Assembly (NCBI GenBank): GCA_033391075.1 | Contig: JAWPMV010000001.1 | Coordinates: forward strand, 6,510,001-6,574,000 | Direction: 5' to 3' | DNA length: 64,000 nt | Source of the DNA: Bacteroidia bacterium | GTDB lineage: Bacteria; Bacteroidota; Bacteroidia; J057 | In this document: one piece after another, positions 1 through 64,000 of the stretch | Numbering within the stretch: the stretch's first letter is position 1 | Layout: every line of letters starts with the position of its first letter | The notes under the pieces: model-generated | Database searches by the model: none | What the model was told of the DNA's origin: nothing | Seen by the model: the letters and a program-made list of their open reading frames with translations, nothing else | Made by a program: the position numbers and the translations under genes

Positions 1-783
1 CAATTCTTTTTCCAAATGATCGAAATGCAGAGAAGACAAAGCGGTCGCCCAATCCAGGGTTTCCGCAACCCCCGGAACTTTCTCCAATTTCATCTGTCGT
101 AGTTCCTGCATAAAGCGACAAATCTGATCTGCCAGTTGAGTATCTATTTGAGGAACTTTACTCTTGACAATTGCCAGCTCTTTTTCATAGCTGGGATAAT
201 CGACATAGAGGTAAAGACATCTTCTTCTCAAAGCTTCAGAAAGTTCTCTTACTCGATTGCTTGTGACGACTACATGTGGAATATGGGTAGCCTTGACTGT
301 ACCTATTTCGGGTATACTGATTTGCCAATCCGAAAGTACTTCCAGGAGGAAGCTTTCAAATTCTTCATCTGCTCTGTCAATCTCATCTATGAGCAAAACC
401 GGTGCTTTATGATGGGTGATTGCTTGCAATAAGGGTCGCTTCAATAAAAAACTATCTCCGAAGATGGTATCCTCCTTTTCCTCAAGACTCTTTTTGCTCT
501 GCTCTTCCATTTTGATGTAGAGCAATTGCCGCTGATAATTCCACTCATACAATGCCTGTGTAGCATCCAGACCTTCATAGCATTGCAGACGAATCAGATC
601 TGTATCCAGGGCATGAGCCATAACCTTGGCTATTTCTGTTTTTCCTACTCCTGCAGGGCCTTCGATGAGAATAGGTTTCCCCAATTGCATCCCCAGGAAA
701 ACAGACATGACAATACTGGGATCGCTGATGTAGCCTTCTTGAGCGAGCAGGCTTTGCACTTTCGAATATTCAGGATGATTCAT
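1..783 (-). CDS. MoxR-family AAA+ ATPase (3' end outside window)
   Basis: The reverse strand reads open from an ATG at 783 to the left edge without a stop, giving 261 codons. It shows a Walker A motif GPAGVGKT near residue 41, Walker B LLIDEID near residue 130, a sensor-1 TSN and paired arginines (ALRRRC) after it, all typical of MoxR ATPases. MoxR proteins act as chaperone-like ATPases and usually pair with a vWA/CoxE protein encoded just downstream, which here would lie beyond the window edge. The gene diverges from the lipoprotein at 931, with 147 bp between the two starts. A second, more diverged MoxR lies at 52955-53914. The family call is firm; the substrate is unknown. Confidence 0.9.
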   Translation of the reverse strand, partial: MNHPEYSKVQSLLAQEGYISDPSIVMSVFLGMQLGKPILIEGPAGVGKTEIAKVMAHALDTDLIRLQCYEGLDATQALYEWNYQRQLLYIKMEEQSKKSLEEKEDTIFGDSFLLKRPLLQAITHHKAPVLLIDEIDRADEEFESFLLEVLSDWQISIPEIGTVKATHIPHVVVTSNRVRELSEALRRRCLYLYVDYPSYEKELAIVKSKVPQIDTQLADQICRFMQELRQMKLEKVPGVAETLDWATALSSLHFDHLEKEL

Positions 784-930
784 AGTTCGGATCTAAGCTA
801 ATAAATATAGAAAGCTTTAAGCGAATATTTTGTTTGGATGTAGACTAAAAGGACTAAATGCCATACATTTCAATTTTTTGTAATTTAATCTCCGATTTTT
901 AAGAACTGATACACATCCAAAAACCTGCTC

Positions 931-1716
931 ATGCGAAAGCATCTTACTTCCAGCATCCTCCTTTTAGCACTTTCTCTTTTATTTCTCTTTTCTTGTGGGA
1001 ATAAAAAAGAGGCACAGACTGAAAAAAACGAACCGCTTGAAACGGAAGCGAAAAAGCCGAAAGCCGAAAAAAAGCCCAGGCCTCATCCCTATGAAAAGGA
1101 AATGAAAAAATGGGCAAGTTATGATGGACTTCTAAGTTCTTGTGAAGGGTCGAAACTCAATCTGGCCATCCCGGTAAATATCATTGCTGCCAATATCAGT
1201 AAAGACTCCCTGCAATATAATGTGGAACCTTTTTCTGATTGCTCCGGGGTATTTCTACGCTTTCTCGATAGCCTGGAAATTCGTTGTCCCAAAATGGATT
1301 ATCCCGATCCGGCGAGTTATCGGGATTCCCGCGCTTTGGCCAGGTGGTATCATGAAACGGGCAAATTGATCCGCGTAGAAGAGCCCTTGAATATGGCTCA
1401 GTATATCAAGCCAGGCAGTGTGATGTTTTATGGGGGTAGGGGAGTAGAAAATAAAGAACTCAGTTTGGATGACCTATTTGCGCATGGAGGAATCAACCAT
1501 GTAGGGGTGGTTACAGAGGTAGAAGAAAAAGGAGGGGAAATCGTGGGCTATTCTTTATTTCATGGACAAAGGCCGGGAAAGCTGGCTTCAACTACCAAGT
1601 ATCATAAAAGAGAATATAGAAATCGTCCCAATTATCCGGCATATGGAAATGGAACTGAGCAATGGGTAGCAGTTGCTCCGATTGTAGATACGGATGGAAA
1701 GGTGTTTGGGAAATAA
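931..1716 (+). CDS. NlpC/P60-like cysteine peptidase-type lipoprotein
   Basis: A 261-residue lipoprotein with a hydrophobic leader and a lipobox LFSC (Cys22), followed by a Lys/Glu/Pro-rich linker to about residue 60. The globular part has DCSG (Cys104), a YIKPGSVMFYGG strand, INHVGVV (His190) and SLFHGQRPG (His211). This is the order of Cys and His motifs in NlpC/P60 or CHAP-type hydrolases, so a role in cutting cell-wall peptides is inferred. The same domain, with identical landmark phrases, forms the C-terminus of the 1380-residue protein at 48772-52914, where the Cys and the first His are replaced. It ends in a convergent arrangement with the hydrolase at 1809. The exact family and substrate are not certain. 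Confidence 0.7.
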   Translation: MRKHLTSSILLLALSLLFLFSCGNKKEAQTEKNEPLETEAKKPKAEKKPRPHPYEKEMKKWASYDGLLSSCEGSKLNLAIPVNIIAANISKDSLQYNVEPFSDCSGVFLRFLDSLEIRCPKMDYPDPASYRDSRALARWYHETGKLIRVEEPLNMAQYIKPGSVMFYGGRGVENKELSLDDLFAHGGINHVGVVTEVEEKGGEIVGYSLFHGQRPGKLASTTKYHKREYRNRPNYPAYGNGTEQWVAVAPIVDTDGKVFGK

Positions 1717-1735
1717 CTTAAGCTGGAGATATTAA

Positions 1736-1771
1736 TGGAATTGCCCCTATTTAAAAATAGGGGCAATTCCA
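1736..1771. terminator. Bidirectional hairpin between convergent genes
   Basis: Perfect 17-bp arms at 1736-1752 and 1755-1771 flank a two-base centre; the innermost A/T pairs would open to form the loop. It lies between the stop of the lipoprotein gene and the stop of the hydrolase gene read from the other side, the usual place for a shared terminator. A long U-tract is not evident on either side. Confidence 0.7.
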
Positions 1772-1808
1772 TCTTGTCGATTATTAATCTGGAGCCTAGC
1801 CAAGCGAG

Positions 1809-3830
1809 TTATTCCCCCCAAAAATCTACTTTACCTGTGATCAGAAATTCCCGAAGTATTTGAGTCAGCCAAATCCCATTGCTGCCATTGGTAAACAAAG
1901 CAAAGCCTAACTTACCTTCGTCAAATACTTCAAACTGACATCTGAAATCTCCATTATTTCCCCCATGCCCATACATTTTACCGAAAGGGGTATTAGCACT
2001 TACAATCCCTAAACCAAAGCTTTCCTCCCATCCAATCTTTTCGTAGTAAGGATTCGAAGGAGTTTGGGTTTGGGGGCGTAACATTTCTTCATAGGTAGAA
2101 GCCTTCAATCCCTTTCTTTCCAGAATGGCAATCATAAAATTAGCAAAGGTGTAAGCCTCGGTATGCATGCTATGGGCCATTCCTGCCTCAGTTGGAATAT
2201 CAAAAATAGTCGGTTGTAGACCAAAATGACCATTTGCCATTACTTTTAATAGTTGATCATTTTTGGTGAAATAAGTATGCGAAATCCCCAATGGTTTCAA
2301 GACTTCTCTTTCAACTATTTCTTCTATATCCTGCTGAGTATGATGTGCAATTGCTCGTTTGAGATATTCAAAGCCTTCTCCCGAGTACCCATATTTGCTT
2401 CCTGGAGTTTCATTTAGTTCACGGCCCCAATTGGGCAAACCAGAAGTATGGGTAAGCACATGCCGGCCTGTCATCAATTTGTAGCGCTCATCTTCAGCAA
2501 TTTCTTCAAATTCCAGGTATTCGTGAAGGGGTTTATCCAAATCAAATTCTCCTCTTTCCACCAGTCGATTTACCGCAAAAGCAAATACAGGTTTAGTAAT
2601 GGATGCTGCTTCAAAGAGTGTTTCCCCATCCACCTTTTCTTTGCTATGGATATTTTTGTAGCCATAGGTCTGATGATATACGATTTCCCCATTCTTCACA
2701 AGCGCGAGAGAAGCACCTGGCACACGATAGTAGTCCATCATGCTTTTCATGAATTCATCCACTTTTTCATTTTCCTCCCTGCTATAAACAGAAAGTATCC
2801 CCTTCTCAGGGATAAGATTGGGAAGGGCCCGCTTTTTTATTACAAATTCAGAAGCTGATGAAACCTTTTCCCCTTCAACTTCTACCTTCAGCATCTGCTC
2901 CATATCCATTACCACCACTTGGAGTCTTTTCTCATCAAATAAAACTGAGTTGGAAAGACTTAGCTCATAGGATCCCTCTGGCAGTTGAATAGAGTAATTT
3001 CCATTTTCATCAACTTTTGCCATAAGCCAAAGATTGGGCTTGTCAAGCGAATTGATGATTACGCGATTAGGAATTGGAAGAGTAGATTTTTCTCCCCAGC
3101 TCAGCTTTCCTTTTAGAGTGCCCAATTTTGATTGTGGGTCTAAGAGGATGAGGTCACTCATGTTGAGTGTATTGAAGGCTTTACCACCTCCCGGACTTAT
3201 GGCCCAAACAGAAGGAAAGCCTGATTCTCCAGGATCTTTATCCATTACCTCATAATCAAACCCAATGCTTCGTCCCACTTCCATTTGATCACCCAGGTAA
3301 AAACTCCATTCATATATAGTCTTATTCCCTATTTGCTTGATTTCAACCTTTAAATTATCCCAGCTCGCATTACGGACTTGAGGATCCCAGGACTCCTGAG
3401 GTCTATTTTCTGCAATTCTTCTATAGTCTCCACTTACCAAATGGGATATAGCTCCCGAAGTAAGGGTATGCGCAGGATCAACATAAAGATTGTGAATGTC
3501 ATGGGTATTCCATTCAGCTTGATCAGTATTATCCCCCATGAAAGCATCATCCGTGCTTTCTACGGCAACATAGAGCATCCGTGTCGCCATATTATATCCG
3601 ATTCTATAACGTGCATCTAAATCATCCTTCCCATTTGCTTCTGCACCAAATAAAAAGGTTTCAATCTTGTAATAAGGCACATCTGATGACCAATCTGAAA
3701 GGTCCCCATCTACTGTTATTTCATCAACAGGATATGCATAAATAAGGGTTCCATTATTTGACCATAGCTTAGCCAAGAAGAAAAAGCTAATCAGGAATAA
3801 TACACAGGATTTCGTTTGGGAATGAATCAT
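1809..3830 (-). CDS. Secreted beta-lactamase-fold serine hydrolase with CBM9-like N-terminal domain
   Basis: A 673-residue exported protein. After the signal peptide, residues about 35-233 resemble the CBM9-like/DOMON-type sugar-binding fold (VDGDLSDW start, NLYVDP, WSFYLGD). Residues 237-320 look like a carboxypeptidase-regulatory-like beta domain. Residues 350-673 are a class C beta-lactamase-type domain with the nucleophile motif S410-I-T-K413, a Tyr motif Y482-S-G and a late HGG motif at 622-624 in place of KTG. The family includes esterases, D-aminopeptidases and penicillin-binding-like enzymes, so the substrate cannot be given. The middle motif is YSG rather than the usual YxN. It stands alone between two hairpins. 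Confidence 0.8.
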   Translation of the reverse strand: MIHSQTKSCVLFLISFFFLAKLWSNNGTLIYAYPVDEITVDGDLSDWSSDVPYYKIETFLFGAEANGKDDLDARYRIGYNMATRMLYVAVESTDDAFMGDNTDQAEWNTHDIHNLYVDPAHTLTSGAISHLVSGDYRRIAENRPQESWDPQVRNASWDNLKVEIKQIGNKTIYEWSFYLGDQMEVGRSIGFDYEVMDKDPGESGFPSVWAISPGGGKAFNTLNMSDLILLDPQSKLGTLKGKLSWGEKSTLPIPNRVIINSLDKPNLWLMAKVDENGNYSIQLPEGSYELSLSNSVLFDEKRLQVVVMDMEQMLKVEVEGEKVSSASEFVIKKRALPNLIPEKGILSVYSREENEKVDEFMKSMMDYYRVPGASLALVKNGEIVYHQTYGYKNIHSKEKVDGETLFEAASITKPVFAFAVNRLVERGEFDLDKPLHEYLEFEEIAEDERYKLMTGRHVLTHTSGLPNWGRELNETPGSKYGYSGEGFEYLKRAIAHHTQQDIEEIVEREVLKPLGISHTYFTKNDQLLKVMANGHFGLQPTIFDIPTEAGMAHSMHTEAYTFANFMIAILERKGLKASTYEEMLRPQTQTPSNPYYEKIGWEESFGLGIVSANTPFGKMYGHGGNNGDFRCQFEVFDEGKLGFALFTNGSNGIWLTQILREFLITGKVDFWGE

Positions 3831-4022
3831 AGTTGTAGGTTTGTGTTAACGTGAAAAATTAAAACAGGTCAGGAAACATATCCATAAGCTGTTAATAGAA
3901 GGTATTAATGCCATTGTATATGACTTAATATCTCATTTTTCTATGATTTTGCCAGTATTGGGGGGATGAAATCGCGCCCAGATTTTTCCATGTAAGCGAA
4001 GGATTCCAACTAGCATAAAAAT

Positions 4023-4060
4023 AGTAAGTGAGGATAGAAATAATTCTATCCTCACTTACT
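4023..4060 (-). terminator. guaB terminator hairpin
   Basis: Perfect 17-bp arms (4023-4039 and 4044-4060) with a 4-nt loop lie 46 bp past the guaB stop. On the minus strand the hairpin is followed by a short U-rich stretch. This is an intrinsic terminator by position and structure. Confidence 0.75.
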
Positions 4061-4105
4061 TATAGCTTTTAGGCTTACTTAACCCTAAGACTTAAGCCAT
4101 ATTTC

Positions 4106-5632
<1,527 letters not shown>

Positions 5633-5662
5633 TTACACAGAAAAAGTCTTTTGGCGAAAAAA

Positions 5663-6685
5663 TCAGGATTTTTCTCCCTCATCATTCTGGGAAGACCTGG
5701 AAATCAGGGGAATAAGAATTGCCAAAGCGATCAAGCCATATCCAACGGAAAAGATCCAGGTAACTCCATTGGAAAGTGCTCCGATGTTGAGCCCTGCCTT
5801 TTCAGATAAACCAAAAGCAAGAAAAAGTTGAACAACTATAAAATGCGTGGAACCCATTCCTCCAGGTACGGGTAAAGCCCAGCCGATTCCCCCAATAAAA
5901 AGGATAAGGATGGCAAAGTAAAGTCCCAATTCACTTGTATCTGGCAGAGAAAGAATGAAGAAGTAATTCATCAGAGTGAGCAGGCCCCAGATCATGATCG
6001 TATACACCAAAAATAACCAGGGTTTCTCCAGCTGAAATATACTTTTCCCCGCTTCCAGCATATTGAGGGCAAAGGTTTTAGTTTTTCCAATCAGCCCATC
6101 TCCATCTGTTTTCTTGGAACTCAAAAACCAGATCCCTGCTATTCCCAATAGCAGTAATCCAATTAGCCCCCCAATAAGGATGCTGCTATCTATCCCTCCG
6201 AATTGTTCAGATAAACTGTCAAATATTTCCCCAAAAAGACTTCCCAGTCTCTCAATTTCAAATAAAAAGATCAGGCCTAACCCCCCAAATAAAACCAGGG
6301 CATCAATCACACGCTCTGCTACGACAGTACCTAAGCCAGAAGCTACGGGCACTTTATCCGTACGGTACAAAATCGTACAACGAACAATCTCTCCAATTTT
6401 AGGCGTTACGCTATTTACCAGGTATAAAACCAGGACCGAAAGAAGGGTATGTTTCTTTTTGGGATGAAAGCCGGAACTTTCCAGCATCATTTGCCACCGC
6501 AAGGTTCTTGCGACAAAAACACCGAATAGCGTCAAACCAGACATAAGCACCCAAAAAATATCGGCTTTACTCAGATCATTGGAAAGATCTTCCCATTTGG
6601 TATCCTGATACACATAGTACAGGAGTCCTCCTGCGAGGGCAATTCCAATAATAAACTGGAGAATGGTTTTTAGCTGATTGCTCAT
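5663..6685 (-). CDS. YbhN/LPG-synthase-like flippase-domain integral membrane protein
   Basis: A 340-residue polytopic membrane protein with about seven to eight hydrophobic segments and no soluble domain. The segments LLSVLVLYLVNSVTPKIGE and GTVVAERVIDALVL are typical of the UPF0104/LPG_synthase_TM family (membrane half of MprF and YbhN), and the late PVPGGMGSTHF segment fits the conserved P-G-G-x-G motif. Family members move or modify lipids in the inner membrane; without the synthase domain this one is best called flippase-like. The gene lies between guaB and the GH3-remnant lipoprotein, all on the minus strand, with no shared pathway evident. Confidence 0.85.
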   Translation of the reverse strand: MSNQLKTILQFIIGIALAGGLLYYVYQDTKWEDLSNDLSKADIFWVLMSGLTLFGVFVARTLRWQMMLESSGFHPKKKHTLLSVLVLYLVNSVTPKIGEIVRCTILYRTDKVPVASGLGTVVAERVIDALVLFGGLGLIFLFEIERLGSLFGEIFDSLSEQFGGIDSSILIGGLIGLLLLGIAGIWFLSSKKTDGDGLIGKTKTFALNMLEAGKSIFQLEKPWLFLVYTIMIWGLLTLMNYFFILSLPDTSELGLYFAILILFIGGIGWALPVPGGMGSTHFIVVQLFLAFGLSEKAGLNIGALSNGVTWIFSVGYGLIALAILIPLISRSSQNDEGEKS

Positions 6686-6787
6686 AGACGCTTTCTGAAG
6701 GACTTTCGGCCTTTACAACAAAATTGAGCGAATCTACAAAGGGGAGGTCCAGCTTGCAAAAGGATTCAGGGAATTTATAACATTTCC

Positions 6788-8902
6788 CTAGCTGGAGGCA
6801 AGCATGCGCTTTCTTGCTTTGGCTTTCTTTTCACTGGGAACTATCCGATGAGGCACTTCCAGCGCATCATAAATTACCTGCTGTACGCGTTGGCGGATTC
6901 TCAGCTCATTGATCTTGAAATTCTTTTCGCTGGGATGAACGCGGTTAGAGAGGAAGATGAATACCAGATCATTCTCTGGATCCACCCAGAATGCCGTTCC
7001 GGTAAAACCGGTGTGTCCATAAGTAGAGTAGGGAGCACTTTCTGCTACTATGTAACGATGGGTACGGGGCGGCATATCAAAGCCATAAGCTCTGTGCCCA
7101 CGCTGACGCGAAGTGAATAAGTCTACCGTTTCTTCAGACAGATATTGTTTCCCTCCATATTTACCCTTGTTGAGCAACATTTGTCCAAGGATGGCGAGAT
7201 CATTGGCATTAGAGAAAAGACCGGCATTTCCTGATACTCCTCCCATCAGAGCTGCTGTCGGGTCATGTACCGTTCCACAAAGGAGTTGTCCTCTCCATCT
7301 GTCCGTGGAAGTAGGTACTAATTTATCCCGAGAAAATATCTCCAAAGGATTGTAGCCCATGGTTTGCATACCCAGCTCCTGGTAGAAGTTTTCATGCACA
7401 TAGTCGCTAATGGTTTGCTGATTGACCGAATCGATCACTCTTTGCATGAGAACCATGTTCACACAACTATACTGATAAGCATTTGAATCTTTTCTTACCC
7501 GCAATCCTTTGGCTGTATTCCAAAGAGAATCGAGGTAATTTTCATTCAGATACAGACCACTCGCTACAGGAACTGTATATTCCTGGCTAGAAGTATTGCT
7601 ATATAAATTACCGTATACTTTTCTCTGGTAAGGCAAAATTGGTAAGGTCGCCTGCAGCCCTGAAGTATGGGTCAACAACTCTTTGAGTTTAACATCAAAG
7701 ACCTTGCTTTTCATTCGGGTTTTAGGGGGAATTACCCATCTCCCGACCAAATACAAAGAGTCTTCGAAATCGAGGGTATCAATTTGAGGGAGTTCCAGAA
7801 TGCTAGTATCTTTTTTCACCGAATCTAAAAAGGCCAGATAATCCAGCTTGGGAATGGTGTCATATACTTTTTTGATCCCGGGTGTATAAGTAGGGTCGCT
7901 AAAATAGGTCGCCAGACTTTCATCCAAACTGATCTTATCTTCTTCCATCAGCTTCATAGTAGCCAGGGTAGTGGAAGCTACCTTGGTAATAGAAGCCAAA
8001 TCGTAGATATCACTTTTTCTTACTGGTTTTTTGCGGGAATAGGTGTGGTAGCCGAAAGCCTCATGGAAAATGACCTGTCCTTCTTTGGCCACTAGCACCT
8101 GAGCCCCTGGCATGGCAAAATTGTCGATGCCTTCCTGTATGATGCGACTGATTTTGGCCAGACTATCAGAACTGATGCCTACGTATTCAGGGAACGTATA
8201 TCCCAGACGTTGAGTTTCTGTATTAAAGCGATCCTTAAGTCCCAGATCGACCAGTACATCTTCAGGTACATCACCAATAAGGGGAAGCCCTCCAAATAAA
8301 GCCTGTGCCGAAATTTCCTGACTGATCAGGCTCTTGTTGTGGGCCTGAAGAATAGTAGGAAACTGCACATAAGGCTTGATCGCATCATAGTCGTTAAAGT
8401 TGACCAGTACAACCGTTGTCAACTTATTTATCTCTAATAGAAACTTCTTAATGTTTTGAGTAGTCTCCGTAGGATTATTGAGGGCAATTACTACGGTATT
8501 GTAAATACCATAGTCCATGGTATTTAGTTTTTGAACCAGATTTGTCTGCTCCGAAGAGAATGAACTGTAATAGTTCAGGTATTCTTCAAAACGGGGAAGT
8601 TCATCTCCCAAAGTCAGTACGTGAAAACGATGATTCTTTAATTGGCGGAAAGGAATGAGCTGCTCTTTATTTTGGAGTAGCACCATAGAAGCTTTGGTCG
8701 CTTCTCTATCCGATACCCTGACAATGGGGATTCCCCAAAGCAAACTATCCTGCAGGGTGTCCGCCCAAACGGTAAACTCAAATTGTGCCTTGTTATAGGA
8801 TAAATTATTGAAGGTATACTTGCATGCACTGACTATGGTGATCATAGTCAATATGCCTATTAGGCCCCATACATATATGCCTTTTAATTTACCGTTCATC
8901 AC
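6788..8902 (-). CDS. Lipoprotein: GH3 C-terminal-like remnant fused to a beta-lactamase-fold hydrolase
   Basis: A 704-residue lipoprotein (lipobox VSAC, Cys27). Residues about 60-215 match the C-terminal domain of glycoside hydrolase family 3: REATKASMVLLQNK near residue 66 and ALFGGLPL near 201 are its landmarks. Residues about 245-680 form a class C beta-lactamase-type domain with S304-I-T-K307, a Tyr motif YSC at 478-480 and a YGHTG motif. Bacteroidota commonly encode about 1000-residue proteins with a full GH3 catalytic barrel, GH3_C and then this domain. Here the barrel is absent and the lipobox directly precedes GH3_C, so the sugar-cleaving half appears lost. The remaining activity would be on peptidoglycan-related amides or esters, by inference. 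Confidence 0.8.
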   Translation of the reverse strand: MMNGKLKGIYVWGLIGILTMITIVSACKYTFNNLSYNKAQFEFTVWADTLQDSLLWGIPIVRVSDREATKASMVLLQNKEQLIPFRQLKNHRFHVLTLGDELPRFEEYLNYYSSFSSEQTNLVQKLNTMDYGIYNTVVIALNNPTETTQNIKKFLLEINKLTTVVLVNFNDYDAIKPYVQFPTILQAHNKSLISQEISAQALFGGLPLIGDVPEDVLVDLGLKDRFNTETQRLGYTFPEYVGISSDSLAKISRIIQEGIDNFAMPGAQVLVAKEGQVIFHEAFGYHTYSRKKPVRKSDIYDLASITKVASTTLATMKLMEEDKISLDESLATYFSDPTYTPGIKKVYDTIPKLDYLAFLDSVKKDTSILELPQIDTLDFEDSLYLVGRWVIPPKTRMKSKVFDVKLKELLTHTSGLQATLPILPYQRKVYGNLYSNTSSQEYTVPVASGLYLNENYLDSLWNTAKGLRVRKDSNAYQYSCVNMVLMQRVIDSVNQQTISDYVHENFYQELGMQTMGYNPLEIFSRDKLVPTSTDRWRGQLLCGTVHDPTAALMGGVSGNAGLFSNANDLAILGQMLLNKGKYGGKQYLSEETVDLFTSRQRGHRAYGFDMPPRTHRYIVAESAPYSTYGHTGFTGTAFWVDPENDLVFIFLSNRVHPSEKNFKINELRIRQRVQQVIYDALEVPHRIVPSEKKAKARKRMLASS

Positions 8903-9292
8903 CTTCTAAATCGGCTTAGGTTTTTGAGTTTTTTTCCCTTTAATAACGTTGGATACTTTCAATATCGACAAATAAATTGCCATATGACAGGGACCAAATA
9001 CGAAGTGGATTTTAGCCAAAACCATGTGTCGGAAAACACAGATTAAACCCCTGTATATCAACCGATTGAGAAGCCATTGACTTAGTACGAAAACCGCAAT
9101 AAATAAGGCTTCATACGCCAATTTTATCAGGATATGAAAGCAGCTTTACTGTTCTTGTAGAAATTATTACGGTTCAGCAGAATAGATCGCAAATCGAGGA
9201 TAAAAAATCGGGATTTCGTAGAAAGACATAAAAAAAACTGCCAGTTGTACTTTTTCTGAACAACTGGCAGGCATGTTATATTTTTTAGAAAA
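8903..9292. other. 390-bp intergenic region without a convincing gene
   Basis: Apart from the hairpin at 9238-9270 only weak open frames occur. A 71-codon minus frame ending at 8906 is rich in hydrophobic residues but shows no recognisable motif or start context. No tandem repeat or RNA fold was noticed. Confidence 0.5.
9238..9270 (-). terminator. Intrinsic terminator of the T9SS cargo gene
   Basis: Arms of 11 bp (9238-9248 and 9260-9270) enclose an 11-nt loop. On the minus strand they are followed by seven consecutive U residues. It lies 23 bp beyond the stop at 9293. Confidence 0.85.
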
Positions 9293-11662
9293 CTAGCGTT
9301 CTTGCTGTCGGAAGAGATTATAGGAACTTCTTTCTCCACTTGACACATCCAGGAAATTCACATGATACAAACCTCTCGGAAGATAGCTTATATCCAGCGT
9401 TTTGATGGGCTCTTCAGTAAAGTCCATGACCGCCTTGTAAACACTTGCTCCTCGAGAATCGAGAATACTCACTTCAAACTTTCCGGGATTCAGGAATTGA
9501 GGTTCAAAGTTCACCTCTCCAAAAGTTGGGTTAGGGAAGATCCTGAATTCAGGAGTAATTGTTACTTCGTTCTCTACCAGGATTACCCGTGAGTAAAAGA
9601 AGGTATTATTGATATTGGTGAATTTGATTCTGTAATAATTTTTCCCAGGTCGAGGTTCCACGTCCACATATACATAGGTCACCGGATTTCGTGCAGAGGT
9701 CAATTCTTTCCGTGTATAGATCACATTGTACAGAATACCATCTATACTTCTTTCTACAGAATAAACTCCATCCCTCACCGCTTCAGATAGAATCCAGAGC
9801 AATACATTTCGTGGACCCGGCTTTTCAGAAAGGTCAAACTTGATAAAGAATACTGCTGAAACAACATTGGTAGGGCTTACTGGGCTACTGATATCCGCGC
9901 AGATACTTGCGGTATCAAGCTGATCAGTAATCTTATTCAGAGAGTCTTGTCCCAAGTTAATATTGCTAAGGTCCACAAAGTCGGGACTATTAGGATCTGG
10001 ATTATATACCAGAGAATGGATTCTGTATCTGGCAGAGGAATTCACCGTAAAGATCGGCGTATTTCCGATTGCTTCTACAATCATACTATCTCCGGAAGTA
10101 AGGATGTATCTGAAATTAAATCCGGAAGGAACCGTAGGGGAAGCGAGTATATTTGCCTGAATATCTATCGGTCCTGTTCTCAAAGAGTCCGTTTCCAATG
10201 CCATAGCCAATACGCCTGCATCTGCTTTACAGGAATCGATATCGACAATGGCTCCGGCAAAGTCCAAATCAGCACAAAGTCTTTCTGCAGTGATTTGAGC
10301 GGCTATATCTCCGATCTTGGCTGTCCCTATCTGATAGAAACTAAGGTCGAGGAAATTTACTCCACCAGGAACTGAGTCATATACAAGGGTATGAATGCCG
10401 TATTCAGCTGCTTCGGTAACCGTAAATTCAGGCGTATTAGAAATGTCAACATAAAGTGCACTACTTCCCCGACTCAAGAGATATTTCACATCATAACCGG
10501 GAGGAACTGAAGGAGGAATTGTATGAGTAGTGGTCAAAGTTGCCTGCCCTCCATTCAAAGAAGAAGCACTGGGAATATCCAAGGCACCTGCATTGGCCCC
10601 ACAATCCTGAACAAAAAATTGAATCCCACTGGTATCTATATCCGCACAAACTCCCTGCATCTGAATAGCATCCTCAATCTCAGCTATACTCGTTTGGCCA
10701 ATAATGATAAAGGAATCATCAAAATAATCATAGGTTCCGGGCATACCGAGATATACCATGGAATAGATCCCATAGTCTCCTCCTGAATTGACCTCAAAGT
10801 TCAGGCTATCTGAAGTTTCGAGTATGATACCACTAGGCTCAGAGGTCAGAAAATATTTTTTGCTATATCCGGCTGCAACATAAGCCGTATCTTCTATGGT
10901 GATTGCAAGATTGGCCTCCCCATTGATGATGTTCAAGGTATCAGAGGCGAGTGATAGACTATCTGCACTCGAAATACAATATTCGCTGAGTACAAAATTG
11001 ATTGTATTTCTGAATACATCCCATCCGATATCAGAACTTAAGGTAGTTGCATTCTCTCTCAAATAGTATCCGATCCGCATAGCAGGTGCGCGGTAGTTTA
11101 CCATTTCATCCTTATAGTCATAGACAAAAATGGCTACCTGATTGTTACTTCCTGAATTACTGATCTCTGCAACTTTCAGCGCATCTGCAGATGGGTTTCC
11201 CCACATAAAGCTGGTCAGTGAGGAAGTAACCGTTATAGTATTATTATAAACACCCGCAATAGGATGATCTGGCTCTAGGATATCAATTTGATCACGACCG
11301 GAACGGATTCCGTAGTCTATCCCCGCAGTAGGGCCGGTCATCTTCATATCGTCGAAAAGAAAAGCTTCGCTAACAATTATAGGGATTTTCACATCTCTGA
11401 ATGCAATCCCGATAAGACTCGCCGTAACGGAAGGTGAAATGAAAGCAAAAGTCTTTCCATCAGCTTCTTCTGGCTGAATCGGATTTGCATCTACTCCTCG
11501 CACCATCACGTTTAGCCCCATACTTTCCAAAGTATCGAGCAATTGACGATCTGAGCTTAACATGTTTACCGAGTCAGGCCCAGTAAGAAAGAGTAGATCC
11601 TGAGATCTTGAAAAATTAAAACAAGTAATCAGAAATAGAAAAAGCGTAAAAGTTCTAATCAT
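9293..11662 (-). CDS. Secreted T9SS cargo protein with three internal repeats
   Basis: A 789-residue exported protein with a signal peptide ending near residue 20. Residues about 20-230 look like a flavodoxin or GATase-like alpha/beta domain. Three repeats of roughly 105 residues follow (about 246-350, 360-470 and 485-592), each with a YxxKY/FRYI-L-S/T strand, a YGIHTLVY-like strand and a closing CADI/CADL motif. A linker precedes a type A Por-secretion C-terminal sorting domain at about 705-789 (FRIFPNPTFGEVNF at the start, LPRGLYHVNF near the end). It should cross the outer membrane by the type IX system and be anchored to the cell surface or released. The repeats and overall role are not recognised. 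Confidence 0.8.
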   Translation of the reverse strand: MIRTFTLFLFLITCFNFSRSQDLLFLTGPDSVNMLSSDRQLLDTLESMGLNVMVRGVDANPIQPEEADGKTFAFISPSVTASLIGIAFRDVKIPIIVSEAFLFDDMKMTGPTAGIDYGIRSGRDQIDILEPDHPIAGVYNNTITVTSSLTSFMWGNPSADALKVAEISNSGSNNQVAIFVYDYKDEMVNYRAPAMRIGYYLRENATTLSSDIGWDVFRNTINFVLSEYCISSADSLSLASDTLNIINGEANLAITIEDTAYVAAGYSKKYFLTSEPSGIILETSDSLNFEVNSGGDYGIYSMVYLGMPGTYDYFDDSFIIIGQTSIAEIEDAIQMQGVCADIDTSGIQFFVQDCGANAGALDIPSASSLNGGQATLTTTHTIPPSVPPGYDVKYLLSRGSSALYVDISNTPEFTVTEAAEYGIHTLVYDSVPGGVNFLDLSFYQIGTAKIGDIAAQITAERLCADLDFAGAIVDIDSCKADAGVLAMALETDSLRTGPIDIQANILASPTVPSGFNFRYILTSGDSMIVEAIGNTPIFTVNSSARYRIHSLVYNPDPNSPDFVDLSNINLGQDSLNKITDQLDTASICADISSPVSPTNVVSAVFFIKFDLSEKPGPRNVLLWILSEAVRDGVYSVERSIDGILYNVIYTRKELTSARNPVTYVYVDVEPRPGKNYYRIKFTNINNTFFYSRVILVENEVTITPEFRIFPNPTFGEVNFEPQFLNPGKFEVSILDSRGASVYKAVMDFTEEPIKTLDISYLPRGLYHVNFLDVSSGERSSYNLFRQQER

Positions 11663-11752
11663 ACCCCAAATATGATTTGCCTATTATAGCTGCTAGCATG
11701 TAAATATACCCTGTAATATCTTACAACTTACAATAAACAGAAATTCTATAGC

Positions 11753-11797
11753 AAAAAACGCACCTTAGAGCTATTTATTCTCATTTTAGCGTTTTTT
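11753..11797 (-). terminator. Possible terminator of the acyl-ACP thioesterase gene
   Basis: Nine-bp arms (11753-11761 and 11789-11797) made of an A-tract, CGC and its complement enclose a 27-nt loop. Transcribed leftward it ends in six U residues. The long loop makes it weaker than the other hairpins here. Confidence 0.45.
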
Positions 11798-11810
11798 TAT
11801 TTGTAAGAGC

Positions 11811-12551
11811 TCAATTTTCTGTCCATGAAGTCTTTGCAAGTGCCAAAACTTTTTGGTCAGATTCTTTATAAACGGTGTGCAACCAATTTCCGTCGCCTAA
11901 ATCTTCTACAGCTGACAAAAGTTTGTCGCCCCAGGTAGATTCAGATCTAAAATTGAGATCTATGCTCTTTAAATTTTGCTCGCTCAGGACTTTGAAAGGC
12001 AAACCTTCGATGGCGATTTGGAAATAATAGGTATTGCTTAAATGTTGATTGGTATCAATGTCATGCCAGCGCAAAGGAAAACTCTCAGCTTCTTCCGATG
12101 ATTTGACAGGAGGAATTTTTCCAGAAGCAATTTCCATAGCATTTTGACCACGGGGAAGGCCCGTAAGAGATTGCAACCAATCCGGAATGCGGATCATCCT
12201 TCGTGTCTCAAGATCAAAGACCAACCAGGTACTGGTAGCCTTTGCTATACAGACATCATTTTCATCATAGACCCGATAATCCCGATAAACAAAAGAACGC
12301 TCTCCGCCAGAAGGCCAGGATTCTACATAATAATATTCTCTATGCCTGGGAAGACGTTCGATTTCCAGCTTCAACCTCGTCAGCACCCAGCTAATCCCAT
12401 CCTCCTGCAAGCGAGCCACAGACGCACCCAAAGATTCCGCACTGTTCCAGGCAGCCTCCTGCATATTGTTGATCAGGGCAGGAACGCTCATGCGACTTTT
12501 AAAATCTATTTCATGTGCCTTAACCTGATTCTTTTCTCTAGTTACTTTCAT
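11811..12551 (-). CDS. Acyl-ACP thioesterase (FatA/FatB family)
   Basis: A 246-residue double hot-dog protein. Residues 1-130 form the first hot-dog (GISWVLTRLKLEIERLP, then VESWPSGGERSFVYRDYRV) and the second half starts with RWHDIDTNQHLSNTYY, the family motif containing the Asn and His active-site residues. It would release free fatty acids from acyl carrier protein in the cytoplasm. It is the middle member of a minus-strand run: the TPR gene and the YbgC-like thioesterase lie directly upstream, 14 bp before its ATG. Chain-length preference cannot be read. Confidence 0.9.
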   Translation of the reverse strand: MKVTREKNQVKAHEIDFKSRMSVPALINNMQEAAWNSAESLGASVARLQEDGISWVLTRLKLEIERLPRHREYYYVESWPSGGERSFVYRDYRVYDENDVCIAKATSTWLVFDLETRRMIRIPDWLQSLTGLPRGQNAMEIASGKIPPVKSSEEAESFPLRWHDIDTNQHLSNTYYFQIAIEGLPFKVLSEQNLKSIDLNFRSESTWGDKLLSAVEDLGDGNWLHTVYKESDQKVLALAKTSWTEN

Positions 12552-12565
12552 CTTACGTTTTGCAG

Positions 12566-13033
12566 TTAGGATTCCGGGCTGAGATTTATTTCAGCTTCGA
12601 ATTTTTGTATTTCCGTCTGAAAGCCCTCAGGGAGTTTGACTTTTTCTCCCTTGATAAAATCAAAAAGGACCATTTTTGCTTTTGCCTTCGCTACACATTT
12701 CCTATGCTTCTGGCTGATAATATTTGCTTCCAGAACATATTTGTAAACCCCCATCTCAAACATACGGGTTCCAACCAGAACCTCATCCGGAAAACCTAAG
12801 GGATGTAAATATTGAATCTTTATGGATGCAATGACAGGGCCGATGCCTTTTTGAGAGCTTTGCCCAAATCGCTTATAAAAAGTGCCGAGATAATCCATCC
12901 GCCCCATTTCCGCCCATTCGAGGTATTTGGTATTGCTTACGTGTAAAGCCGGATCGACATCTCGCCAATTCACCACTCGTTTTGTGATGACTGGATAGTC
13001 TTGTAGTAGTTTCGATAGCTTAGATTCAGGCAT
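12566..13033 (-). CDS. YbgC/4-hydroxybenzoyl-CoA thioesterase-like hot-dog protein
   Basis: A 155-residue single hot-dog protein. The motif WRDVDPALHVSNTKYLEWAE near residue 25 matches the catalytic Asp loop of acyl-CoA thioesterases (general pattern DxDxxgHvNNxxY), although the first Asn of the usual pair is Ser here. It likely hydrolyses acyl-CoA or acyl-ACP thioesters. Its start overlaps the end of the TPR gene by 8 bp and it is followed after 14 bp by a second thioesterase, so the three genes are probably cotranscribed. A role in lipid turnover is inferred from the pair. Confidence 0.85.
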   Translation of the reverse strand: MPESKLSKLLQDYPVITKRVVNWRDVDPALHVSNTKYLEWAEMGRMDYLGTFYKRFGQSSQKGIGPVIASIKIQYLHPLGFPDEVLVGTRMFEMGVYKYVLEANIISQKHRKCVAKAKAKMVLFDFIKGEKVKLPEGFQTEIQKFEAEINLSPES

Positions 13034-14408
13034 CGGGCTTTTTGCGATATCTGCGAAGATAAGCCTCTGCTTTGGGATGATGCAAATCAGCTGCCCGCTC
13101 CCAGGCTTGTATCGCAGATTGTGGCTTGCCCAAATTCTTCAGGGCAACTCCCCGATTGAAGTGAACCGCACGAAAATCAGGGGCAATTTCCAATGCCTGA
13201 TCATAGGATTTCAGGGCATTCTCATATTGCGAATTGGCCAGGGATGCATTCCCTCGTCCCAGATAGGCATCTGGGTTTTGAGGATTCAGTCGAATAGCTT
13301 TGTCAAAAGCACGAATGGCTTCTTCAAACATTTGCCTTTCGATCAGGGCAAAACCTTTGAGGAGATAAGCCTCCGGAATATCTCCCCCACGGGCTTCATA
13401 TAATTCCAGCTGGGCATTGGCTGCATAGAATTTACCGAGCTCATAATTTGCTTTGGCTGCTAATAGATAGGTCTCCGGAAAATCTCTATTCAGTTCTTTT
13501 ACCCTTTCTGTAGCATCGATGCATTTGAGGAAATCTTTTGACTTAAAGTAAACGCCTGCTAATACCAGCCAACTTTCAATGTCTTCCGGATTGAGATAAA
13601 TACTTTTTCTCAATAGTTCGATCGCTTCCGAGAAACGATTGAGGGAATCCAGAATCTTTCCTTTCAAAAAGAAATAAGCAGCATTCCCTTCTTCTTTCTC
13701 ATCATCCAAAGCGTCCAAATCTGTCCAGGCTAATGCAGGTGCATCCGCCCGTACAAAACATTCGGCCCGCTTGAGTTTGAGTTCTTGCCCTTCGGGATAG
13801 GCTTTCAGAGCTCTTTTACTCAAAGTCAGGGCTTCCTTAAACTCTCCTTTTTCAAGATGTAGATCTAAAAGTCTTAGATACAAAGATTTGCCGGAGTCCT
13901 TCAAATCCAAAGCTCTGTACAAGTCTTTCATTCCTTCTTCTTCTCTCCCCAGGGCAAAAAAACTTTCGCTTCGCAATTCAAGAACTTCGGCAGAAAAGCT
14001 GCCTGACTGCTCTTTGTACAACTGAAAGTCTGCTAAGGCCTTTACATGTTCGTCCTTTTTCTGATAGCTAAAGGCACGATTTAAATGACTCCTGGAATGA
14101 CCGGGATTAAATTGAAGCGCTCGTTCATAATCCCGAATGGCTCCATCCAAATCCCCCATTTCAAATTTGCAATTGGCTCGATTGAAATGCGGATAGTCGA
14201 TACGAGGGTCCAGTTGGATGGCTTTGGAATAATCGCGGATGGCTCGTTCATACTTTCCTAAGGCAAATCTTGCGGAACCTCGATTATTGAAAACCTCTAC
14301 CTTGTCGAGCCCTGCCAGGATCAATTGAGTATAAGCAGTCTCAGCCTGCTCAAAATCTCCCAATTCCATGAGTCTGTGGGCAGCTTTCAGCAGAACATGA
14401 GTATTCAT
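13026..14408 (-). CDS. Tetratricopeptide-repeat protein
   Basis: A 460-residue protein made almost entirely of about eleven TPR units (for example YDYPHFNRANCKFEMGDLDGA and PDAYLGRGNASLANSQYENA type segments), with no signal peptide, membrane segment or catalytic domain. TPR arrays bind partner proteins. It is the first gene of the likely operon with the two thioesterases and overlaps the next gene by 8 bp. The zinc-finger membrane protein gene lies 15 bp upstream and may be part of the same transcript. A scaffold function is inferred; partners are unknown. Confidence 0.85.
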   Translation of the reverse strand: MNTHVLLKAAHRLMELGDFEQAETAYTQLILAGLDKVEVFNNRGSARFALGKYERAIRDYSKAIQLDPRIDYPHFNRANCKFEMGDLDGAIRDYERALQFNPGHSRSHLNRAFSYQKKDEHVKALADFQLYKEQSGSFSAEVLELRSESFFALGREEEGMKDLYRALDLKDSGKSLYLRLLDLHLEKGEFKEALTLSKRALKAYPEGQELKLKRAECFVRADAPALAWTDLDALDDEKEEGNAAYFFLKGKILDSLNRFSEAIELLRKSIYLNPEDIESWLVLAGVYFKSKDFLKCIDATERVKELNRDFPETYLLAAKANYELGKFYAANAQLELYEARGGDIPEAYLLKGFALIERQMFEEAIRAFDKAIRLNPQNPDAYLGRGNASLANSQYENALKSYDQALEIAPDFRAVHFNRGVALKNLGKPQSAIQAWERAADLHHPKAEAYLRRYRKKPDA

Positions 14409-14423
14409 ACGTTTGATTGATTC

Positions 14424-14621
14424 TTAGAGCGGATGGTCTTTGGGTAAACGGCCTGTACCATTGCACCACTCGCATTTGTCTCGATTGCGGGTGTTTTGCC
14501 ACCAACCTTTTCCATTACAGCGTTGGCATCTTTTCGTCTCGGATAAAACTTCATCAAAGAGGTAACGTCCTCCTTCAAAAAGAGCTCCGACAGCGAATGC
14601 AATTAAAATTAACTTAATCAT
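14424..14621 (-). CDS. Small membrane-anchored zinc-finger protein (DnaJ-type CxxCxGxG pair)
   Basis: A 65-residue protein starting at the ATG at 14621. A longer frame starts 60 bases upstream but places a second hydrophobic stretch before the natural leader, so the shorter form is preferred. Residues 1-16 are one hydrophobic segment. The rest carries two motifs, CQRCNGKGWW and CEWCNGTGR, the DnaJ cysteine-rich pattern with four Cys for one zinc. The tail faces either the cytoplasm or periplasm; orientation cannot be settled. The gene lies 15 bp before the TPR gene on the same strand. A chaperone-like or redox role is only a guess. Confidence 0.7.
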   Translation of the reverse strand: MIKLILIAFAVGALFEGGRYLFDEVLSETKRCQRCNGKGWWQNTRNRDKCEWCNGTGRLPKDHPL

Positions 14622-14702
14622 ATATGTTTTCCGATTCGTGCTTGTGCTTATAAAAATAAAAACAGGGCATCGAATAAGCAAAAATTGCCAATTAGTTCAA
14701 AA

Positions 14703-15941
14703 TCATGCACTTCCGCTTTTTAAGGTAATCACCGTTATCTCCGGACGAATGCCCACCCGACCGGGGAAGCCCAGGTAGCCAAAGCCCCGATTTACATAGA
14801 GATATTGCTCTCCTTGTTTATACAAATCCGCCCATTGTCGATAGACATACTTTACCGGACTCCATTTAAATCGCTTGGTATCTATCCCAAACTGCATACC
14901 ATGCGTATGCCCGGAGAAGGTAAGATCAATATCGGGATACTCCGGAATTACTTGTTCTAACCAGTGGCTGGGATCATGAGACAAAAGCAGTTTCACAGGG
15001 ATATTTTCTGTCCCTATATGAGCTTTGGCCAAATCCCCATATTTGGGAAATCTTGCTTTCGCCCCCCAATTCTCTATCCCGAGTACTGCTATCTTCTCTC
15101 CTTCTTTTTCTAATATTCTGTGTTCATTGATCAAAAGGTCCCAGCCCATTTCCCTTTGTATCTGAGCCAATTTCCTAAGATTAGCCTCCTTGGCTTCTTT
15201 GTTCGGCCAATACACATAATCTCCATAATCATGATTGCCGAAAATGGAGTACACCCCGAACTCCGCTTCTAACTGACCAAAGAGATCTTTATACTCATCC
15301 ATTTCATCCGCTACATTGTTTACCAGATCACCTGTAAAAAATATGGTATCCGCCTGCTGTTCTTTGATCAGATCAATCCCCTTCGCAACGGCATTTTTGT
15401 TCCAAAAAGTACCCGAGTGCACATCCGATATTTGCAATACCTTAAAGCCGTCAAATGCTTTGGGTAAATCAGGAAGGTAAACAGTCGATTTTCGCACGGC
15501 ATAATCATGAGCGCCGACCAGGATGCCCCAACTGATAGCAATGAGGGTAAATAATGCCAGAACTCCACCAAAAAGGATCAACCAAAAGGATCTTTGAGCT
15601 ACAAATGGTGAATCCGTGATTTCCGCCCATATCCAAAGAAAAAGCCTCCGAACATCGTCCAGTATCAGACTCAGGATCAAAAAGGTTTTGGCGACATAAA
15701 TGGAAAAAATAAAAACCATAATGATGGTTCTCGCCCTTTTCCCCAACAGCTGTGGATCAATAAAATGATAGAAAAACAGCCCAATCACTGTTATTACACT
15801 TAATCCCCAGTATCCATAGGTGGCCGCGGATTGGATAGAAACTGATAATGGAGCCAGCAATACCCGAATAGCTTCGAAAGCATAGAAATCAATTATTAAT
15901 AAAATCAATGCAAGAATCGGGATGGCAATACGTTTATTCAT
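14703..15941 (-). CDS. Membrane-anchored metallophosphoesterase (YkuE-like)
   Basis: A 412-residue protein with four transmembrane segments in the first 150 residues, followed by a calcineurin-type phosphoesterase domain. All the metal-binding motifs are visible: ISDVHSG, GDLVNN, GNHDYGDY, LLSHDP and FSGHTHG. Members of the YkuE group hydrolyse phosphoesters near the membrane, including lipid-related substrates such as UDP-diacylglucosamine in related LpxH/LpxG enzymes, so a lipid or envelope substrate is plausible but not shown. It reads away from the plus-strand coiled-coil gene at 16093, with 151 bp between the starts. Confidence 0.9.
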   Translation of the reverse strand: MNKRIAIPILALILLIIDFYAFEAIRVLLAPLSVSIQSAATYGYWGLSVITVIGLFFYHFIDPQLLGKRARTIIMVFIFSIYVAKTFLILSLILDDVRRLFLWIWAEITDSPFVAQRSFWLILFGGVLALFTLIAISWGILVGAHDYAVRKSTVYLPDLPKAFDGFKVLQISDVHSGTFWNKNAVAKGIDLIKEQQADTIFFTGDLVNNVADEMDEYKDLFGQLEAEFGVYSIFGNHDYGDYVYWPNKEAKEANLRKLAQIQREMGWDLLINEHRILEKEGEKIAVLGIENWGAKARFPKYGDLAKAHIGTENIPVKLLLSHDPSHWLEQVIPEYPDIDLTFSGHTHGMQFGIDTKRFKWSPVKYVYRQWADLYKQGEQYLYVNRGFGYLGFPGRVGIRPEITVITLKSGSA

Positions 15942-16092
15942 ATGAGCATGAAGCTAATCTAAACACATGACACAGATAGGTTTTTAATTGTGACATTCAA
16001 GATGTACATTTATCCCAATCTGTTATAGGTCAAGTCTTTTCAAATCAAACACCTGATGTCGGAATTGGGGCCGATGTCCTTAAGTTATTCGT

Positions 16093-19000
16093 ATGAAACC
16101 TCTAGTTCATACCACTTTGCTTGCTCTGCTTTGTACCTTAGGCCTCTTCCCCCAGTCATCCTTTAGCCAGGATAAACTGTCAAACTGGTATATCGAAGAA
16201 GTGTTTCTCCTTGCAGACCTTAATGAGGACAAATATCTCAGTGAATCTGAAATTCTGCAACTGAGGGAGAATTTTGCCTATTACCAAAATCCCGAATATT
16301 TCGAGCGTACAGACAAGAACAAAGATGGATACCTGGATTATCCTGAATTCAGATATCGCTTTGGGCAAGCTCTGGTCCATCGCCAGGAGATCGACGGTAA
16401 AGAATTGAAAATCCTATCGGAAAGCTTTCCTTATTTTGAGGATGCTGCCTATAAATATCTCAAGCGTCATCCGGAACTTACCGAGCGCTTGATGAACAAC
16501 CTACTCTGGACCCGAGAGCATCCAGATCTCATGAAACAGATCATTGCGGACAAGGCCTGGCTCTCAAAAGAAAAAGCCATAGTAGAGTCTTTAAGTTCAA
16601 ACCTGATCTGGCTTTCTGAGAATCCTGTGTTGGCAAAAAAATTCTATCAGGCAAAGAAACTCAATCCTGTATCCAATATCTGGAGGAGCTGGAGCATTAG
16701 CCATATGGATTACCTCGCCAACAATTCTGTTCAGCAAGGCATCCAAATCGACTTTCCCTATTGGCCAGCGGAAGAACCCAATGAAAAAGATAATGGGCAG
16801 TTGACAGCTTCTGCCCCCAGTCCCGGTGAAAGGCAGCAATGGGTCGATTCGCTCCTGATGGCAAATCAATCTTTGCAGTTGGCCAATGAAAAAGTGAAAA
16901 AAGAATTGGGAAGAAGAGATAGTGTAGCAAAAAGCATCTTTAGTGAGCAAATGGCTGCTCCGGATGACAAGAGCCTTTCAAGCCTCAAAAAAGAAAATGG
17001 GGATTTGCGAACAAGGGTTCGTCAAATGATGATCGAAAAGAAACTTTCCCGAATTGAAGAGGATAAATTGCTGGAAACCACCATTCGTCAGCGCAAACAA
17101 ATCGCCCTTTTTGAAAAGCAACAGGAACTCAAAGATGAAAATGGGAATCTAGGCCTGAACAATACTGCTTTACTAGAGGAAGATATAGCGAAACTCAAGG
17201 AAGACCTATTGACAAAAGACCAGAGGATTGCGGAACTCAATGAGTCTTTGGGCGAATTGAATTCTTCCAATATGAATCTGCTCAAAGAGAAGCAGACATT
17301 GGCAGCGAATAATTCTCAACTGAAAAAAGAAAAAGGTAAACTCCTCACACAGAATGAATCCAAGCTGAAAAGCCTTTCTGAGAAAGAGAATACGACAGAA
17401 AAAGCCTTTAGTCAAAAAGAGGAAACATACAAAAATCAAATTGCCTCCCTTGAAGAAGAATCATCCAGGCTTTCCCGAAAGTATACACAACTAGAAAAAG
17501 AAAAAGACGAACTGGAAAGCAATCTGACCCGCGTATTGGAGAGTAAAGATCAAGATACCGACGAACTGATTGCCATAGAGGGACAATACAAACAACAAAT
17601 TACTGCGCTGGAAATTGAATTGGAAGAAGCACAGGCAAAATTGACCGATAATTCAAGATCCAAACAGCAGAAAATCAGCAAACTGGAAGCAGAACTGCAG
17701 GAAAGCCAGGCTAAGCTGGCAGATAACTCAAACCAAAAGGAGCAAAAGATCGCTGACTTAGAGGCCAAACTCGAAAAAGCTGAAAATCGTCTGGCCAATA
17801 ATAGTGGAAGTAGTCAGGAGAGAATCAAAACCCTGGAAGGGGAATTAGAAAAAAGTCAGGCACAACTAGCTGAGCGTTCCAATAACTATAAGGAAGAAAT
17901 TGCTGAGCTAAAAGTAGAACTCAAGACTTCACAAAGCCTCATAGCAGAGAAAACTACAGATGAAAGCAATGTAAAGGAATTGCAATCCGAACTTTCTTCC
18001 AGCAAAGCAGAAATAGCCTCACTACAAAGTCGAATAGATGAGTTCCAGTCTAACTCTAGTCTCCGTAGAGAAAATGACCTGCAAATACAGAAAAAGAAGT
18101 ACGAACAAGAAATAGCAAATCTGGAGGAAAGCAATGAAAAGTTGACGGCCTCTCTTGAGCAGAATAATAAGCAAATGGTTGCCCTCCTGGCTGAGCAAGA
18201 TGCTTTGGAACAAAAAACCAAGGCCAATCAGTCGAAAGCCGTCAATCCCATAGCCCTCGACCCTCTAATAGAAAAGCAAAGAGACTCTCTGGAATTTGCT
18301 CTGCAAAATTCCCTGAGTAGAATCGGAAATCTGGAAGAGGAATTGAAACTATCGGAACAGGCCTTAAAGGATCAGGAGAAACAACTAGAACTTAGCAAAA
18401 GTAGTCTGGCAGCCAATTCTCCTGCAATTGATGAAGAATATGATGCCCTTTATTTGCGGGTGAATGAATTGGAATACAACAATGCCAAGCTTAAAGATGA
18501 GCTGGAAGCTACCCTGAGTCTGGCTGGTGAGCGAGAAGCCATTCTGGAAAAGCGCCTCAAAAGCAGCATGCAGGAAAGTAAGCGTATACAAACTAAAATG
18601 AATCGCTTCAAAAGACGCAAAAGATTCTACGATTCTGAGGATGGGGAGCGCATGGATAAAATGGCCCTGGAGCTGGCAGACAAAAAGAAACGCATCAAAG
18701 AAATGGATGAAGTAAACCGGGCTCTTCTGGCTCAGCTTCACGCCAACAACAAATATTTGGGACAAAATATTTCAAAAAGAGATCAATATCAACAAGAAAT
18801 GACTCGCCTGAAAAGCGATGTCAGCCGCCTTGAATCTGCCAATGATAGTCTCAGCTATCTGGTTGCAAATGGAAAGGGCTTCAATGGCCCACAAAGAGAT
18901 TCTTTGCTTGCCTATCAGGAAAGAATCTACCGCATGGAGCAGCGCATCCTCTATATGCAGAATTCCAATCAAACTCAGTTGGCCCGCTTGAATCTGGAAA

Positions 19001-19314
19001 TAGATTCCCTTGTGACTGAGGTAAGTTCTCTGGAAGAAGAGAAAGCCAGCATTGCCCGAGTACAAAAAGTCGAGGCGAGTAGAAGTCAGTTGACGGATGA
19101 TAGAGAAAGAAAACTCATTATGCTTCAGCAGCAATTGGAGGAAAAGGACCTGACACTTCGCCAAAAAGAAAAAGTCATTCAGGCAAAAATGAATGAGATC
19201 ACTCAAAAGGAGAAAAAGTACCAGGACATGAGAAAATGGGAAGAAGAACTCCATCTACTTGAGCGAAAACTCAAAATAAATCCTGCTTATAAGAAAGCTA
19301 AGGAGGATAATTGA
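16093..19314 (+). CDS. Exported EF-hand protein with very long coiled coil
   Basis: A 1073-residue protein with a signal peptide ending near residue 25 (SSFSQ). Two canonical EF-hand loops follow: residues 42-53 (D-N-D-Y-S-E at positions 1,3,5,7,9,12) and 74-85 (D-N-D-Y-D-E). A helical region with repeated segments of the form LWTREHPDLMKQI / IWLSENPVLAKKF spans about 110-200. From about residue 245 to the end the sequence is almost continuous heptad coiled coil, rich in Glu, Lys, Gln and Leu, with SQAKLADNS-type repeats around 520-600. It has no lipobox, membrane anchor or T9SS tail. A calcium-responsive structural role in the periplasm is inferred. No named family was recognised. Confidence 0.75.
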   Translation: MKPLVHTTLLALLCTLGLFPQSSFSQDKLSNWYIEEVFLLADLNEDKYLSESEILQLRENFAYYQNPEYFERTDKNKDGYLDYPEFRYRFGQALVHRQEIDGKELKILSESFPYFEDAAYKYLKRHPELTERLMNNLLWTREHPDLMKQIIADKAWLSKEKAIVESLSSNLIWLSENPVLAKKFYQAKKLNPVSNIWRSWSISHMDYLANNSVQQGIQIDFPYWPAEEPNEKDNGQLTASAPSPGERQQWVDSLLMANQSLQLANEKVKKELGRRDSVAKSIFSEQMAAPDDKSLSSLKKENGDLRTRVRQMMIEKKLSRIEEDKLLETTIRQRKQIALFEKQQELKDENGNLGLNNTALLEEDIAKLKEDLLTKDQRIAELNESLGELNSSNMNLLKEKQTLAANNSQLKKEKGKLLTQNESKLKSLSEKENTTEKAFSQKEETYKNQIASLEEESSRLSRKYTQLEKEKDELESNLTRVLESKDQDTDELIAIEGQYKQQITALEIELEEAQAKLTDNSRSKQQKISKLEAELQESQAKLADNSNQKEQKIADLEAKLEKAENRLANNSGSSQERIKTLEGELEKSQAQLAERSNNYKEEIAELKVELKTSQSLIAEKTTDESNVKELQSELSSSKAEIASLQSRIDEFQSNSSLRRENDLQIQKKKYEQEIANLEESNEKLTASLEQNNKQMVALLAEQDALEQKTKANQSKAVNPIALDPLIEKQRDSLEFALQNSLSRIGNLEEELKLSEQALKDQEKQLELSKSSLAANSPAIDEEYDALYLRVNELEYNNAKLKDELEATLSLAGEREAILEKRLKSSMQESKRIQTKMNRFKRRKRFYDSEDGERMDKMALELADKKKRIKEMDEVNRALLAQLHANNKYLGQNISKRDQYQQEMTRLKSDVSRLESANDSLSYLVANGKGFNGPQRDSLLAYQERIYRMEQRILYMQNSNQTQLARLNLEIDSLVTEVSSLEEEKASIARVQKVEASRSQLTDDRERKLIMLQQQLEEKDLTLRQKEKVIQAKMNEITQKEKKYQDMRKWEEELHLLERKLKINPAYKKAKEDN

Positions 19315-19393
19315 TCCTGAAACAATCGATTTTTAACTTAGAGAACCTGTTTTATCCCTTCATTCAACATTTACCATCCTGAGATAGGTAAGT

Positions 19394-20503
19394 ATGAAAG
19401 ATATCTGGTTCGTAATTTTTAGTATAGGATTATCACAAGGGATATTTCTCATTTGTGCTTTACTATTGCTAAAGGGTAAAAGGAAACTATCCGTTTATCT
19501 CCTGTTAGTATTTCTTCTCTGTGTCATATCCCTTGTCTTTTCCGAATGGCTCAAAACCCAATTCCCCATCGATGAGGTTCTCTTTACCTTCAGAAATGGA
19601 GAAACCATTCCTTTACTCATAGGCCCAATTATCTGGTTCTATGTACTTTCTGTGCTAAAAGCTGATTTTCGGCTTGAAATACGGCATTCCCTCCATTTCC
19701 TGCCTTTCTTCTTGTTTTTCCTGTATTTCCTCCCCTTTTATATTTCAACCGATGAGTATAAACTTGCATACGTTCAAAGCCTGAATCAAAAATCCATTCC
19801 CCTGGATTTAGCTTTATTCTCCTGGTTTAAAGGCCTGCATACCCTCATCTATATTCTGATCAGCATCCTTTTTCTGAGGAAAAAATTATCTCAAAAACGG
19901 CTGAGAGATCAATGGTTCAATAGCCGTCTGATGATAAGCTTGCTAGGCCTCCAAATGCTGGGTATACTTAGTATTTACGCCATTGTTGTTGCGGAATACA
20001 TAAGCCCGGATATACAAATTGAATCTGATAAAATCGGAGCCTTGGTCATCAGCACTTCCTTTTTCATTTTTGCCTTCGCTATCATTCTTTTTCCCAAAAC
20101 CCTTTTACCCGAAGCAAAGACAAGTAGAAATAAATATGAACATTCTACCCTCAACCAGGATGAAAAAGAACGCATCCTCCGAAAACTTCAAAAAAAGCTC
20201 AGAGACGAAAAGCAGTACTTAAATCCTAACCTAAGTTTGGCAGAGCTTGCCCATAAGCTAGAGATCAACAGCAACCAACTTTCCCAGGTAATCAATGAGC
20301 TCCTTGGTAAGAACTTCTATCAACTGATCAATGAATACAGAGTAGAGGAAGTAAAAAGGAACATTCTTTCTCAGGAAAAGACACTATTAGGAATTGCTCT
20401 GGAAAGCGGATTTAATAGTAAATCTGCTTTTAATCGTATTTTTAAAGAAATCACAGGAAGTACTCCTTCCGCCTACAAAAAATCCCTCACCAATAGGTCC
20501 TAA
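19394..20503 (+). CDS. AraC-family regulator with membrane-spanning N-terminus
   Basis: A 369-residue protein. Residues 1-235 contain about seven hydrophobic segments, and residues about 265-366 are an AraC-type double helix-turn-helix (LSLAELAHKLEINSNQLSQVIN and GIALESGFNSKSAFNRIFKEITGSTPSAYKK). This membrane-AraC layout is common in Bacteroidota, where the membrane part is thought to sense an envelope signal. The next gene, 71 bp downstream on the same strand, encodes an alpha/beta hydrolase with a membrane anchor and may be its target or be cotranscribed. The ligand is unknown. Confidence 0.9.
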   Translation: MKDIWFVIFSIGLSQGIFLICALLLLKGKRKLSVYLLLVFLLCVISLVFSEWLKTQFPIDEVLFTFRNGETIPLLIGPIIWFYVLSVLKADFRLEIRHSLHFLPFFLFFLYFLPFYISTDEYKLAYVQSLNQKSIPLDLALFSWFKGLHTLIYILISILFLRKKLSQKRLRDQWFNSRLMISLLGLQMLGILSIYAIVVAEYISPDIQIESDKIGALVISTSFFIFAFAIILFPKTLLPEAKTSRNKYEHSTLNQDEKERILRKLQKKLRDEKQYLNPNLSLAELAHKLEINSNQLSQVINELLGKNFYQLINEYRVEEVKRNILSQEKTLLGIALESGFNSKSAFNRIFKEITGSTPSAYKKSLTNRS

Positions 20504-20574
20504 CTTATACAGAAGGTCGATAAGCATGATGCTTTGCTTTTTCTTGAGCAGAGTTTCATAAAAAAAATCACCCT

Positions 20575-21651
20575 ATGAATCGCCTTCAGAAAATTTTCTT
20601 ATCTAAAAAAATCCTGCTTCCCTTTTCGATTCTCCTGCTCTTATTTCTGGCTTATGCCTTGCTGGCTCGCTATAAAGGGCAAGTCGAATATGTGACATTT
20701 GAAAGTGATATCCGCCTGGAAGGCGTCTTAAGTAAACCCCATAATCAAGGGCCTCATCCAGCAGTTATCATTTTGCATGGTTCGGGAGCGAGCCATCAGG
20801 AGTATGACAAGCTTTTCAATAGACTTCATGCCAATGCCTTTGTTGAAAAAGGTTTTGCCAGCCTTGCATATACCAAGAGAGGTTCTGGGAAAAACGAAAT
20901 CGACTACCGCTATTTCACCTACAAAGACCTGATGAAGGATGCCATGGCAGCTCTCGATTTTCTCCGAAGCAGACCAGACATCGATCATAAAAATATTGGG
21001 ATTATGGCTATCAGTGAATCTGGCTGGTTCAGTCCAGAGCTAGCAGCCAGAGACTCAAACATTCGATTTATCGTAAATCGAGTAAGCTCTCCTTTCAACG
21101 TGCCCCGAACCCTCTCTCATGAAATCAGGATGGATGCAAAAGCAGAAGGGTTCACAGAAAAAGAAATCGAAGAGGATCTTTTACCTATGCACAGAGAAAT
21201 CTGGCAGTATTATATAGAAGCTGCAAAAGATTTATCCCAGGATCGGACTTCCCTAAGAGATTCTGTGAATGGCCATTTATCAAAACTCCATAATAGTCCC
21301 AAATTCAGTAAGTGGTTTGTCGCTGATAAACTTTCCCCATACGATCCCAAGCTTATCGCTGCACGAGGCTCCAATTATTCCTATGATCCTTTGCCCTATT
21401 TACGGGCAAGCAATACGCCTTTCCTTTATGTTATGGGAGGGAAAGATCGCAACATGCCCAGTCAGGAAATTATCTCATTTTTAGAGGAATTTCGTGTAGC
21501 GGAAAATAAAGAAATCGAAATAAAACTCTATCCAGATGCCAGTCATTACCTCTACAAGTGGAGCTTGCGTGATGGCCCTTTCGAAGGCTTGTATGTAGAA
21601 GGATATCTGGATCTAATTACAAATTGGGCAAAGAAACAAATAAGAGATTAG
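20575..21651 (+). CDS. Membrane-anchored alpha/beta hydrolase
   Basis: A 358-residue protein with one N-terminal transmembrane or signal-anchor segment (about residues 13-30) and an alpha/beta-hydrolase fold. The oxyanion segment ILHGSGASH, the nucleophile elbow in AISESGW (Ser after Ile), the acid loop MGGKDRNMP and the late His in DASHYLYKW form the expected triad. The elbow departs from strict GxSxG. It resembles dienelactone hydrolase or acyl-amino-acid peptidase-like proteins. It follows the AraC regulator, and both may belong to one regulatory unit. The substrate is unknown. Confidence 0.85.
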   Translation: MNRLQKIFLSKKILLPFSILLLLFLAYALLARYKGQVEYVTFESDIRLEGVLSKPHNQGPHPAVIILHGSGASHQEYDKLFNRLHANAFVEKGFASLAYTKRGSGKNEIDYRYFTYKDLMKDAMAALDFLRSRPDIDHKNIGIMAISESGWFSPELAARDSNIRFIVNRVSSPFNVPRTLSHEIRMDAKAEGFTEKEIEEDLLPMHREIWQYYIEAAKDLSQDRTSLRDSVNGHLSKLHNSPKFSKWFVADKLSPYDPKLIAARGSNYSYDPLPYLRASNTPFLYVMGGKDRNMPSQEIISFLEEFRVAENKEIEIKLYPDASHYLYKWSLRDGPFEGLYVEGYLDLITNWAKKQIRD

Positions 21652-21820
21652 CATGCTTGCGACCTGGGTAGGATGAGCTCCTGAGGCCAGAAAACAGGGA
21701 GTTTTATCAAAAAGTGTCTTTTTATTTACCTTGACCCTTTCCGGATTTTTTGGTCTAATAGTATGAGATTACGTATTTTTCCGTTCTATAAGTAAAGCAT
21801 TCTATAATCGTACTCTTACT

Positions 21821-22417
21821 ATGCGCATATTCCTGATTAGCCTGTTCCTCTGTTTTTTTACCCAGGGACTTTTCGCTCAAGTCGATACCACTAGCACAAA
21901 TATTGATACAACAGCTAATGATAGCTCTCGTGTAAATCCCGAAATGTTATCCCGCGGATTTACCCCCGGCCCTATGCTGGATGCCTACCAGCTCAAGAAC
22001 AGTAAGTGGTACTATAGTATCAATGATGCTGTACGTGAGCCAGAAAAGGTTTACAAACTTTCCCTGAGTGGACAGAAATACAAAGAATTGCCTCCAGGCC
22101 TCGATCGTTTCTCCAATCTGCAAGTACTCAACCTCAGCAATAATAAGCTCAAAACGATTCCCGGCGATATCAGCCGTTTACAAAATCTGGAAGTCCTGAT
22201 CCTTAGTAGAAACAAAATCAATCACCTGCCTGAGGAGATCAAGAACATGGAAAATCTCACGACCATATATTTAAGCAAAAATCGTCTGGTAGAAGTTCCC
22301 GCATGGATCGGAGGCTTGAGCAAATTGAGATCTTTGGATCTTTCGCTCAACAATCTCACCTGGTATGAGATCGAATTGGTGCAGAAAAGACTGCCACGCT
22401 GTAAGATCACGCATTAG
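21821..22417 (+). CDS. Exported leucine-rich-repeat protein
   Basis: A 198-residue protein with a clear signal peptide (cleavage after about residue 20, LFAQ). A variable region of about 60 residues is followed by four to five leucine-rich repeats with a 23-residue period (LQVLNLSNNKLKTIP, LEVLILSRNKINHLP, LTTIYLSKNRLVEVP, LRSLDLSLNNLTW). LRR solenoids mediate protein binding. There is no sorting signal or lipobox, so it is probably periplasmic. No operon partner is evident; the region downstream holds a repeat-rich inverted segment before pheS. Confidence 0.85.
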   Translation: MRIFLISLFLCFFTQGLFAQVDTTSTNIDTTANDSSRVNPEMLSRGFTPGPMLDAYQLKNSKWYYSINDAVREPEKVYKLSLSGQKYKELPPGLDRFSNLQVLNLSNNKLKTIPGDISRLQNLEVLILSRNKINHLPEEIKNMENLTTIYLSKNRLVEVPAWIGGLSKLRSLDLSLNNLTWYEIELVQKRLPRCKITH

Positions 22418-22430
22418 GGGAGACCTTTTG

Positions 22431-22506
22431 GGGTGTTAGGGTGTTTGAGTGTCAGGGTTGATTAAATAACTCACGCTAACACACTAATACTCACACACCC
22501 TAACCC
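22431..22506. repeat. Imperfect inverted repeat built of GTGTTAGGGT-like units
   Basis: The 76-bp stretch between the LRR gene and pheS begins with GGGTGTTAGGGTGT and ends with ACACACCCTAACCC. The two halves pair imperfectly and each contains short direct repeats of a GTGTTAGGGT type. It could act as a terminator for the LRR gene or be a member of a dispersed intergenic repeat family. Confidence 0.5.
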
Positions 22507-22516
22507 ATATTTTCTC

Positions 22517-22547
22517 TTGAACGCTAAAACACCTTTCTGTAACTTGC
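22517..22547 (+). promoter_or_regulatory. Possible pheS promoter
   Basis: TTGA at 22517-22520 and TAACTTGC at 22540-22547 are separated by 19 bp, resembling the Bacteroidota TTTG-N19-TAnnTTTG promoter with three mismatches in total. The -7 box ends 18 bp before the pheS ATG. Confidence 0.35.
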
Positions 22548-22565
22548 GCGGGTTAGAAAATTAAG

Positions 22566-23585
22566 ATGCAGGATAAAATTCAACAGATACTGGCAGAGGT
22601 CAATTCCTTTGTCGTAGAGAAAGCTGAGGACCTTGAGGAGTACCGCCATAAGTACACCGTAAAAAAAGGCATCATCAATCAGATGTTCAATGAGTTTCGA
22701 AGCCTTCCCCCTGAGCAAAAACGGGAATTAGGGAAACCTTTGAACGAGCTCAAAAATCATGCACAGGCACGTTTGGAAGAATTCCAAAAAGGGCTCAAGT
22801 CTCAAAACCAATCTGCAAATAAGCCGCATGACCTCACCCTTCCCGGAGATCCTTTTGTTACGGGTGGGAGGCATCCGCTTTCTATAGTGCTCAATCGCAT
22901 CGTAAGTATTTTTGAAAAGATCGGCTTTACCGTAGCCGAAGGACCAGAAATTGAAGACGACTGGCACAATTTCTCTGCCCTCAATTTTCCCGACAATCAC
23001 CCTGCTAGAGATATGCAGGATACCTTCTTCGTAAATCGCGATCCGGAATATGTGCTGCGTACCCATACTTCATCTGTGCAGGTGCGCGTGATGGAAGATT
23101 CTCAGCCGCCCATTCGGGTACTATCTCCAGGAAGGGTATATAGAAATGAAGCTATTTCTGCACGTGCGCATTGCTTCTTCCATCAGGTAGAAGGATTGGT
23201 GGTAGACGAAAACATCAGCTTCGCTGATATGAAGCAGGCCCTGCTTTATTTTGCCAGAGAAATGTTTGGAGAAGGAGTAGAAATCAAACTCAGGCCCTCT
23301 TATTTCCCATTTACTGAAATCAGTGCGGAAATGGATGTAACCTGTGGAGTTTGCTATGGAAAAGGATGTAACGTCTGTAAGCACTCCGGCTGGTTGGAAA
23401 TCATGGGTTGTGGCATGGTAGACCCCAATGTACTGGAAAACTGTAATATCGATTCCAGCAAATACTCCGGTTACGCATTTGGGATGGGCGTGGAACGTAT
23501 CGCACAGATTCTCTACCGGGTACCGGACTTGAGACTGTACTCCCAAAACGATATTCGCTTTTTGCGATTGTTTGAGAAAATATAA
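22566..23585 (+). CDS. pheS: Phenylalanyl-tRNA synthetase alpha subunit
   Basis: A 339-residue class II synthetase subunit, full length. The N-terminal coiled coil spans residues 1-85. Motif 2 and 3 landmarks are present: GPEIEDDWHNFSALNFP, the FRxR-equivalent GRVYRNEAISARAHCFFHQVEG, and GMGVERIAQI near the end. With PheT it charges tRNA-Phe. The beta-subunit gene is not adjacent but lies on the other strand at 41264-43669. The acetate kinase-PduL fusion gene begins 29 bp downstream after a small hairpin. Confidence 0.97.
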   Translation: MQDKIQQILAEVNSFVVEKAEDLEEYRHKYTVKKGIINQMFNEFRSLPPEQKRELGKPLNELKNHAQARLEEFQKGLKSQNQSANKPHDLTLPGDPFVTGGRHPLSIVLNRIVSIFEKIGFTVAEGPEIEDDWHNFSALNFPDNHPARDMQDTFFVNRDPEYVLRTHTSSVQVRVMEDSQPPIRVLSPGRVYRNEAISARAHCFFHQVEGLVVDENISFADMKQALLYFAREMFGEGVEIKLRPSYFPFTEISAEMDVTCGVCYGKGCNVCKHSGWLEIMGCGMVDPNVLENCNIDSSKYSGYAFGMGVERIAQILYRVPDLRLYSQNDIRFLRLFEKI

Positions 23586-23600
23586 AGAGGAAGCCTCTTT
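23584..23600 (+). terminator. Small hairpin at the pheS stop codon
   Basis: Seven-bp arms (23584-23590 and 23594-23600) with a 3-nt loop overlap the pheS stop and end in a run of U. It may reduce read-through into the acetate kinase fusion gene; it is too short to be a confident terminator. Confidence 0.35.
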
Positions 23601-23614
23601 TAATTGCATAGATC

Positions 23615-25423
23615 ATGAATGTACTGCTGATTAATTGCGGTAGTTCCTCGGTAAAGATTGAAGTAATTCAAACCGAGACTACCGAGAGACTACTTGTGGC
23701 TCGACTGAGCGATATCAATCAGGAAAAACCAGCTTTTAGCTTAAATGGGGAAAAAACTGATTGCCCGGATAGCGGTCATCAGGCCTGTCTGGATTTTGCC
23801 ATTCCACGAATCAAATCAGCTTTGACAGAACACAAACTCTCCGGCATCGTTCATCGTGTCGTTCATGGAGGTGCCGATTTCAGTGGGCCAGTAGAAATAG
23901 ACGAAAAGGTAGAGCAGGCTATCGAAGAACTTTCCTCTTTAGCTCCCCTACACAATCCCATCAACTTATTGGGTATCAGGCAAGCGAAAAAACATTGGGC
24001 TGAGCTTCCTCATGTCGCTGTATTTGATACCGCCTTTCATAGTACCCTTCCTAAACGCGCACAATCCTATGCGCTATCTTCCGAATTATCTGATAAGCAT
24101 GGCATTCGAAGATATGGTTTTCATGGAAGCAGCCACAGCTATGTCAGTCGCAAGGCATCAGAATTTCTCCAACAGGATATTCGCCAACTCAGACTGATTA
24201 CTTGTCATTTGGGCAATGGGGCTTCTCTGGCAGCAGTCGAGTTTGGTCGTTCAATTGAAACTTCTATGGGTATGACGCCTTTGGAAGGTCTGGTCATGGG
24301 TACTCGAAGCGGAGATGTAGATCCCGGGATTCTCATTCATTTGATGAAAGAAGAGAATTGGGATTCTTCCCAACTGGATGAGGCTCTCAATAAAGAAAGT
24401 GGTCTGAAAGGAATATCCGGCACCAATGATATGCAGGATATCGAGAATATGGCTGCCGGAGGAAATGAAGCAGCAAGGAAAGCCATTCAGATTTTCAGCC
24501 ATAGACTTAGAAAGTATATCGGAGCATATGCAGCGGTGATGGGAGGAGTAGATGCCATTATATTCACTGGTGGAATAGGGGAGAATAGTGCGACCATCAG
24601 AGAAAGAGCTTGTCAAAGATTAGAATTTCTGGGAGCTATCCTGAATGAAGATGCCAATCGAGATGCCGATTTAGACGACAAACATGCTATCGCGGATATT
24701 TCCATGGGACATAGCCGCTGCAAATTGCTGGTCATTCCCACGGATGAGCAATATGAAATGGCGCGCAAGGCTGAGCAGATTATTCAAAAGAAACATATTG
24801 TAAAAGAAACTCCCCTTAGGATACCTGTGGCTATTTCTGCCCGCCATGTTCACCTTACACAAGAGAGTATCGATATTCTTTTTGGAAAAGGCTATGAACT
24901 CAGCGAGTACAAACCCCTCTCTCAACCCGGGCAATTCGCAGCCAATGAACGACTGAGTTTGGTCGGCCCCAAGAATACCATTGAAAGAGTGCGCATCCTT
25001 GGACCGGTACGTTCGAAAAATCAGGTAGAGATTTCTCGTACAGATGAATTTTTTCTGGGAATAGATGCTCCCGTACGTGCATCCGGGCATGTAGAAAATA
25101 CTCCCGGCATAAAACTGGTAGGACCGAAGGGCGAATTAAGCCTCAAAGAAGGCGTGATCTGTGCCTGGAGACATATCCACATGACCCCCGCTGACGCGGA
25201 AAACTTTGGAGTAGAGGACAAGGATATCGTAGAAATCCGGATCGAAAATGAAGAGCGTAGCCTGACTTTCGGAAATGTCCTCATACGCGTCTCACCCAAG
25301 TATGCACTGGAAATGCATATCGATACAGATGAAGCCAATGCTGCGGAACTTAGTAGAGGAGCAGTAGGAGAGCTCATTGCAACCGACCATGCTGGCCAGG
25401 TCTTGCGGAAGAAAACCCGATAA
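23615..25423 (+). CDS. ackA-pduL: Acetate kinase fused to PduL-type phosphotransacylase
   Basis: A 602-residue fusion. Residues 1-395 are acetate kinase: LINCGSSSVK start, FDTAFH at 137-142, RYGFHGSSH at 166-174, HLGNGAS at 198-204, GTRSGDVDPG near 229 and FTGGIGEN at 317-324. Residues about 401-590 are a PduL-type phosphate acyltransferase with its zinc-binding His motifs ARHVHL (His411, His413), RHIHM (His520, His522) and EMHID (His568). Together the halves interconvert acetyl-CoA and acetate through acetyl phosphate and make ATP. The joint is a short Lys-rich linker, and both halves look complete. PduL-type enzymes are unrelated to Pta. The gene follows pheS closely but has no functional link to it. 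Confidence 0.92.
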   Translation: MNVLLINCGSSSVKIEVIQTETTERLLVARLSDINQEKPAFSLNGEKTDCPDSGHQACLDFAIPRIKSALTEHKLSGIVHRVVHGGADFSGPVEIDEKVEQAIEELSSLAPLHNPINLLGIRQAKKHWAELPHVAVFDTAFHSTLPKRAQSYALSSELSDKHGIRRYGFHGSSHSYVSRKASEFLQQDIRQLRLITCHLGNGASLAAVEFGRSIETSMGMTPLEGLVMGTRSGDVDPGILIHLMKEENWDSSQLDEALNKESGLKGISGTNDMQDIENMAAGGNEAARKAIQIFSHRLRKYIGAYAAVMGGVDAIIFTGGIGENSATIRERACQRLEFLGAILNEDANRDADLDDKHAIADISMGHSRCKLLVIPTDEQYEMARKAEQIIQKKHIVKETPLRIPVAISARHVHLTQESIDILFGKGYELSEYKPLSQPGQFAANERLSLVGPKNTIERVRILGPVRSKNQVEISRTDEFFLGIDAPVRASGHVENTPGIKLVGPKGELSLKEGVICAWRHIHMTPADAENFGVEDKDIVEIRIENEERSLTFGNVLIRVSPKYALEMHIDTDEANAAELSRGAVGELIATDHAGQVLRKKTR

Positions 25424-25444
25424 ATAAAAACTTCCTCCTCTCTT

Positions 25445-25538
25445 TCATTGCGAGCCCATGATATGGGCGAAGCTATCCACTTGACTCCAAAAAAGACTAT
25501 CTACATCAAGGAGATTGCTTCGGTAGTCCTCGCAATGA
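25445..25538. repeat. REP/MITE-like palindromic intergenic element
   Basis: Terminal inverted repeats of 10 bp (25445-25454 TCATTGCGAG and 25529-25538) and an inner pair CGAAGC / GCTTCG (25468-25473 and 25517-25522) make a nested foldback of about 94 bp. A small palindrome CCCATGATATGGG occupies 25455-25467. No frame in it is coding. The CATTGCGAG...GAAGC layout is like dispersed foldback repeats seen in several bacterial genomes. Confidence 0.6.
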
Positions 25539-25623
25539 CAGCAGTTTCGCATGTTTATAATAATTTTTTATACACATCTAAACTATTGACCAACAGACCC
25601 TTAGCACATAAATTCAGCCCTTC

Positions 25624-25688
25624 ATCTAAAAAATTAGTTGTTAATCTAAGTTTTTAGATATACATTTGATCTAAATCTTTAGATCAAA
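25624..25688 (+). promoter_or_regulatory. blaI promoter with three tandem operator dyads
   Basis: Three dyads of the form ATCTAA-N4-TTAGAT are present: 25624-25639 (imperfect right half, TTAGTT), 25644-25659 (perfect) and 25669-25684, the last extended to 10-bp perfect arms at 25665-25674 and 25679-25688. A perfect -7 box TACATTTG lies at 25661-25668 and a weak -33 (GTTG) near 25637-25640. Dyad 1 covers the -33, dyad 2 the spacer, and dyad 3 the -7 to the ATG. This is the expected layout for strong autorepression by the BlaI-like protein. Confidence 0.7.
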
Positions 25689-26053
25689 TGCAAAAACTCA
25701 CACGTGCAGAGGAACAATTGATGCAGATAATCTGGAAGCTGGAAAAGGCATTCCTGAAAGAGATTATGCAGGCCCTTCCAGAACCTAAGCCTAAACAAAG
25801 TACCGTTTCGACCATTATCAAGATTTTGGGAGACAAAGGCTTTATCTCGCATCATACCTTTGGCAAATCCCATCAGTACTATCCTTTGGTTGAAAAAGAC
25901 AGCTATGCCAAGGCTTATTTTCAGCAATTTTTAGGCAAGTACTTTGACGGTTCCTTCAACCGCCTCTTGAGCTTCTTCCATAAAGAAGGAGAAATAGACC
26001 TCCAAGACCTCGACGAAATATTGAATAAACTCAATGAAGAAAAAGATCAATGA
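25688..26053 (+). CDS. BlaI/MecI-family transcriptional repressor
   Basis: A 121-residue winged-helix protein starting MQKLTRAEEQLMQIIWKL, the standard opening of the BlaI/MecI family, with the recognition helix region KQSTVSTIIKILGDKGFI. Family members repress their own operon and are cleaved or inactivated by a cognate M56 membrane protease. The stop overlaps the start of the M56 gene by 4 bp (ATGA), so they are translationally coupled. There is no Shine-Dalgarno sequence because an operator dyad runs up to the ATG. The regulon probably includes the cassette at 25688-29226. Confidence 0.95.
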   Translation: MQKLTRAEEQLMQIIWKLEKAFLKEIMQALPEPKPKQSTVSTIIKILGDKGFISHHTFGKSHQYYPLVEKDSYAKAYFQQFLGKYFDGSFNRLLSFFHKEGEIDLQDLDEILNKLNEEKDQ

Positions 26054-27534
26054 GTACGCTTAGTTTCCTACTTGCATTCACAACGATTGCTGGCCTTTTA
26101 TTTGGCTACTATCTTCTTTTCCTCAGAAAAGAGAGACAGTTTCAGCTCAATCGATTTTTTCTCCTGGCTATCCTGCCCTTAGCCTTCTTTTTACCGGGAA
26201 TAGAGTGGGAAATGTATCAGGCGAAAGAAATTGCACCTGTATGGGAAACGACCTTACAAAGCATTGATATTACTGCCGGAAAGGTAGAAGAGGTCTGGGT
26301 ATTTCCATTCGAAGAAATCATCCTGGCTATCTACCTGGGAATTGCAGCTTTACTCAGCCTACTATTCTTCCATCGACTGTATAAAATCAGCCAGTTAATC
26401 CACCAAAGTCCACAAAAAGAGAAAAAAGAAGGATTTATCCTGATTCGCTCAAATGTGCAGCAATCCATCTCTTCTTTTGGGCCCTACATTTTCTGGAATA
26501 AAGATCTTCATTTTGAGTCCGACGAACAGTCAAGCATACTCCAACATGAAGTCTGCCATGTCCGGCAACTTCATAGTCTGGATGTAGTCTTCATGGAAAT
26601 ATGGAAAATTGTTTTCTGGTTTCATCCCCTCGTTTACCTCATAGATCGGGAACTAAAAATTATTCACGAATATCAAGCAGATCGGGCTGCTTCGCAACAA
26701 GGCGATCAGCATAGCTATATACAATTGCTCCTGTCCCAAAGTCTGGGTCAAAAGCTGCAGCTTTCACATAGTTTTTTTCAACATAGACCAAAAAATCGAA
26801 TTATGATGATTCTGCGTAAATCAAACTCCCCCTTAAGCAGCCTGAAATACCTGCTATTGCTCCCTTTTTGTTTTGTCATCTTCTTAGCCTGTACTTTCAA
26901 TATCAATAAACCTCAGGCATTTACCGTAATTTCTGGTACGCAAGCTCCGTCTCCGGCTGAGCTCAGCATAGCACCTATAACAGAAAGTGAAAATGCCCTT
27001 GTGCCAGAAGCGGAGGAAGAAGAAATCAGCTATCCCGAAGAAGTAGAAAAAACAACTCCTCCATTCCTTGATGAAGAGGGTATTCTCGATGACACGGGTG
27101 TGGAAGAATACATACAAAATGAAAAAAGTGAAAGGGCCGCTGAAAGATACTTTTTGAATGGGCCGGAAGTGATTGTGCCTAAAGCAGAACCTGGCATAGA
27201 CGAATTTATAAAAGTCAATCAGGAGCCTCGCCCTATCAATGAGGAGGATGTGAAGAAACTAATTGGATATCCTCGCATGGCTATAGATGCCTATATACAA
27301 GGGCAGGTAGTGTTTCGCGTATTGGTAGATCAATATGGAAGAATCCAGAAATACCAGGTTGTAAATGAAGTACACCCTATTCTCGTAGCGGCAGTAGAAA
27401 AACACATTGAAAAAATGATTTTCACTCCTGCAATGAAAGAGGGTATGCCAGTTAAATTTTGGGTGAATATCCCCTTCAATTTCAAGCTACTCACCGATAA
27501 GGATAGCAATAAAAAGAAAAAGCAAAGGAGATAA
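26050..27534 (+). CDS. BlaR1-like M56 metalloprotease with TonB C-terminal domain (copy 1)
   Basis: A 494-residue inner-membrane protein. Transmembrane segments occur at about 5-22, 36-50, 88-107 and 265-285. The M56 zinc motif is H166-E-V-C-H170 with a downstream E207 in HEYQAD. A Glu/Pro-rich periplasmic linker follows, and residues about 400-490 form a TonB C-terminal fold (GYPRMAIDAYIQGQVVFRVLVD). Classical BlaR1 carries a penicillin-binding sensor at this position; here the TonB domain replaces it. It should cleave the upstream BlaI-like repressor on an envelope signal. A 414-residue paralogue follows after 48 bp. Confidence 0.9.
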   Translation: MSTLSFLLAFTTIAGLLFGYYLLFLRKERQFQLNRFFLLAILPLAFFLPGIEWEMYQAKEIAPVWETTLQSIDITAGKVEEVWVFPFEEIILAIYLGIAALLSLLFFHRLYKISQLIHQSPQKEKKEGFILIRSNVQQSISSFGPYIFWNKDLHFESDEQSSILQHEVCHVRQLHSLDVVFMEIWKIVFWFHPLVYLIDRELKIIHEYQADRAASQQGDQHSYIQLLLSQSLGQKLQLSHSFFQHRPKNRIMMILRKSNSPLSSLKYLLLLPFCFVIFLACTFNINKPQAFTVISGTQAPSPAELSIAPITESENALVPEAEEEEISYPEEVEKTTPPFLDEEGILDDTGVEEYIQNEKSERAAERYFLNGPEVIVPKAEPGIDEFIKVNQEPRPINEEDVKKLIGYPRMAIDAYIQGQVVFRVLVDQYGRIQKYQVVNEVHPILVAAVEKHIEKMIFTPAMKEGMPVKFWVNIPFNFKLLTDKDSNKKKKQRR

Positions 27535-27582
27535 GGCACACTCTCAAAACACAAAATCTCATACTTGTCGAAATCAGAGATC

Positions 27583-28827
27583 ATGAATCTATTTAATTAC
27601 ATACTCTCATTCTCTCTTATCTCAGGAGCCTTATATGCTTATTATTTCATCTTTCTTAGAAAAGAAAATAAGCTGGCATTCAATCGCATTTATCTCCTGG
27701 CAATTTTACCGATATCTGCGATCCTTCCTCAGCTAGAGCTGCCTGTATTTTCGCCGGCCAAAGTAAGTCCCTTTATCAGTACAAGTCTTGAAACAATCAC
27801 AATAACTTCGGAGGCCGTAAGTTTATGGGCCTATGACTATAATGAGATTTTGAGTGCCCTATACATGATTATATGTCTCCTCAGCATGGGGATTCTCATA
27901 TTGCGAATGAGCAAATTGATCTATAAGATCAAGTATTCAGAAGAGAAAGAATACATAAAAGGAGCTACCCTTATTTACAGTGAGGGGAAGATAAGTCCTG
28001 CTTCTTTTGGTCCCTACATTTTCTGGGATAAAGGAAGTAAGATGAGCGAGGAAGAAAAGCTTCAGATCATTCAACATGAGCTTTGTCATGTAGAGAAACG
28101 CCATAGCCTGGACATCTTATTCATGGAGATATGGAAAGTCCTCGCATGGTTCAATCCCATGCTTTACCTCATCCAAAGTGAACTTCGTATGGTTCACGAA
28201 TACCAAGCCGATCGAGCTGCTTCACAGCAAGGTGAGCAGCATAGCTATATAAAATTGATCCTGTCCCAAACTTTGGGTCAACCGCTGCAGCTGACACACA
28301 GCTTTTTTCACATGCATACCAAAAATCGAGTTATGATGCTTATGCGAAAACCGGATCCCCGAAAGTCGAGGATCAAATACGCGATGCTTCTACCATTTGC
28401 TTTTGCGCTGGTCATTGCCTGTACTTCTGAAATTGAAGAAGCACAAGTGATCTCCGCTGAGAATGCCGAAAAGAAATACCTGGCCATTCTTGATAGTGTC
28501 CCCGCTTCTGAAAATGGGCCTGTCATGATTGAGATGACTACGGTAGACCAACAACCAAAACCACTTAACATCAATGAAATCAAAAAGACCATTGGATATC
28601 CTAAAATTGCTCGGGACGCCGGCATAGAAGGAAAAGTTCTGGTTAAGGTCGAGGTGAATAAGTTTGGTGAATACGTAGCTCACGAAATCATCGAATCGGA
28701 TCACGACATCCTTTCTCGTGCAGTAGAAGAACATTTAAGCAAACTCACCTTCGAAACTCCTGCCAAAGACGGTAAGGCAGTCACAGTAAAAGTTACCGTC
28801 CCTTTCAACTTTGTTTTAATAGACTAA
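27583..28827 (+). CDS. BlaR1-like M56 metalloprotease with TonB C-terminal domain (copy 2)
   Basis: A 414-residue paralogue of the preceding protein; the ATG at 27583 is chosen because it gives the same N-terminus (MNLFNYILSFSLISG) as copy 1, whereas an in-frame TTG 18 bases upstream adds a charged prefix. It shares the zinc motif H165-E-L-C-H169 and HEYQADRAASQQG. The linker is shorter than in copy 1 and the TonB C-terminal domain (GYPKIARDAGIEGKVLVKVEVN) is at the end. Tandem duplication of a sensor protease under one repressor suggests two input signals or partial redundancy. The next gene starts 6 bp downstream. Confidence 0.9.
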   Translation: MNLFNYILSFSLISGALYAYYFIFLRKENKLAFNRIYLLAILPISAILPQLELPVFSPAKVSPFISTSLETITITSEAVSLWAYDYNEILSALYMIICLLSMGILILRMSKLIYKIKYSEEKEYIKGATLIYSEGKISPASFGPYIFWDKGSKMSEEEKLQIIQHELCHVEKRHSLDILFMEIWKVLAWFNPMLYLIQSELRMVHEYQADRAASQQGEQHSYIKLILSQTLGQPLQLTHSFFHMHTKNRVMMLMRKPDPRKSRIKYAMLLPFAFALVIACTSEIEEAQVISAENAEKKYLAILDSVPASENGPVMIEMTTVDQQPKPLNINEIKKTIGYPKIARDAGIEGKVLVKVEVNKFGEYVAHEIIESDHDILSRAVEEHLSKLTFETPAKDGKAVTVKVTVPFNFVLID

Positions 28828-28833
28828 AATCAC

Positions 28834-29226
28834 ATGAACCACTCAATTATAAACTCCGCTTTACTCAAGCATATTCTCCTTTCATTTTTCATCCTGTCTC
28901 TATTTTCTCTGACAAATCTCTCCGCTCAGGATAAAAACCATAAGGTTGACAAATATCCCAAATGCACCAATCTGGTAGAGGTACATCAGGCCATCGGTTA
29001 TCCCAAGGAAGCCGCAAAGGCAGGAATAGAAGGGAAAGTTATGGTGAAAGTAACAGTAGATAAATATGGCAAGGTAAGCTCCCATGAGATCCTGCCAGGT
29101 TCTCCCAAAGAGTTGGCTGAAAGTGTAGAGCCGCATATTGCATCGCTCACCTTTACTCCAGGAGAAAAAGATGGTAAAGCCGTATCTACCAAGATTACTT
29201 TACCCTTCCTCTTCAAACTAAAATAG
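28834..29226 (+). CDS. Stand-alone exported TonB C-terminal domain protein
   Basis: A 130-residue protein with a signal peptide (cleaved after about residue 31, NLSAQ) and then one TonB C-terminal domain (GYPKEAAKAGIEGKVMVKVTVDKYG). The domain closely resembles the tail of the upstream M56 copy 2, so it probably arose by duplication of that tail. It lacks the membrane anchor and Pro-rich spacer of a true TonB, so energy transduction is unlikely. It may bind the same periplasmic partner as the M56 tails. It is the last gene of the cassette and is followed by a strong hairpin. Confidence 0.85.
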   Translation: MNHSIINSALLKHILLSFFILSLFSLTNLSAQDKNHKVDKYPKCTNLVEVHQAIGYPKEAAKAGIEGKVMVKVTVDKYGKVSSHEILPGSPKELAESVEPHIASLTFTPGEKDGKAVSTKITLPFLFKLK

Positions 29227-29244
29227 CTACCCCCCTTCAATCTC

Positions 29245-29288
29245 GGGCTTAGGAAGCAGATTCGCTTTCTAAGCCCTTTCTTTTTTTC
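29245..29288 (+). terminator. Terminator of the blaI/M56/TonB cassette
   Basis: Arms of 13 bp (29245-29257 and 29264-29276, one G-T pair) with a 6-nt loop are followed by a T-rich tract to about 29288. It ends the four-gene cassette before the M28 peptidase gene. Confidence 0.8.
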
Positions 29289-29300
29289 TAATTTGTATCC

Positions 29301-30611
29301 ATGAAACACAGCTGGATACTCCCCATACTTTTTTGTTTTTTTCCCTTCTCATCTATCGCTCAATCTGCCGAAGAGATTCTGGATCAGGCTCGTTCGGAAA
29401 TTGCGATTCTCTGCTCTGACTCTCTCGGAGGCCGAGGATATATTGACGAGGGGCATATTAAAGCCGCCAATTACCTCAGTCATCGATTTGAGGAAATGGG
29501 GCTTCTGGCTTTACTCGAATCCCGAAAGACGGGCAAAGATACCTACCTCCAAAAATTTCCAATTGAAATCAATCTTTCTACAAATGCCCGCCTCAACATT
29601 GATGGGAAAGACTATCAAATAGGGGAGGAGTTTATTGTTAGTAAAAGTAGTGGATACGGCTCGGCCAAAGGAAAAATACTGGATCTCGGCTATGCACTGG
29701 ATGGGAAAAATTTCTCAAAGGCTTCAGGCAAAATAGTTCTTATTAGAAATGGATTGCCTAAGGAGATTGCCAATGATTCCGAAAAGAAAGCAGCAGTGAA
29801 AGAAATGAGTAATATCCAGATGCGCATAGGAACCTTATCCGTGCTCGGACCTCAGGCAATTCTTGTTTTACATGAAAAATTGACTGCCGGTTTTTCTCGC
29901 AATTTTGGTAATGTCCCTGTGATTGATATTCAGGCAGATTTAAAAAAGGATAAGTGGAAAAAAGCAGACTTGAAAGTAGAAACGGGACCCAAATCTCTAG
30001 AATCGCAAAATGTGATCGGACTCATTCCCGGCAAAAAAGTCCGGGATACAGTAATCATTGTTAGCGCTCATTATGATCATTTGGGGAAAGTAGGTACAGC
30101 CATTTTTCGGGGGGCCAATGATAATGCCTCAGGAACCAGCATGCTACTTTCTATGGCCGATCATTTTTCGAAAGCGGAGAACCAACCGGATTACAGCATG
30201 CTCTTCATAGCTTTTGGAGGAGAAGAAACCGGTTTATTAGGTTCTGGTTTTTATGTCCAGCAACAGACGCTCGTTCCCCTGACTCAAACGAAATTTATCC
30301 TCAATCTGGATCTGATGGGAAATGGAGTAGATGGAATAATGGCCGTGGGAGGGAAGGATTTTCCTAGGCAGTTTGAAAAGCTGGTACAGGCAAATGAGGA
30401 ATTATCGGCGGTTCCAAAAGTCCGTTCCCGAAAAAACGCTCCCAATAGCGATCATTATTTCTTTCTGTTAAATGGAGTTCCCGGTTTTTTTATTTACACT
30501 TTGGGAGGGCCCCCTCATTATCATGATGTCAATGATACACCCGATACGATCGAGCTATCGAAGTACGTAGAAGTAAGGAATTTGCTTATAAAGTTCTTAA
30601 AGAGCCTATAA
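29301..30611 (+). CDS. Exported M28-family aminopeptidase
   Basis: A 436-residue protein with a signal peptide (SSIAQ near residue 20). Residues about 95-215 have the shape of a PA-like insert, and residues about 230-436 form the M28 catalytic domain. All metal-binding and catalytic residues are visible: His in SAHYDHLG, Asp in GANDNASG, Glu-Glu in GGEETGLLGS, Asp in LNLDLMG and His in PHYHDVND. It is a di-zinc aminopeptidase of the periplasm or cell surface. There is no T9SS tail. It starts 75 bp after the preceding gene, beyond the terminator, so it is transcribed separately. Confidence 0.92.
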   Translation: MKHSWILPILFCFFPFSSIAQSAEEILDQARSEIAILCSDSLGGRGYIDEGHIKAANYLSHRFEEMGLLALLESRKTGKDTYLQKFPIEINLSTNARLNIDGKDYQIGEEFIVSKSSGYGSAKGKILDLGYALDGKNFSKASGKIVLIRNGLPKEIANDSEKKAAVKEMSNIQMRIGTLSVLGPQAILVLHEKLTAGFSRNFGNVPVIDIQADLKKDKWKKADLKVETGPKSLESQNVIGLIPGKKVRDTVIIVSAHYDHLGKVGTAIFRGANDNASGTSMLLSMADHFSKAENQPDYSMLFIAFGGEETGLLGSGFYVQQQTLVPLTQTKFILNLDLMGNGVDGIMAVGGKDFPRQFEKLVQANEELSAVPKVRSRKNAPNSDHYFFLLNGVPGFFIYTLGGPPHYHDVNDTPDTIELSKYVEVRNLLIKFLKSL

Positions 30612-30719
30612 TTTCGCCAAAAGATTGATCCCTGTTTCACTTTTTTCCGTAAAGATTCGTTAGTAGATGGAAGGTATGACCTTTCATTTCAGGCTTATAA
30701 AACACATAGCGGAATCTAA

Positions 30720-30896
30720 ATGGCATCTCCTTTCGTCATTACCATCGTTGTACTCATTTTGGTCTTCTTTGCTGCAAATGCGGTCCTCTTTATAATTGCC
30801 CGCATGCGAGAAGCCAACAGAGATCAGCAGGATAAGCTGACTGATGAACATGTATCTGATGAAGAGATTGAAGGATTTCTTGGTTCTAAGCCCTAA
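30720..30896 (+). CDS. Small single-pass membrane protein (58 residues)
   Basis: A 58-codon frame with ATG at 30720 and TAA at 30894-30896. Residues 4-27 form one strongly hydrophobic segment, followed by a basic stretch (ARMREANRDQQ) and an acidic tail (DEHVSDEEIEGFL). The positive-inside pattern places the tail in the cytoplasm. The overlap with the stop of the minus-strand gene is 4 bp. The composition is that of a real small membrane protein and not of a chance frame, but no family was recognised. Confidence 0.55.
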   Translation: MASPFVITIVVLILVFFAANAVLFIIARMREANRDQQDKLTDEHVSDEEIEGFLGSKP

Positions 30897-32758
30897 TCCG
30901 CACGCATATCCCTTACCAAACTCAGTAGATTATTTCGGAGATCTTGTAGCCCATAAATATTGTTATCATAAACAATATACGGGAAGCGTTTGAAGTCCCC
31001 GGGAAGGTCTCGGGCATGCTGGGTGATCAGAATTACATTCTTTCCGAGGGTGTGAGCAACTCCCACCTTATAAAACACATCCGGATGTTTATAAGTAAGG
31101 TCAGCTATGATCAACTCACATTCATTGATTTCTCTCCAGTTTATTTCCAGAGAATCCTCAGAGTAGATCGAATTTGCCTTGCGTGAATAATAGCCCAGCT
31201 CTCTAAGGGTATCTTTAAGATGAAGCCATAATGATTCGGACCAGTAGGCTTCCAATGGCATAAAGACCAAAGCAGTTAGAGGCTCAAAACTAAATTCTCT
31301 TTGCTTAAAAATCGGATCAAAACTTATCTTCTTTCTCTCCTGGGGAATAGGCACACTGAGTGGTTTTTCGACAGGAACTTCCACTTTCGGTTTTCCATTT
31401 TGAGGAGGGTTCTTCCGATAATTTTTCAGCTCGAGTTGTTCCCATACCAAAGCCCGAACGACCTGATGCGTCTCGTGATTTCCCCACATCATACTCAAGC
31501 TCCCATAAGCCTTCTGGACCGGAGACTCGAACTGAAACATCAAACTAAAGGTTTGGCCCGTATCCGACTGATTGATCCCGTATAACAGAAAGCTTACTTC
31601 ATCTTTTTTCTGATTGTAGACACTTCGAAGTTGACGAAGGGTGAGTGCCGGATAGGTTTCCCCTTCCGAGGTAGAAAGGAAAGCCGTAGCAGCTTCTTTT
31701 TTCAGGTACTTATTAGATATATTGGAAATAAGCTTGCTCACTTGATCCAGAGAGAATTTATCCTCTTCGAATAAAAACATCTCATGCACCATAGAAGCGG
31801 TTTTGAGATTTACCTCAGCAGTTCTCTCCAGAAAATCGCGAATCATGGCCTGAATCATTTTGCCACGCTTGGCAAAAATCTCTACTTCTGCACTACAAGC
31901 ATTACTGCTTTCAAAATTGATGACAATATTTGCCCATTCACCCTGAGCCGTAGCCGCATCCATCATCAAGGTTCGGACACTTTTCCGTCTTTTCTCCAGA
32001 AAGAGTTTAAGGCCTTTGAAGCCTACATTGGAAAAAGGCTGGCCATTGGAGGTAATAACTTTTATATGAAAAGGAGCCCGATGTAGCAGATGCTCAGAGA
32101 TTCGACTCAGCATTTCAATAATCAGGTCTGCTGAGAAAGAGGCATCGAAGGAAAAACGGTCCCTTACCGGTCTTATGGTAGAGAGTGAGTCAGACCTCAC
32201 AGTTCTCGAACCTGGTATCCTATCTACTTTCGCTCTACTCTCCTGAGCCTTTCTTTTTTCTTCTTCCAGTAAGCGGGCCGCTTCTTCAGCCAATCTGCTA
32301 GCTTCTTTGGCTTTAGCTTCCTTATAGCTTTTGAGGTTGCCAATTAATTCGCCCACATATTCACGAGCCCATAAAGCATCCTCATCCAATGCCACATACT
32401 CGCCTCGAAATATCGATTGAATTTGCTTACTGATGTAGGTAGAATCGCTGCTGATGACAAATTGTGATTCGGCCTTGCTTCCTTTTTTGGGATAACGGAC
32501 AGAGACACTCATACTCTTCCCCTCACCGATATTACAACTGCTGGTAAGTGAGCGCACATCTCCTTCATGCTCCTCAAAGACAGAAGCCAATTCCGCATAG
32601 TCCATGCCGTAATAGCTTTGCCCTTTGAAGGTCGTCAGATACGTACTAAAACTTAAGTTCGGAGAAAAAAAACCGGCAGCTTCCTTGAGCCGTTCGATCA
32701 AAGCAAAGATTGAAGTAAAATCAAATCTTCCGATTAATGCCGCTTTTTTCCGGGTCAT
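30893..32758 (-). CDS. Triplicated unknown domain plus deoxyribosyltransferase-like C-terminus
   Basis: A 621-residue soluble protein. Three diverged copies of a domain of about 115 residues (about 12-120, 202-315 and 335-450) share the pattern FxFxxIxxLIxxI, a TxxG turn, a LxxxFE/LxxVY helix and an SxxxxF strand; a charged Ala/Glu/Lys helix (about 140-180) separates copies 1 and 2. Residues 496-621 match the nucleoside 2-deoxyribosyltransferase-like fold also related to TIR: LIIADLT near 550, PDVFYKVGVAH near 560 and NVILITQ near 575. In the enzymes the residue before the Val/Leu-Gly of that motif is a catalytic Glu; here it is Lys. This kind of domain often occurs in bacterial immune or stress effectors. 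The function is inferred only. Confidence 0.6.
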   Translation of the reverse strand: MTRKKAALIGRFDFTSIFALIERLKEAAGFFSPNLSFSTYLTTFKGQSYYGMDYAELASVFEEHEGDVRSLTSSCNIGEGKSMSVSVRYPKKGSKAESQFVISSDSTYISKQIQSIFRGEYVALDEDALWAREYVGELIGNLKSYKEAKAKEASRLAEEAARLLEEEKRKAQESRAKVDRIPGSRTVRSDSLSTIRPVRDRFSFDASFSADLIIEMLSRISEHLLHRAPFHIKVITSNGQPFSNVGFKGLKLFLEKRRKSVRTLMMDAATAQGEWANIVINFESSNACSAEVEIFAKRGKMIQAMIRDFLERTAEVNLKTASMVHEMFLFEEDKFSLDQVSKLISNISNKYLKKEAATAFLSTSEGETYPALTLRQLRSVYNQKKDEVSFLLYGINQSDTGQTFSLMFQFESPVQKAYGSLSMMWGNHETHQVVRALVWEQLELKNYRKNPPQNGKPKVEVPVEKPLSVPIPQERKKISFDPIFKQREFSFEPLTALVFMPLEAYWSESLWLHLKDTLRELGYYSRKANSIYSEDSLEINWREINECELIIADLTYKHPDVFYKVGVAHTLGKNVILITQHARDLPGDFKRFPYIVYDNNIYGLQDLRNNLLSLVRDMRAD

Positions 32759-32841
32759 ATATTTGTCCTGCGATATTCAATGCGAATGGTCGCTCGCATC
32801 CTAAACTACTTATTCTCCTTTAAATTATGTTAGGCGGGGAA

Positions 32842-33774
32842 TTAAATTCCCAGAGCCTCTATCACTCTGTTAGGATAGTCTGAAATGATACCATCCACTT
32901 TCATCTCTATCATACGAGATATATCCTCTTTATCATTGAGTGTCCAGGGAATTACTTTCATGCCTTTTTCCCTGGCAAAGTTCATCAAGTTCTCATCAAC
33001 CAATTGAAAGGCCGGGCTGTAAATCTCGGGCACGAATCCCAGTTTTTCGAGATTGTCTTGCGGAGAGTCCTCATTTTCGATCAACAGGGCCAGCACCATC
33101 TCCGGATATTTTTCATGAGCCACCTGTAGGGTCCTCACATCAAAGGATTGAATGATGGTCCGCTCACCAATAGCTGTTTCCTGAATTACCCCTACCAGCA
33201 AATCTGTAAAGAGTTCTGGTTCGGGATGATATATGCTATCTCCTTTTGGTTGAGACTTGGTTTCTATATTGTAAAAAGGAAGTTCCCTTCCATCTGCCTT
33301 CGCTTTTTCTTCTGCAGCCAGTATCACCTCTTTCAGCAAAGGTTTATAGGCCTTCATTTTTTTCTGCTTGGGAAATCTTTTATGCGCTTTCATTCCACAA
33401 TCACAGGCTTTGATCTCCTCATACTCCATCTCATAGAGGTTCCATTCTCTTTCATTCTCTTCTGTAATCTCTTCCTCTTTGGGTCCTTTACAAATTTCAT
33501 GGGAAAGAAAAGGTTCATGAGAAAGCAAAACCTGCTGGTCTTTGCTGATCACAACATCCATTTCCAGGGTATTGACACCCATCTCCAAAGCGCGGATAAA
33601 TGCCGGAACTGTATTTTCCGGTAGCAAGCCCCGACAGCCTCTGTGTCCTTGTACATCCATATAGGTAAGACTTTTCTCTGATACCGGCCCGGAGCAGGAA
33701 AATATTGCCGAGCTGATGATACATAAAAATAGGGAAATTTTTCCTCCTCGGTAGATGTGTGAGTGTGATAGCAT
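32842..33774 (-). CDS. Glycerophosphodiester phosphodiesterase lipoprotein
   Basis: A 310-residue protein; the ATG at 33774 is chosen because it opens directly onto a signal peptide ending in IFSC (lipoprotein Cys) while the longer frame from 33846 overlaps the neighbouring gene. The GDPD motifs are present: QGHRGCRGLLPENT, TLEMDVVISKD and LSHEP, with a later ETKSQP. It hydrolyses glycerophosphodiesters to glycerol-3-phosphate and an alcohol at the periplasmic face. It follows the NTF2-like exported protein gene on the same strand with 22 bp between, so the two may be cotranscribed. Confidence 0.92.
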   Translation of the reverse strand: MLSHSHIYRGGKISLFLCIISSAIFSCSGPVSEKSLTYMDVQGHRGCRGLLPENTVPAFIRALEMGVNTLEMDVVISKDQQVLLSHEPFLSHEICKGPKEEEITEENEREWNLYEMEYEEIKACDCGMKAHKRFPKQKKMKAYKPLLKEVILAAEEKAKADGRELPFYNIETKSQPKGDSIYHPEPELFTDLLVGVIQETAIGERTIIQSFDVRTLQVAHEKYPEMVLALLIENEDSPQDNLEKLGFVPEIYSPAFQLVDENLMNFAREKGMKVIPWTLNDKEDISRMIEMKVDGIISDYPNRVIEALGI

Positions 33775-33796
33775 GCAAGACTGATTTAAACTGAAT

Positions 33797-34429
33797 TTAC
33801 TTAGCCATGGGTTCCCAAAGGTTATCACCAACAAGCTCTCCTTCAAGAGCTATAGCACTAAGTGCTTCCATCAGGAATTCATTTTCTGTTATTCCGGTTT
33901 GCTCGATTACACTGGCAAGTCCCTGATTTGTGATATCAAAGAGAGCCGTGAGGTCAAACTTCCATTGATTATTCTCTTTATCGAATTTGAAAAAATATGG
34001 TGCGCTTTGACCATTGATAACAAAGGCTCCTTTTGCTTCTTTTCCCTCAACTTTAATTTCGCCTATGTCTACATTTTGCATTCCTTTTTTATCCACCAGG
34101 CCTTCTTTGATCCCATACACAAAAAACTTCTTGCCATCCATGCCTTTCAAGTCAGCTTCCTTCATTGACATCCTAATACGCATTACGGTAATCTTATCCG
34201 TAAGACTTCGGGCATCCAACTCAGCTTTATCCGCATGCAGGGCCAGCTTTATGATTTCTCCATAATAATCTGTGGTCTTAGAGCTAATCAAAGCCAGAGC
34301 AGCATCTGCCTCTTCAGCTAAAACGGCTTGCTTATAATCCTGAAAACATTTTTTCACCTTGTCTTCTTCCTGCGCAACAAGGGAAAGACTTAAGAGCAAA
34401 AAAATTGAGCTTAGAAAAATTTTTCTCAT
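33797..34429 (-). CDS. Exported protein, possible NTF2-like fold
   Basis: A 210-residue protein with a signal peptide (SLSLVAQ, cleavage near residue 19). The opening KKCFQDYKQAVLAEEADAALALIS and the later strand pair (KGAFVINGQSAPYFFKF, NQWKFDLTALF) are like NTF2/SnoaL-fold or DUF4878 domains, which bind small ligands or act as accessory domains. It precedes the glycerophosphodiesterase gene with a 22-bp gap. No catalytic residues can be named. The call of the fold is tentative. Confidence 0.6.
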   Translation of the reverse strand: MRKIFLSSIFLLLSLSLVAQEEDKVKKCFQDYKQAVLAEEADAALALISSKTTDYYGEIIKLALHADKAELDARSLTDKITVMRIRMSMKEADLKGMDGKKFFVYGIKEGLVDKKGMQNVDIGEIKVEGKEAKGAFVINGQSAPYFFKFDKENNQWKFDLTALFDITNQGLASVIEQTGITENEFLMEALSAIALEGELVGDNLWEPMAK

Positions 34430-34607
34430 ATTAAGTTTAAATTGTGTTGTCAGTGATGATGCGGGTAGATTTATGGCCTGTCTTTATATGCAATATACCC
34501 TTTGTTGGGCTTAATCGAATGTTTATATGAATTAATTTCCCTTTTTTTAAACAAAAAATCCCCGCATTTCCTAAACACTAACCCAAACAATAAAAAATCA
34601 CCTTGCT

Positions 34608-35063
34608 ATGTACGGTAGACTTTTCCTATCGATCTGTTTCTGTCTGATCTACTGCTCCTGTTTCTCTCAAAATGAGCCCGATGTTTTTCAACTGGACAGA
34701 ACCGCTGATACAAAGACTTGTTACCTTCCTCCCATTTATTTTAAAGTGAATTCTGCGGAAGTCGATGAAGATTACCTTGAGGATATGGCCTTTATTGCCT
34801 ACCTCATGAAGAAACACAAGAAAATCAAGATTCGTATTCAGGCAGAAATTTCTCCCAGCCCTTATGATACACGGGTAAAATTGTTGACTCAGGAAAGATT
34901 TACCTATTTCACCTGGTTGATGAAAGATAAATTTGGGATCAAATCAAAACGCATCCTCCAAACGGAATATACAGAACTTACCCGAGGCTATACTCCTTAC
35001 CAAAGTGCCCTGGCAATGGACAAGCGAAAACTTGCCTGTGATTGCGTGTGGGATGCCAAATAA
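34608..35063 (+). CDS. Exported protein with diverged OmpA-like domain
   Basis: A 151-residue protein with a signal peptide (SCFSQ near residue 21) and one domain similar to the C-terminal OmpA/MotB fold: YFKVNSAEVDEDYLEDMAFI, a KIKIRIQAE strand, an ERFTYFTWLM helix and a final KRILQTEY strand. The usual Asp/Arg residues that bind diaminopimelate are not clearly conserved, so peptidoglycan binding is uncertain. It has no beta-barrel part. The glycosyltransferase gene starts 16 bp downstream on the same strand and may be cotranscribed. Confidence 0.6.
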   Translation: MYGRLFLSICFCLIYCSCFSQNEPDVFQLDRTADTKTCYLPPIYFKVNSAEVDEDYLEDMAFIAYLMKKHKKIKIRIQAEISPSPYDTRVKLLTQERFTYFTWLMKDKFGIKSKRILQTEYTELTRGYTPYQSALAMDKRKLACDCVWDAK

Positions 35064-35079
35064 TGCGTAAGTTCGGGCC

Positions 35080-36387
35080 ATGAAAAAGGTCCTGCTCATC
35101 ACATATTACTGGCCACCCAGTGGGGGAGCAGGGGTTCAGCGTGTGCTGAAAACGGCGAAATATCTACGTGAGTTTGGCTGGGAACCTATCATTTTTACGG
35201 CCAAAGATGCAGCCTATCCTATTCTGGATGAATCTCTTCTCCAAGATGTTCCTAAGGATATGGAAGTCTTGAAAGGAGACATCTGGGAGCCTTATGAATT
35301 GTATAAAAAGTTTACCGGGCAAAAAGAGAAGAAGCAGGTCTATTCTGGCTTCATGAATGATAAAGGGAAGCAGTCCTTTACCCAAAAATTGTCGATCTGG
35401 ATACGGGGCAATTTTTTCATTCCCGACGCCCGGACCTTCTGGATCAAACCTTCCATAAAGTTTCTAAAAAACTATCTCAAAGATCATCCGGTGGATGCCA
35501 TCCTTTCCAGTGGACCTCCACATTCTGTTCATATGATTGCCAAGGGCTTGAAAGAAGCGACAGGCACTCCCTGGTTGGCAGATTTTCGAGATCCCTGGAC
35601 CAATATTGATTTTTATGATCAATTGAGGCTTAGCAAATGGGGCGATCGCCGGCATCGACGTATGGAAGCATCCGTCGTAAAAGGCTGCGATGCCCTGAGT
35701 ACGGTAAGTTGGGTATGGGGAAAAGAGTTTGAGGAAATGGGTGCAAGCAAGGTGCAGGTAATTACCAATGGATTTGACGATGCCGACTTTGAAGAGAAGA
35801 CAATTGCTTTGGAAGAAAAGTTTGTGTGCAGCCATATTGGCTTCCTCAATCAGGATAGAAATTCTCCTCTACTTTGGGAAGCATTTGGGGAGCTCGCTAA
35901 AGAAATACCGGCCTTTAAAGAGAAACTGGTCTTACGATTCATAGGAAAAACAGACCCCTTGTGCCTGCAACAACTAACCGAACAAGGTTTAGGTGAACAG
36001 CTCGAACAAATCGCTTATGTTCCTCATAGCGAAGTCCTGAATTATACACGAGCCAGTCAGCTTCTGATGTTGTTGGTAAATGATGTACCCAATGTGATGG
36101 GACATATTCCCGGAAAAACCTATGAGTATGTGGCTTCCCGAAGACCTGTTTTGGGGATTGGGCCACCGGAAGCAGATTTCGCCCGAATCATCCAAGAAAG
36201 CAAATCCGGAACTGTATGTGGATTCCAGGATAAAGAAGGCATGAAAAGGGCCCTCTTTAAAATGTTTAGTCAGTACAAAAAAGGAAAGCTACATACAGAA
36301 GATGCAGATATCGATCGCTTTAGCCGTAAACATGCAGCGGGGCAGATGGCTAATTTTATAAATGAGATGATTTCAAAAAAAGCCTAG
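35080..36387 (+). CDS. Family-4-like glycosyltransferase
   Basis: A 435-residue protein. The N-terminus LLITYYWPPSGGAGVQRV is a typical GT-B start with a glycine-rich acceptor loop, and ADFRDPWT (near 168-175) is a well-conserved segment of the group that transfers sugars onto lipid-linked oligosaccharides. The C-terminal half has the nucleotide-sugar part: VITNGFDDADF, HIGFLNQDRNSPLLWEAF and GKTYEYVASRRPVLGIGPPEADF. It is cytoplasmic and probably works in surface polysaccharide synthesis. No other polysaccharide genes are in the window. Its stop overlaps by 4 bp the stop of the convergent gene. Confidence 0.85.
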   Translation: MKKVLLITYYWPPSGGAGVQRVLKTAKYLREFGWEPIIFTAKDAAYPILDESLLQDVPKDMEVLKGDIWEPYELYKKFTGQKEKKQVYSGFMNDKGKQSFTQKLSIWIRGNFFIPDARTFWIKPSIKFLKNYLKDHPVDAILSSGPPHSVHMIAKGLKEATGTPWLADFRDPWTNIDFYDQLRLSKWGDRRHRRMEASVVKGCDALSTVSWVWGKEFEEMGASKVQVITNGFDDADFEEKTIALEEKFVCSHIGFLNQDRNSPLLWEAFGELAKEIPAFKEKLVLRFIGKTDPLCLQQLTEQGLGEQLEQIAYVPHSEVLNYTRASQLLMLLVNDVPNVMGHIPGKTYEYVASRRPVLGIGPPEADFARIIQESKSGTVCGFQDKEGMKRALFKMFSQYKKGKLHTEDADIDRFSRKHAAGQMANFINEMISKKA

Positions 36388-37325
36388 ACACGCTTCAAGA
36401 CGCTTAATTCATAGAATACAGCTTTCTTAAAAGGATTTTTACCGGCAGCCCCACTTCTCAGAAATCTGAAAATTACTTTGTATCTGCCGTCCAGGTATTC
36501 TTTGGTTTTTGTTTGTCCCTCCTTGATGTTCATGGTCCAGGGATCGATTCCCCGATCAAAGAGAAAACTGCAGGTAATTTTGGCAGTACCTGAACCCAAT
36601 TCGTCTACTTTGATTCGTACACCTCCTCCATTATCTCCTTTGTGATTCCGAAAATAGCCTTCTTTGATCCAGGTATCTTCACCTGTTCGACTGAGAATCG
36701 TTTCATAACGGGGAGCATTGGGGTCATCCGGAGCTCTGGATTCAACGCTATTAGATCTAGGCGCATTTTGTTCGTAGGAAACGACTCGATCCTGTGCCTC
36801 AATCACAGCATTTAAAGAAGGATTTTGTCTCTGAATTTTCTGGATCTCTTCATTTTTTTGGTCCTTTTCCTCCTGACTCAAATCTTCATCTTGCTCAACC
36901 AACTCTCTTTCGATCCTTTCCAGATTCTCAGCATCTTCCCGAATATTCATGTTATCCTTAATTTCCTCGGAAACATGAGAGATACTACTTTTTACCTCCA
37001 TCGCCTTTTGCTTTTGCATTCCATTTCCTACGCTAATGATAGAGTCAACGAAAGTCTCATATTTGAGATTAGCAAACTGCAGGGCCAACTGCGTCCTTTC
37101 CAATTCTACCTGCTTACTCCAGAGGGCTTTATTGCTCGATTCCAGGCTATCTTTTGACGCCTGAAGCTCTCTATCCTGTTTCTTCAGCAAAGAATTTTTC
37201 CTTGCGTTATCCCAGGAAACATAAGCCAAACCAGCGATCATGATGAGCATCAGGAGAAACATCCCCGAACTAATCATCGCGTATCGCTTTTTTTCTGCTT
37301 TTAATTTTTCTTTTTCCAGTGGCAT
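36384..37325 (-). CDS. Single-pass membrane protein with coiled coil, unknown C-terminal domain
   Basis: A 313-residue protein with one transmembrane segment at about residues 17-34 and a coiled coil at about 38-160 (rich in Glu, Gln, Lys and Leu). The remaining C-terminal domain, about 200-313, is mainly beta (EGYFRNHKGDNGGGVRIKV, ITCSFLFDRGIDPWTMNIK, GRYKVIFRFLRSGAAG). The domain was not recognised. The gene lies 26 bp downstream of an EAD11-like membrane protein and on the same strand, so a two-protein membrane complex is likely. With the N-terminus inside, the C-terminal domain would be periplasmic. Confidence 0.55.
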   Translation of the reverse strand: MPLEKEKLKAEKKRYAMISSGMFLLMLIMIAGLAYVSWDNARKNSLLKKQDRELQASKDSLESSNKALWSKQVELERTQLALQFANLKYETFVDSIISVGNGMQKQKAMEVKSSISHVSEEIKDNMNIREDAENLERIERELVEQDEDLSQEEKDQKNEEIQKIQRQNPSLNAVIEAQDRVVSYEQNAPRSNSVESRAPDDPNAPRYETILSRTGEDTWIKEGYFRNHKGDNGGGVRIKVDELGSGTAKITCSFLFDRGIDPWTMNIKEGQTKTKEYLDGRYKVIFRFLRSGAAGKNPFKKAVFYELSVLKRV

Positions 37326-37351
37326 GTTGTGAATCCTATATGAACCTTTCC

Positions 37352-37897
37352 TTAGGAAAACCTAAGTTTCAGGTACCTATCCAGGGTTTGTTTGAACAAG
37401 CTGACAAAAACAACCCCTCCAGAAGCCAGGATACCCGTCAGCTGGGTATCTTCATTTTCATGAAATGCTATAAAATATATAAGCAAAATAGCAGCAGCGC
37501 CCATCAGGAACAGTACCACTATTTTGCTTGCTTTATCGACCAAGGTTTCTTCTTCTCCATTAAAAAAAGTGTCCTCTCCTCTGGCACTAGTCTCTGTCTT
37601 TACTTCCGGCTCTAATTGCTTGACATTTTTCTTAATAGCTGTAATGATATCTATCAATCCCTGCCTGATCCGATTGTCCTCAAAATCATACTCCTTTTTA
37701 TCCAGGATACCTTCCTGCTTGAAGCCCCTTTCATTTTTAGAAAAACGACCTTCAAGACTAAGTAGACTTCTCACCTCTTTTTCGAAAAAACTCCCGGAGT
37801 CCTTCTCCAATACTTCCTCCAAACCTTTGATCGCCAAAGCGATTCGGTCCGTGGATATCATTTCCTCAATATTCTTTATGTCTCGTTCCAGGTCCAT
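37352..37897 (-). CDS. EAD11-like effector-associated domain with membrane tail
   Basis: A 181-residue protein. Residues 1-90 resemble the effector-associated domain 11 (EAD11) of bacterial conflict systems: a helix ending in ALAIKGLEEVL, then RSLLSLEGRFSKNERGF and a helix DNRIRQGLIDIITAI. The mid-helix motif [LS]xxRxxxxERxxxxGI and the late NRI are the cues. EAD domains are small death-like adaptors that bring an effector to a matching EAD of a trigger protein. Two hydrophobic segments lie at about 123-144 and 152-168. The neighbouring downstream gene encodes the coiled-coil membrane protein. The family call is from pattern memory and needs a profile check. Confidence 0.6.
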   Translation of the reverse strand: MDLERDIKNIEEMISTDRIALAIKGLEEVLEKDSGSFFEKEVRSLLSLEGRFSKNERGFKQEGILDKKEYDFEDNRIRQGLIDIITAIKKNVKQLEPEVKTETSARGEDTFFNGEEETLVDKASKIVVLFLMGAAAILLIYFIAFHENEDTQLTGILASGGVVFVSLFKQTLDRYLKLRFS

Positions 37898-38008
37898 CTA
37901 AAATTGGGCAGTCTTCGATAATTGCATTAAAAGGGCTAATATATCGAAAAATTGGGCTGTTCAAAATATACGGGAGCTTATACTGTGGAGTTTGGGACCT
38001 GTGTAGGC

Positions 38009-38761
38009 TTATTGAATAAGCGTACGGAATGAATGTCTTGTTGCGAGCATTTCCCCTCTTTCTGCCCATTCATGGTAGACATTTTTCATCAGAAGGGCAT
38101 GGTCAAAGAATACAGAACCTTTGGGAAAACGGCTGCGATCTTCAAAATATGCAGCATGAAGTTGGTTCACGCGTAGCGGCTTCACTTCCCAGTCGGGAAT
38201 ATGCATTTCGAAGCCATCAAAAATTTCTTCTTTATAAACGGGGGAATATCCAATATGTCCTTTTCTAAAAAATGCTGAGGCTCTTCCGAGGCTACGAAAT
38301 AAAGAACCCGGAGGAAAGCTTTCACTTTCCTGAGCCTCTATAAAAAAATCAACTTTGTCTCTGCTTTTGATTCCTAATTCATACTGCCCATTCTCTTCTC
38401 TGACCTGAAATTTTGAGAAGTGATGGAGACCAGGGAAAACCCTGCCACCGGCAATGGTATTTAATAAAGAAGAAGTGTCTCTGCGGGGAATATAAACGCC
38501 TGTCTTTCTTTTGCCATTTTCCTCCCAATGAGCCGAAATCCTATAGGCAGAATTTTCAGAACTCAATCCTACAAAACGCGGGGCTCCCTTGATGCGAAGA
38601 TCCTTTAACCTGATCAAACATATCCCTACTATGCCATAACCATTCACCAAAATTGGCTCGAATGGCTGCGGCAACAGCTCACGAACAACACTTTGCTCAA
38701 TTCGGAAATTGACGAGTATGCGACGGTCTATCAATCCTTCCAGTGAGGCGATCTTCATCAT
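38009..38761 (-). CDS. DUF2071/acetoacetate-decarboxylase-like protein
   Basis: A 250-residue soluble protein. The opening DRRILVNFRIEQSVVRELLP, then a GYGIVGICLIRL strand, resembles DUF2071 (YqjF-type), a family distantly related to acetoacetate decarboxylase. A Tyr/Arg-rich middle and an ERGEMLATRHSFRTL end complete it. No catalytic Lys can be assigned with confidence. It lies alone between the EAD-like gene and the DUF393 gene on the same strand, with about 100 bp on each side. Confidence 0.6.
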   Translation of the reverse strand: MMKIASLEGLIDRRILVNFRIEQSVVRELLPQPFEPILVNGYGIVGICLIRLKDLRIKGAPRFVGLSSENSAYRISAHWEENGKRKTGVYIPRRDTSSLLNTIAGGRVFPGLHHFSKFQVREENGQYELGIKSRDKVDFFIEAQESESFPPGSLFRSLGRASAFFRKGHIGYSPVYKEEIFDGFEMHIPDWEVKPLRVNQLHAAYFEDRSRFPKGSVFFDHALLMKNVYHEWAERGEMLATRHSFRTLIQ

Positions 38762-38863
38762 TACAAGATTAAAGGGTTTCTCCTGGGGGTTTTAGTTAAA
38801 CGTAAAAAACAGAAATAAGATGTTTTTCTATGTAAATTTTTTGACGCTAACATTAGATTTTTC

Positions 38864-39682
38864 CTAAAATATCAAACTCAAGTAGAAAAGCAAGAAGATC
38901 AGGCCTAAAATCAGGCCTCCCAATACCCTCTCCTCTATATTGAGTTGAAGAAAGTCACTTCTCAGTTTAAAGTCCCGATAAATAAAAAATCCAGGCAAGG
39001 CAAAAAAGAGAATCCAGATATTTATGGGAAGGTTTTCAAATAAGGTATCCATCAGGAAAAAGCCCAGACTCATCAAACTCATGGCCCATACGAAAAGGCC
39101 TGCAGCATGTGCGGCGATTTCCAGGTAGTTTTCTTTGCTTCTTCTGATCAGATAGTAGAAAAGTAAAAGCAGGCTAAGAATCCCTAAATAGAATCGAGGA
39201 TGAAAGAGATTTTCTGATTTCAAGACTCCCAGGCTCCATGCAATCAAGATTCCCAAGCCCATGGCTATAGAGACCCAACGCCATCTGTATTCAGCTGGAG
39301 TATCCGGTTCACAGCTGGCACATCTGACTTTTTTCAATCGGGGTACCATGATAGCGGTACGATTGAATGCCACGATCTTATATAAGCCGGCAAAAATCCG
39401 ATAAAAAAGTCCTATAGAAAATAGCCATTTGAAAAAGGACAATTTTGAAGAAAGGAGATGCACAAGCGCATCAGGACCATAAAGGGTTTCCTCCCCCTCC
39501 AGATCGATCAATGCCATTTCATTTCTAAATCGTTCGTAATCGACTGCAGGGAGGTATTCATCAGGCATCTCCTGATAGGCCCAGGTATAGTCCTTTTCTG
39601 CCAATCCCAAATTCAGGAGGCTGTTTTTGGAACGAATACACAGGGTACAGGCGCCATCGTATATGATACTTTTCTTTCCCAT
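38864..39682 (-). CDS. DUF393 (DCC-type) thiol-disulfide protein with membrane domain
   Basis: A 272-residue protein. The motif YDGACTLC at residues 8-15 is the DxxCxxC signature of DUF393 thiol-disulfide oxidoreductases. A KLSFFKWLFSIGLFYRIF helix completes this N-terminal part. A CASC pair follows near residue 125. The C-terminal half, about 135-272, has five hydrophobic segments, giving a membrane-bound form of the family. It begins 32 bp downstream of the desaturase gene and is probably cotranscribed with it; electron or thiol support for the desaturase is a guess. Confidence 0.85.
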   Translation of the reverse strand: MGKKSIIYDGACTLCIRSKNSLLNLGLAEKDYTWAYQEMPDEYLPAVDYERFRNEMALIDLEGEETLYGPDALVHLLSSKLSFFKWLFSIGLFYRIFAGLYKIVAFNRTAIMVPRLKKVRCASCEPDTPAEYRWRWVSIAMGLGILIAWSLGVLKSENLFHPRFYLGILSLLLLFYYLIRRSKENYLEIAAHAAGLFVWAMSLMSLGFFLMDTLFENLPINIWILFFALPGFFIYRDFKLRSDFLQLNIEERVLGGLILGLIFLLFYLSLIF

Positions 39683-39714
39683 CGTCTATTAAATTTCCGC
39701 TTTTATCTGTAGAA

Positions 39715-40500
39715 TTAAAAAACACTTTTCTTGACCAATTCAGGTACTGCTTTATCTATTCTTTTCGCCAGTTCCGGAAGTTTGATTGTAGGAACTGCGG
39801 GAAAAAGGTGGTGTTCCAGATGGTAGAACATATTGTAGGTGAGGATATTTTTCCATCCACTACGCATCGTTCGGGCTACATGCTCCTCTTCCAAATCGTG
39901 ATGAACGGTCCAGACGGCAAAGAAAGCAGAGAAAGATTCGCCCAATAACATTACGAGTACATGATATTTTAAAATCCTAATGTTACAAAAGCCTGCCACA
40001 AGAAGCAGTACGGTCACCAAGGCCAGGTCTATGTATATCTTCCGTCTCAGTTTTTTCCCTCCCTCCTTGATACCTATACGATGGATATGGTAAATATGCA
40101 TCGGCCCATAAAAAAAAGCCCGGACTGCTGTCATCTTTGCAGCTTTTCCTTCATGATCTTCTTCTCCCAAGCAATATCTGTGGTGCTTGAGGTGATTATA
40201 CTTTACTGCATGCATAGAACTCAACATCAGCAAGCTATTGATATGTAAAACCATACTTGTCCAAAATGCGGATAAGCCTAATGCATTGTGAAATCCATTG
40301 TGAGATTGGCGAAGTGCTGTTAGAAAAAACATGAAAGAGCAGAGTACGGCAAAAACATATTGTCCAAATCCTGCCAGGATCATAGAGCCGATCAGCCAGG
40401 GCAGGGTAAGGGTATTTTCAAGCAGAGATTCTTTTCTATTCAGTTTTCTAAGGTCCTGCCATTTGACCTTGCGTAGTTTTGCTGTGAGTGGGTGTTCCAT
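39715..40500 (-). CDS. Membrane fatty-acid desaturase
   Basis: A 261-residue integral membrane protein with the three His boxes of the di-iron desaturases: HNGFH near residue 67, HLKHH near 102 and HLEHH near 232. Several hydrophobic segments flank them. It would introduce a double bond in a fatty acid or related lipid in the inner membrane. It sits between the GbsR-like regulator upstream and the DUF393 gene downstream. A palindromic site that also occurs before the regulator gene precedes it, so it is a probable target of that regulator. The acyl substrate cannot be read. Confidence 0.88.
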   Translation of the reverse strand: MEHPLTAKLRKVKWQDLRKLNRKESLLENTLTLPWLIGSMILAGFGQYVFAVLCSFMFFLTALRQSHNGFHNALGLSAFWTSMVLHINSLLMLSSMHAVKYNHLKHHRYCLGEEDHEGKAAKMTAVRAFFYGPMHIYHIHRIGIKEGGKKLRRKIYIDLALVTVLLLVAGFCNIRILKYHVLVMLLGESFSAFFAVWTVHHDLEEEHVARTMRSGWKNILTYNMFYHLEHHLFPAVPTIKLPELAKRIDKAVPELVKKSVF

Positions 40501-40555
40501 GATAAATAATTAGGTCATCTATCAGGATGTACGCAGGTGTTTTCATTTTGTTCAT

Positions 40556-40579
40556 AACTTTCAATAAATTTTGAAAGTT
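40556..40579 (-). promoter_or_regulatory. Operator-like dyad upstream of the desaturase gene
   Basis: Nine-bp perfect arms AACTTTCAA and TTGAAAGTT are separated by 6 bp, 56 bp before the desaturase ATG. The core TTTCA-N8-TGAAA (40559-40563 and 40572-40576) recurs before the regulator gene at 41166-41183, so it is the candidate site of the GbsR-like regulator. Confidence 0.55.
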
Positions 40580-40618
40580 TATTTTCTGCCTATTTATTCC
40601 CTCTAATAGGGGAGGGGA

Positions 40619-41137
40619 TTATTTTACTTTAGGGGCAAAAAGTTTAAGGAGGGTATCGAAGAAAGCATTGCCTTTGGCCTTAACCAGAAGCTCGAGAAAT
40701 TTATCTGCCTGGTTTACGGTGGAATGTAATTCTTCAACCGCAGTAACAAAGGCTTCTACATGGGGATCATTTTTATCTCCTTCTACCTGTTTTACATCTT
40801 CCAGCACACGGAGTACAGGTTTGAGCTCTCTTTTTCGACGTTCAACTATGACTTGCTGGGCTACCTGCCAGATATCTTTTTCCGCGAAAAAATATTCCCG
40901 ACGCTCTCCAGACTTATGTTCTTTCTGCACGAGGCCCCAATCTATGAGAGCTCTCAAATTCATATTGGCATTTCCTCTGGAGATCTTAAGGGCAGCCATG
41001 ATCTCATCAGCAGAAAGTGATTCGGGAGAAATGAGCAGAAGTGCATGTACTTGCGCCATGGTTCTGTTAATGCCCCAATTAGAGCCTAAAGCTCCCCAAG
41101 CCTGTATAAATTTATCCTTAGCGTCGTCGAGTTGCAT
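40619..41137 (-). CDS. GbsR/MarR-like transcriptional regulator
   Basis: A 172-residue winged-helix protein. The region LSADEIMAALKISRGNANMNLRALIDWGLVQKEHKSGERREYF matches the GbsR branch of the MarR superfamily (helix-turn-helix ending in a beta wing). The C-terminal half is helical and probably dimerises. The gene is followed on the same strand by the desaturase and DUF393 genes, and its own promoter holds the same dyad found before the desaturase. It is inferred to control lipid desaturation and itself. The inducer is unknown. Confidence 0.88.
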   Translation of the reverse strand: MQLDDAKDKFIQAWGALGSNWGINRTMAQVHALLLISPESLSADEIMAALKISRGNANMNLRALIDWGLVQKEHKSGERREYFFAEKDIWQVAQQVIVERRKRELKPVLRVLEDVKQVEGDKNDPHVEAFVTAVEELHSTVNQADKFLELLVKAKGNAFFDTLLKLFAPKVK

Positions 41138-41142
41138 ATAAA

Positions 41143-41183
41143 CAAATATAGGAAAATCTATAGATTTTCAAGAATTACTGAAA
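41143..41183 (-). promoter_or_regulatory. GbsR-like gene promoter with two operator candidates
   Basis: Read on the minus strand, a perfect -7 box TATATTTG (41143-41150) lies 5 bp before the ATG and a CTTG at 41169-41172 sits 18 bp further upstream. The spacer holds a perfect 18-bp palindrome (41152-41169). A TTTCA-N8-TGAAA site occupies 41166-41183 and overlaps the -33. The leader is very short, so no ribosome-binding site fits. Confidence 0.6.
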
Positions 41184-41263
41184 GTTCGGTACTATATATC
41201 CTAATGTTTAAAACTACAAACGGAAGAAAATAGTTCGCTTATTTTGGTATTTTTTCGATTCGC

Positions 41264-43669
41264 CTACCTTCTAATTTCCACTTCCATCTGACGCTCAAGC
41301 TGTTTGTACAAATGCATCATCACTTTATCAGCCGTCGAATCATCAAGGGTCTTGCGATCATCCTGTAATTCGATGGAGATCAAATAGCTTTTTTTACCAC
41401 TCTCAATCTTATCTCCCATATAGACATCATGCAATTCTACAGAACGAATGAGTTTGGGATTTGCTTTTTGAATGAGGGCCTGGATATCGGAAAATTGCGC
41501 ATCTTTCCCCAGAAGCATACTGATATCTCTCCGAATGGAAGGAAATTGTGGGATGGGTGCAAACTTGGGAACATCGCTGTGGTAGACTTCTATCAACTTG
41601 GACCAGTCGATCAGCATATAGAAGACCTCATTTCTGAGATCAAACTGCTCGCTAAGGCTAGCTTTCACCTTGCCATATCTCAGGATAGACTGGCGATCAT
41701 AAATCAGTTCGAGTCCATAATCGAATTCTTCATGCTCGATTTCTCTGATCTTTCCCTTAAATGAAAACCAACGTTGAAGTCTTTCAACTTCTTTCCCCAT
41801 GCTATATAGGCTGCTTGCTTTTCCTTTACCTCCCCAATGAGGACCTGAGAGTTTTCCACTTATACTCAGGGCCAACCATTGTCTTTCCTGGTATTCATCT
41901 CCCCCCATTTTATAGGTCTTGCCAAACTCAAAGAAAGCGACATCTTCTTGCTGGCGGTTTTGATTGTATTGAATCGATTCCAGGGCGCCAGGTAGCATGG
42001 ATTGACGCATGATTCCCAAATCTTCACTTAGCGGATTTAGTATGGGAACTGCTTTTTCATTCCCAAATTTCACAGAAACCAAAGAATTGGTCATGATTTC
42101 ATAAAAGCCATTTGCGGCGAGTTGATTGGAGTAGGTTTCTCTCAATCGGAAATCATCTCTGTATTGGCTAAAGGTCAGAGAGGCATTGAGTTTTTCGGGA
42201 ATATCTATATTATTATAGCCATATACCCTTAAAATTTCCTCAATGACATCTATTTCCCTTTGAACATCCACGCGGAAGACAGGGACCTTTAGGTGGAGTT
42301 TATCCTGATCACTATCTTCTTCTACCTGAATATCCAAAGACTCCAGGATTTCGATCATTTCTGAACGACTGATTTCCTTTCCAATTATGCTCTGGGCTTT
42401 TTGAATAGAAAGATCCATTTCAAATGGGGGAAAGTCAGCATGAATCTGATCCGCCATTTTGGAGGCTTTTCCTCCGGCCACTTCCAGGATGAGATCAGTA
42501 GCTCTTCTCGCAGCGACTTCTGTCATGAAGGGATCAGCCCCTCTCTCATAGCGGAAAGAAGAATCAGAATTGATGCCCAGTCTTTTGGCCTGCTTACGCA
42601 CCGTACCCGGATCAAAATAAGCCACTTCCAAAAAGACATTTTTGGTTTCAAGCGTAACTCCTGAATTCAATCCTCCCATCGTCCCTGCGATACAACGAGG
42701 ATTCTTCGCATCACAAATCAAAAGATCTGAGTCTGGCAAGAGTTCTCTTTCATCTCCATCCAGGGTAATGAATTTGGTCTTCTCATCCAGGGTTCTGACG
42801 ATGATTTCTCCACCTTCCAATTTATCTGCATCAAAGGCATGCATAGGCTGCCCTAATTCATGAAGCACATAGTTGGTGATGTCTACGATATTATTGATCG
42901 GTCTGAGGCCGATAGCAGCCAAACGCTTTTTGATCCAATCCGGGCTTTCCTTTACCTCAACTCCTTCTATATAAAAAGAGGTATACCTTTTACATTTATC
43001 TTTATCCAGAACAGTTACCGGAATGGGATTTTCTTTATCGCCACCATCAACCGTTGTTTTCAAAACTGGAAGCTTCGCTTTGCTTTTATCGCGCATATAA
43101 GCAGCGATATCACGCGCAACGCCAAAATGAGAGGCTCCGTCTATACGATTGGGGGTAAGGTCGATTTCTAAAGCAAAATCCTGATCAATCGGCAGGTAGC
43201 CCAATGCGGCTTCACCAACTACCGCCTCTTCGCCCAAAACCAAAATCCCGTCATGCTCCGGACCAATGCCCAGTTCATCTTCTGCACAGATCATCCCGTT
43301 TGAGACTTCCCCTCTTACCTTCTGCTTTTTGATTTTAAATTTATCTTCCGTTCCAAAAGGATAAAGAGTAGTCCCTACAGTTGCCACCGGAACTTTCTGA
43401 CCAGCAGCTACATTGGGAGCTCCACAAACGATGCTCACTGGCTCCTCTCCTCCGAGGTCTACCATACACAGGCGAAGTCTGTCTGCATTTGGATGTTGCT
43501 CCGCAGACAGCACTTTTCCTACAATTACACCTTCCAGATCATTGGGGGCTCCGCCGATCTGTTCGTACTTCCCGACTTCCAGCCCAAGCATGGTCAGGAT
43601 ATCTGCCAATTCTTTGGGTCCATAGGAAAAGTCAATGTATTCTTTCAGCCAGTTATATGATACTTTCAT
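41264..43669 (-). CDS. pheT: Phenylalanyl-tRNA synthetase beta subunit
   Basis: An 801-residue protein, full length. The N-terminus MKVSYNWLKEYIDF, a tRNA-binding OB domain at about 40-150 (GKVLSAEQHPNADRLRLCMVD), the B3/B4 editing region, B5 domains and a C-terminal ferredoxin-like anticodon-binding domain (PSIRRDISMLLGKDAQF to the end) follow in normal order. It pairs with PheS, encoded 18 kb away on the other strand. A TAnnTTTG-type -7 box (TACCTTTG on the minus strand, 43693-43700) lies 23 bp before the ATG but has no clear -33 partner. Confidence 0.98.
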   Translation of the reverse strand: MKVSYNWLKEYIDFSYGPKELADILTMLGLEVGKYEQIGGAPNDLEGVIVGKVLSAEQHPNADRLRLCMVDLGGEEPVSIVCGAPNVAAGQKVPVATVGTTLYPFGTEDKFKIKKQKVRGEVSNGMICAEDELGIGPEHDGILVLGEEAVVGEAALGYLPIDQDFALEIDLTPNRIDGASHFGVARDIAAYMRDKSKAKLPVLKTTVDGGDKENPIPVTVLDKDKCKRYTSFYIEGVEVKESPDWIKKRLAAIGLRPINNIVDITNYVLHELGQPMHAFDADKLEGGEIIVRTLDEKTKFITLDGDERELLPDSDLLICDAKNPRCIAGTMGGLNSGVTLETKNVFLEVAYFDPGTVRKQAKRLGINSDSSFRYERGADPFMTEVAARRATDLILEVAGGKASKMADQIHADFPPFEMDLSIQKAQSIIGKEISRSEMIEILESLDIQVEEDSDQDKLHLKVPVFRVDVQREIDVIEEILRVYGYNNIDIPEKLNASLTFSQYRDDFRLRETYSNQLAANGFYEIMTNSLVSVKFGNEKAVPILNPLSEDLGIMRQSMLPGALESIQYNQNRQQEDVAFFEFGKTYKMGGDEYQERQWLALSISGKLSGPHWGGKGKASSLYSMGKEVERLQRWFSFKGKIREIEHEEFDYGLELIYDRQSILRYGKVKASLSEQFDLRNEVFYMLIDWSKLIEVYHSDVPKFAPIPQFPSIRRDISMLLGKDAQFSDIQALIQKANPKLIRSVELHDVYMGDKIESGKKSYLISIELQDDRKTLDDSTADKVMMHLYKQLERQMEVEIRR

Positions 43670-43759
43670 CCTTAGTGATAGAAAATTTGGGGCAAAGGTA
43701 GAAAATACAGAGGTTTTGCACTAATTGCAGGCAAGATTAAGCTTGATAAGCCGCGCAAC

Positions 43760-43790
43760 TTGGCCGCTTGGCAAAATATAGCTACCTTTA
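43760..43790 (+). promoter_or_regulatory. Possible promoter of the histidine-kinase-like gene
   Basis: TTGG (43760-43763) and TACCTTTA (43783-43790) are 19 bp apart, each one base from the Bacteroidota consensus TTTG / TAnnTTTG. The -7 box ends 56 bp before the ATG at 43847. Confidence 0.4.
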
Positions 43791-43846
43791 TTACGGAGCA
43801 ATAAATTGTCCATTTGTGCTTTATTTTTATTTGGGAATGCTTTTAA

Positions 43847-45202
43847 ATGATTTGGACTAATACGGGACGAATACGGGCAAAGTATTTACTCGATTCTGCT
43901 AAGAAAACCCTTAAAGCTGGTCGTACAGCTGCTCTACTCGCCGTTCCGGTGATCGGAATATTCGCCGTTTTTGATGTCATTGGATTCAATTTTCGTGAAG
44001 GAATCCCCTGGCGGATAGCCGGATTAGCACCCTTTGTAATTTTCCTGCTCTTATCCTTCACCCTATTCAGAAAAAAAATGAATTGGGTAATCCCCTTCAA
44101 TGCCCTCAATGTTTTGGGACTGGGGGTGATGATGGCTGGATTGGCGTATCAGATATTTTTAAGCTCAACACCTCCACTACAATTGAAATACGGAGTTACC
44201 GTTGGATATACGGCTGTTCTTTTTATTTCATTGATTATTGCAGAAGGCGCCCGCCCTTATTTGCCCTATCTTATCATACTTCCTTTAGGGATTTTGACAG
44301 TTGTCCTCTTGAATTCTCCCCAAATGCTCCTGAGTGACTGGTCCTTTCTCTCAAATGTCTTTATCGTAGCTATCGTAGTTATGATATTTGCGAGGTCTCA
44401 GGAAAAAGCTTCCTATAAAAGCTTTGAGAAACAGGAGTTGATTTATACCCGTGAAAATGAATTAGAGGTTCAAAAAGAAAAACTGGAGATTGCCAATCAG
44501 GAACTTCAGGCTTATAATGATTCTGTATCCAACGACTTAAGAAATCCTCTGAGAAGCATTTTGCTAAATGCCACTTTACTAGGAGATAAACTTTCTGCCT
44601 ATTTTTCAGATAACGATAAACAAAACCTGCTTTCTCTTCGTCAAAATGCGCTTAAAATGAATGAGATCATTGACGATATGCTCGCTTATTCTAAAGTGGG
44701 TAATCGAGACATTCAGAAGCAGGAATTGGATATGCGGAAAATGTTTCGTGAAATTTTCCAGGAATTGGTCCAAACAGAAGCTCCTAAAAGAACCATTCGG
44801 TTTTACATAGGAGAGATTGAAGGCGCCTTTGGAGATAAGATTATGATCGAACAGGTCATCCGCCACCTATTGAGCAATGCCCTCCAATTTACCCAGTCGA
44901 GAGAAAAAGCTGAGATAGAAGTTCGGGGTTATCCCGACAATGCACAATATGTCTATTCTGTGAAAGACAATGGCATTGGATTAGAGACGGGTCAAAATGA
45001 TGAAATGTTCCGCAATGCACATGGATTGAATGGAGATGTAGAATACTATTCAGGAGGCGTAGGACTGGCCATTGTCAAAAAGATTATTCACCGCCATGGT
45101 GGAAGGGTATGGGCCTCTGGAAATGAGGAAGATGGGGCTATTTTTTACTTTTCCCTCAACAAAGTTCCCAGCTTTGCCCCGAATAAATTGATCGCAAGCT
45201 AA
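43847..45202 (+). CDS. Membrane histidine-kinase-like protein lacking the phospho-acceptor His
   Basis: A 451-residue protein with about six transmembrane segments (residues 27-183), a coiled-coil signalling helix (about 190-225), a HisKA-type dimerisation region and an HATPase_c domain. The ATP-lid motifs are intact: HLLSNALQF at 340-348, DNGIG at 374-378 and GGVGLAIV at 403-410. The HisKA phosphorylation motif reads SVSN-DLRNPLRS with Asn229 where the family has His (codon AAC). Related enzymes read SVSHDLRNPL. Autophosphorylation at the usual site is therefore not possible, and the protein may be an ATP-binding regulator. No response-regulator gene is adjacent. Confidence 0.8.
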   Translation: MIWTNTGRIRAKYLLDSAKKTLKAGRTAALLAVPVIGIFAVFDVIGFNFREGIPWRIAGLAPFVIFLLLSFTLFRKKMNWVIPFNALNVLGLGVMMAGLAYQIFLSSTPPLQLKYGVTVGYTAVLFISLIIAEGARPYLPYLIILPLGILTVVLLNSPQMLLSDWSFLSNVFIVAIVVMIFARSQEKASYKSFEKQELIYTRENELEVQKEKLEIANQELQAYNDSVSNDLRNPLRSILLNATLLGDKLSAYFSDNDKQNLLSLRQNALKMNEIIDDMLAYSKVGNRDIQKQELDMRKMFREIFQELVQTEAPKRTIRFYIGEIEGAFGDKIMIEQVIRHLLSNALQFTQSREKAEIEVRGYPDNAQYVYSVKDNGIGLETGQNDEMFRNAHGLNGDVEYYSGGVGLAIVKKIIHRHGGRVWASGNEEDGAIFYFSLNKVPSFAPNKLIAS

Positions 45203-45240
45203 TTTAATTTAAAAACTGTCGTTTTCTTTCCTTCTTCCGC

Positions 45241-45271
45241 TTTGAAAGAAGGCGTAAAATGTTGAATTTTG
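45241..45271 (+). promoter_or_regulatory. Aconitase promoter candidate
   Basis: TTTG (45241-45244) and GAATTTTG (45264-45271) are separated by exactly 19 bp, matching TTTG-N19-TAnnTTTG except for the first base of the -7 box. It lies 43 bp before the ATG of the aconitase gene. Confidence 0.6.
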
Positions 45272-45314
45272 CGGGCAATTAGAATCTTGTTATTAAACGC
45301 AAAACCCACATCAT

Positions 45315-47576
45315 ATGGTGTTTGACTTAGAAATGATCAAACAGGTATATGGGCAGCTGCCTGCTAAAATAAAAGCTGCACGCGAAGTTTTGGGTCATCC
45401 CATGACCCTTACTGAAAAAATCCTTTATTCTCACCTCCATTCGTCGACACCTCTCAAAGCCTTCGAACGTGGAAAAGATTATGTAGACTTTGCTCCCGAC
45501 CGGGTAGCAATGCAGGATGCCACTGCTCAAATGGCCCTGCTACAATTCATGATGGCTGGTAAAAAGAAAGTTGCTGTTCCTTCTACCGTTCATTGTGATC
45601 ACTTGATCCAGGCCAAAATTGGCGCGGATACAGATTTGCAAAATGCAATCGATACCAATAAAGAAGTATATGACTTCCTCGCGGCTGTTTCCAATAAATA
45701 TGGAATCGGTTTCTGGAAGCCAGGTGCAGGTATCATTCACCAGGTTGTTCTGGAAAACTATGCCTTCCCGGGAGGTATGATGATCGGTACTGACTCACAT
45801 ACCCCGAATGCCGGTGGTTTGGGAATGGTAGCCGTAGGAGTAGGGGGTGCTGATGCTGTGGATGTCATGGCTGATATGCCCTGGGAATTGAAAATGCCTA
45901 AAATTATTGGGGTTCACCTTACAGGTACCCTCAATGGATGGGCTTCTGCAAAAGATGTGATTCTTAAAGTCGCAGGTATTCTTACTGTTAAAGGAGGAAC
46001 CGGAGCGATTGTAGAATATTTTGGAGAAGGTGCAAAAAGCCTTTCTTGTACAGGAAAAGGAACCATCGGTAATATGGGAGCTGAGATCGGAGCCACGACT
46101 TCTACTTTCGGGTATGATGAAGCGATGGCACGTTACCTCAGAGCTACCGATCGTGCAGAGCTTGCTGATCTTTGTGATACAGTAGCAGAGCACCTGACAG
46201 GAGACGCAGAAGCATATGCTGATCCACAAAAACATTTCGATCAGGTAATTGAGATCAACCTGAGCGAATTGGAGCCACACATCAACGGTCCTTTTACGCC
46301 AGACCTCGCATGGCCCCTTTCCAAGTTTGCTGATGCAGTAAAAGAAAACAACTATCCTCAGGAGCTTCAGGTAGGCTTGATTGGTTCTTGTACCAACTCT
46401 TCCTATGAAGACCTTGACCGCGCTGCTTCTGTAGCTCGTCAGGCAACTGCGAAAGGATTGAAAACCAAAGCTGAATTTACCGTTACTCCCGGTTCTGAAC
46501 AGGTGAGATTTACGGTTGAAAGAGATGGCTTGTTGGACGCCTTTACTGATATGGGAGGAGTTGTTTTGGCGAATGCTTGTGGACCTTGTATCGGTCAGTG
46601 GGCTCGTCACAATGATAATCCTGAGCAAAAGAACTCTATCATTACTTCTTTCAATAGAAACTTTGCCAAAAGAAATGATGGCAACCCTAATACCAATGCC
46701 TTTGTAGCCTCTCCTGAATTGGTTACGGCTTTTGCTATTGCAGGTGATCTTACTTTCAATCCATTGACAGACAAACTGGTCAATGAAAATGGTCAGGAAG
46801 TAATGCTGGATCCACCGGTAGGGGAAGAGCTTCCGGAAAAAGGATTTGATGTAGAAGATGCGGGATTCATTCCTCCGATCGAAGATGGCAGTGGAGTAGA
46901 GGTTGTTGTAAATGAAAGTTCAGAGCGACTTGAACTCCTGACTCCATTTCAAGCATGGGATGGTAAAGATCTTACAGGCCTAAGCCTTGCGATCAAAGCT
47001 TTTGGAAAATGTACTACTGACCATATTTCTATGGCAGGTCCCTGGTTGCGCTATCGTGGCCACCTGGACAACATCTCCAATAACCTTATGCTGGGTGCTA
47101 TCAATGCTTTCACTAAGAAAGCCAATAGCAAAAACAAATTGACCGGTGAGTATGATGAGAATCCAAAAGTAATCAGAGCTTATAAGAATGCCGGAATCCA
47201 ATCTATAATCATCGGTGATGAGAATTATGGAGAAGGTTCTTCTCGTGAGCATGCTGCGATGGAGCCTCGTCATATGGGAGTGAGAGCAGTTATCGTTAAG
47301 TCTTTTGCTCGTATCCACGAGACCAACCTCAAGAAACAAGGGATGTTGGGACTGACTTTTGCCAATCCTTCCGACTATGACCTCATCCAGGAAGATGACA
47401 CCTTTGATATCATGGTTACAGAGTTTACCCCAGGTAAGCAGCTGAAAGTAGTTGCTCACCACAAAGACGGTAGCAGTGATGTGATCATGTGTAATCACAC
47501 CTACAATGAAGCCCAAATCGGTTGGTTCAAAGCAGGTAGTGCACTTAACAAGATTCGCGAAGAACAAGGTGTGTAA
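45315..47576 (+). CDS. acn: Aconitate hydratase
   Basis: A 753-residue protein of the mitochondrial-type aconitase family. It isomerises citrate to isocitrate in the TCA cycle using a [4Fe-4S] cluster. The cluster Cys residues are in [12 protein letters not shown] and [11 protein letters not shown], and the substrate-binding segment [13 protein letters not shown] and the swivel-domain segment [20 protein letters not shown] are complete. The start [14 protein letters not shown] is the standard N-terminus of the group. A perfect terminator follows 28 bp downstream, so the gene is monocistronic. Confidence 0.97.
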
Positions 47577-47604
47577 GCACCCGCTGAAATAAATATTTAT
47601 CTTG

Positions 47605-47637
47605 TAGGGACAGCTTCTGAGCTGTCCCTATTTTTTT
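47605..47637 (+). terminator. Aconitase terminator
   Basis: Perfect 10-bp arms (47605-47614 and 47621-47630) with a 6-nt loop are followed by seven consecutive T residues (47631-47637). It is a textbook intrinsic terminator between aconitase and the P1 peptidase gene. Confidence 0.92.
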
Positions 47638-47655
47638 ATACAAAAATTTCCTCTC

Positions 47656-48768
47656 ATGCTACGCTACCTTCTTACACTTTTCTTGATTTCCAGTCTCCTG
47701 TCTGCCCAAAACCTCCGGGAAAGAGGCATAGAAATCGGTGTTCTTCCTAGTGGTCCGCAAAATGCGATCACGGATGTTGCAGGAGTAAAGGTGGGACATG
47801 CTACAATCAGGAAAGGGAGAAAAGTCCGTACAGGAGTCACAGCAATCATTCCTCATGACGGGAATATTTTCCAGGACAAGGTTCCGGCAGCTATGCATTT
47901 AGGAAATGGATTTGGCAAGCTTACAGGCTTCAGTCAGGTAGAGGAACTGGGCAATATAGAAACCCCCATTATCCTCACAAATACCCTGAGTGTTCCTACC
48001 GCTGCTGATGCCTTGATAGACTATACTTTTTCCTTTGAGGAAAATGATGAGGTTCGGTCAGTCAATCCGATCGTAGGAGAAACCAATGATGGTTACCTCA
48101 ATGATATTCGAGGCAGGCATGTAAAAAAAGCCCATGTCCTGGAGGCTTTAAAAAATGCAAAAACAGGAGAAGTCGAAGAAGGTTGTGTAGGAGCAGGAAC
48201 AGGTACGATCTGTTTTGGATGGAAAGGAGGGATCGGAACTTCTTCCCGCAAGCTTCCAGAAGAATTGGGAGGCTATACGGTCGGAGTTTTGGTACAAAGC
48301 AATTTTGGGGGAGTGTTGGAAATCGCGGGGGTACCTATTGGGACAGAGCTGGGACAGTATTATTTCAAGAATGTCATAGAAAGCGCTGACGGCTCTTGTA
48401 TGATCGTGGTTGCAACCGATGCACCACTTGATGCCCGCAACCTAAAAAGACTGGCTAAGAGGGCCTTATTAGGCTTAGGTAAAACCGGAGGAGTAATGTC
48501 CAATGGAAGTGGCGATTACGTAATCGCCTTTTCCACTGCTGAAGAAAATAGAATCCCTTACCAAAGTGAAGAAGCTACTCAGGAGATAAAGGTGCTCCGT
48601 AATGGCAGCATGACGCCTTTATTCATGGCGACCATTGAAGCTACAGAAGAAGCCATACTCAATTCTTTATTCGCGGCAGAAACTACGACAGGGCAGGAGG
48701 GGAGGAAGATTGAGGCTTTACCTGTGAAAAAAGTGATGAGGATTATGAGGGAGTATGGGAGAAGATAA
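47656..48768 (+). CDS. Exported P1-family peptidase (DmpA-like)
   Basis: A 370-residue protein with a signal peptide (LLSAQ near residue 18). The core GVKVGHATI, TNTLSVPTAADAL, GAGTGTICFGWKGG and the strand GGYTVGVLVQSNFGG match the P1/S58 aminopeptidase family. The late segment ADGSCMIVVATDAP carries the Gly-Ser junction at which such proteins cleave themselves to expose the catalytic Ser. The enzyme should remove N-terminal residues from peptides in the periplasm. It converges with the giant membrane protein gene, with 3 bp between the stops. Confidence 0.9.
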   Translation: MLRYLLTLFLISSLLSAQNLRERGIEIGVLPSGPQNAITDVAGVKVGHATIRKGRKVRTGVTAIIPHDGNIFQDKVPAAMHLGNGFGKLTGFSQVEELGNIETPIILTNTLSVPTAADALIDYTFSFEENDEVRSVNPIVGETNDGYLNDIRGRHVKKAHVLEALKNAKTGEVEEGCVGAGTGTICFGWKGGIGTSSRKLPEELGGYTVGVLVQSNFGGVLEIAGVPIGTELGQYYFKNVIESADGSCMIVVATDAPLDARNLKRLAKRALLGLGKTGGVMSNGSGDYVIAFSTAEENRIPYQSEEATQEIKVLRNGSMTPLFMATIEATEEAILNSLFAAETTTGQEGRKIEALPVKKVMRIMREYGRR

Positions 48769-48771
48769 GGC

Positions 48772-51700
48772 TCATTTGCCACAATCATTTGTGTTGTTGT
48801 CAGTATAGGCCGAATCTTCAAGTGGAATAATCGGTGCAAGCGCTAAGCATTGACTATTCAAGTATCCATATGCCAAATGATCTCCCCCTTCATTATCTCT
48901 ACTTTGATAGGTGATTTTAGCAATCATTCCTGGACGCTGGGCATGAAAAAGGCCATAGCTTATCACATTCCCTTGCTCATCTTTTTCTACCGAACATACC
49001 ACCCCTAATTGCGTCAGTCCCCTTCTCCTAAAGAGTTTAGTCCTAGACATATCCCTTAAATCTTCTCCCTTTCCTCCAAAAAACATCAGGACACCAGGTT
49101 TAATATATTTTGAAGCAGAAAGAGGATCATCTATCATTACCAGCTGCCCTCGTTCGCAGTACCATTTTGCAATTTCTCCAATCTCTCTGTCTTCAGTTGA
49201 ATCAGGGAACTCTTTGTTTGGGAACCATGCTGGTTTTTTAAGTTCAGCTATCACCCTGTGCATGATGCCAGCAGGATCTGCTAAAGTAGTAGTCCCCAGA
49301 TATCTGAGTGAATCTGAGGTGATTTTATGGGCAATAATATTGAGGGGTTCACTTAGGTTGATTTCTCGTGCTCCCTGCTTAACTCTCAATCCATCTTTAT
49401 TCGATCGCCAGAATTCAATTTTTTCCTGAGAAAGGGAAAGCTGCGAACTCTCATCTTTTTTCAAATTACTCAAGAAATGCAGTAAACTACTTACCAGTTC
49501 TTCATCTTCCAATACTCCCTTGAGATCTTTTTCCGTAGGGGGATTATTATCATAATAAGCAGGATCGTATTTGAGAATGGTTTTATTTATATTTTTAGCT
49601 GCATCCTCATCCCCGGTCAATAACTTACTGAAACCATAAGCATGTGCAACTTCTAAAAATAATGGCTGAAAAATATCAAGGTTTGCTTTCCGTAAATCTG
49701 TGCTCAAGAGACTATATGCCAAACTAAGGTTATCTTTAGCCAGAGAAAACTGACTTTGATTAAAAGCTTCTATTCCTCGGTTATAGGAAATCATAGCCAA
49801 AAGGTTTCTCCCGGCAATAGGATAACTATAATTGAATAAAAAAGCTGGTATCAGGCCTTCTTTCCCTTTGGCTTCTTTAAAACCCACCAATTCAAAATCG
49901 TCAATATATTCCTCCCCTCCCAGGTAAATTTGACTTCTATCAAAACTCATTAACAAAGCATCATCAAACTCTTCCACAGATTTTATACTATCCAGATTTG
50001 CCAGTCGCTCATCCATATAAATCCCAAAATCAAGCTTTCGTTCTTCTTCTCCCTCCACTTTAATGTCTATAGGCCAGTAAGGAATTCTACTTGCCTCCTC
50101 CAAACTTATCTCACGACCCAGAAATTCTAAAAGATCATGGTGCCTAAACTGCATAGCAGAATAAAAATCCTTTCTAGCCTGAAGCATATCTCCTCTTTTG
50201 AAAGCTTCCACCCCTCTATTATTCATATATGAAGCGTCATCAAGTGTCTTCAATCTTTCAGTCAATATTCCGTTCAATCCGTATTTATAGGAAAAGTCTT
50301 TGAGTAAGTGAGATCCACTAAAAATTTTATCAAGCTTGTAGGTACCAATGGCAACCAAAAAGCCCAATAGTAAAGCCTTCAATAAAGTGCGCATAGGCGT
50401 GATTACCTCAAATCGTGTTTGGAGATATTTATCTGAACTTTCTCCCCTCAATTGAGCTGATTTCTTATGCAATCTTTCCTCTACTACTGGATCAAGAATC
50501 TCATTTTTCCTCCAAAGCACATACATTTTTCGAGCAATTTCTTCATCTCCCGGTTCGGTAAGGAATTTGTTGCTGATTTGCTGAATGGCAAGTTTTCTCC
50601 CTGCAAGAGAATCTTCCTTTACTCCCACCTGATCCAAAAGCTCCAGAATGGTTTTTCTGGCCAAATGTTCTGTCTCGGGCTTCAAGGTAGCCAATAGTTC
50701 ACGCCTTAAACCCGGAGAAACCAGGCCCGTTTGCATCCAGGGAATACGTGCCAATCTTAAAAAGGTGTCATAGGTTTGCAGGTATTCATTTCCCGTCCTG
50801 ATGGAAAGCGTTTTGGCCATTGAGAGACTTACTTCCCATGAGGGCAATGGATATACCATGCAAGCAGCCAGCAACTCAAAATGAGAATCCCCAAGGAATA
50901 GTCTAAGATCTTCCAATTGATTAAAGTCATAGTCCCTCAAAGACTCCTGCGGATTGGGCGCGTATTCTTCTGATAGTTTTAAATAGGACTCGTAACCTTC
51001 TATCTCTTCATTTGTAAACAACTCAGGAAGCAATTGCTGAGCGCCTAATTCAGCCGACAATAAATAGAAATACTCAGATAAGCATTTTTCTTTATACCCC
51101 CAATCGGCAACAAGCTTGGGAGTTATAATTGCTGATTTCCCTTTCCAAACACTCAGTTGAGTTTTTACCCAATCTTTGATCTTTGCTTCATAAGGATCTA
51201 TCAGATTTTCCCCATCTGAATAAATAAGCAGACGGTGACCTCTATATTTCTGTTGGATTTGCTCAATTCGAATTCCTTCAGCAAAGTCCTCATTCCAACA
51301 GATTCGCATATCCCGATCAAAGTAAAATACCTCCAGGACTACATCTTCTCCTTTCAGCATTTGGACTAATCTCGAGAATAAGCGAGCGGTATGACTTTGG
51401 GGATGAATCTGTTCTATAAAAATGACATACTCAGAAGCTTTTGAGGTTTGGAGAAAACGTAAGTTCACCAAGCCGAGGGAACGCGCGGTATCTCGTATGG
51501 TTGTTTTGATATCAAATTTTTGTCGATCTCCTAAACTCCGCTGCCTCATAGCATTCGCCAATGAAAACACCTTGGGATCATGAGATATCAAATGATCGAG
51601 TTCAGGAAATGGAATCTCTACCGGGCCTTCAGAAATAGATCCTCGGTCCAGGTTATACGTTTGGAGTAATTTTTTTCTTTTTCGTCTGAGTCGAAATTTA

Positions 51701-52914
51701 TCTATGAGAAAGACCAATCCTAAAGCAAGAAAAATGGGCATAAATCTCACCCATAATGACAGGCCATATTCTTTATCACCTGCGGGATCTAGACTCATCG
51801 AAGCAGGGTTTAGGAAGAATATACTCTTTTCTTCTGGAATGAGTGTAAGTTGAAAAGTCGTATCAATTTTCTTACATAAGTCACTAGGTTTATCCTTTAA
51901 AAAAGCCTCGGCACTGATTATGTATGTTCCCCTATTTCTAAAAGTGTAGCTTGGCTCTCTTAGTTTTGTTCCATTTACGGACCAGTTTACCTCATATTCT
52001 TCCCAATCTGGAGGAATCCCCAGGGAAAAATTTATTTTTTTATTTATGATCTGCGCACTATTTGAAGAATGTTTCGGTCGGATGTTCAACTTGGATAGTT
52101 GGACCTTCTTCTCTGCGCTACAAACGACCTTGATCGAACGAATCTCTTCGGGCATATTTCCACCTACACCATCGATATTACTCAAGCTAACCAGATACGT
52201 ACCTTCCTGGAAAAAAACATACCGAAACTCTTTGCTCTCCTTTGTTTGAAGGCTATCAACAATAAGGCTGTCGCCAAGATTTATTTTCCATAAAAACTGC
52301 TGGATCTCTCTTTGTAAATCTAAGCTTTTCATCCCTTGGCCTCTTACAGAAAGAAGTGAACTTGTATTTCTAAAAACAATTGTATCCCCTACAAAAACCG
52401 TATCATTAAATTCCATTTCAGGGGCTTGATTAATGTTTGAAATAGAAAAGTTTGGTTGTAAGGGATTCTGGTCCCAACCAAAGAATCTCTCCAAATTGGG
52501 CAATAGAAGGAAAATACCCACTGAGAGAAGTAAAACCACGACTCCCACCCAGGAGAGTATCCACCTGGATATTGAGGTTAGCCATCTGACCCTCGGATCC
52601 ACTTGTATATGCCCATCCTGCAAATGTGGGTCTTCGATATTAAATAGGCGCTGATTTACACTGGGTTTAACTACCAATTGGATGTACTCATCAAATACCC
52701 GATCGAAGGTACGCGTTCCATCCTGGGTAAAAACCAAAATGGGTGCAAGGATATTTCTCAGCTTTTCCGGTTCCTTTAAATAATCTTTTCCTAGCTCTTT
52801 TAGTACTTTTTGAAGCCTCAGGTGCTGATCTATACCAAAAGTAAAGCCCTCCCTTTCCAACCTCAGCAATAAGGTCTCCAATGGAAAAAAGTGGGAAGTG
52901 TTTTGGTCTGACAT
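48772..52914 (-). CDS. 1380-residue three-pass membrane protein: CoxE-like N-terminus, PKD-like, vWA-like, TPR-like, inactive NlpC/P60-like
   Basis: The protein reads in order: residues 10-90 a helical domain resembling the N-terminus of CoxE-like vWA proteins; TM1 at about 118-138; residues about 153-360 two PKD/Ig-like beta domains; TM2 at about 388-405; residues about 480-600 a vWA-like Rossmann fold (EYVIFIEQIH replaces the DxSxS metal motif, then LIYSDGEN); a helical region to about 835; TM3 at about 842-857; TPR-like helices at about 895-1130; and an NlpC/P60-like domain at 1180-1362. In the last domain Pro1214 replaces the Cys and Gln1302 the His of the lipoprotein at 931, while FHAQRPG is kept. 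With the N-terminus inside, PKD and the last two parts are periplasmic and the vWA part is cytoplasmic beside MoxR. It is the third gene of a CHAT-MoxR-giant operon, 40 bp after MoxR. It fits a vWA-MoxR associated protein and is likely to be the envelope sensor. Confidence 0.7.
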   Translation of the reverse strand: MSDQNTSHFFPLETLLLRLEREGFTFGIDQHLRLQKVLKELGKDYLKEPEKLRNILAPILVFTQDGTRTFDRVFDEYIQLVVKPSVNQRLFNIEDPHLQDGHIQVDPRVRWLTSISRWILSWVGVVVLLLSVGIFLLLPNLERFFGWDQNPLQPNFSISNINQAPEMEFNDTVFVGDTIVFRNTSSLLSVRGQGMKSLDLQREIQQFLWKINLGDSLIVDSLQTKESKEFRYVFFQEGTYLVSLSNIDGVGGNMPEEIRSIKVVCSAEKKVQLSKLNIRPKHSSNSAQIINKKINFSLGIPPDWEEYEVNWSVNGTKLREPSYTFRNRGTYIISAEAFLKDKPSDLCKKIDTTFQLTLIPEEKSIFFLNPASMSLDPAGDKEYGLSLWVRFMPIFLALGLVFLIDKFRLRRKRKKLLQTYNLDRGSISEGPVEIPFPELDHLISHDPKVFSLANAMRQRSLGDRQKFDIKTTIRDTARSLGLVNLRFLQTSKASEYVIFIEQIHPQSHTARLFSRLVQMLKGEDVVLEVFYFDRDMRICWNEDFAEGIRIEQIQQKYRGHRLLIYSDGENLIDPYEAKIKDWVKTQLSVWKGKSAIITPKLVADWGYKEKCLSEYFYLLSAELGAQQLLPELFTNEEIEGYESYLKLSEEYAPNPQESLRDYDFNQLEDLRLFLGDSHFELLAACMVYPLPSWEVSLSMAKTLSIRTGNEYLQTYDTFLRLARIPWMQTGLVSPGLRRELLATLKPETEHLARKTILELLDQVGVKEDSLAGRKLAIQQISNKFLTEPGDEEIARKMYVLWRKNEILDPVVEERLHKKSAQLRGESSDKYLQTRFEVITPMRTLLKALLLGFLVAIGTYKLDKIFSGSHLLKDFSYKYGLNGILTERLKTLDDASYMNNRGVEAFKRGDMLQARKDFYSAMQFRHHDLLEFLGREISLEEASRIPYWPIDIKVEGEEERKLDFGIYMDERLANLDSIKSVEEFDDALLMSFDRSQIYLGGEEYIDDFELVGFKEAKGKEGLIPAFLFNYSYPIAGRNLLAMISYNRGIEAFNQSQFSLAKDNLSLAYSLLSTDLRKANLDIFQPLFLEVAHAYGFSKLLTGDEDAAKNINKTILKYDPAYYDNNPPTEKDLKGVLEDEELVSSLLHFLSNLKKDESSQLSLSQEKIEFWRSNKDGLRVKQGAREINLSEPLNIIAHKITSDSLRYLGTTTLADPAGIMHRVIAELKKPAWFPNKEFPDSTEDREIGEIAKWYCERGQLVMIDDPLSASKYIKPGVLMFFGGKGEDLRDMSRTKLFRRRGLTQLGVVCSVEKDEQGNVISYGLFHAQRPGMIAKITYQSRDNEGGDHLAYGYLNSQCLALAPIIPLEDSAYTDNNTNDCGK

Positions 52915-52954
52915 AAAATTAAATGGGAATCACAGAAAGAGATTCTCGGCCCGA

Positions 52955-53914
52955 TTACATAAATTCCTGTTCTAAAATCTTCAAATCATCTTTATCCTTT
53001 GCGAGAACCGAATAACTAAAACGCAGTAACTTCTTTTGCTCATCGGAAAGGTTTGCCAGGCTTTTATTTTGATTCAAAAATTGTTCTGATTCCAGCATCC
53101 GCAACCAGGCAATCAACTCAGCAGTTGCCGGTCTTTTCTTCTTCACCATTTCCCGGATTTTCAAAAAATGATTGACCAAGGCACTATCCGCATATTGCGA
53201 ATCTTCTCCTAATTGTGTCCTGACGATCTCTAGCAGCTGTTCTTTTCCGGGAAAGGGGATATGATAGAAAACACATCTCCGTAGAAAGGCAGCAGGTAAA
53301 TTCTTCTCCGAATTACTGGTCATGATGATGATAGGCCGAAAATTTTGACCCGCCATTACCTCCTTGCCCAATTCTTTTATCCGGAAAGACATATGCTCGA
53401 TTTCATACAAGATATCATTGGGGAAATCGGTGGGAGCTTTATCAATCTCATCAACCAGGACTACTGAGTGCCTGGCTTCTCCTTCGAATCCTTTGCAAAT
53501 ACTCTTATCCGCCAATAGATCAGGATTGCTTAAGGCTATCGCTTTCCCAAGGGCCTGAAGCTCTATATACTCTGAGGTATCTTTCTCCTGATTCCCTTTG
53601 ATATTGGCATCCTGAAAATGCCGCACAGCATCGTAGGTATAGAAGAGATCCTGGGCACTAGATGTGGTTTTGGTATTGAAGATAAATGGCCGGCATTCTC
53701 CCTTATCATTTTTCAGTTGAAAGTGATGGGCGATTTTAAATGCCAATTGGGTTTTTCCTGTACCAGGCTCACCCGTGATAAATAAAGGTTGTCCCAGGGT
53801 CATCGCCACCTTCACCGCGCTGACCAATTCTTCAGATAAAATGTATTTATCCGGATCATTATATTTTGCCTTGATCTGGCTTATACTGGGTATTTCAAAA
53901 CTAAAGTTTGCCAC
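52955..53914 (-). CDS. MoxR-family AAA+ ATPase of the conflict operon
   Basis: A 319-residue ATPase with Walker A GEPGTGKT near residue 48, Walker B VVLVDEIDKA near 151, sensor 1 MTSNSEKNLP near 198 and an arginine pair in FLRRCVF. It belongs to the same broad family as the ATPase at 1-783 but has a longer insert before Walker B (about residues 75-145) and is clearly a separate branch. MoxR ATPases remodel vWA partners; here the partner would be the vWA-like segment of the giant protein encoded 40 bp downstream. The CHAT gene ends 31 bp upstream. The three genes form one transcription unit. Confidence 0.93.
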   Translation of the reverse strand: MANFSFEIPSISQIKAKYNDPDKYILSEELVSAVKVAMTLGQPLFITGEPGTGKTQLAFKIAHHFQLKNDKGECRPFIFNTKTTSSAQDLFYTYDAVRHFQDANIKGNQEKDTSEYIELQALGKAIALSNPDLLADKSICKGFEGEARHSVVLVDEIDKAPTDFPNDILYEIEHMSFRIKELGKEVMAGQNFRPIIIMTSNSEKNLPAAFLRRCVFYHIPFPGKEQLLEIVRTQLGEDSQYADSALVNHFLKIREMVKKKRPATAELIAWLRMLESEQFLNQNKSLANLSDEQKKLLRFSYSVLAKDKDDLKILEQEFM

Positions 53915-53945
53915 AGGTTCGTGTTTATTTTTATCTGTATTCTTC

Positions 53946-55445
53946 TTATTGGTTAAATTCTTCGATGATGCGCTCCAGTTTTTTTTCCACTTTGCTCATC
54001 GGCAATTTCTCTTTCTCTGGAAAATATTTTTCCATGAGTTCTTGTTTTCTATCATAATCATCTGTCAGCCTATCCATCCACTTGCTCAAATCTTTGGGTA
54101 AAACAGGAGGCAATTCCGGCAGGGGCCGAACATCCACAAAATCATTTACCGTTTTCCGAACTTTGGCAGCTGGATTTCTTCCCAATAGGGCCTTGAATTT
54201 CCCCTTTGACTCATTGTCATAGACAATATTGGCAAAGACGATAAAGTCAGGAGCATGATTGGGCAATCGAGAGCTATCACAAAACTTTCTAATCACCCAG
54301 TTCAGATATTTTCGAGTAAAAGGCTTCCACTCTGAACTATAAATCCTGAACATCAAAACGATGCAATCAACCTCTCTGGCAATTTTGGATTTAGCCAGGG
54401 TTTCGATATTCAGTTCTCCCGGATAATGATTGGGATTGAGTTCAAGGGCCCTGAAAAAAGCGCTTACCGCATTCATTTTAGCATCTTCATAATTAGCCGC
54501 CTCTTCCTGGGCAATAATCTTATGAAAGTAGCGCTCATAGGTCGGGGCTATATGCTCTAAAACAAAGCGATTGAATAAACCATTCGGAGATTGTTCCTCC
54601 GCTCCATGGATTACATAAAATTGAAACTTGCTGGCACTCCTGTTTTTGATAAACTGAGACCTAAATCGGGAATTCTGATCCGCTCTGTCACAGGTATATT
54701 TATCTCGGATACTGAATTGCTCTTTTTCTTCTTTCTCCTGAGGGAGCTTCCAGTCCAGGACTCTCTCGTGATCCGGATGAAAGTAGAGTCCCCAGGGCAA
54801 TTCATCCTTCTTCGTTTCTTTCCCCTTAAAGGTGATTTTTCTATAAGGCAGCGGCTGATCCAGGCTCAGCTTGTATTTAGTTTCCAAAAAGATCCGAGCC
54901 CGGTCAAAAGAATCGCGAATGCTTATTCCGGAACTCAGGTTTTGATAAAAACGATCTGCAAAGTCATAGGCCATATCATCCCTGATAGGTTCCGAGGTAG
55001 CGATTACTGCCTTCACCCCATTATCCAGCAATAGTTCCAATTGGGGGAGGGTAGAGCAGCCATTGAGGAAAACCAGCTTTAAAGAGGGAAGGCTACCCAA
55101 TAGTTTTGCCAGGCCCTCCGCTTTAGCTTCCTGCATATCTCCTTTATGAGAAGTAAGCATTAAGCCTCCGCCTTCTGCATGTCCTCCATAATGGAAGAGG
55201 ATGATTTCTTTTTTATTACTCCAGGCTTCTACCGTATTGAATACCTGATCCAGACTTGCATTATTGAGCTGATCCAGGTTGCATTTATCATCTATCTCAT
55301 AGGGAATCAGGTGCCGGTAGACACTTTCAGCTTCCTTATTGAGCCAGGGGAGATAGGCCTCGGGAACAGAGGAAGGATTGGCAAAAGTAAGTAGTATGAC
55401 AGGTTTGTGAGCAGACAAAACAAGAACAAGTACTTCCGAGTGCAA
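53946..55445 (-). CDS. CHAT caspase-like protease with probable inactive-STAND domain
   Basis: A 499-residue soluble protein if translation starts at the TTG at 55445. No ATG lies in frame before the stop at 55473-55475; a second TTG at 55418 (giving MSAHKPVILLTFANP) fits the fold start better. Residues about 12-220 are a CHAT protease with His89 in HYGGHA and Cys130 in FLNGC, both catalytic residues present. Residues about 250-400 look like the inactive STAND domain seen with such proteases: CDRADQ near 252, then FYVIHGAEEQSPNGLFNRF, in place of a P-loop. The C-terminal 100 residues are charged and helical. CHAT proteases in immune systems cut a partner when a trigger is sensed, often causing cell death. 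It is the first gene of the operon. Confidence 0.75.
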   Translation of the reverse strand: MHSEVLVLVLSAHKPVILLTFANPSSVPEAYLPWLNKEAESVYRHLIPYEIDDKCNLDQLNNASLDQVFNTVEAWSNKKEIILFHYGGHAEGGGLMLTSHKGDMQEAKAEGLAKLLGSLPSLKLVFLNGCSTLPQLELLLDNGVKAVIATSEPIRDDMAYDFADRFYQNLSSGISIRDSFDRARIFLETKYKLSLDQPLPYRKITFKGKETKKDELPWGLYFHPDHERVLDWKLPQEKEEKEQFSIRDKYTCDRADQNSRFRSQFIKNRSASKFQFYVIHGAEEQSPNGLFNRFVLEHIAPTYERYFHKIIAQEEAANYEDAKMNAVSAFFRALELNPNHYPGELNIETLAKSKIAREVDCIVLMFRIYSSEWKPFTRKYLNWVIRKFCDSSRLPNHAPDFIVFANIVYDNESKGKFKALLGRNPAAKVRKTVNDFVDVRPLPELPPVLPKDLSKWMDRLTDDYDRKQELMEKYFPEKEKLPMSKVEKKLERIIEEFNQ

Positions 55446-55481
55446 AATCTCGGAAAAATTTCTGAGTGGGTGCTATACCCA

Positions 55482-55500
55482 ATCTTAAAAATTTTAAGAT
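55482..55500 (-). promoter_or_regulatory. Palindrome upstream of the CHAT operon
   Basis: A perfect 9-bp inverted repeat with a single central base (ATCTTAAAA and TTTTAAGAT) lies 36 bp upstream of the TTG at 55445. On the minus strand a TTTG lies 21 bp upstream of a TATCTTAA that overlaps the palindrome, a poor match to the promoter consensus. It could be a repressor site or, less likely, a terminator of the upstream sixA gene because no U-tract follows. Confidence 0.5.
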
Positions 55501-55593
55501 AATGAAAATTCCCACACCTTATCAAAAGGAGGAAAAGCTTAGGTAATGGAAATATTGGGAAAAATTTATTTTCAAGCAAGTTTAGAAGCCTTA

Positions 55594-56091
55594 TTAACGC
55601 TTCCTTCTGAGTCTTGGCACCAAAAACCAACGCAAACTCAGGTAATCAGTATCTATATGCTTCCAGGAGTCAGAAGCTATTTCTATACAGGCCATGGCAG
55701 AGGTTGGCATAATAAAATCAGCCCGCATCCCCAATAAGGAACCTACCATATCTTCCATGGTTGGATTATGCCCAAAGATCATAGCCGTACGCCATTCGTT
55801 TGGGAAAGCCCGAATCACCTCTTTGAGGGCCTCAGTCCCTTGAAAGTAGACCCGTTTTTCAATCTGAATCTCTTTTTCATATCCCAGATTACTGGCAATG
55901 ATCTGAGCCGTTTCTCTGGCTCTCCTTGCAGGAGAAGATATGATCCGATCCGGCATAAAGGATTTACTTTCCAAAAGTCCTCCTAAAAAAGCAGCATCTT
56001 TTTGCCCACGCTCTTTGAGGGGTCGTTTTATATCTTCTACTCCTACAGGCCAGTCAGATTTTGCATGTCTTGCCAGAACCAAAGTCTTCAT
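55594..56091 (-). CDS. sixA: SixA-like phosphohistidine phosphatase
   Basis: A 165-residue histidine phosphatase. The RHG-type catalytic motif is LARHAKSDWP at residues 6-15, with the conserved SSPARRARETA near residue 53 and the second catalytic His in FGHNP near 117. SixA removes phosphate from phosphohistidine in phosphorelay proteins. The final region is basic. The gene lies 148 bp upstream of the CHAT operon on the same strand, but a palindrome lies between them. Confidence 0.9.
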   Translation of the reverse strand: MKTLVLARHAKSDWPVGVEDIKRPLKERGQKDAAFLGGLLESKSFMPDRIISSPARRARETAQIIASNLGYEKEIQIEKRVYFQGTEALKEVIRAFPNEWRTAMIFGHNPTMEDMVGSLLGMRADFIMPTSAMACIEIASDSWKHIDTDYLSLRWFLVPRLRRKR

Positions 56092-56405
56092 AAACGGGAT
56101 ATGAATAAAAGGTGGATACTTTTATACAAGTATAGTGATTTCCGAGAAAGGAAATGGGAATGAATGAGAAATTTTATAAAAAGAATGGCCGGAGAAGGCA
56201 TAAAAAAAAGTGCCACTTCGATGAGTGGCACTTTAGATAGGTTAGATGTAGTTATAAACTTTTATACTTAAGTCAAAAGACTAAATAGTCGTATCGGAAA
56301 TTTGTCCTGTACTGATAACGGGAAGGATTAAAAAAAGGATGCCTCAGGAAACGAAAAAAATTAACTTTTTTCATATTTCCGCTTAAAAAGCTGATTTACA
56401 GAATC
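56092..56405. other. 314-bp intergenic region with a terminator
   Basis: Besides the hairpin at 56207-56234 the region is AT-rich. Just after the lipA stop (about 56355-56375) a short run GAAAAAA...TTTTTTC could form an A-U hairpin. No frame looks coding. The 170 bp between the lipA stop and the hairpin are unusually long for a trailer and could hide a 3' regulatory RNA, but no fold is compelling. Confidence 0.4.
56207..56234 (-). terminator. Intrinsic terminator, probably of lipA
   Basis: Perfect 11-bp arms (56207-56217 and 56224-56234) with a 6-nt loop are followed on the minus strand by a run of U. It lies about 170 bp after the lipA stop and upstream of sixA. Confidence 0.8.
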
Positions 56406-57287
56406 CTACAAATGTCTTTCAGAGTGATAACTTGAGCGAACCAGGGGTCCACTTTCCACATAACTGAATCCCATTTCCATTCCTACTTCCTCATAATGAG
56501 CAAAGAGATCAGGGTGAATGAATTCTTCTACAGGCAAATGCATCTTGGTAGGCTGGAGATATTGACCTATGGTTAAGACATCGCAATCATGCTTTCTGAG
56601 GTCCTCCATGATTTCATAAACCTCTTCAGGTTTTTCACCCAAACCTACCATGAATCCGGATTTGGTTCGGCAGCCGGCAGCCTTGGTGCGTTGAATTTGC
56701 TCCAGGCTTCTCTCATAACGCGCCTGAGGCCTAACTCTTCTGTAAAGCCTCTTGATCGTCTCCATATTGTGAGATACAATCTCCGGCTTCTCAGCAGTGA
56801 TAAGTTCCAACATTTCCCAACGTCCCTTTACATCAGGAATAAGGGTTTCCAGGGTAGTTCCCGGAGAATGTTTGCGGATTTGTCTTACCGTTTCGGCCCA
56901 AATATTTGAACCACTGTCTTTTTGCTCATCGCGGTTCACAGAAGTGATTACCGCATGTTTTACTCCCATTTTTGCGACGGCTTTCGCCACGCGATAGGGC
57001 TCCATAATGTCCAGAGCATCGGGCCTTCCCGTTGCTACTGCACAAAAAGAACAGGAGCGGGTACAAGTATTACCCAGAATCATAAAGGTCGCCGTACCGG
57101 CTCCCCAACATTCTCCCATATTGGGACAACGAGCGCTTTCACAAACCGTGTGTAGCTTATGCTCGTCTATGGTCTTTCTTACCTCTGTATAAGCCTTGCC
57201 ATATGGTAAGCGAACACGCAACCATTTAGGTCTGGGCCCATTGCCGGGTAAATTTTTATCGGTAAGTACTGTTGTTGCTATGGACAT
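56406..57287 (-). CDS. lipA: Lipoyl synthase
   Basis: A 293-residue radical SAM enzyme. The auxiliary cluster motif is [12 protein letters not shown] (CX4CX5C) and the SAM cluster motif CTRSCSFC (CX3CX2C) follows about 20 residues later, with the RSSYHSE motif near the C-terminus. It inserts two sulfurs into protein-bound octanoate to make the lipoyl cofactor of pyruvate and 2-oxoglutarate dehydrogenases. An AAAGGAG element lies just before the ATG, one of the few clear Shine-Dalgarno sequences here. It follows the barrel-protein gene after 33 bp. Confidence 0.97.
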
Positions 57288-57320
57288 ATAACTCCTTTCG
57301 GAAAAAATAATAGGCTGTTT

Positions 57321-58070
57321 CTACCACTTGCCTCCAAAAATCAGCCCTGCTGAAACAGAAATAAACGCTCTCCGATTTTGGATCCCATTTATTTCCGCTA
57401 AGATAGGGACTTCTTTGAAGAATATATCAGCATTTACCCCCAATTCTATACCACGAATGACCGCTTCAGTTCTGGAAAAGTCAACCATGGCATTGAGGTG
57501 CGCACTGGCTCCCAATTGAACCGTGGGGCTAAAGTCTGATGACCAGAAACTTGCTCTACCTACGATTTCTCCAAAACTATGTTCGACAGGATCATAGGGT
57601 TCAACTACAAATTCGGGGGAAAAGGGTCTGCCGGGAACAGCTTTATACAATTCTATATGGTAGGGATTCAGGATTCCGATGGCCGGACCGATCTTTCCTC
57701 CAATCCGCATTTTTAATAGATTTCCTCTGCCTCGGGGTATGGCGTCATAATAAACCCCTATCATGGGTGAAAGATTCCAGAAATTATTCACCTTCCCGAA
57801 TACATAGCGCTTTCCCTGGTCTCCGATAAATGGAGCGGTAAGGGCCTCTCGAGTATCCCGGATCTGTTGCAAATCCAGACTAATAACATATTGTCTGGGA
57901 CTTTCTCCTAAAATATAAGCGAGTGAACCACCCCAACCCAGATTGCTATTGTACATAGAGAATGTCATTCCCTGGTCGTAAATGACCGGGCTATCTTCGT
58001 CATCCTGAGCGAGTGAAAGTGGGATAAATAGTGTGAACGCCAGAAGTAGGGAGATAAAACGATTGATCAT
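57321..58070 (-). CDS. Outer-membrane beta-barrel-like protein
   Basis: A 249-residue exported protein with a signal peptide (LSLAQ near residue 22). The remainder has alternating hydrophobic strands (WGGSLAYILGE, YVISLDLQQIRDT, NLSPMIGVYYDA, LKMRIGGKIGP) and ends FISVSAGLIFGGKW with a terminal aromatic residue, the pattern of small outer-membrane barrels. No family is recognised. It is the gene before lipA on the same strand but is not related to lipoate synthesis. Confidence 0.7.
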   Translation of the reverse strand: MINRFISLLLAFTLFIPLSLAQDDEDSPVIYDQGMTFSMYNSNLGWGGSLAYILGESPRQYVISLDLQQIRDTREALTAPFIGDQGKRYVFGKVNNFWNLSPMIGVYYDAIPRGRGNLLKMRIGGKIGPAIGILNPYHIELYKAVPGRPFSPEFVVEPYDPVEHSFGEIVGRASFWSSDFSPTVQLGASAHLNAMVDFSRTEAVIRGIELGVNADIFFKEVPILAEINGIQNRRAFISVSAGLIFGGKW

Positions 58071-58155
58071 AGCGTTTGGCTTTGATGTTTGGAATTAATG
58101 TTTATCCCAGGGGCTGATATTCAAGGACGAAAAATTATAGGGGCTTTCCCAATAA

Positions 58156-59160
58156 TTAAGCTAATAATTTGTCCTTGTTCTCTTCTAATAACTCCAAAAA
58201 CCTCTTTTCGGTTTCTTCCATAGAAGTAGTACTTCTTCCACCTGCTGCATAGAAGTGTCCACCACCTCCAAAATTTTCGGCGAATTCTTTAGAAGATACA
58301 TTTCCACGGCTTCTAAAACTCAACTTAATGATCTCATCATTAGCCGTGAGCAATACCCCCATATTGACTCCTTTCAAACTCAAAGCATAATTGACAAGTC
58401 CTTCTGTATCTCCGGTTTTGATAGGAAATTGACGAAAGACTTCTCTATCAACTTTCAGGTAAGCCACCTTAAGTTCAGGAAGTACATGGAGACAGGAGGA
58501 TAAACAATGCCCTACAAAGCGTAGCCGCTCGGGAGTCGCTGTATTGAAGATGTTTTCCCATACCATATTCACATTTACCCCTATTTCCATCAATTTGGCT
58601 ACAGTTCTGTGAGTGGCAGGAGAAGTATTGGTGAAGCGGAATGAACCCGTATCAGTCATGATCCCGGCATACATTGCTTCTGCAGAAGCCAGATTTACTT
58701 TCTCCTCCTCTCCCAGCTCTGTAATCAGTCGATAGACCAATTCAGCTGTTGAGGAAGCTTTTTCATCTGAATAAGAAAGATCTTCAAAACCTTCCGGTTC
58801 CATATGATGATCAATCATGATCTTCATTGCATCTGAATCTCGTACGGTTTGTTCGAAATCTGCCAAACGATTGAGGGCATTGAAGTCCAGGCAGAAAATA
58901 ATATCTGCACCATCAAAGATCCAATTGGCCTTATCCGGATCGAAAGGTCCGATCAAAACAGAATCCGAACCCGGCATCCATTTAAGGAAGTCAGGATAAT
59001 CCGTGGGAGAGACAACAGAAACCTGGTGTCCTCCCTGAATCAGGAAGTGATATAAGCCCAGAGAGGAACCAATAGCATCGGCATCTGGTTTGCGGTGCAT
59101 GGTGATTGCAATTCTCTTAGGCGAAGACAAGAGAGACGTTAATTCTTCTATGACTGACAT
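58156..59160 (-). CDS. nrnA: NrnA-like DHH phosphoesterase (oligoribonuclease/pAp phosphatase)
   Basis: A 334-residue DHH/DHHA1 protein. The motifs are HRKPDADAIGSSLGLY (motif I), FCLDFNALNRL (motif II) and IDHHMEPEGF (DHH, motif III), and GGGGHFYAAGG closes the DHHA1 domain. NrnA degrades short oligonucleotides and 3',5'-bisphosphoadenosine with Mn2+. All metal-binding residues are present. It diverges from ndk, with 133 bp between the starts. Confidence 0.92.
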   Translation of the reverse strand: MSVIEELTSLLSSPKRIAITMHRKPDADAIGSSLGLYHFLIQGGHQVSVVSPTDYPDFLKWMPGSDSVLIGPFDPDKANWIFDGADIIFCLDFNALNRLADFEQTVRDSDAMKIMIDHHMEPEGFEDLSYSDEKASSTAELVYRLITELGEEEKVNLASAEAMYAGIMTDTGSFRFTNTSPATHRTVAKLMEIGVNVNMVWENIFNTATPERLRFVGHCLSSCLHVLPELKVAYLKVDREVFRQFPIKTGDTEGLVNYALSLKGVNMGVLLTANDEIIKLSFRSRGNVSSKEFAENFGGGGHFYAAGGRSTTSMEETEKRFLELLEENKDKLLA

Positions 59161-59218
59161 TAAATAGATATCGAATTTTAAGATTGCGAAATTACAAAGA
59201 GAATTTCACTTGGTAAAA

Positions 59219-59250
59219 TTGGTTTATCCCATGTCTTTGTCCTAAGTTTG
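59219..59250 (+). promoter_or_regulatory. ndk promoter candidate
   Basis: A perfect -7 box TAAGTTTG (59243-59250) lies 20 bp after TTGG (59219-59222), close to the Bacteroidota TTTG-N19-TAnnTTTG pattern. It ends 43 bp before the ndk ATG. Confidence 0.55.
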
Positions 59251-59293
59251 CACCCGAATTGAAGCAATATTTTAAACTGAAAATAAAATAAAC

Positions 59294-59713
59294 ATGGCCG
59301 GTAAGCTAACCCTCACCATTATTAAGCCCGACGCAGTCTCTAAAAATTATACTGGAAAGATCATCGATCACATCATCGCTGGTGGATTCAAAGTTAAAGC
59401 GATGAAAATGATCCACATGAACGAACGCGAAGCAGGTGGATTTTATGCGGTTCATAGCGAGCGTCCTTTCTTCAATGATCTGGTTGAGTTTATGACCAGC
59501 GGACCTTGTGTTCCTATGGTTTTGGAAAAAGACAATGCAGTTGCAGATTTCCGCAAACTCATCGGGGCAACCAATCCAGAGCAAGCAGAAGATGGAACTG
59601 TTCGTAAGCTTTATGCTGAATCTATTCAGAATAATGCTATACATGGATCTGACTCTGATGAAAATGCTTTGATTGAAGCTTCTTACTTCTTTTCACAGCT
59701 AGAGATCTTCTAG
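59294..59713 (+). CDS. ndk: Nucleoside diphosphate kinase
   Basis: A 139-residue protein, full length. [10 protein letters not shown] starts it and the active-site segment [20 protein letters not shown] contains the phosphorylated His. It transfers phosphate from ATP to other nucleoside diphosphates. A clear promoter precedes it and a terminator follows before the TrpF-like gene. Confidence 0.98.
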
Positions 59714-59736
59714 GTCAACACAAAAACAAAACATTG

Positions 59737-59779
59737 GGTACGAAGGGAAACTGCTAGTGGTGGCTCTTCGTACCTTTTC
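59737..59779 (+). terminator. ndk terminator
   Basis: Nine-bp perfect arms (59737-59745 and 59766-59774) with a 20-nt loop precede a T-rich stretch. It lies between ndk and the ATG of the TrpF-like gene, so that gene may depend on read-through or its own start. Confidence 0.7.
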
Positions 59780-59797
59780 TTTTTAGTTTTATATACT

Positions 59798-60412
59798 ATG
59801 CGTCCCAAACTGAAAATAGGTCCCCTGACTCAATTGCAAGATGCTCGTTCCAGCGCTGCAGTAGGATTTGACATACTCAGTTTTAGTCTGGAAAGAGGCA
59901 GCATGAAAAAGATGTCTCCAGCGATGATCTGGAACATTGTAAACTGGATACAGGGGCCAGAAATTTTATTGGAGCTGAATGCAGACAGTCTGGAAGAGCT
60001 TGGGGAAATGAATAAAAGCTTCCAGGCCGGCTATGTACAATTGCCTCTTTCAGAGTGGGATGCAGCCTTGCTCCCTCAACTCAATAGCGGTATTTATCTG
60101 AAAGCAGAAAAAGGAAGTAAGCTGGCAGATATGCAAAAATGTCTGTCAGAAATAGCCGAAGCGGGAAAAGAAGGTCTTGTGGAAATATCCCTGGATGAGA
60201 TTAGCGAAGTTGGGGATTATCAGGAGATCCTTGAGCAAAGCTATCTGCATTTCAATAACTCAGCCACACTTTTTGAATATCTGAAACAGGAAGGTCCGAG
60301 CCCACTGGGATTTGCCCTCGGAGAAGAGTTTCGCGAAGATGCAGAATACCTGGATTATGAACAGATCGATGACTTGGTCGAGCTGATGGAAGAACTTTTT
60401 GGGGAGGAATAA
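59798..60412 (+). CDS. TrpF-like protein without the catalytic Cys
   Basis: A 204-residue protein. The opening LKIGPLTQLQDARSSAAVGFDILSF is shaped like phosphoribosylanthranilate isomerase (KICGIT...DAxxAxxxGADxLGF), and AGYVQLPLSEWDAALLP and LGFALGEEF resemble its later strand segments. The Cys of the KICG motif is Gly (KIGP) and other catalytic residues are not evident. The C-terminus is rich in Glu and Asp. It may be a non-catalytic barrel derived from TrpF. No tryptophan genes are near; it follows ndk after a terminator. The homology is from pattern only. Confidence 0.45.
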   Translation: MRPKLKIGPLTQLQDARSSAAVGFDILSFSLERGSMKKMSPAMIWNIVNWIQGPEILLELNADSLEELGEMNKSFQAGYVQLPLSEWDAALLPQLNSGIYLKAEKGSKLADMQKCLSEIAEAGKEGLVEISLDEISEVGDYQEILEQSYLHFNNSATLFEYLKQEGPSPLGFALGEEFREDAEYLDYEQIDDLVELMEELFGEE

Positions 60413-60562
60413 ACGCTTTGGCTTTAGTTCCGTACATATCTATCTTTTATTACGACAAAAACACAGTAGCTCAACACCTGAGATGGAGGAGATGAAGTAT
60501 AATTGCCAATCCTCATTAGGAAAGGATATCTTTAAGGTGTATGTTGAGAGTGGTATAATCAA

Positions 60563-61600
60563 ATGAATAAAGACAGTCTGATCAATCTCCTGGAGCGAGG
60601 CTTTTATGGGATCATTGTAGGTCTTATTTATGCCAGCCTCAATTTGGACTGGAGCATGCAACTCTATATAGCTTGTGCGCTCATAGGATTTTCTATTGGT
60701 TTCTTTACCGCTCTCCTGGACCGCTGGTTGTCCACTACACGCCTCAGAAGGCAACAATTTTTCATCGTTCTCAGCGTGCGAACCTTGTTGTATCTGGTGG
60801 TGATTTTCGTTTCCATGGTCCTGGTACTTGGAATTTACCTGAGTCTATTTGATGCAGCTGATATTCCCAAACTAAGACAGATTTTTGGAGAATGGGTAAA
60901 AGAAGGCTCTTTTGCTTATACCATTTTTTATAGCCTGGTTGTACTCCTCATCCTCCAGATCGTCACCCTGGTCTCTCGTCTACTTGGCCCCAATGTTTTG
61001 CTCAATTATATGATGGGGCGCTACCATCAGCCCAAAGAAGAAGAGCGAATCTTTATGTTCCTGGATTTACGGGGCTCGACCACCATCGCCGAACGACTGG
61101 GACATTTCAAATGGCATCGCTTTCTCAATGATTTCTTCTTTGATATTGCCCGAACCGTCCGAAAAACGAAAGGAGAGATTTATCAATATGTGGGGGATGA
61201 AGTAGTCGTTTCCTGGCCCAAAGATCTGGGAGTCAAAAAACTCAATGCTATTCATTGCTTTTTCTGGATTTATGATCGTATGGAGAATCCCCGAACCAGA
61301 GAAAGGTACCTAAAGCGATACGGATACAGACCGGTCTTTAAAGCAGGTTTTCATGTAGGCAAAGTTGTGGTAGGAGAAATCGGAGATTATAAACGAGAAA
61401 TTGTTTTTCATGGAGATACGGTAAATACCGCCTCTCGCATTCAGGTAGAATGCAATCATTACAACCGCCGACTCCTCCTTTCCAAAACCCTCCTTGATAT
61501 GCTAGACCTTAATGAAGAATACACGACCGAGTATATCACCAAGATTCTCCTTAGGGGCAAGGGAGAAGAAATAGAACTCTTTAGCCTCGATCCCGCCTGA
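60563..61600 (+). CDS. Membrane-bound class III nucleotidyl cyclase
   Basis: A 345-residue protein. Residues 1-140 hold four hydrophobic segments. The cyclase domain at about 155-340 has both metal-binding Asp residues (D168 in FLDLRGST and D212 in YVGDEVVV) and the transition-state pair N288 and R292 in GDTVNTASRIQ. It makes cAMP or a related cyclic nucleotide from NTP. The substrate-selecting residues were not assigned. No receptor gene is adjacent; the small start region 60413-60562 is unremarkable. Confidence 0.88.
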   Translation: MNKDSLINLLERGFYGIIVGLIYASLNLDWSMQLYIACALIGFSIGFFTALLDRWLSTTRLRRQQFFIVLSVRTLLYLVVIFVSMVLVLGIYLSLFDAADIPKLRQIFGEWVKEGSFAYTIFYSLVVLLILQIVTLVSRLLGPNVLLNYMMGRYHQPKEEERIFMFLDLRGSTTIAERLGHFKWHRFLNDFFFDIARTVRKTKGEIYQYVGDEVVVSWPKDLGVKKLNAIHCFFWIYDRMENPRTRERYLKRYGYRPVFKAGFHVGKVVVGEIGDYKREIVFHGDTVNTASRIQVECNHYNRRLLLSKTLLDMLDLNEEYTTEYITKILLRGKGEEIELFSLDPA

Positions 61601-61601
61601 A

Positions 61602-62252
61602 CTACAGCTTCACTCCAAAGCCCACCTTTACCCCAAATTGTTTCAGAAAAGTCGATCGTACTTCATTAAAATTGGTATCCCGAATAGCTGAAGGGTCTTC
61701 ATTTACGAATCGTATTCCAATAAAGCTTCCTATATGAAGCTGGGCTGCAAAATCAACATACATCCGCTCATTGATCACCTTTATAAAACTGGGTTGCAAA
61801 TAGAGATCAGAGCGAAAGTTTATATTCCTTTGTTTGAATTCTATTGTGCTATTGGGGTTTACCCAAAACCTGGTAAAATTGTGATTTAGCCCTATCCCTA
61901 AATAAGGCCTCCAGATCGGGGAAGATTGAATGGGCGCCAGGGGAACAGAATACTCATAGGCCATGCTAAAATGAAGGTTATTCCATTTGACATTCACACG
62001 TTCAAAGACATCGAAGTCCAAATTGGAGACTTCTACCAAATGAATATGGCCCTTATCTGACAGAAAAAAGATCGCGGGATATATAGGCCTAAGGGTATAA
62101 ACAGCTGTTGGGTCAGCCGGTCCCTCATTTTCATAGTTTGCCTGGAGGCGACTCTGTACCTTTAATCCAATACCGGGACTTAGCCATAAAGCCTCCTGGG
62201 CTTGAAGAAAAGAGAATGAAATCAGTAATAAGACGAAGAGAATCTTTTTCAT
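61602..62252 (-). CDS. Outer-membrane barrel paralogue 1
   Basis: A 216-residue exported protein with a signal peptide (FLQAQ near residue 18) and a beta-rich body. Landmarks shared with the next three genes are an IYPAIFFLSDKGHIHLVEVSNLD segment near residue 55-75, a MAYEYSVPLAP segment, PYLGIGLNHN and a C-terminus KVGFGVKL. This is the form of a small outer-membrane barrel. It is the last gene of a minus-strand tandem array. Confidence 0.75.
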   Translation of the reverse strand: MKKILFVLLLISFSFLQAQEALWLSPGIGLKVQSRLQANYENEGPADPTAVYTLRPIYPAIFFLSDKGHIHLVEVSNLDFDVFERVNVKWNNLHFSMAYEYSVPLAPIQSSPIWRPYLGIGLNHNFTRFWVNPNSTIEFKQRNINFRSDLYLQPSFIKVINERMYVDFAAQLHIGSFIGIRFVNEDPSAIRDTNFNEVRSTFLKQFGVKVGFGVKL

Positions 62253-62283
62253 GGTTTTATAAAATATTGTGTTATGGATTAGC

Positions 62284-62925
62284 CTAAATTCTTACGCCTA
62301 TCCCAAATCGAAAAGCGTATTTTTTAAATCTATGCCCTCGATAGGAATAAACATTTCTTGTTTGCAGGCGAATAGCAATACTGGGATCTTCCGTTTTTGC
62401 CCGGCTGAAGCCAAATTCACCGACATAGAACTGAGGTGATAGTTCCAAAAAACAGCTTTCAGCTATATATTTCCTAAAGACCATCACTCCATAAAGATCT
62501 ACCAGAAAATCAGTTCCTGTCGCTCTGAATTCCTGCGAACTGTTTGGATGAATGATATAGGAGGAAACACCTATTGCTGTTCCTAATCCTGCCTCTAATT
62601 CAACCTGAGGATTTGGGGTAAATGCCCTTGTTGGAATTGTATATTCATAAGCGACTCCCATCCGAAAATCTCCCCGATTGACGCCTTCGATTTCTTTATC
62701 TCCATACTTTCCCTTTGCATCCAGGGAATAAATTTCGATATGATGAGAATGCAAACGTGCATTTTTAAAGACGATGGCAGGAATCAAGCCCTGCAGTTCC
62801 AGTGTCGAAACTGTTTGAAATTCCCCAATAATTCGGGATTGAAGTTTTACCCCTATTCCAGGTTCATCAAACTGAGCATAAACAACTCCCGGCAAGAAGC
62901 ATATGAGCAAAAGTAATCTAGCCAT
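62284..62925 (-). CDS. Outer-membrane barrel paralogue 2
   Basis: A 213-residue exported protein with the same plan as its neighbours: a short signal peptide (VVYAQ near residue 18), GLIPAIVFKNARLHSHHIEIYSLD, a VAYEYTIPTRAF segment and the C-terminal strand FRFGIGVRI. It is separated by 31 bp from paralogue 1 and 6 bp from paralogue 3, so the group is very likely cotranscribed. Function is not known. Confidence 0.75.
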   Translation of the reverse strand: MARLLLLICFLPGVVYAQFDEPGIGVKLQSRIIGEFQTVSTLELQGLIPAIVFKNARLHSHHIEIYSLDAKGKYGDKEIEGVNRGDFRMGVAYEYTIPTRAFTPNPQVELEAGLGTAIGVSSYIIHPNSSQEFRATGTDFLVDLYGVMVFRKYIAESCFLELSPQFYVGEFGFSRAKTEDPSIAIRLQTRNVYSYRGHRFKKYAFRFGIGVRI

Positions 62926-62931
62926 CTCGCC

Positions 62932-63588
62932 CTACAAACGGAGTCCAATTCCAAAACGGAAATTCAGATGAGAAAAGCTTTCCCAACGACTGCTATTCGT
63001 GACGCTTATCTGATCATCAATCGGTATCCCCGGATTGCCATTGACTTCCCGATTTCTTTCCAGAGAAAACATGGCCCAGGGAAGGGCGAAATCAACAAAA
63101 AGCTGATCACTGATCAGATACTGTGCACTAGGAATAATGTATAGGCGACTCAGGTTTTCAGAATACCTCAGGGGAAATTCTGAACTAAGGGCAGGTGTAA
63201 AAATCCAGGAGTTATGAGAATGTAAAAGCCCTGCTCCCAAATAAGGCATCCAGGGACTTTCCTGATTTTTCAACAAAGGCAAAGCAAACTCATAGCGAAC
63301 TGCCAGCGCAAAACCATCGGTTTGAATGGGAGCAGTATTTACCTCCAGATTCCCGGATAGGTTAAGCAATTCCAATTGATGCAAATGTCCTTTGGGACTA
63401 CGGTATTGAATCGCAGGAATCAGAGGAGCCAGGTCGAATTTCCAGATACCATCAAACTCCCCTGAAATTTCAGTACTCAATTTTAAACGAATTTCTGCAC
63501 GCCCATTTTCGAATAAGGGAGCCTCCGTTTGGGCATGAGAAAAAAGGAATGCAAATATAAAGGGAAGGATCAAAAGTGTGTTCTTCAT
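62932..63588 (-). CDS. Outer-membrane barrel paralogue 3
   Basis: A 218-residue exported protein with a signal peptide (FSHAQ near residue 20) and the shared landmarks LIPAIQYRSPKGHLHQLELLNLS, VRYEFALPLL, MPYLGAGLLHSH and the final strand FRFGIGLRL. The stop lies 6 bp before the start of paralogue 2. It is the third of four tandem copies. Confidence 0.75.
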   Translation of the reverse strand: MKNTLLILPFIFAFLFSHAQTEAPLFENGRAEIRLKLSTEISGEFDGIWKFDLAPLIPAIQYRSPKGHLHQLELLNLSGNLEVNTAPIQTDGFALAVRYEFALPLLKNQESPWMPYLGAGLLHSHNSWIFTPALSSEFPLRYSENLSRLYIIPSAQYLISDQLFVDFALPWAMFSLERNREVNGNPGIPIDDQISVTNSSRWESFSHLNFRFGIGLRL

Positions 63589-63681
63589 GGTATGAATTAA
63601 ATGAGTGGATTTTCTAAATCAGATTCAAGATATAAGAATTCCTCTCATTTTTTTATCCCAAAATTTCTTCCCTCCTGACCC

Positions 63682-64000
63682 TTACAGATTTACCCCAAAG
63701 CCTATTCTAAGACTTAGGAATCTCCCAAAAAACAATTCAGCATTGCTCCATTCATTCCGCTGCAATTCCGGAGAAATGCTGGGATCTTCATTACGCGTTT
63801 TTACGATTTGCCATTGTCCCCAATAAATGGGCAGGGCAAATTCCAGAAAGAGTCGGTCATTAATATTTTTTTGAATCAGAGGCAGTAGATAAATTCGGTT
63901 GAAATAGGTAGTTTGGGCACGATTGTACAGATTGCTGAAGTCCGGATCAAAAGAATAGGAAAATATGGACACATCTGCCCCCATACCCAGATAGGCATGT
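63682..64000 (-). CDS. Outer-membrane barrel paralogue 4 (5' end outside window)
   Basis: The minus-strand frame is open to the right edge and encodes the last 106 codons of a protein like paralogues 1-3. In-frame sequence upstream of an internal ATG at 63984 reads HAYLG before it, matching the PYLGxG segment of the paralogues, so the ATG is internal and not the start. The final strand is RIGFGVNL. About 110 residues should lie beyond the window. Its stop is 93 bp upstream of the start of paralogue 3. Confidence 0.7.
   Translation of the reverse strand, partial: HAYLGMGADVSIFSYSFDPDFSNLYNRAQTTYFNRIYLLPLIQKNINDRLFLEFALPIYWGQWQIVKTRNEDPSISPELQRNEWSNAELFFGRFLSLRIGFGVNL

Follow-up and report, generated by a model that had tools for sequence, protein, structure and literature searches.

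The window analysed here is a stretch of 64,000 nucleotides (G000:C1:6510001-6574000) within a 9.49-Mb Bacteroidota genome, and it contains an operon of three adjacent open reading frames on the minus strand (55445-53946, 53914-52955 and 52914-48772), which are separated by intergenic gaps of 31 and 40 bp. In the order of transcription these encode a protein in which a CHAT protease is fused to an inactive STAND (iSTAND) domain (53946..55415), a MoxR-type AAA+ ATPase (52955..53914; 319 aa, GTG start) and a giant three-pass vWA protein of 1380 aa (48772..52914). According to the reading of the open reading frames the operon is flanked by an aconitase-like gene and a gene for a 370-aa peptidase-like protein on the plus strand and by a phosphohistidine-phosphatase-like gene on the minus strand, and these neighbours look unrelated to it. 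PADLOC returned no match for the giant or the CHAT-iSTAND protein and only ATPase-type matches for MoxR. A second MoxR ATPase lies on the minus strand at the edge of the window (1-783), by which it is cut. It was considered as a part of the CHAT-iSTAND system and rejected, as it pairs with a canonical CoxE-like vWA gene just beyond the edge (G000:C1:6508765-6509400) in a separate CoxD/CoxE-type pair.

The first protein of the operon carries a caspase-like CHAT protease domain (54846..55403, minus strand; Pfam CHAT 5.4e-8, above the Pfam cut-off) with the catalytic residues His85 (55191-55193) and Cys130 (55056-55058), numbered from the TTG codon at 55445. His85, Gly88 and Cys130 are invariant in all 14 aligned relatives. 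The protein probably starts at TTG 55415 (489 aa) rather than at TTG 55445 (499 aa), because its nearest orthologues begin with MSxHKPV or MSRRPV. The peptidase domain is located N-terminally to the iSTAND domain (54225..54698, minus strand; Pfam PF19995, 6.9e-13, 49.7 bits with a cut-off of 24), and in the alignment of relatives this domain lacks a Walker A GKS/T P-loop. The MoxR ATPase matches Pfam AAA_5 (1.5e-10), and its Walker A (GEPGTGKT), Walker B (LVDEIDKAP), sensor (TSNSEK) and arginine finger are kept in all 11 aligned sequences.

The giant gives only weak Pfam matches, and its architecture was derived from hydropathy, structure prediction and profile comparison; all coordinates that follow are on the minus strand. 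TM1 (about residues 116-140; 52495..52569) and TM2 (residues 387-404, with a basic stretch behind it; 51703..51756) are clear in the hydropathy profile, while TM3 (about residues 838-857; 50344..50403), which is also seen in the model, is borderline in this protein and clear in its orthologues. An AlphaFold model of residues 1-860, built from eight sequences (mean pLDDT 63.7), presents, from the N-terminus on, a set of helices, a pair of beta-sandwiches that lies between TM1 and TM2, a strand-helix domain and finally a bundle of helices ahead of TM3. The N-terminal part is predicted with moderate confidence as a four-helix, putatively CoxE-like domain (residues 12-93, pLDDT about 56-79; 52636..52881). 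The sandwiches (residues 175-361; 51832..52392) match Ig/FN3-type folds of the PDB in Foldseek and VIA-align searches with this model, and the Pfam PKD domain is strong in the orthologues of the giant. As these search lists were filled by Ig/FN3-type sandwiches, the strand-helix domain was barely tested in them, and the Pfam search of the giant had given no vWA match; profile-profile comparison was therefore used. The region of the CoxE-type vWA domain (residues 490-640; 50995..51447), with IEQ..PQSH at strand 1 and SDG at strand 4, matched a bona fide CoxE vWA profile in hhalign with P=7e-5, compared to 0.17-0.55 for MoxR, CHAT and VWF-type controls. The alignment moreover revealed, directly N-terminal to the domain, an FD[IL]xxT[IM]R motif which is common to the giant and CoxE proteins. 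In the model, residues 494-640 form alternating strands and helices with pLDDT mostly 70-90. Behind TM3 a TPR repeat at residues 897-924 (50143..50226; TPR_1 0.048) falls below the Pfam cut-off. The number of transmembrane segments together with the domain types suggests an in-out-in-out topology, in which the PKD-like and the C-terminal parts would be outside and the helical domain, the vWA, MoxR and the CHAT-iSTAND protein inside. The original prediction for this locus had named a minus-strand cluster of three genes, 31 and 40 bp apart, a CHAT protease with its catalytic His and Cys joined to a probable inactive STAND domain, a MoxR ATPase, and a three-pass protein with CoxE-like, PKD-like and vWA-like parts that exposes sensing modules outside and keeps vWA, MoxR and CHAT inside; the analyses given above bear these assignments out.

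The C-terminal tail of the giant had been predicted as NlpC-like, and it lacks both the catalytic Cys and the catalytic His. The last approximately 200 residues of the giant share 36% identity (2.7e-40) with a lipoprotein encoded in the same window approximately 47 kb away (931..1716, plus strand), which is thus a paralogue related by descent and located outside the operon, and the tail family is also present in five sister genomes. The motifs DCSG and H-[VIL]-[GA], in which Cys and His are arranged as in NlpC/P60 and CHAP amidases, are kept in nine complete copies of the domain including the lipoprotein of the window (DCSG and HVG). At the same positions the tail (residues 1164-1367; 48814..49425, minus strand) reads DPAG and TQLG, so that the catalytic Cys is replaced by Pro1214 and the catalytic His by Gln1302. 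A pseudogene origin of the tail was considered and dropped, as the frame of 1380 aa is intact. We infer that the tail and the lipoproteins belong to the NlpC/P60-CHAP type, and this assignment follows the order of the motifs, because Pfam found only weak CHAP matches in the tail relatives (best 2e-5, in one relative) and no NlpC match in the giant, and a profile of the NlpC-like lipoproteins compared to PDB sequences gave nothing significant. In a structure prediction of the C-terminal 520 aa from two sequences the mean pLDDT was 44.6, which leaves the fold unconfirmed. At one locus of a sister genome (L053) the NlpC/P60-CHAP-like lipoprotein domain is tripled.

Among the 13 genomes of the family, 10 contain the iSTAND domain, and in the phylum, leaving the host genome aside, it was found in one of 394 genomes sampled. 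A vWA giant is encoded near 12 of 16 distinct iSTAND genes, several of which lie on short contigs, and near none of 68 CHAT loci without iSTAND, a difference which gives p=1.6e-11 in Fisher's test for loci that are related and thus non-independent. MoxR is part of the cluster for eight of the 16 iSTAND genes, so that the full trio occurs at eight sampled loci including the window, and the three-gene order on which the original prediction depended is conserved among related Bacteroidota. The nearest full set (L045) shares 55% identity in the CHAT-iSTAND protein, 66% in MoxR and 34% in the giant. The host genome itself encodes a second complete set (L043), whose giant ends in an FGS tail unlike the tail described here, and at L046 (G000:C1:2522000-2540000) a MoxR together with an 863-aa PKD/vWA protein without CHAT or iSTAND; the neighbours of the latter pair are a DUF350 gene, two DUF2330 genes and an NQR2/RnfD-like gene. 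Near a further MoxR-vWA pair of the host genome two small CHAT-domain proteins of 291 and 283 aa are encoded (L181:11906-13857). The adjacent trio is not obligatory, because at four iSTAND loci (L032, L033, L037 and L039) the giant follows directly after the CHAT-iSTAND gene with no MoxR between or beside them, and in the genome of L033 (G306, a fragmented assembly) no MoxR match was found.

The C-terminal modules are swapped between these relatives, and the membrane core in front of them is conserved. The tail consists of LamG and CBM96 in L045, FGS in L043, trypsin and FGS in L044, a carboxypeptidase-regulatory domain and TPR in L042, an Amidase_3 domain (2.3e-11) in L172, and WD40 and WG repeats in L032-L035, L037, L040 and L178, and the C-terminal modules differ even between paralogues of one genome. 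This variation bears on a housekeeping or developmental role, in which MoxR and vWA would act as a chaperone that assembles or surveys envelope complexes and CHAT would be a regulated processing protease. A role in protein maturation is known for CoxD-CoxE and similar MoxR-vWA pairs (PMC7159879), and the frequency of iSTAND systems within the family would be in line with such a function. However, the patchy distribution in the phylum and the wholly different tails of close relatives and of paralogues in one genome speak against it, and we regard it as rather improbable; because of the tails, a conflict system fits better than housekeeping.

The giant of L172, a close relative, is 42% identical to that of the window in the vWA region, and the MoxR of this locus is 68% identical. 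Free-standing amidases from this genome family show GHG, SIHAN and TENGF at the zinc-binding His residues and the catalytic Glu; the Amidase_3 domain of L172 reads G, Q and Y/T in their place, and as judged by these residues it is catalytically dead. Two unrelated wall-hydrolase folds are thus dead behind the same core, which argues for a binding and against a cutting function of the tail. The tails are not all inert, because the trypsin domain of L044 has a plausible His/Asp/Ser triad and looks intact. Taken together, the dead NlpC-like tail, its intact paralogue and the dead Amidase_3 of a relative favour a sensor for a cell-wall ligand, or a decoy sensor, over an enzymatic effector. Two other functions of a non-catalytic tail were weighed. 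The tail might be a decoy or blocking effector, which intercepts proteins that phages or competitors direct against the active lipoprotein, and which MoxR and vWA present or release. The presence of the active paralogue in the same genome agrees with this, and Kaur et al. favour decoy-type readings for inactive modules (PMC7159879). Their example are the VMAP systems, however, and a membrane-fixed tail whose operon also encodes a protease can be explained no less readily as an input domain, so that we consider the decoy effector unlikely. Alternatively, the tail could passively anchor the complex to the cell wall at the periplasmic face, and peptidoglycan-associating tails (PEGA, OmpA, PASTA, Sel1) are known in the class (PMC7159879). 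The lectin-like, propeller or peptidase domains in the same position at other loci follow no obvious anchoring logic, which makes a mere anchor very unlikely.

We favour, with moderate confidence, a membrane-anchored iSTAND MoxR-vWA conflict system, in which binding of a ligand to the tail outside would lead to remodelling of vWA by MoxR and to the release of CHAT in the cytosol, ending in dormancy or death, and in which the outside tip of the giant probably works as the sensor. In this conflict system the giant would cross the inner membrane three times. Its dead NlpC-like tail would bind either a piece of the cell wall or a foreign protein whose usual target is the active lipoprotein paralogue, and the change would be relayed from outside via TM3 and TM2 to the vWA domain. 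The MoxR ring could then remodel the contact between vWA and iSTAND in an ATP-dependent manner, by which the iSTAND-tethered CHAT protease would be freed to cut cytosolic proteins, and the infected or attacked cell would enter dormancy or die. The outcome of CHAT proteolysis would probably be abortive, and the operon may encode a suicidal protease that is activated by envelope damage. Kaur et al. assign the sensing of invaders to iSTAND itself (PMC8195603), so that the tail is perhaps one input out of two. A more general and tentative reading, which at present we doubt more than we believe, sees the operon as a transmembrane alarm, for which different wall hydrolases were taken over, lost their catalytic activity in evolution and now serve as receptors on the outside, switching on CHAT via the MoxR-vWA motor; the logic would be comparable to that of the animal peptidoglycan-recognition proteins. 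The idea of captured inactive enzymes is found in PMC7159879, and the dead tails are consistent with it.

Several known systems share parts of this operon. TPR-CHAT/Craspase of type III-E CRISPR likewise places a CHAT protease under a regulatory partner, but as described in PMC9729208 its activation is RNA-guided and it contains no MoxR, vWA or membrane part. The ATPase MadB of the MADS system is matched by the MoxR of the window at 4.6e-20, far below the cut-off (72 compared to 475 bits), and MadC by the vWA of a paralogous locus in the host genome (9e-6, 25 bits with a cut-off of 600), and other mad genes are absent from the operon. The VMAP and FtsH/beta-propeller ternary systems share the MoxR-vWA switch, and the VMAP systems also have swapped, often inactive modules in the effector position; they differ in that the third place is taken by VMAP, FtsH or a propeller-linked protein (PMC7159879), whereas here it is taken by iSTAND, and VMAP gave no Pfam match among the operon proteins. 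The closest relatives are the "iSTAND ternary systems" of MoxR, a CoxE-type vWA and an iSTAND protein, which were defined by Kaur et al. (2020, eLife 9:e52696, PMC7159879), occur in Bacteroidetes and have a predicted role in biological conflict. As described there, their vWA proteins have N-terminal helices, TM segments in ~28% and variable C-terminal modules including wall-associated ones, their iSTAND proteins carry TIR, DRHyd, caspase-like, trypsin or EAD domains in the N-terminal part, and action near the membrane and cell wall was already inferred. The operon has the same three components, a TM-bearing CoxE-type vWA, variable tails and iSTAND with an N-terminal peptidase, and because the structural features tested fit, it is, by its encoded domains, a further member of this published class and no new type of system. 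In the searched text of that paper, its figures and source tables aside, PKD inserts and amidase/NlpC tails do not occur and CHAT is not named, and NlpC appears only in the references. New here are the tail of the giant, a catalytically dead version of an NlpC/P60-like lipoprotein, with the intact paralogue in the same window, and the dead Amidase_3 of L172. The operon thereby adds to the iSTAND class a membrane version that is well resolved and has a concrete, testable input; should the tail be the sensor, the trigger of MoxR-vWA ternary systems becomes directly testable.
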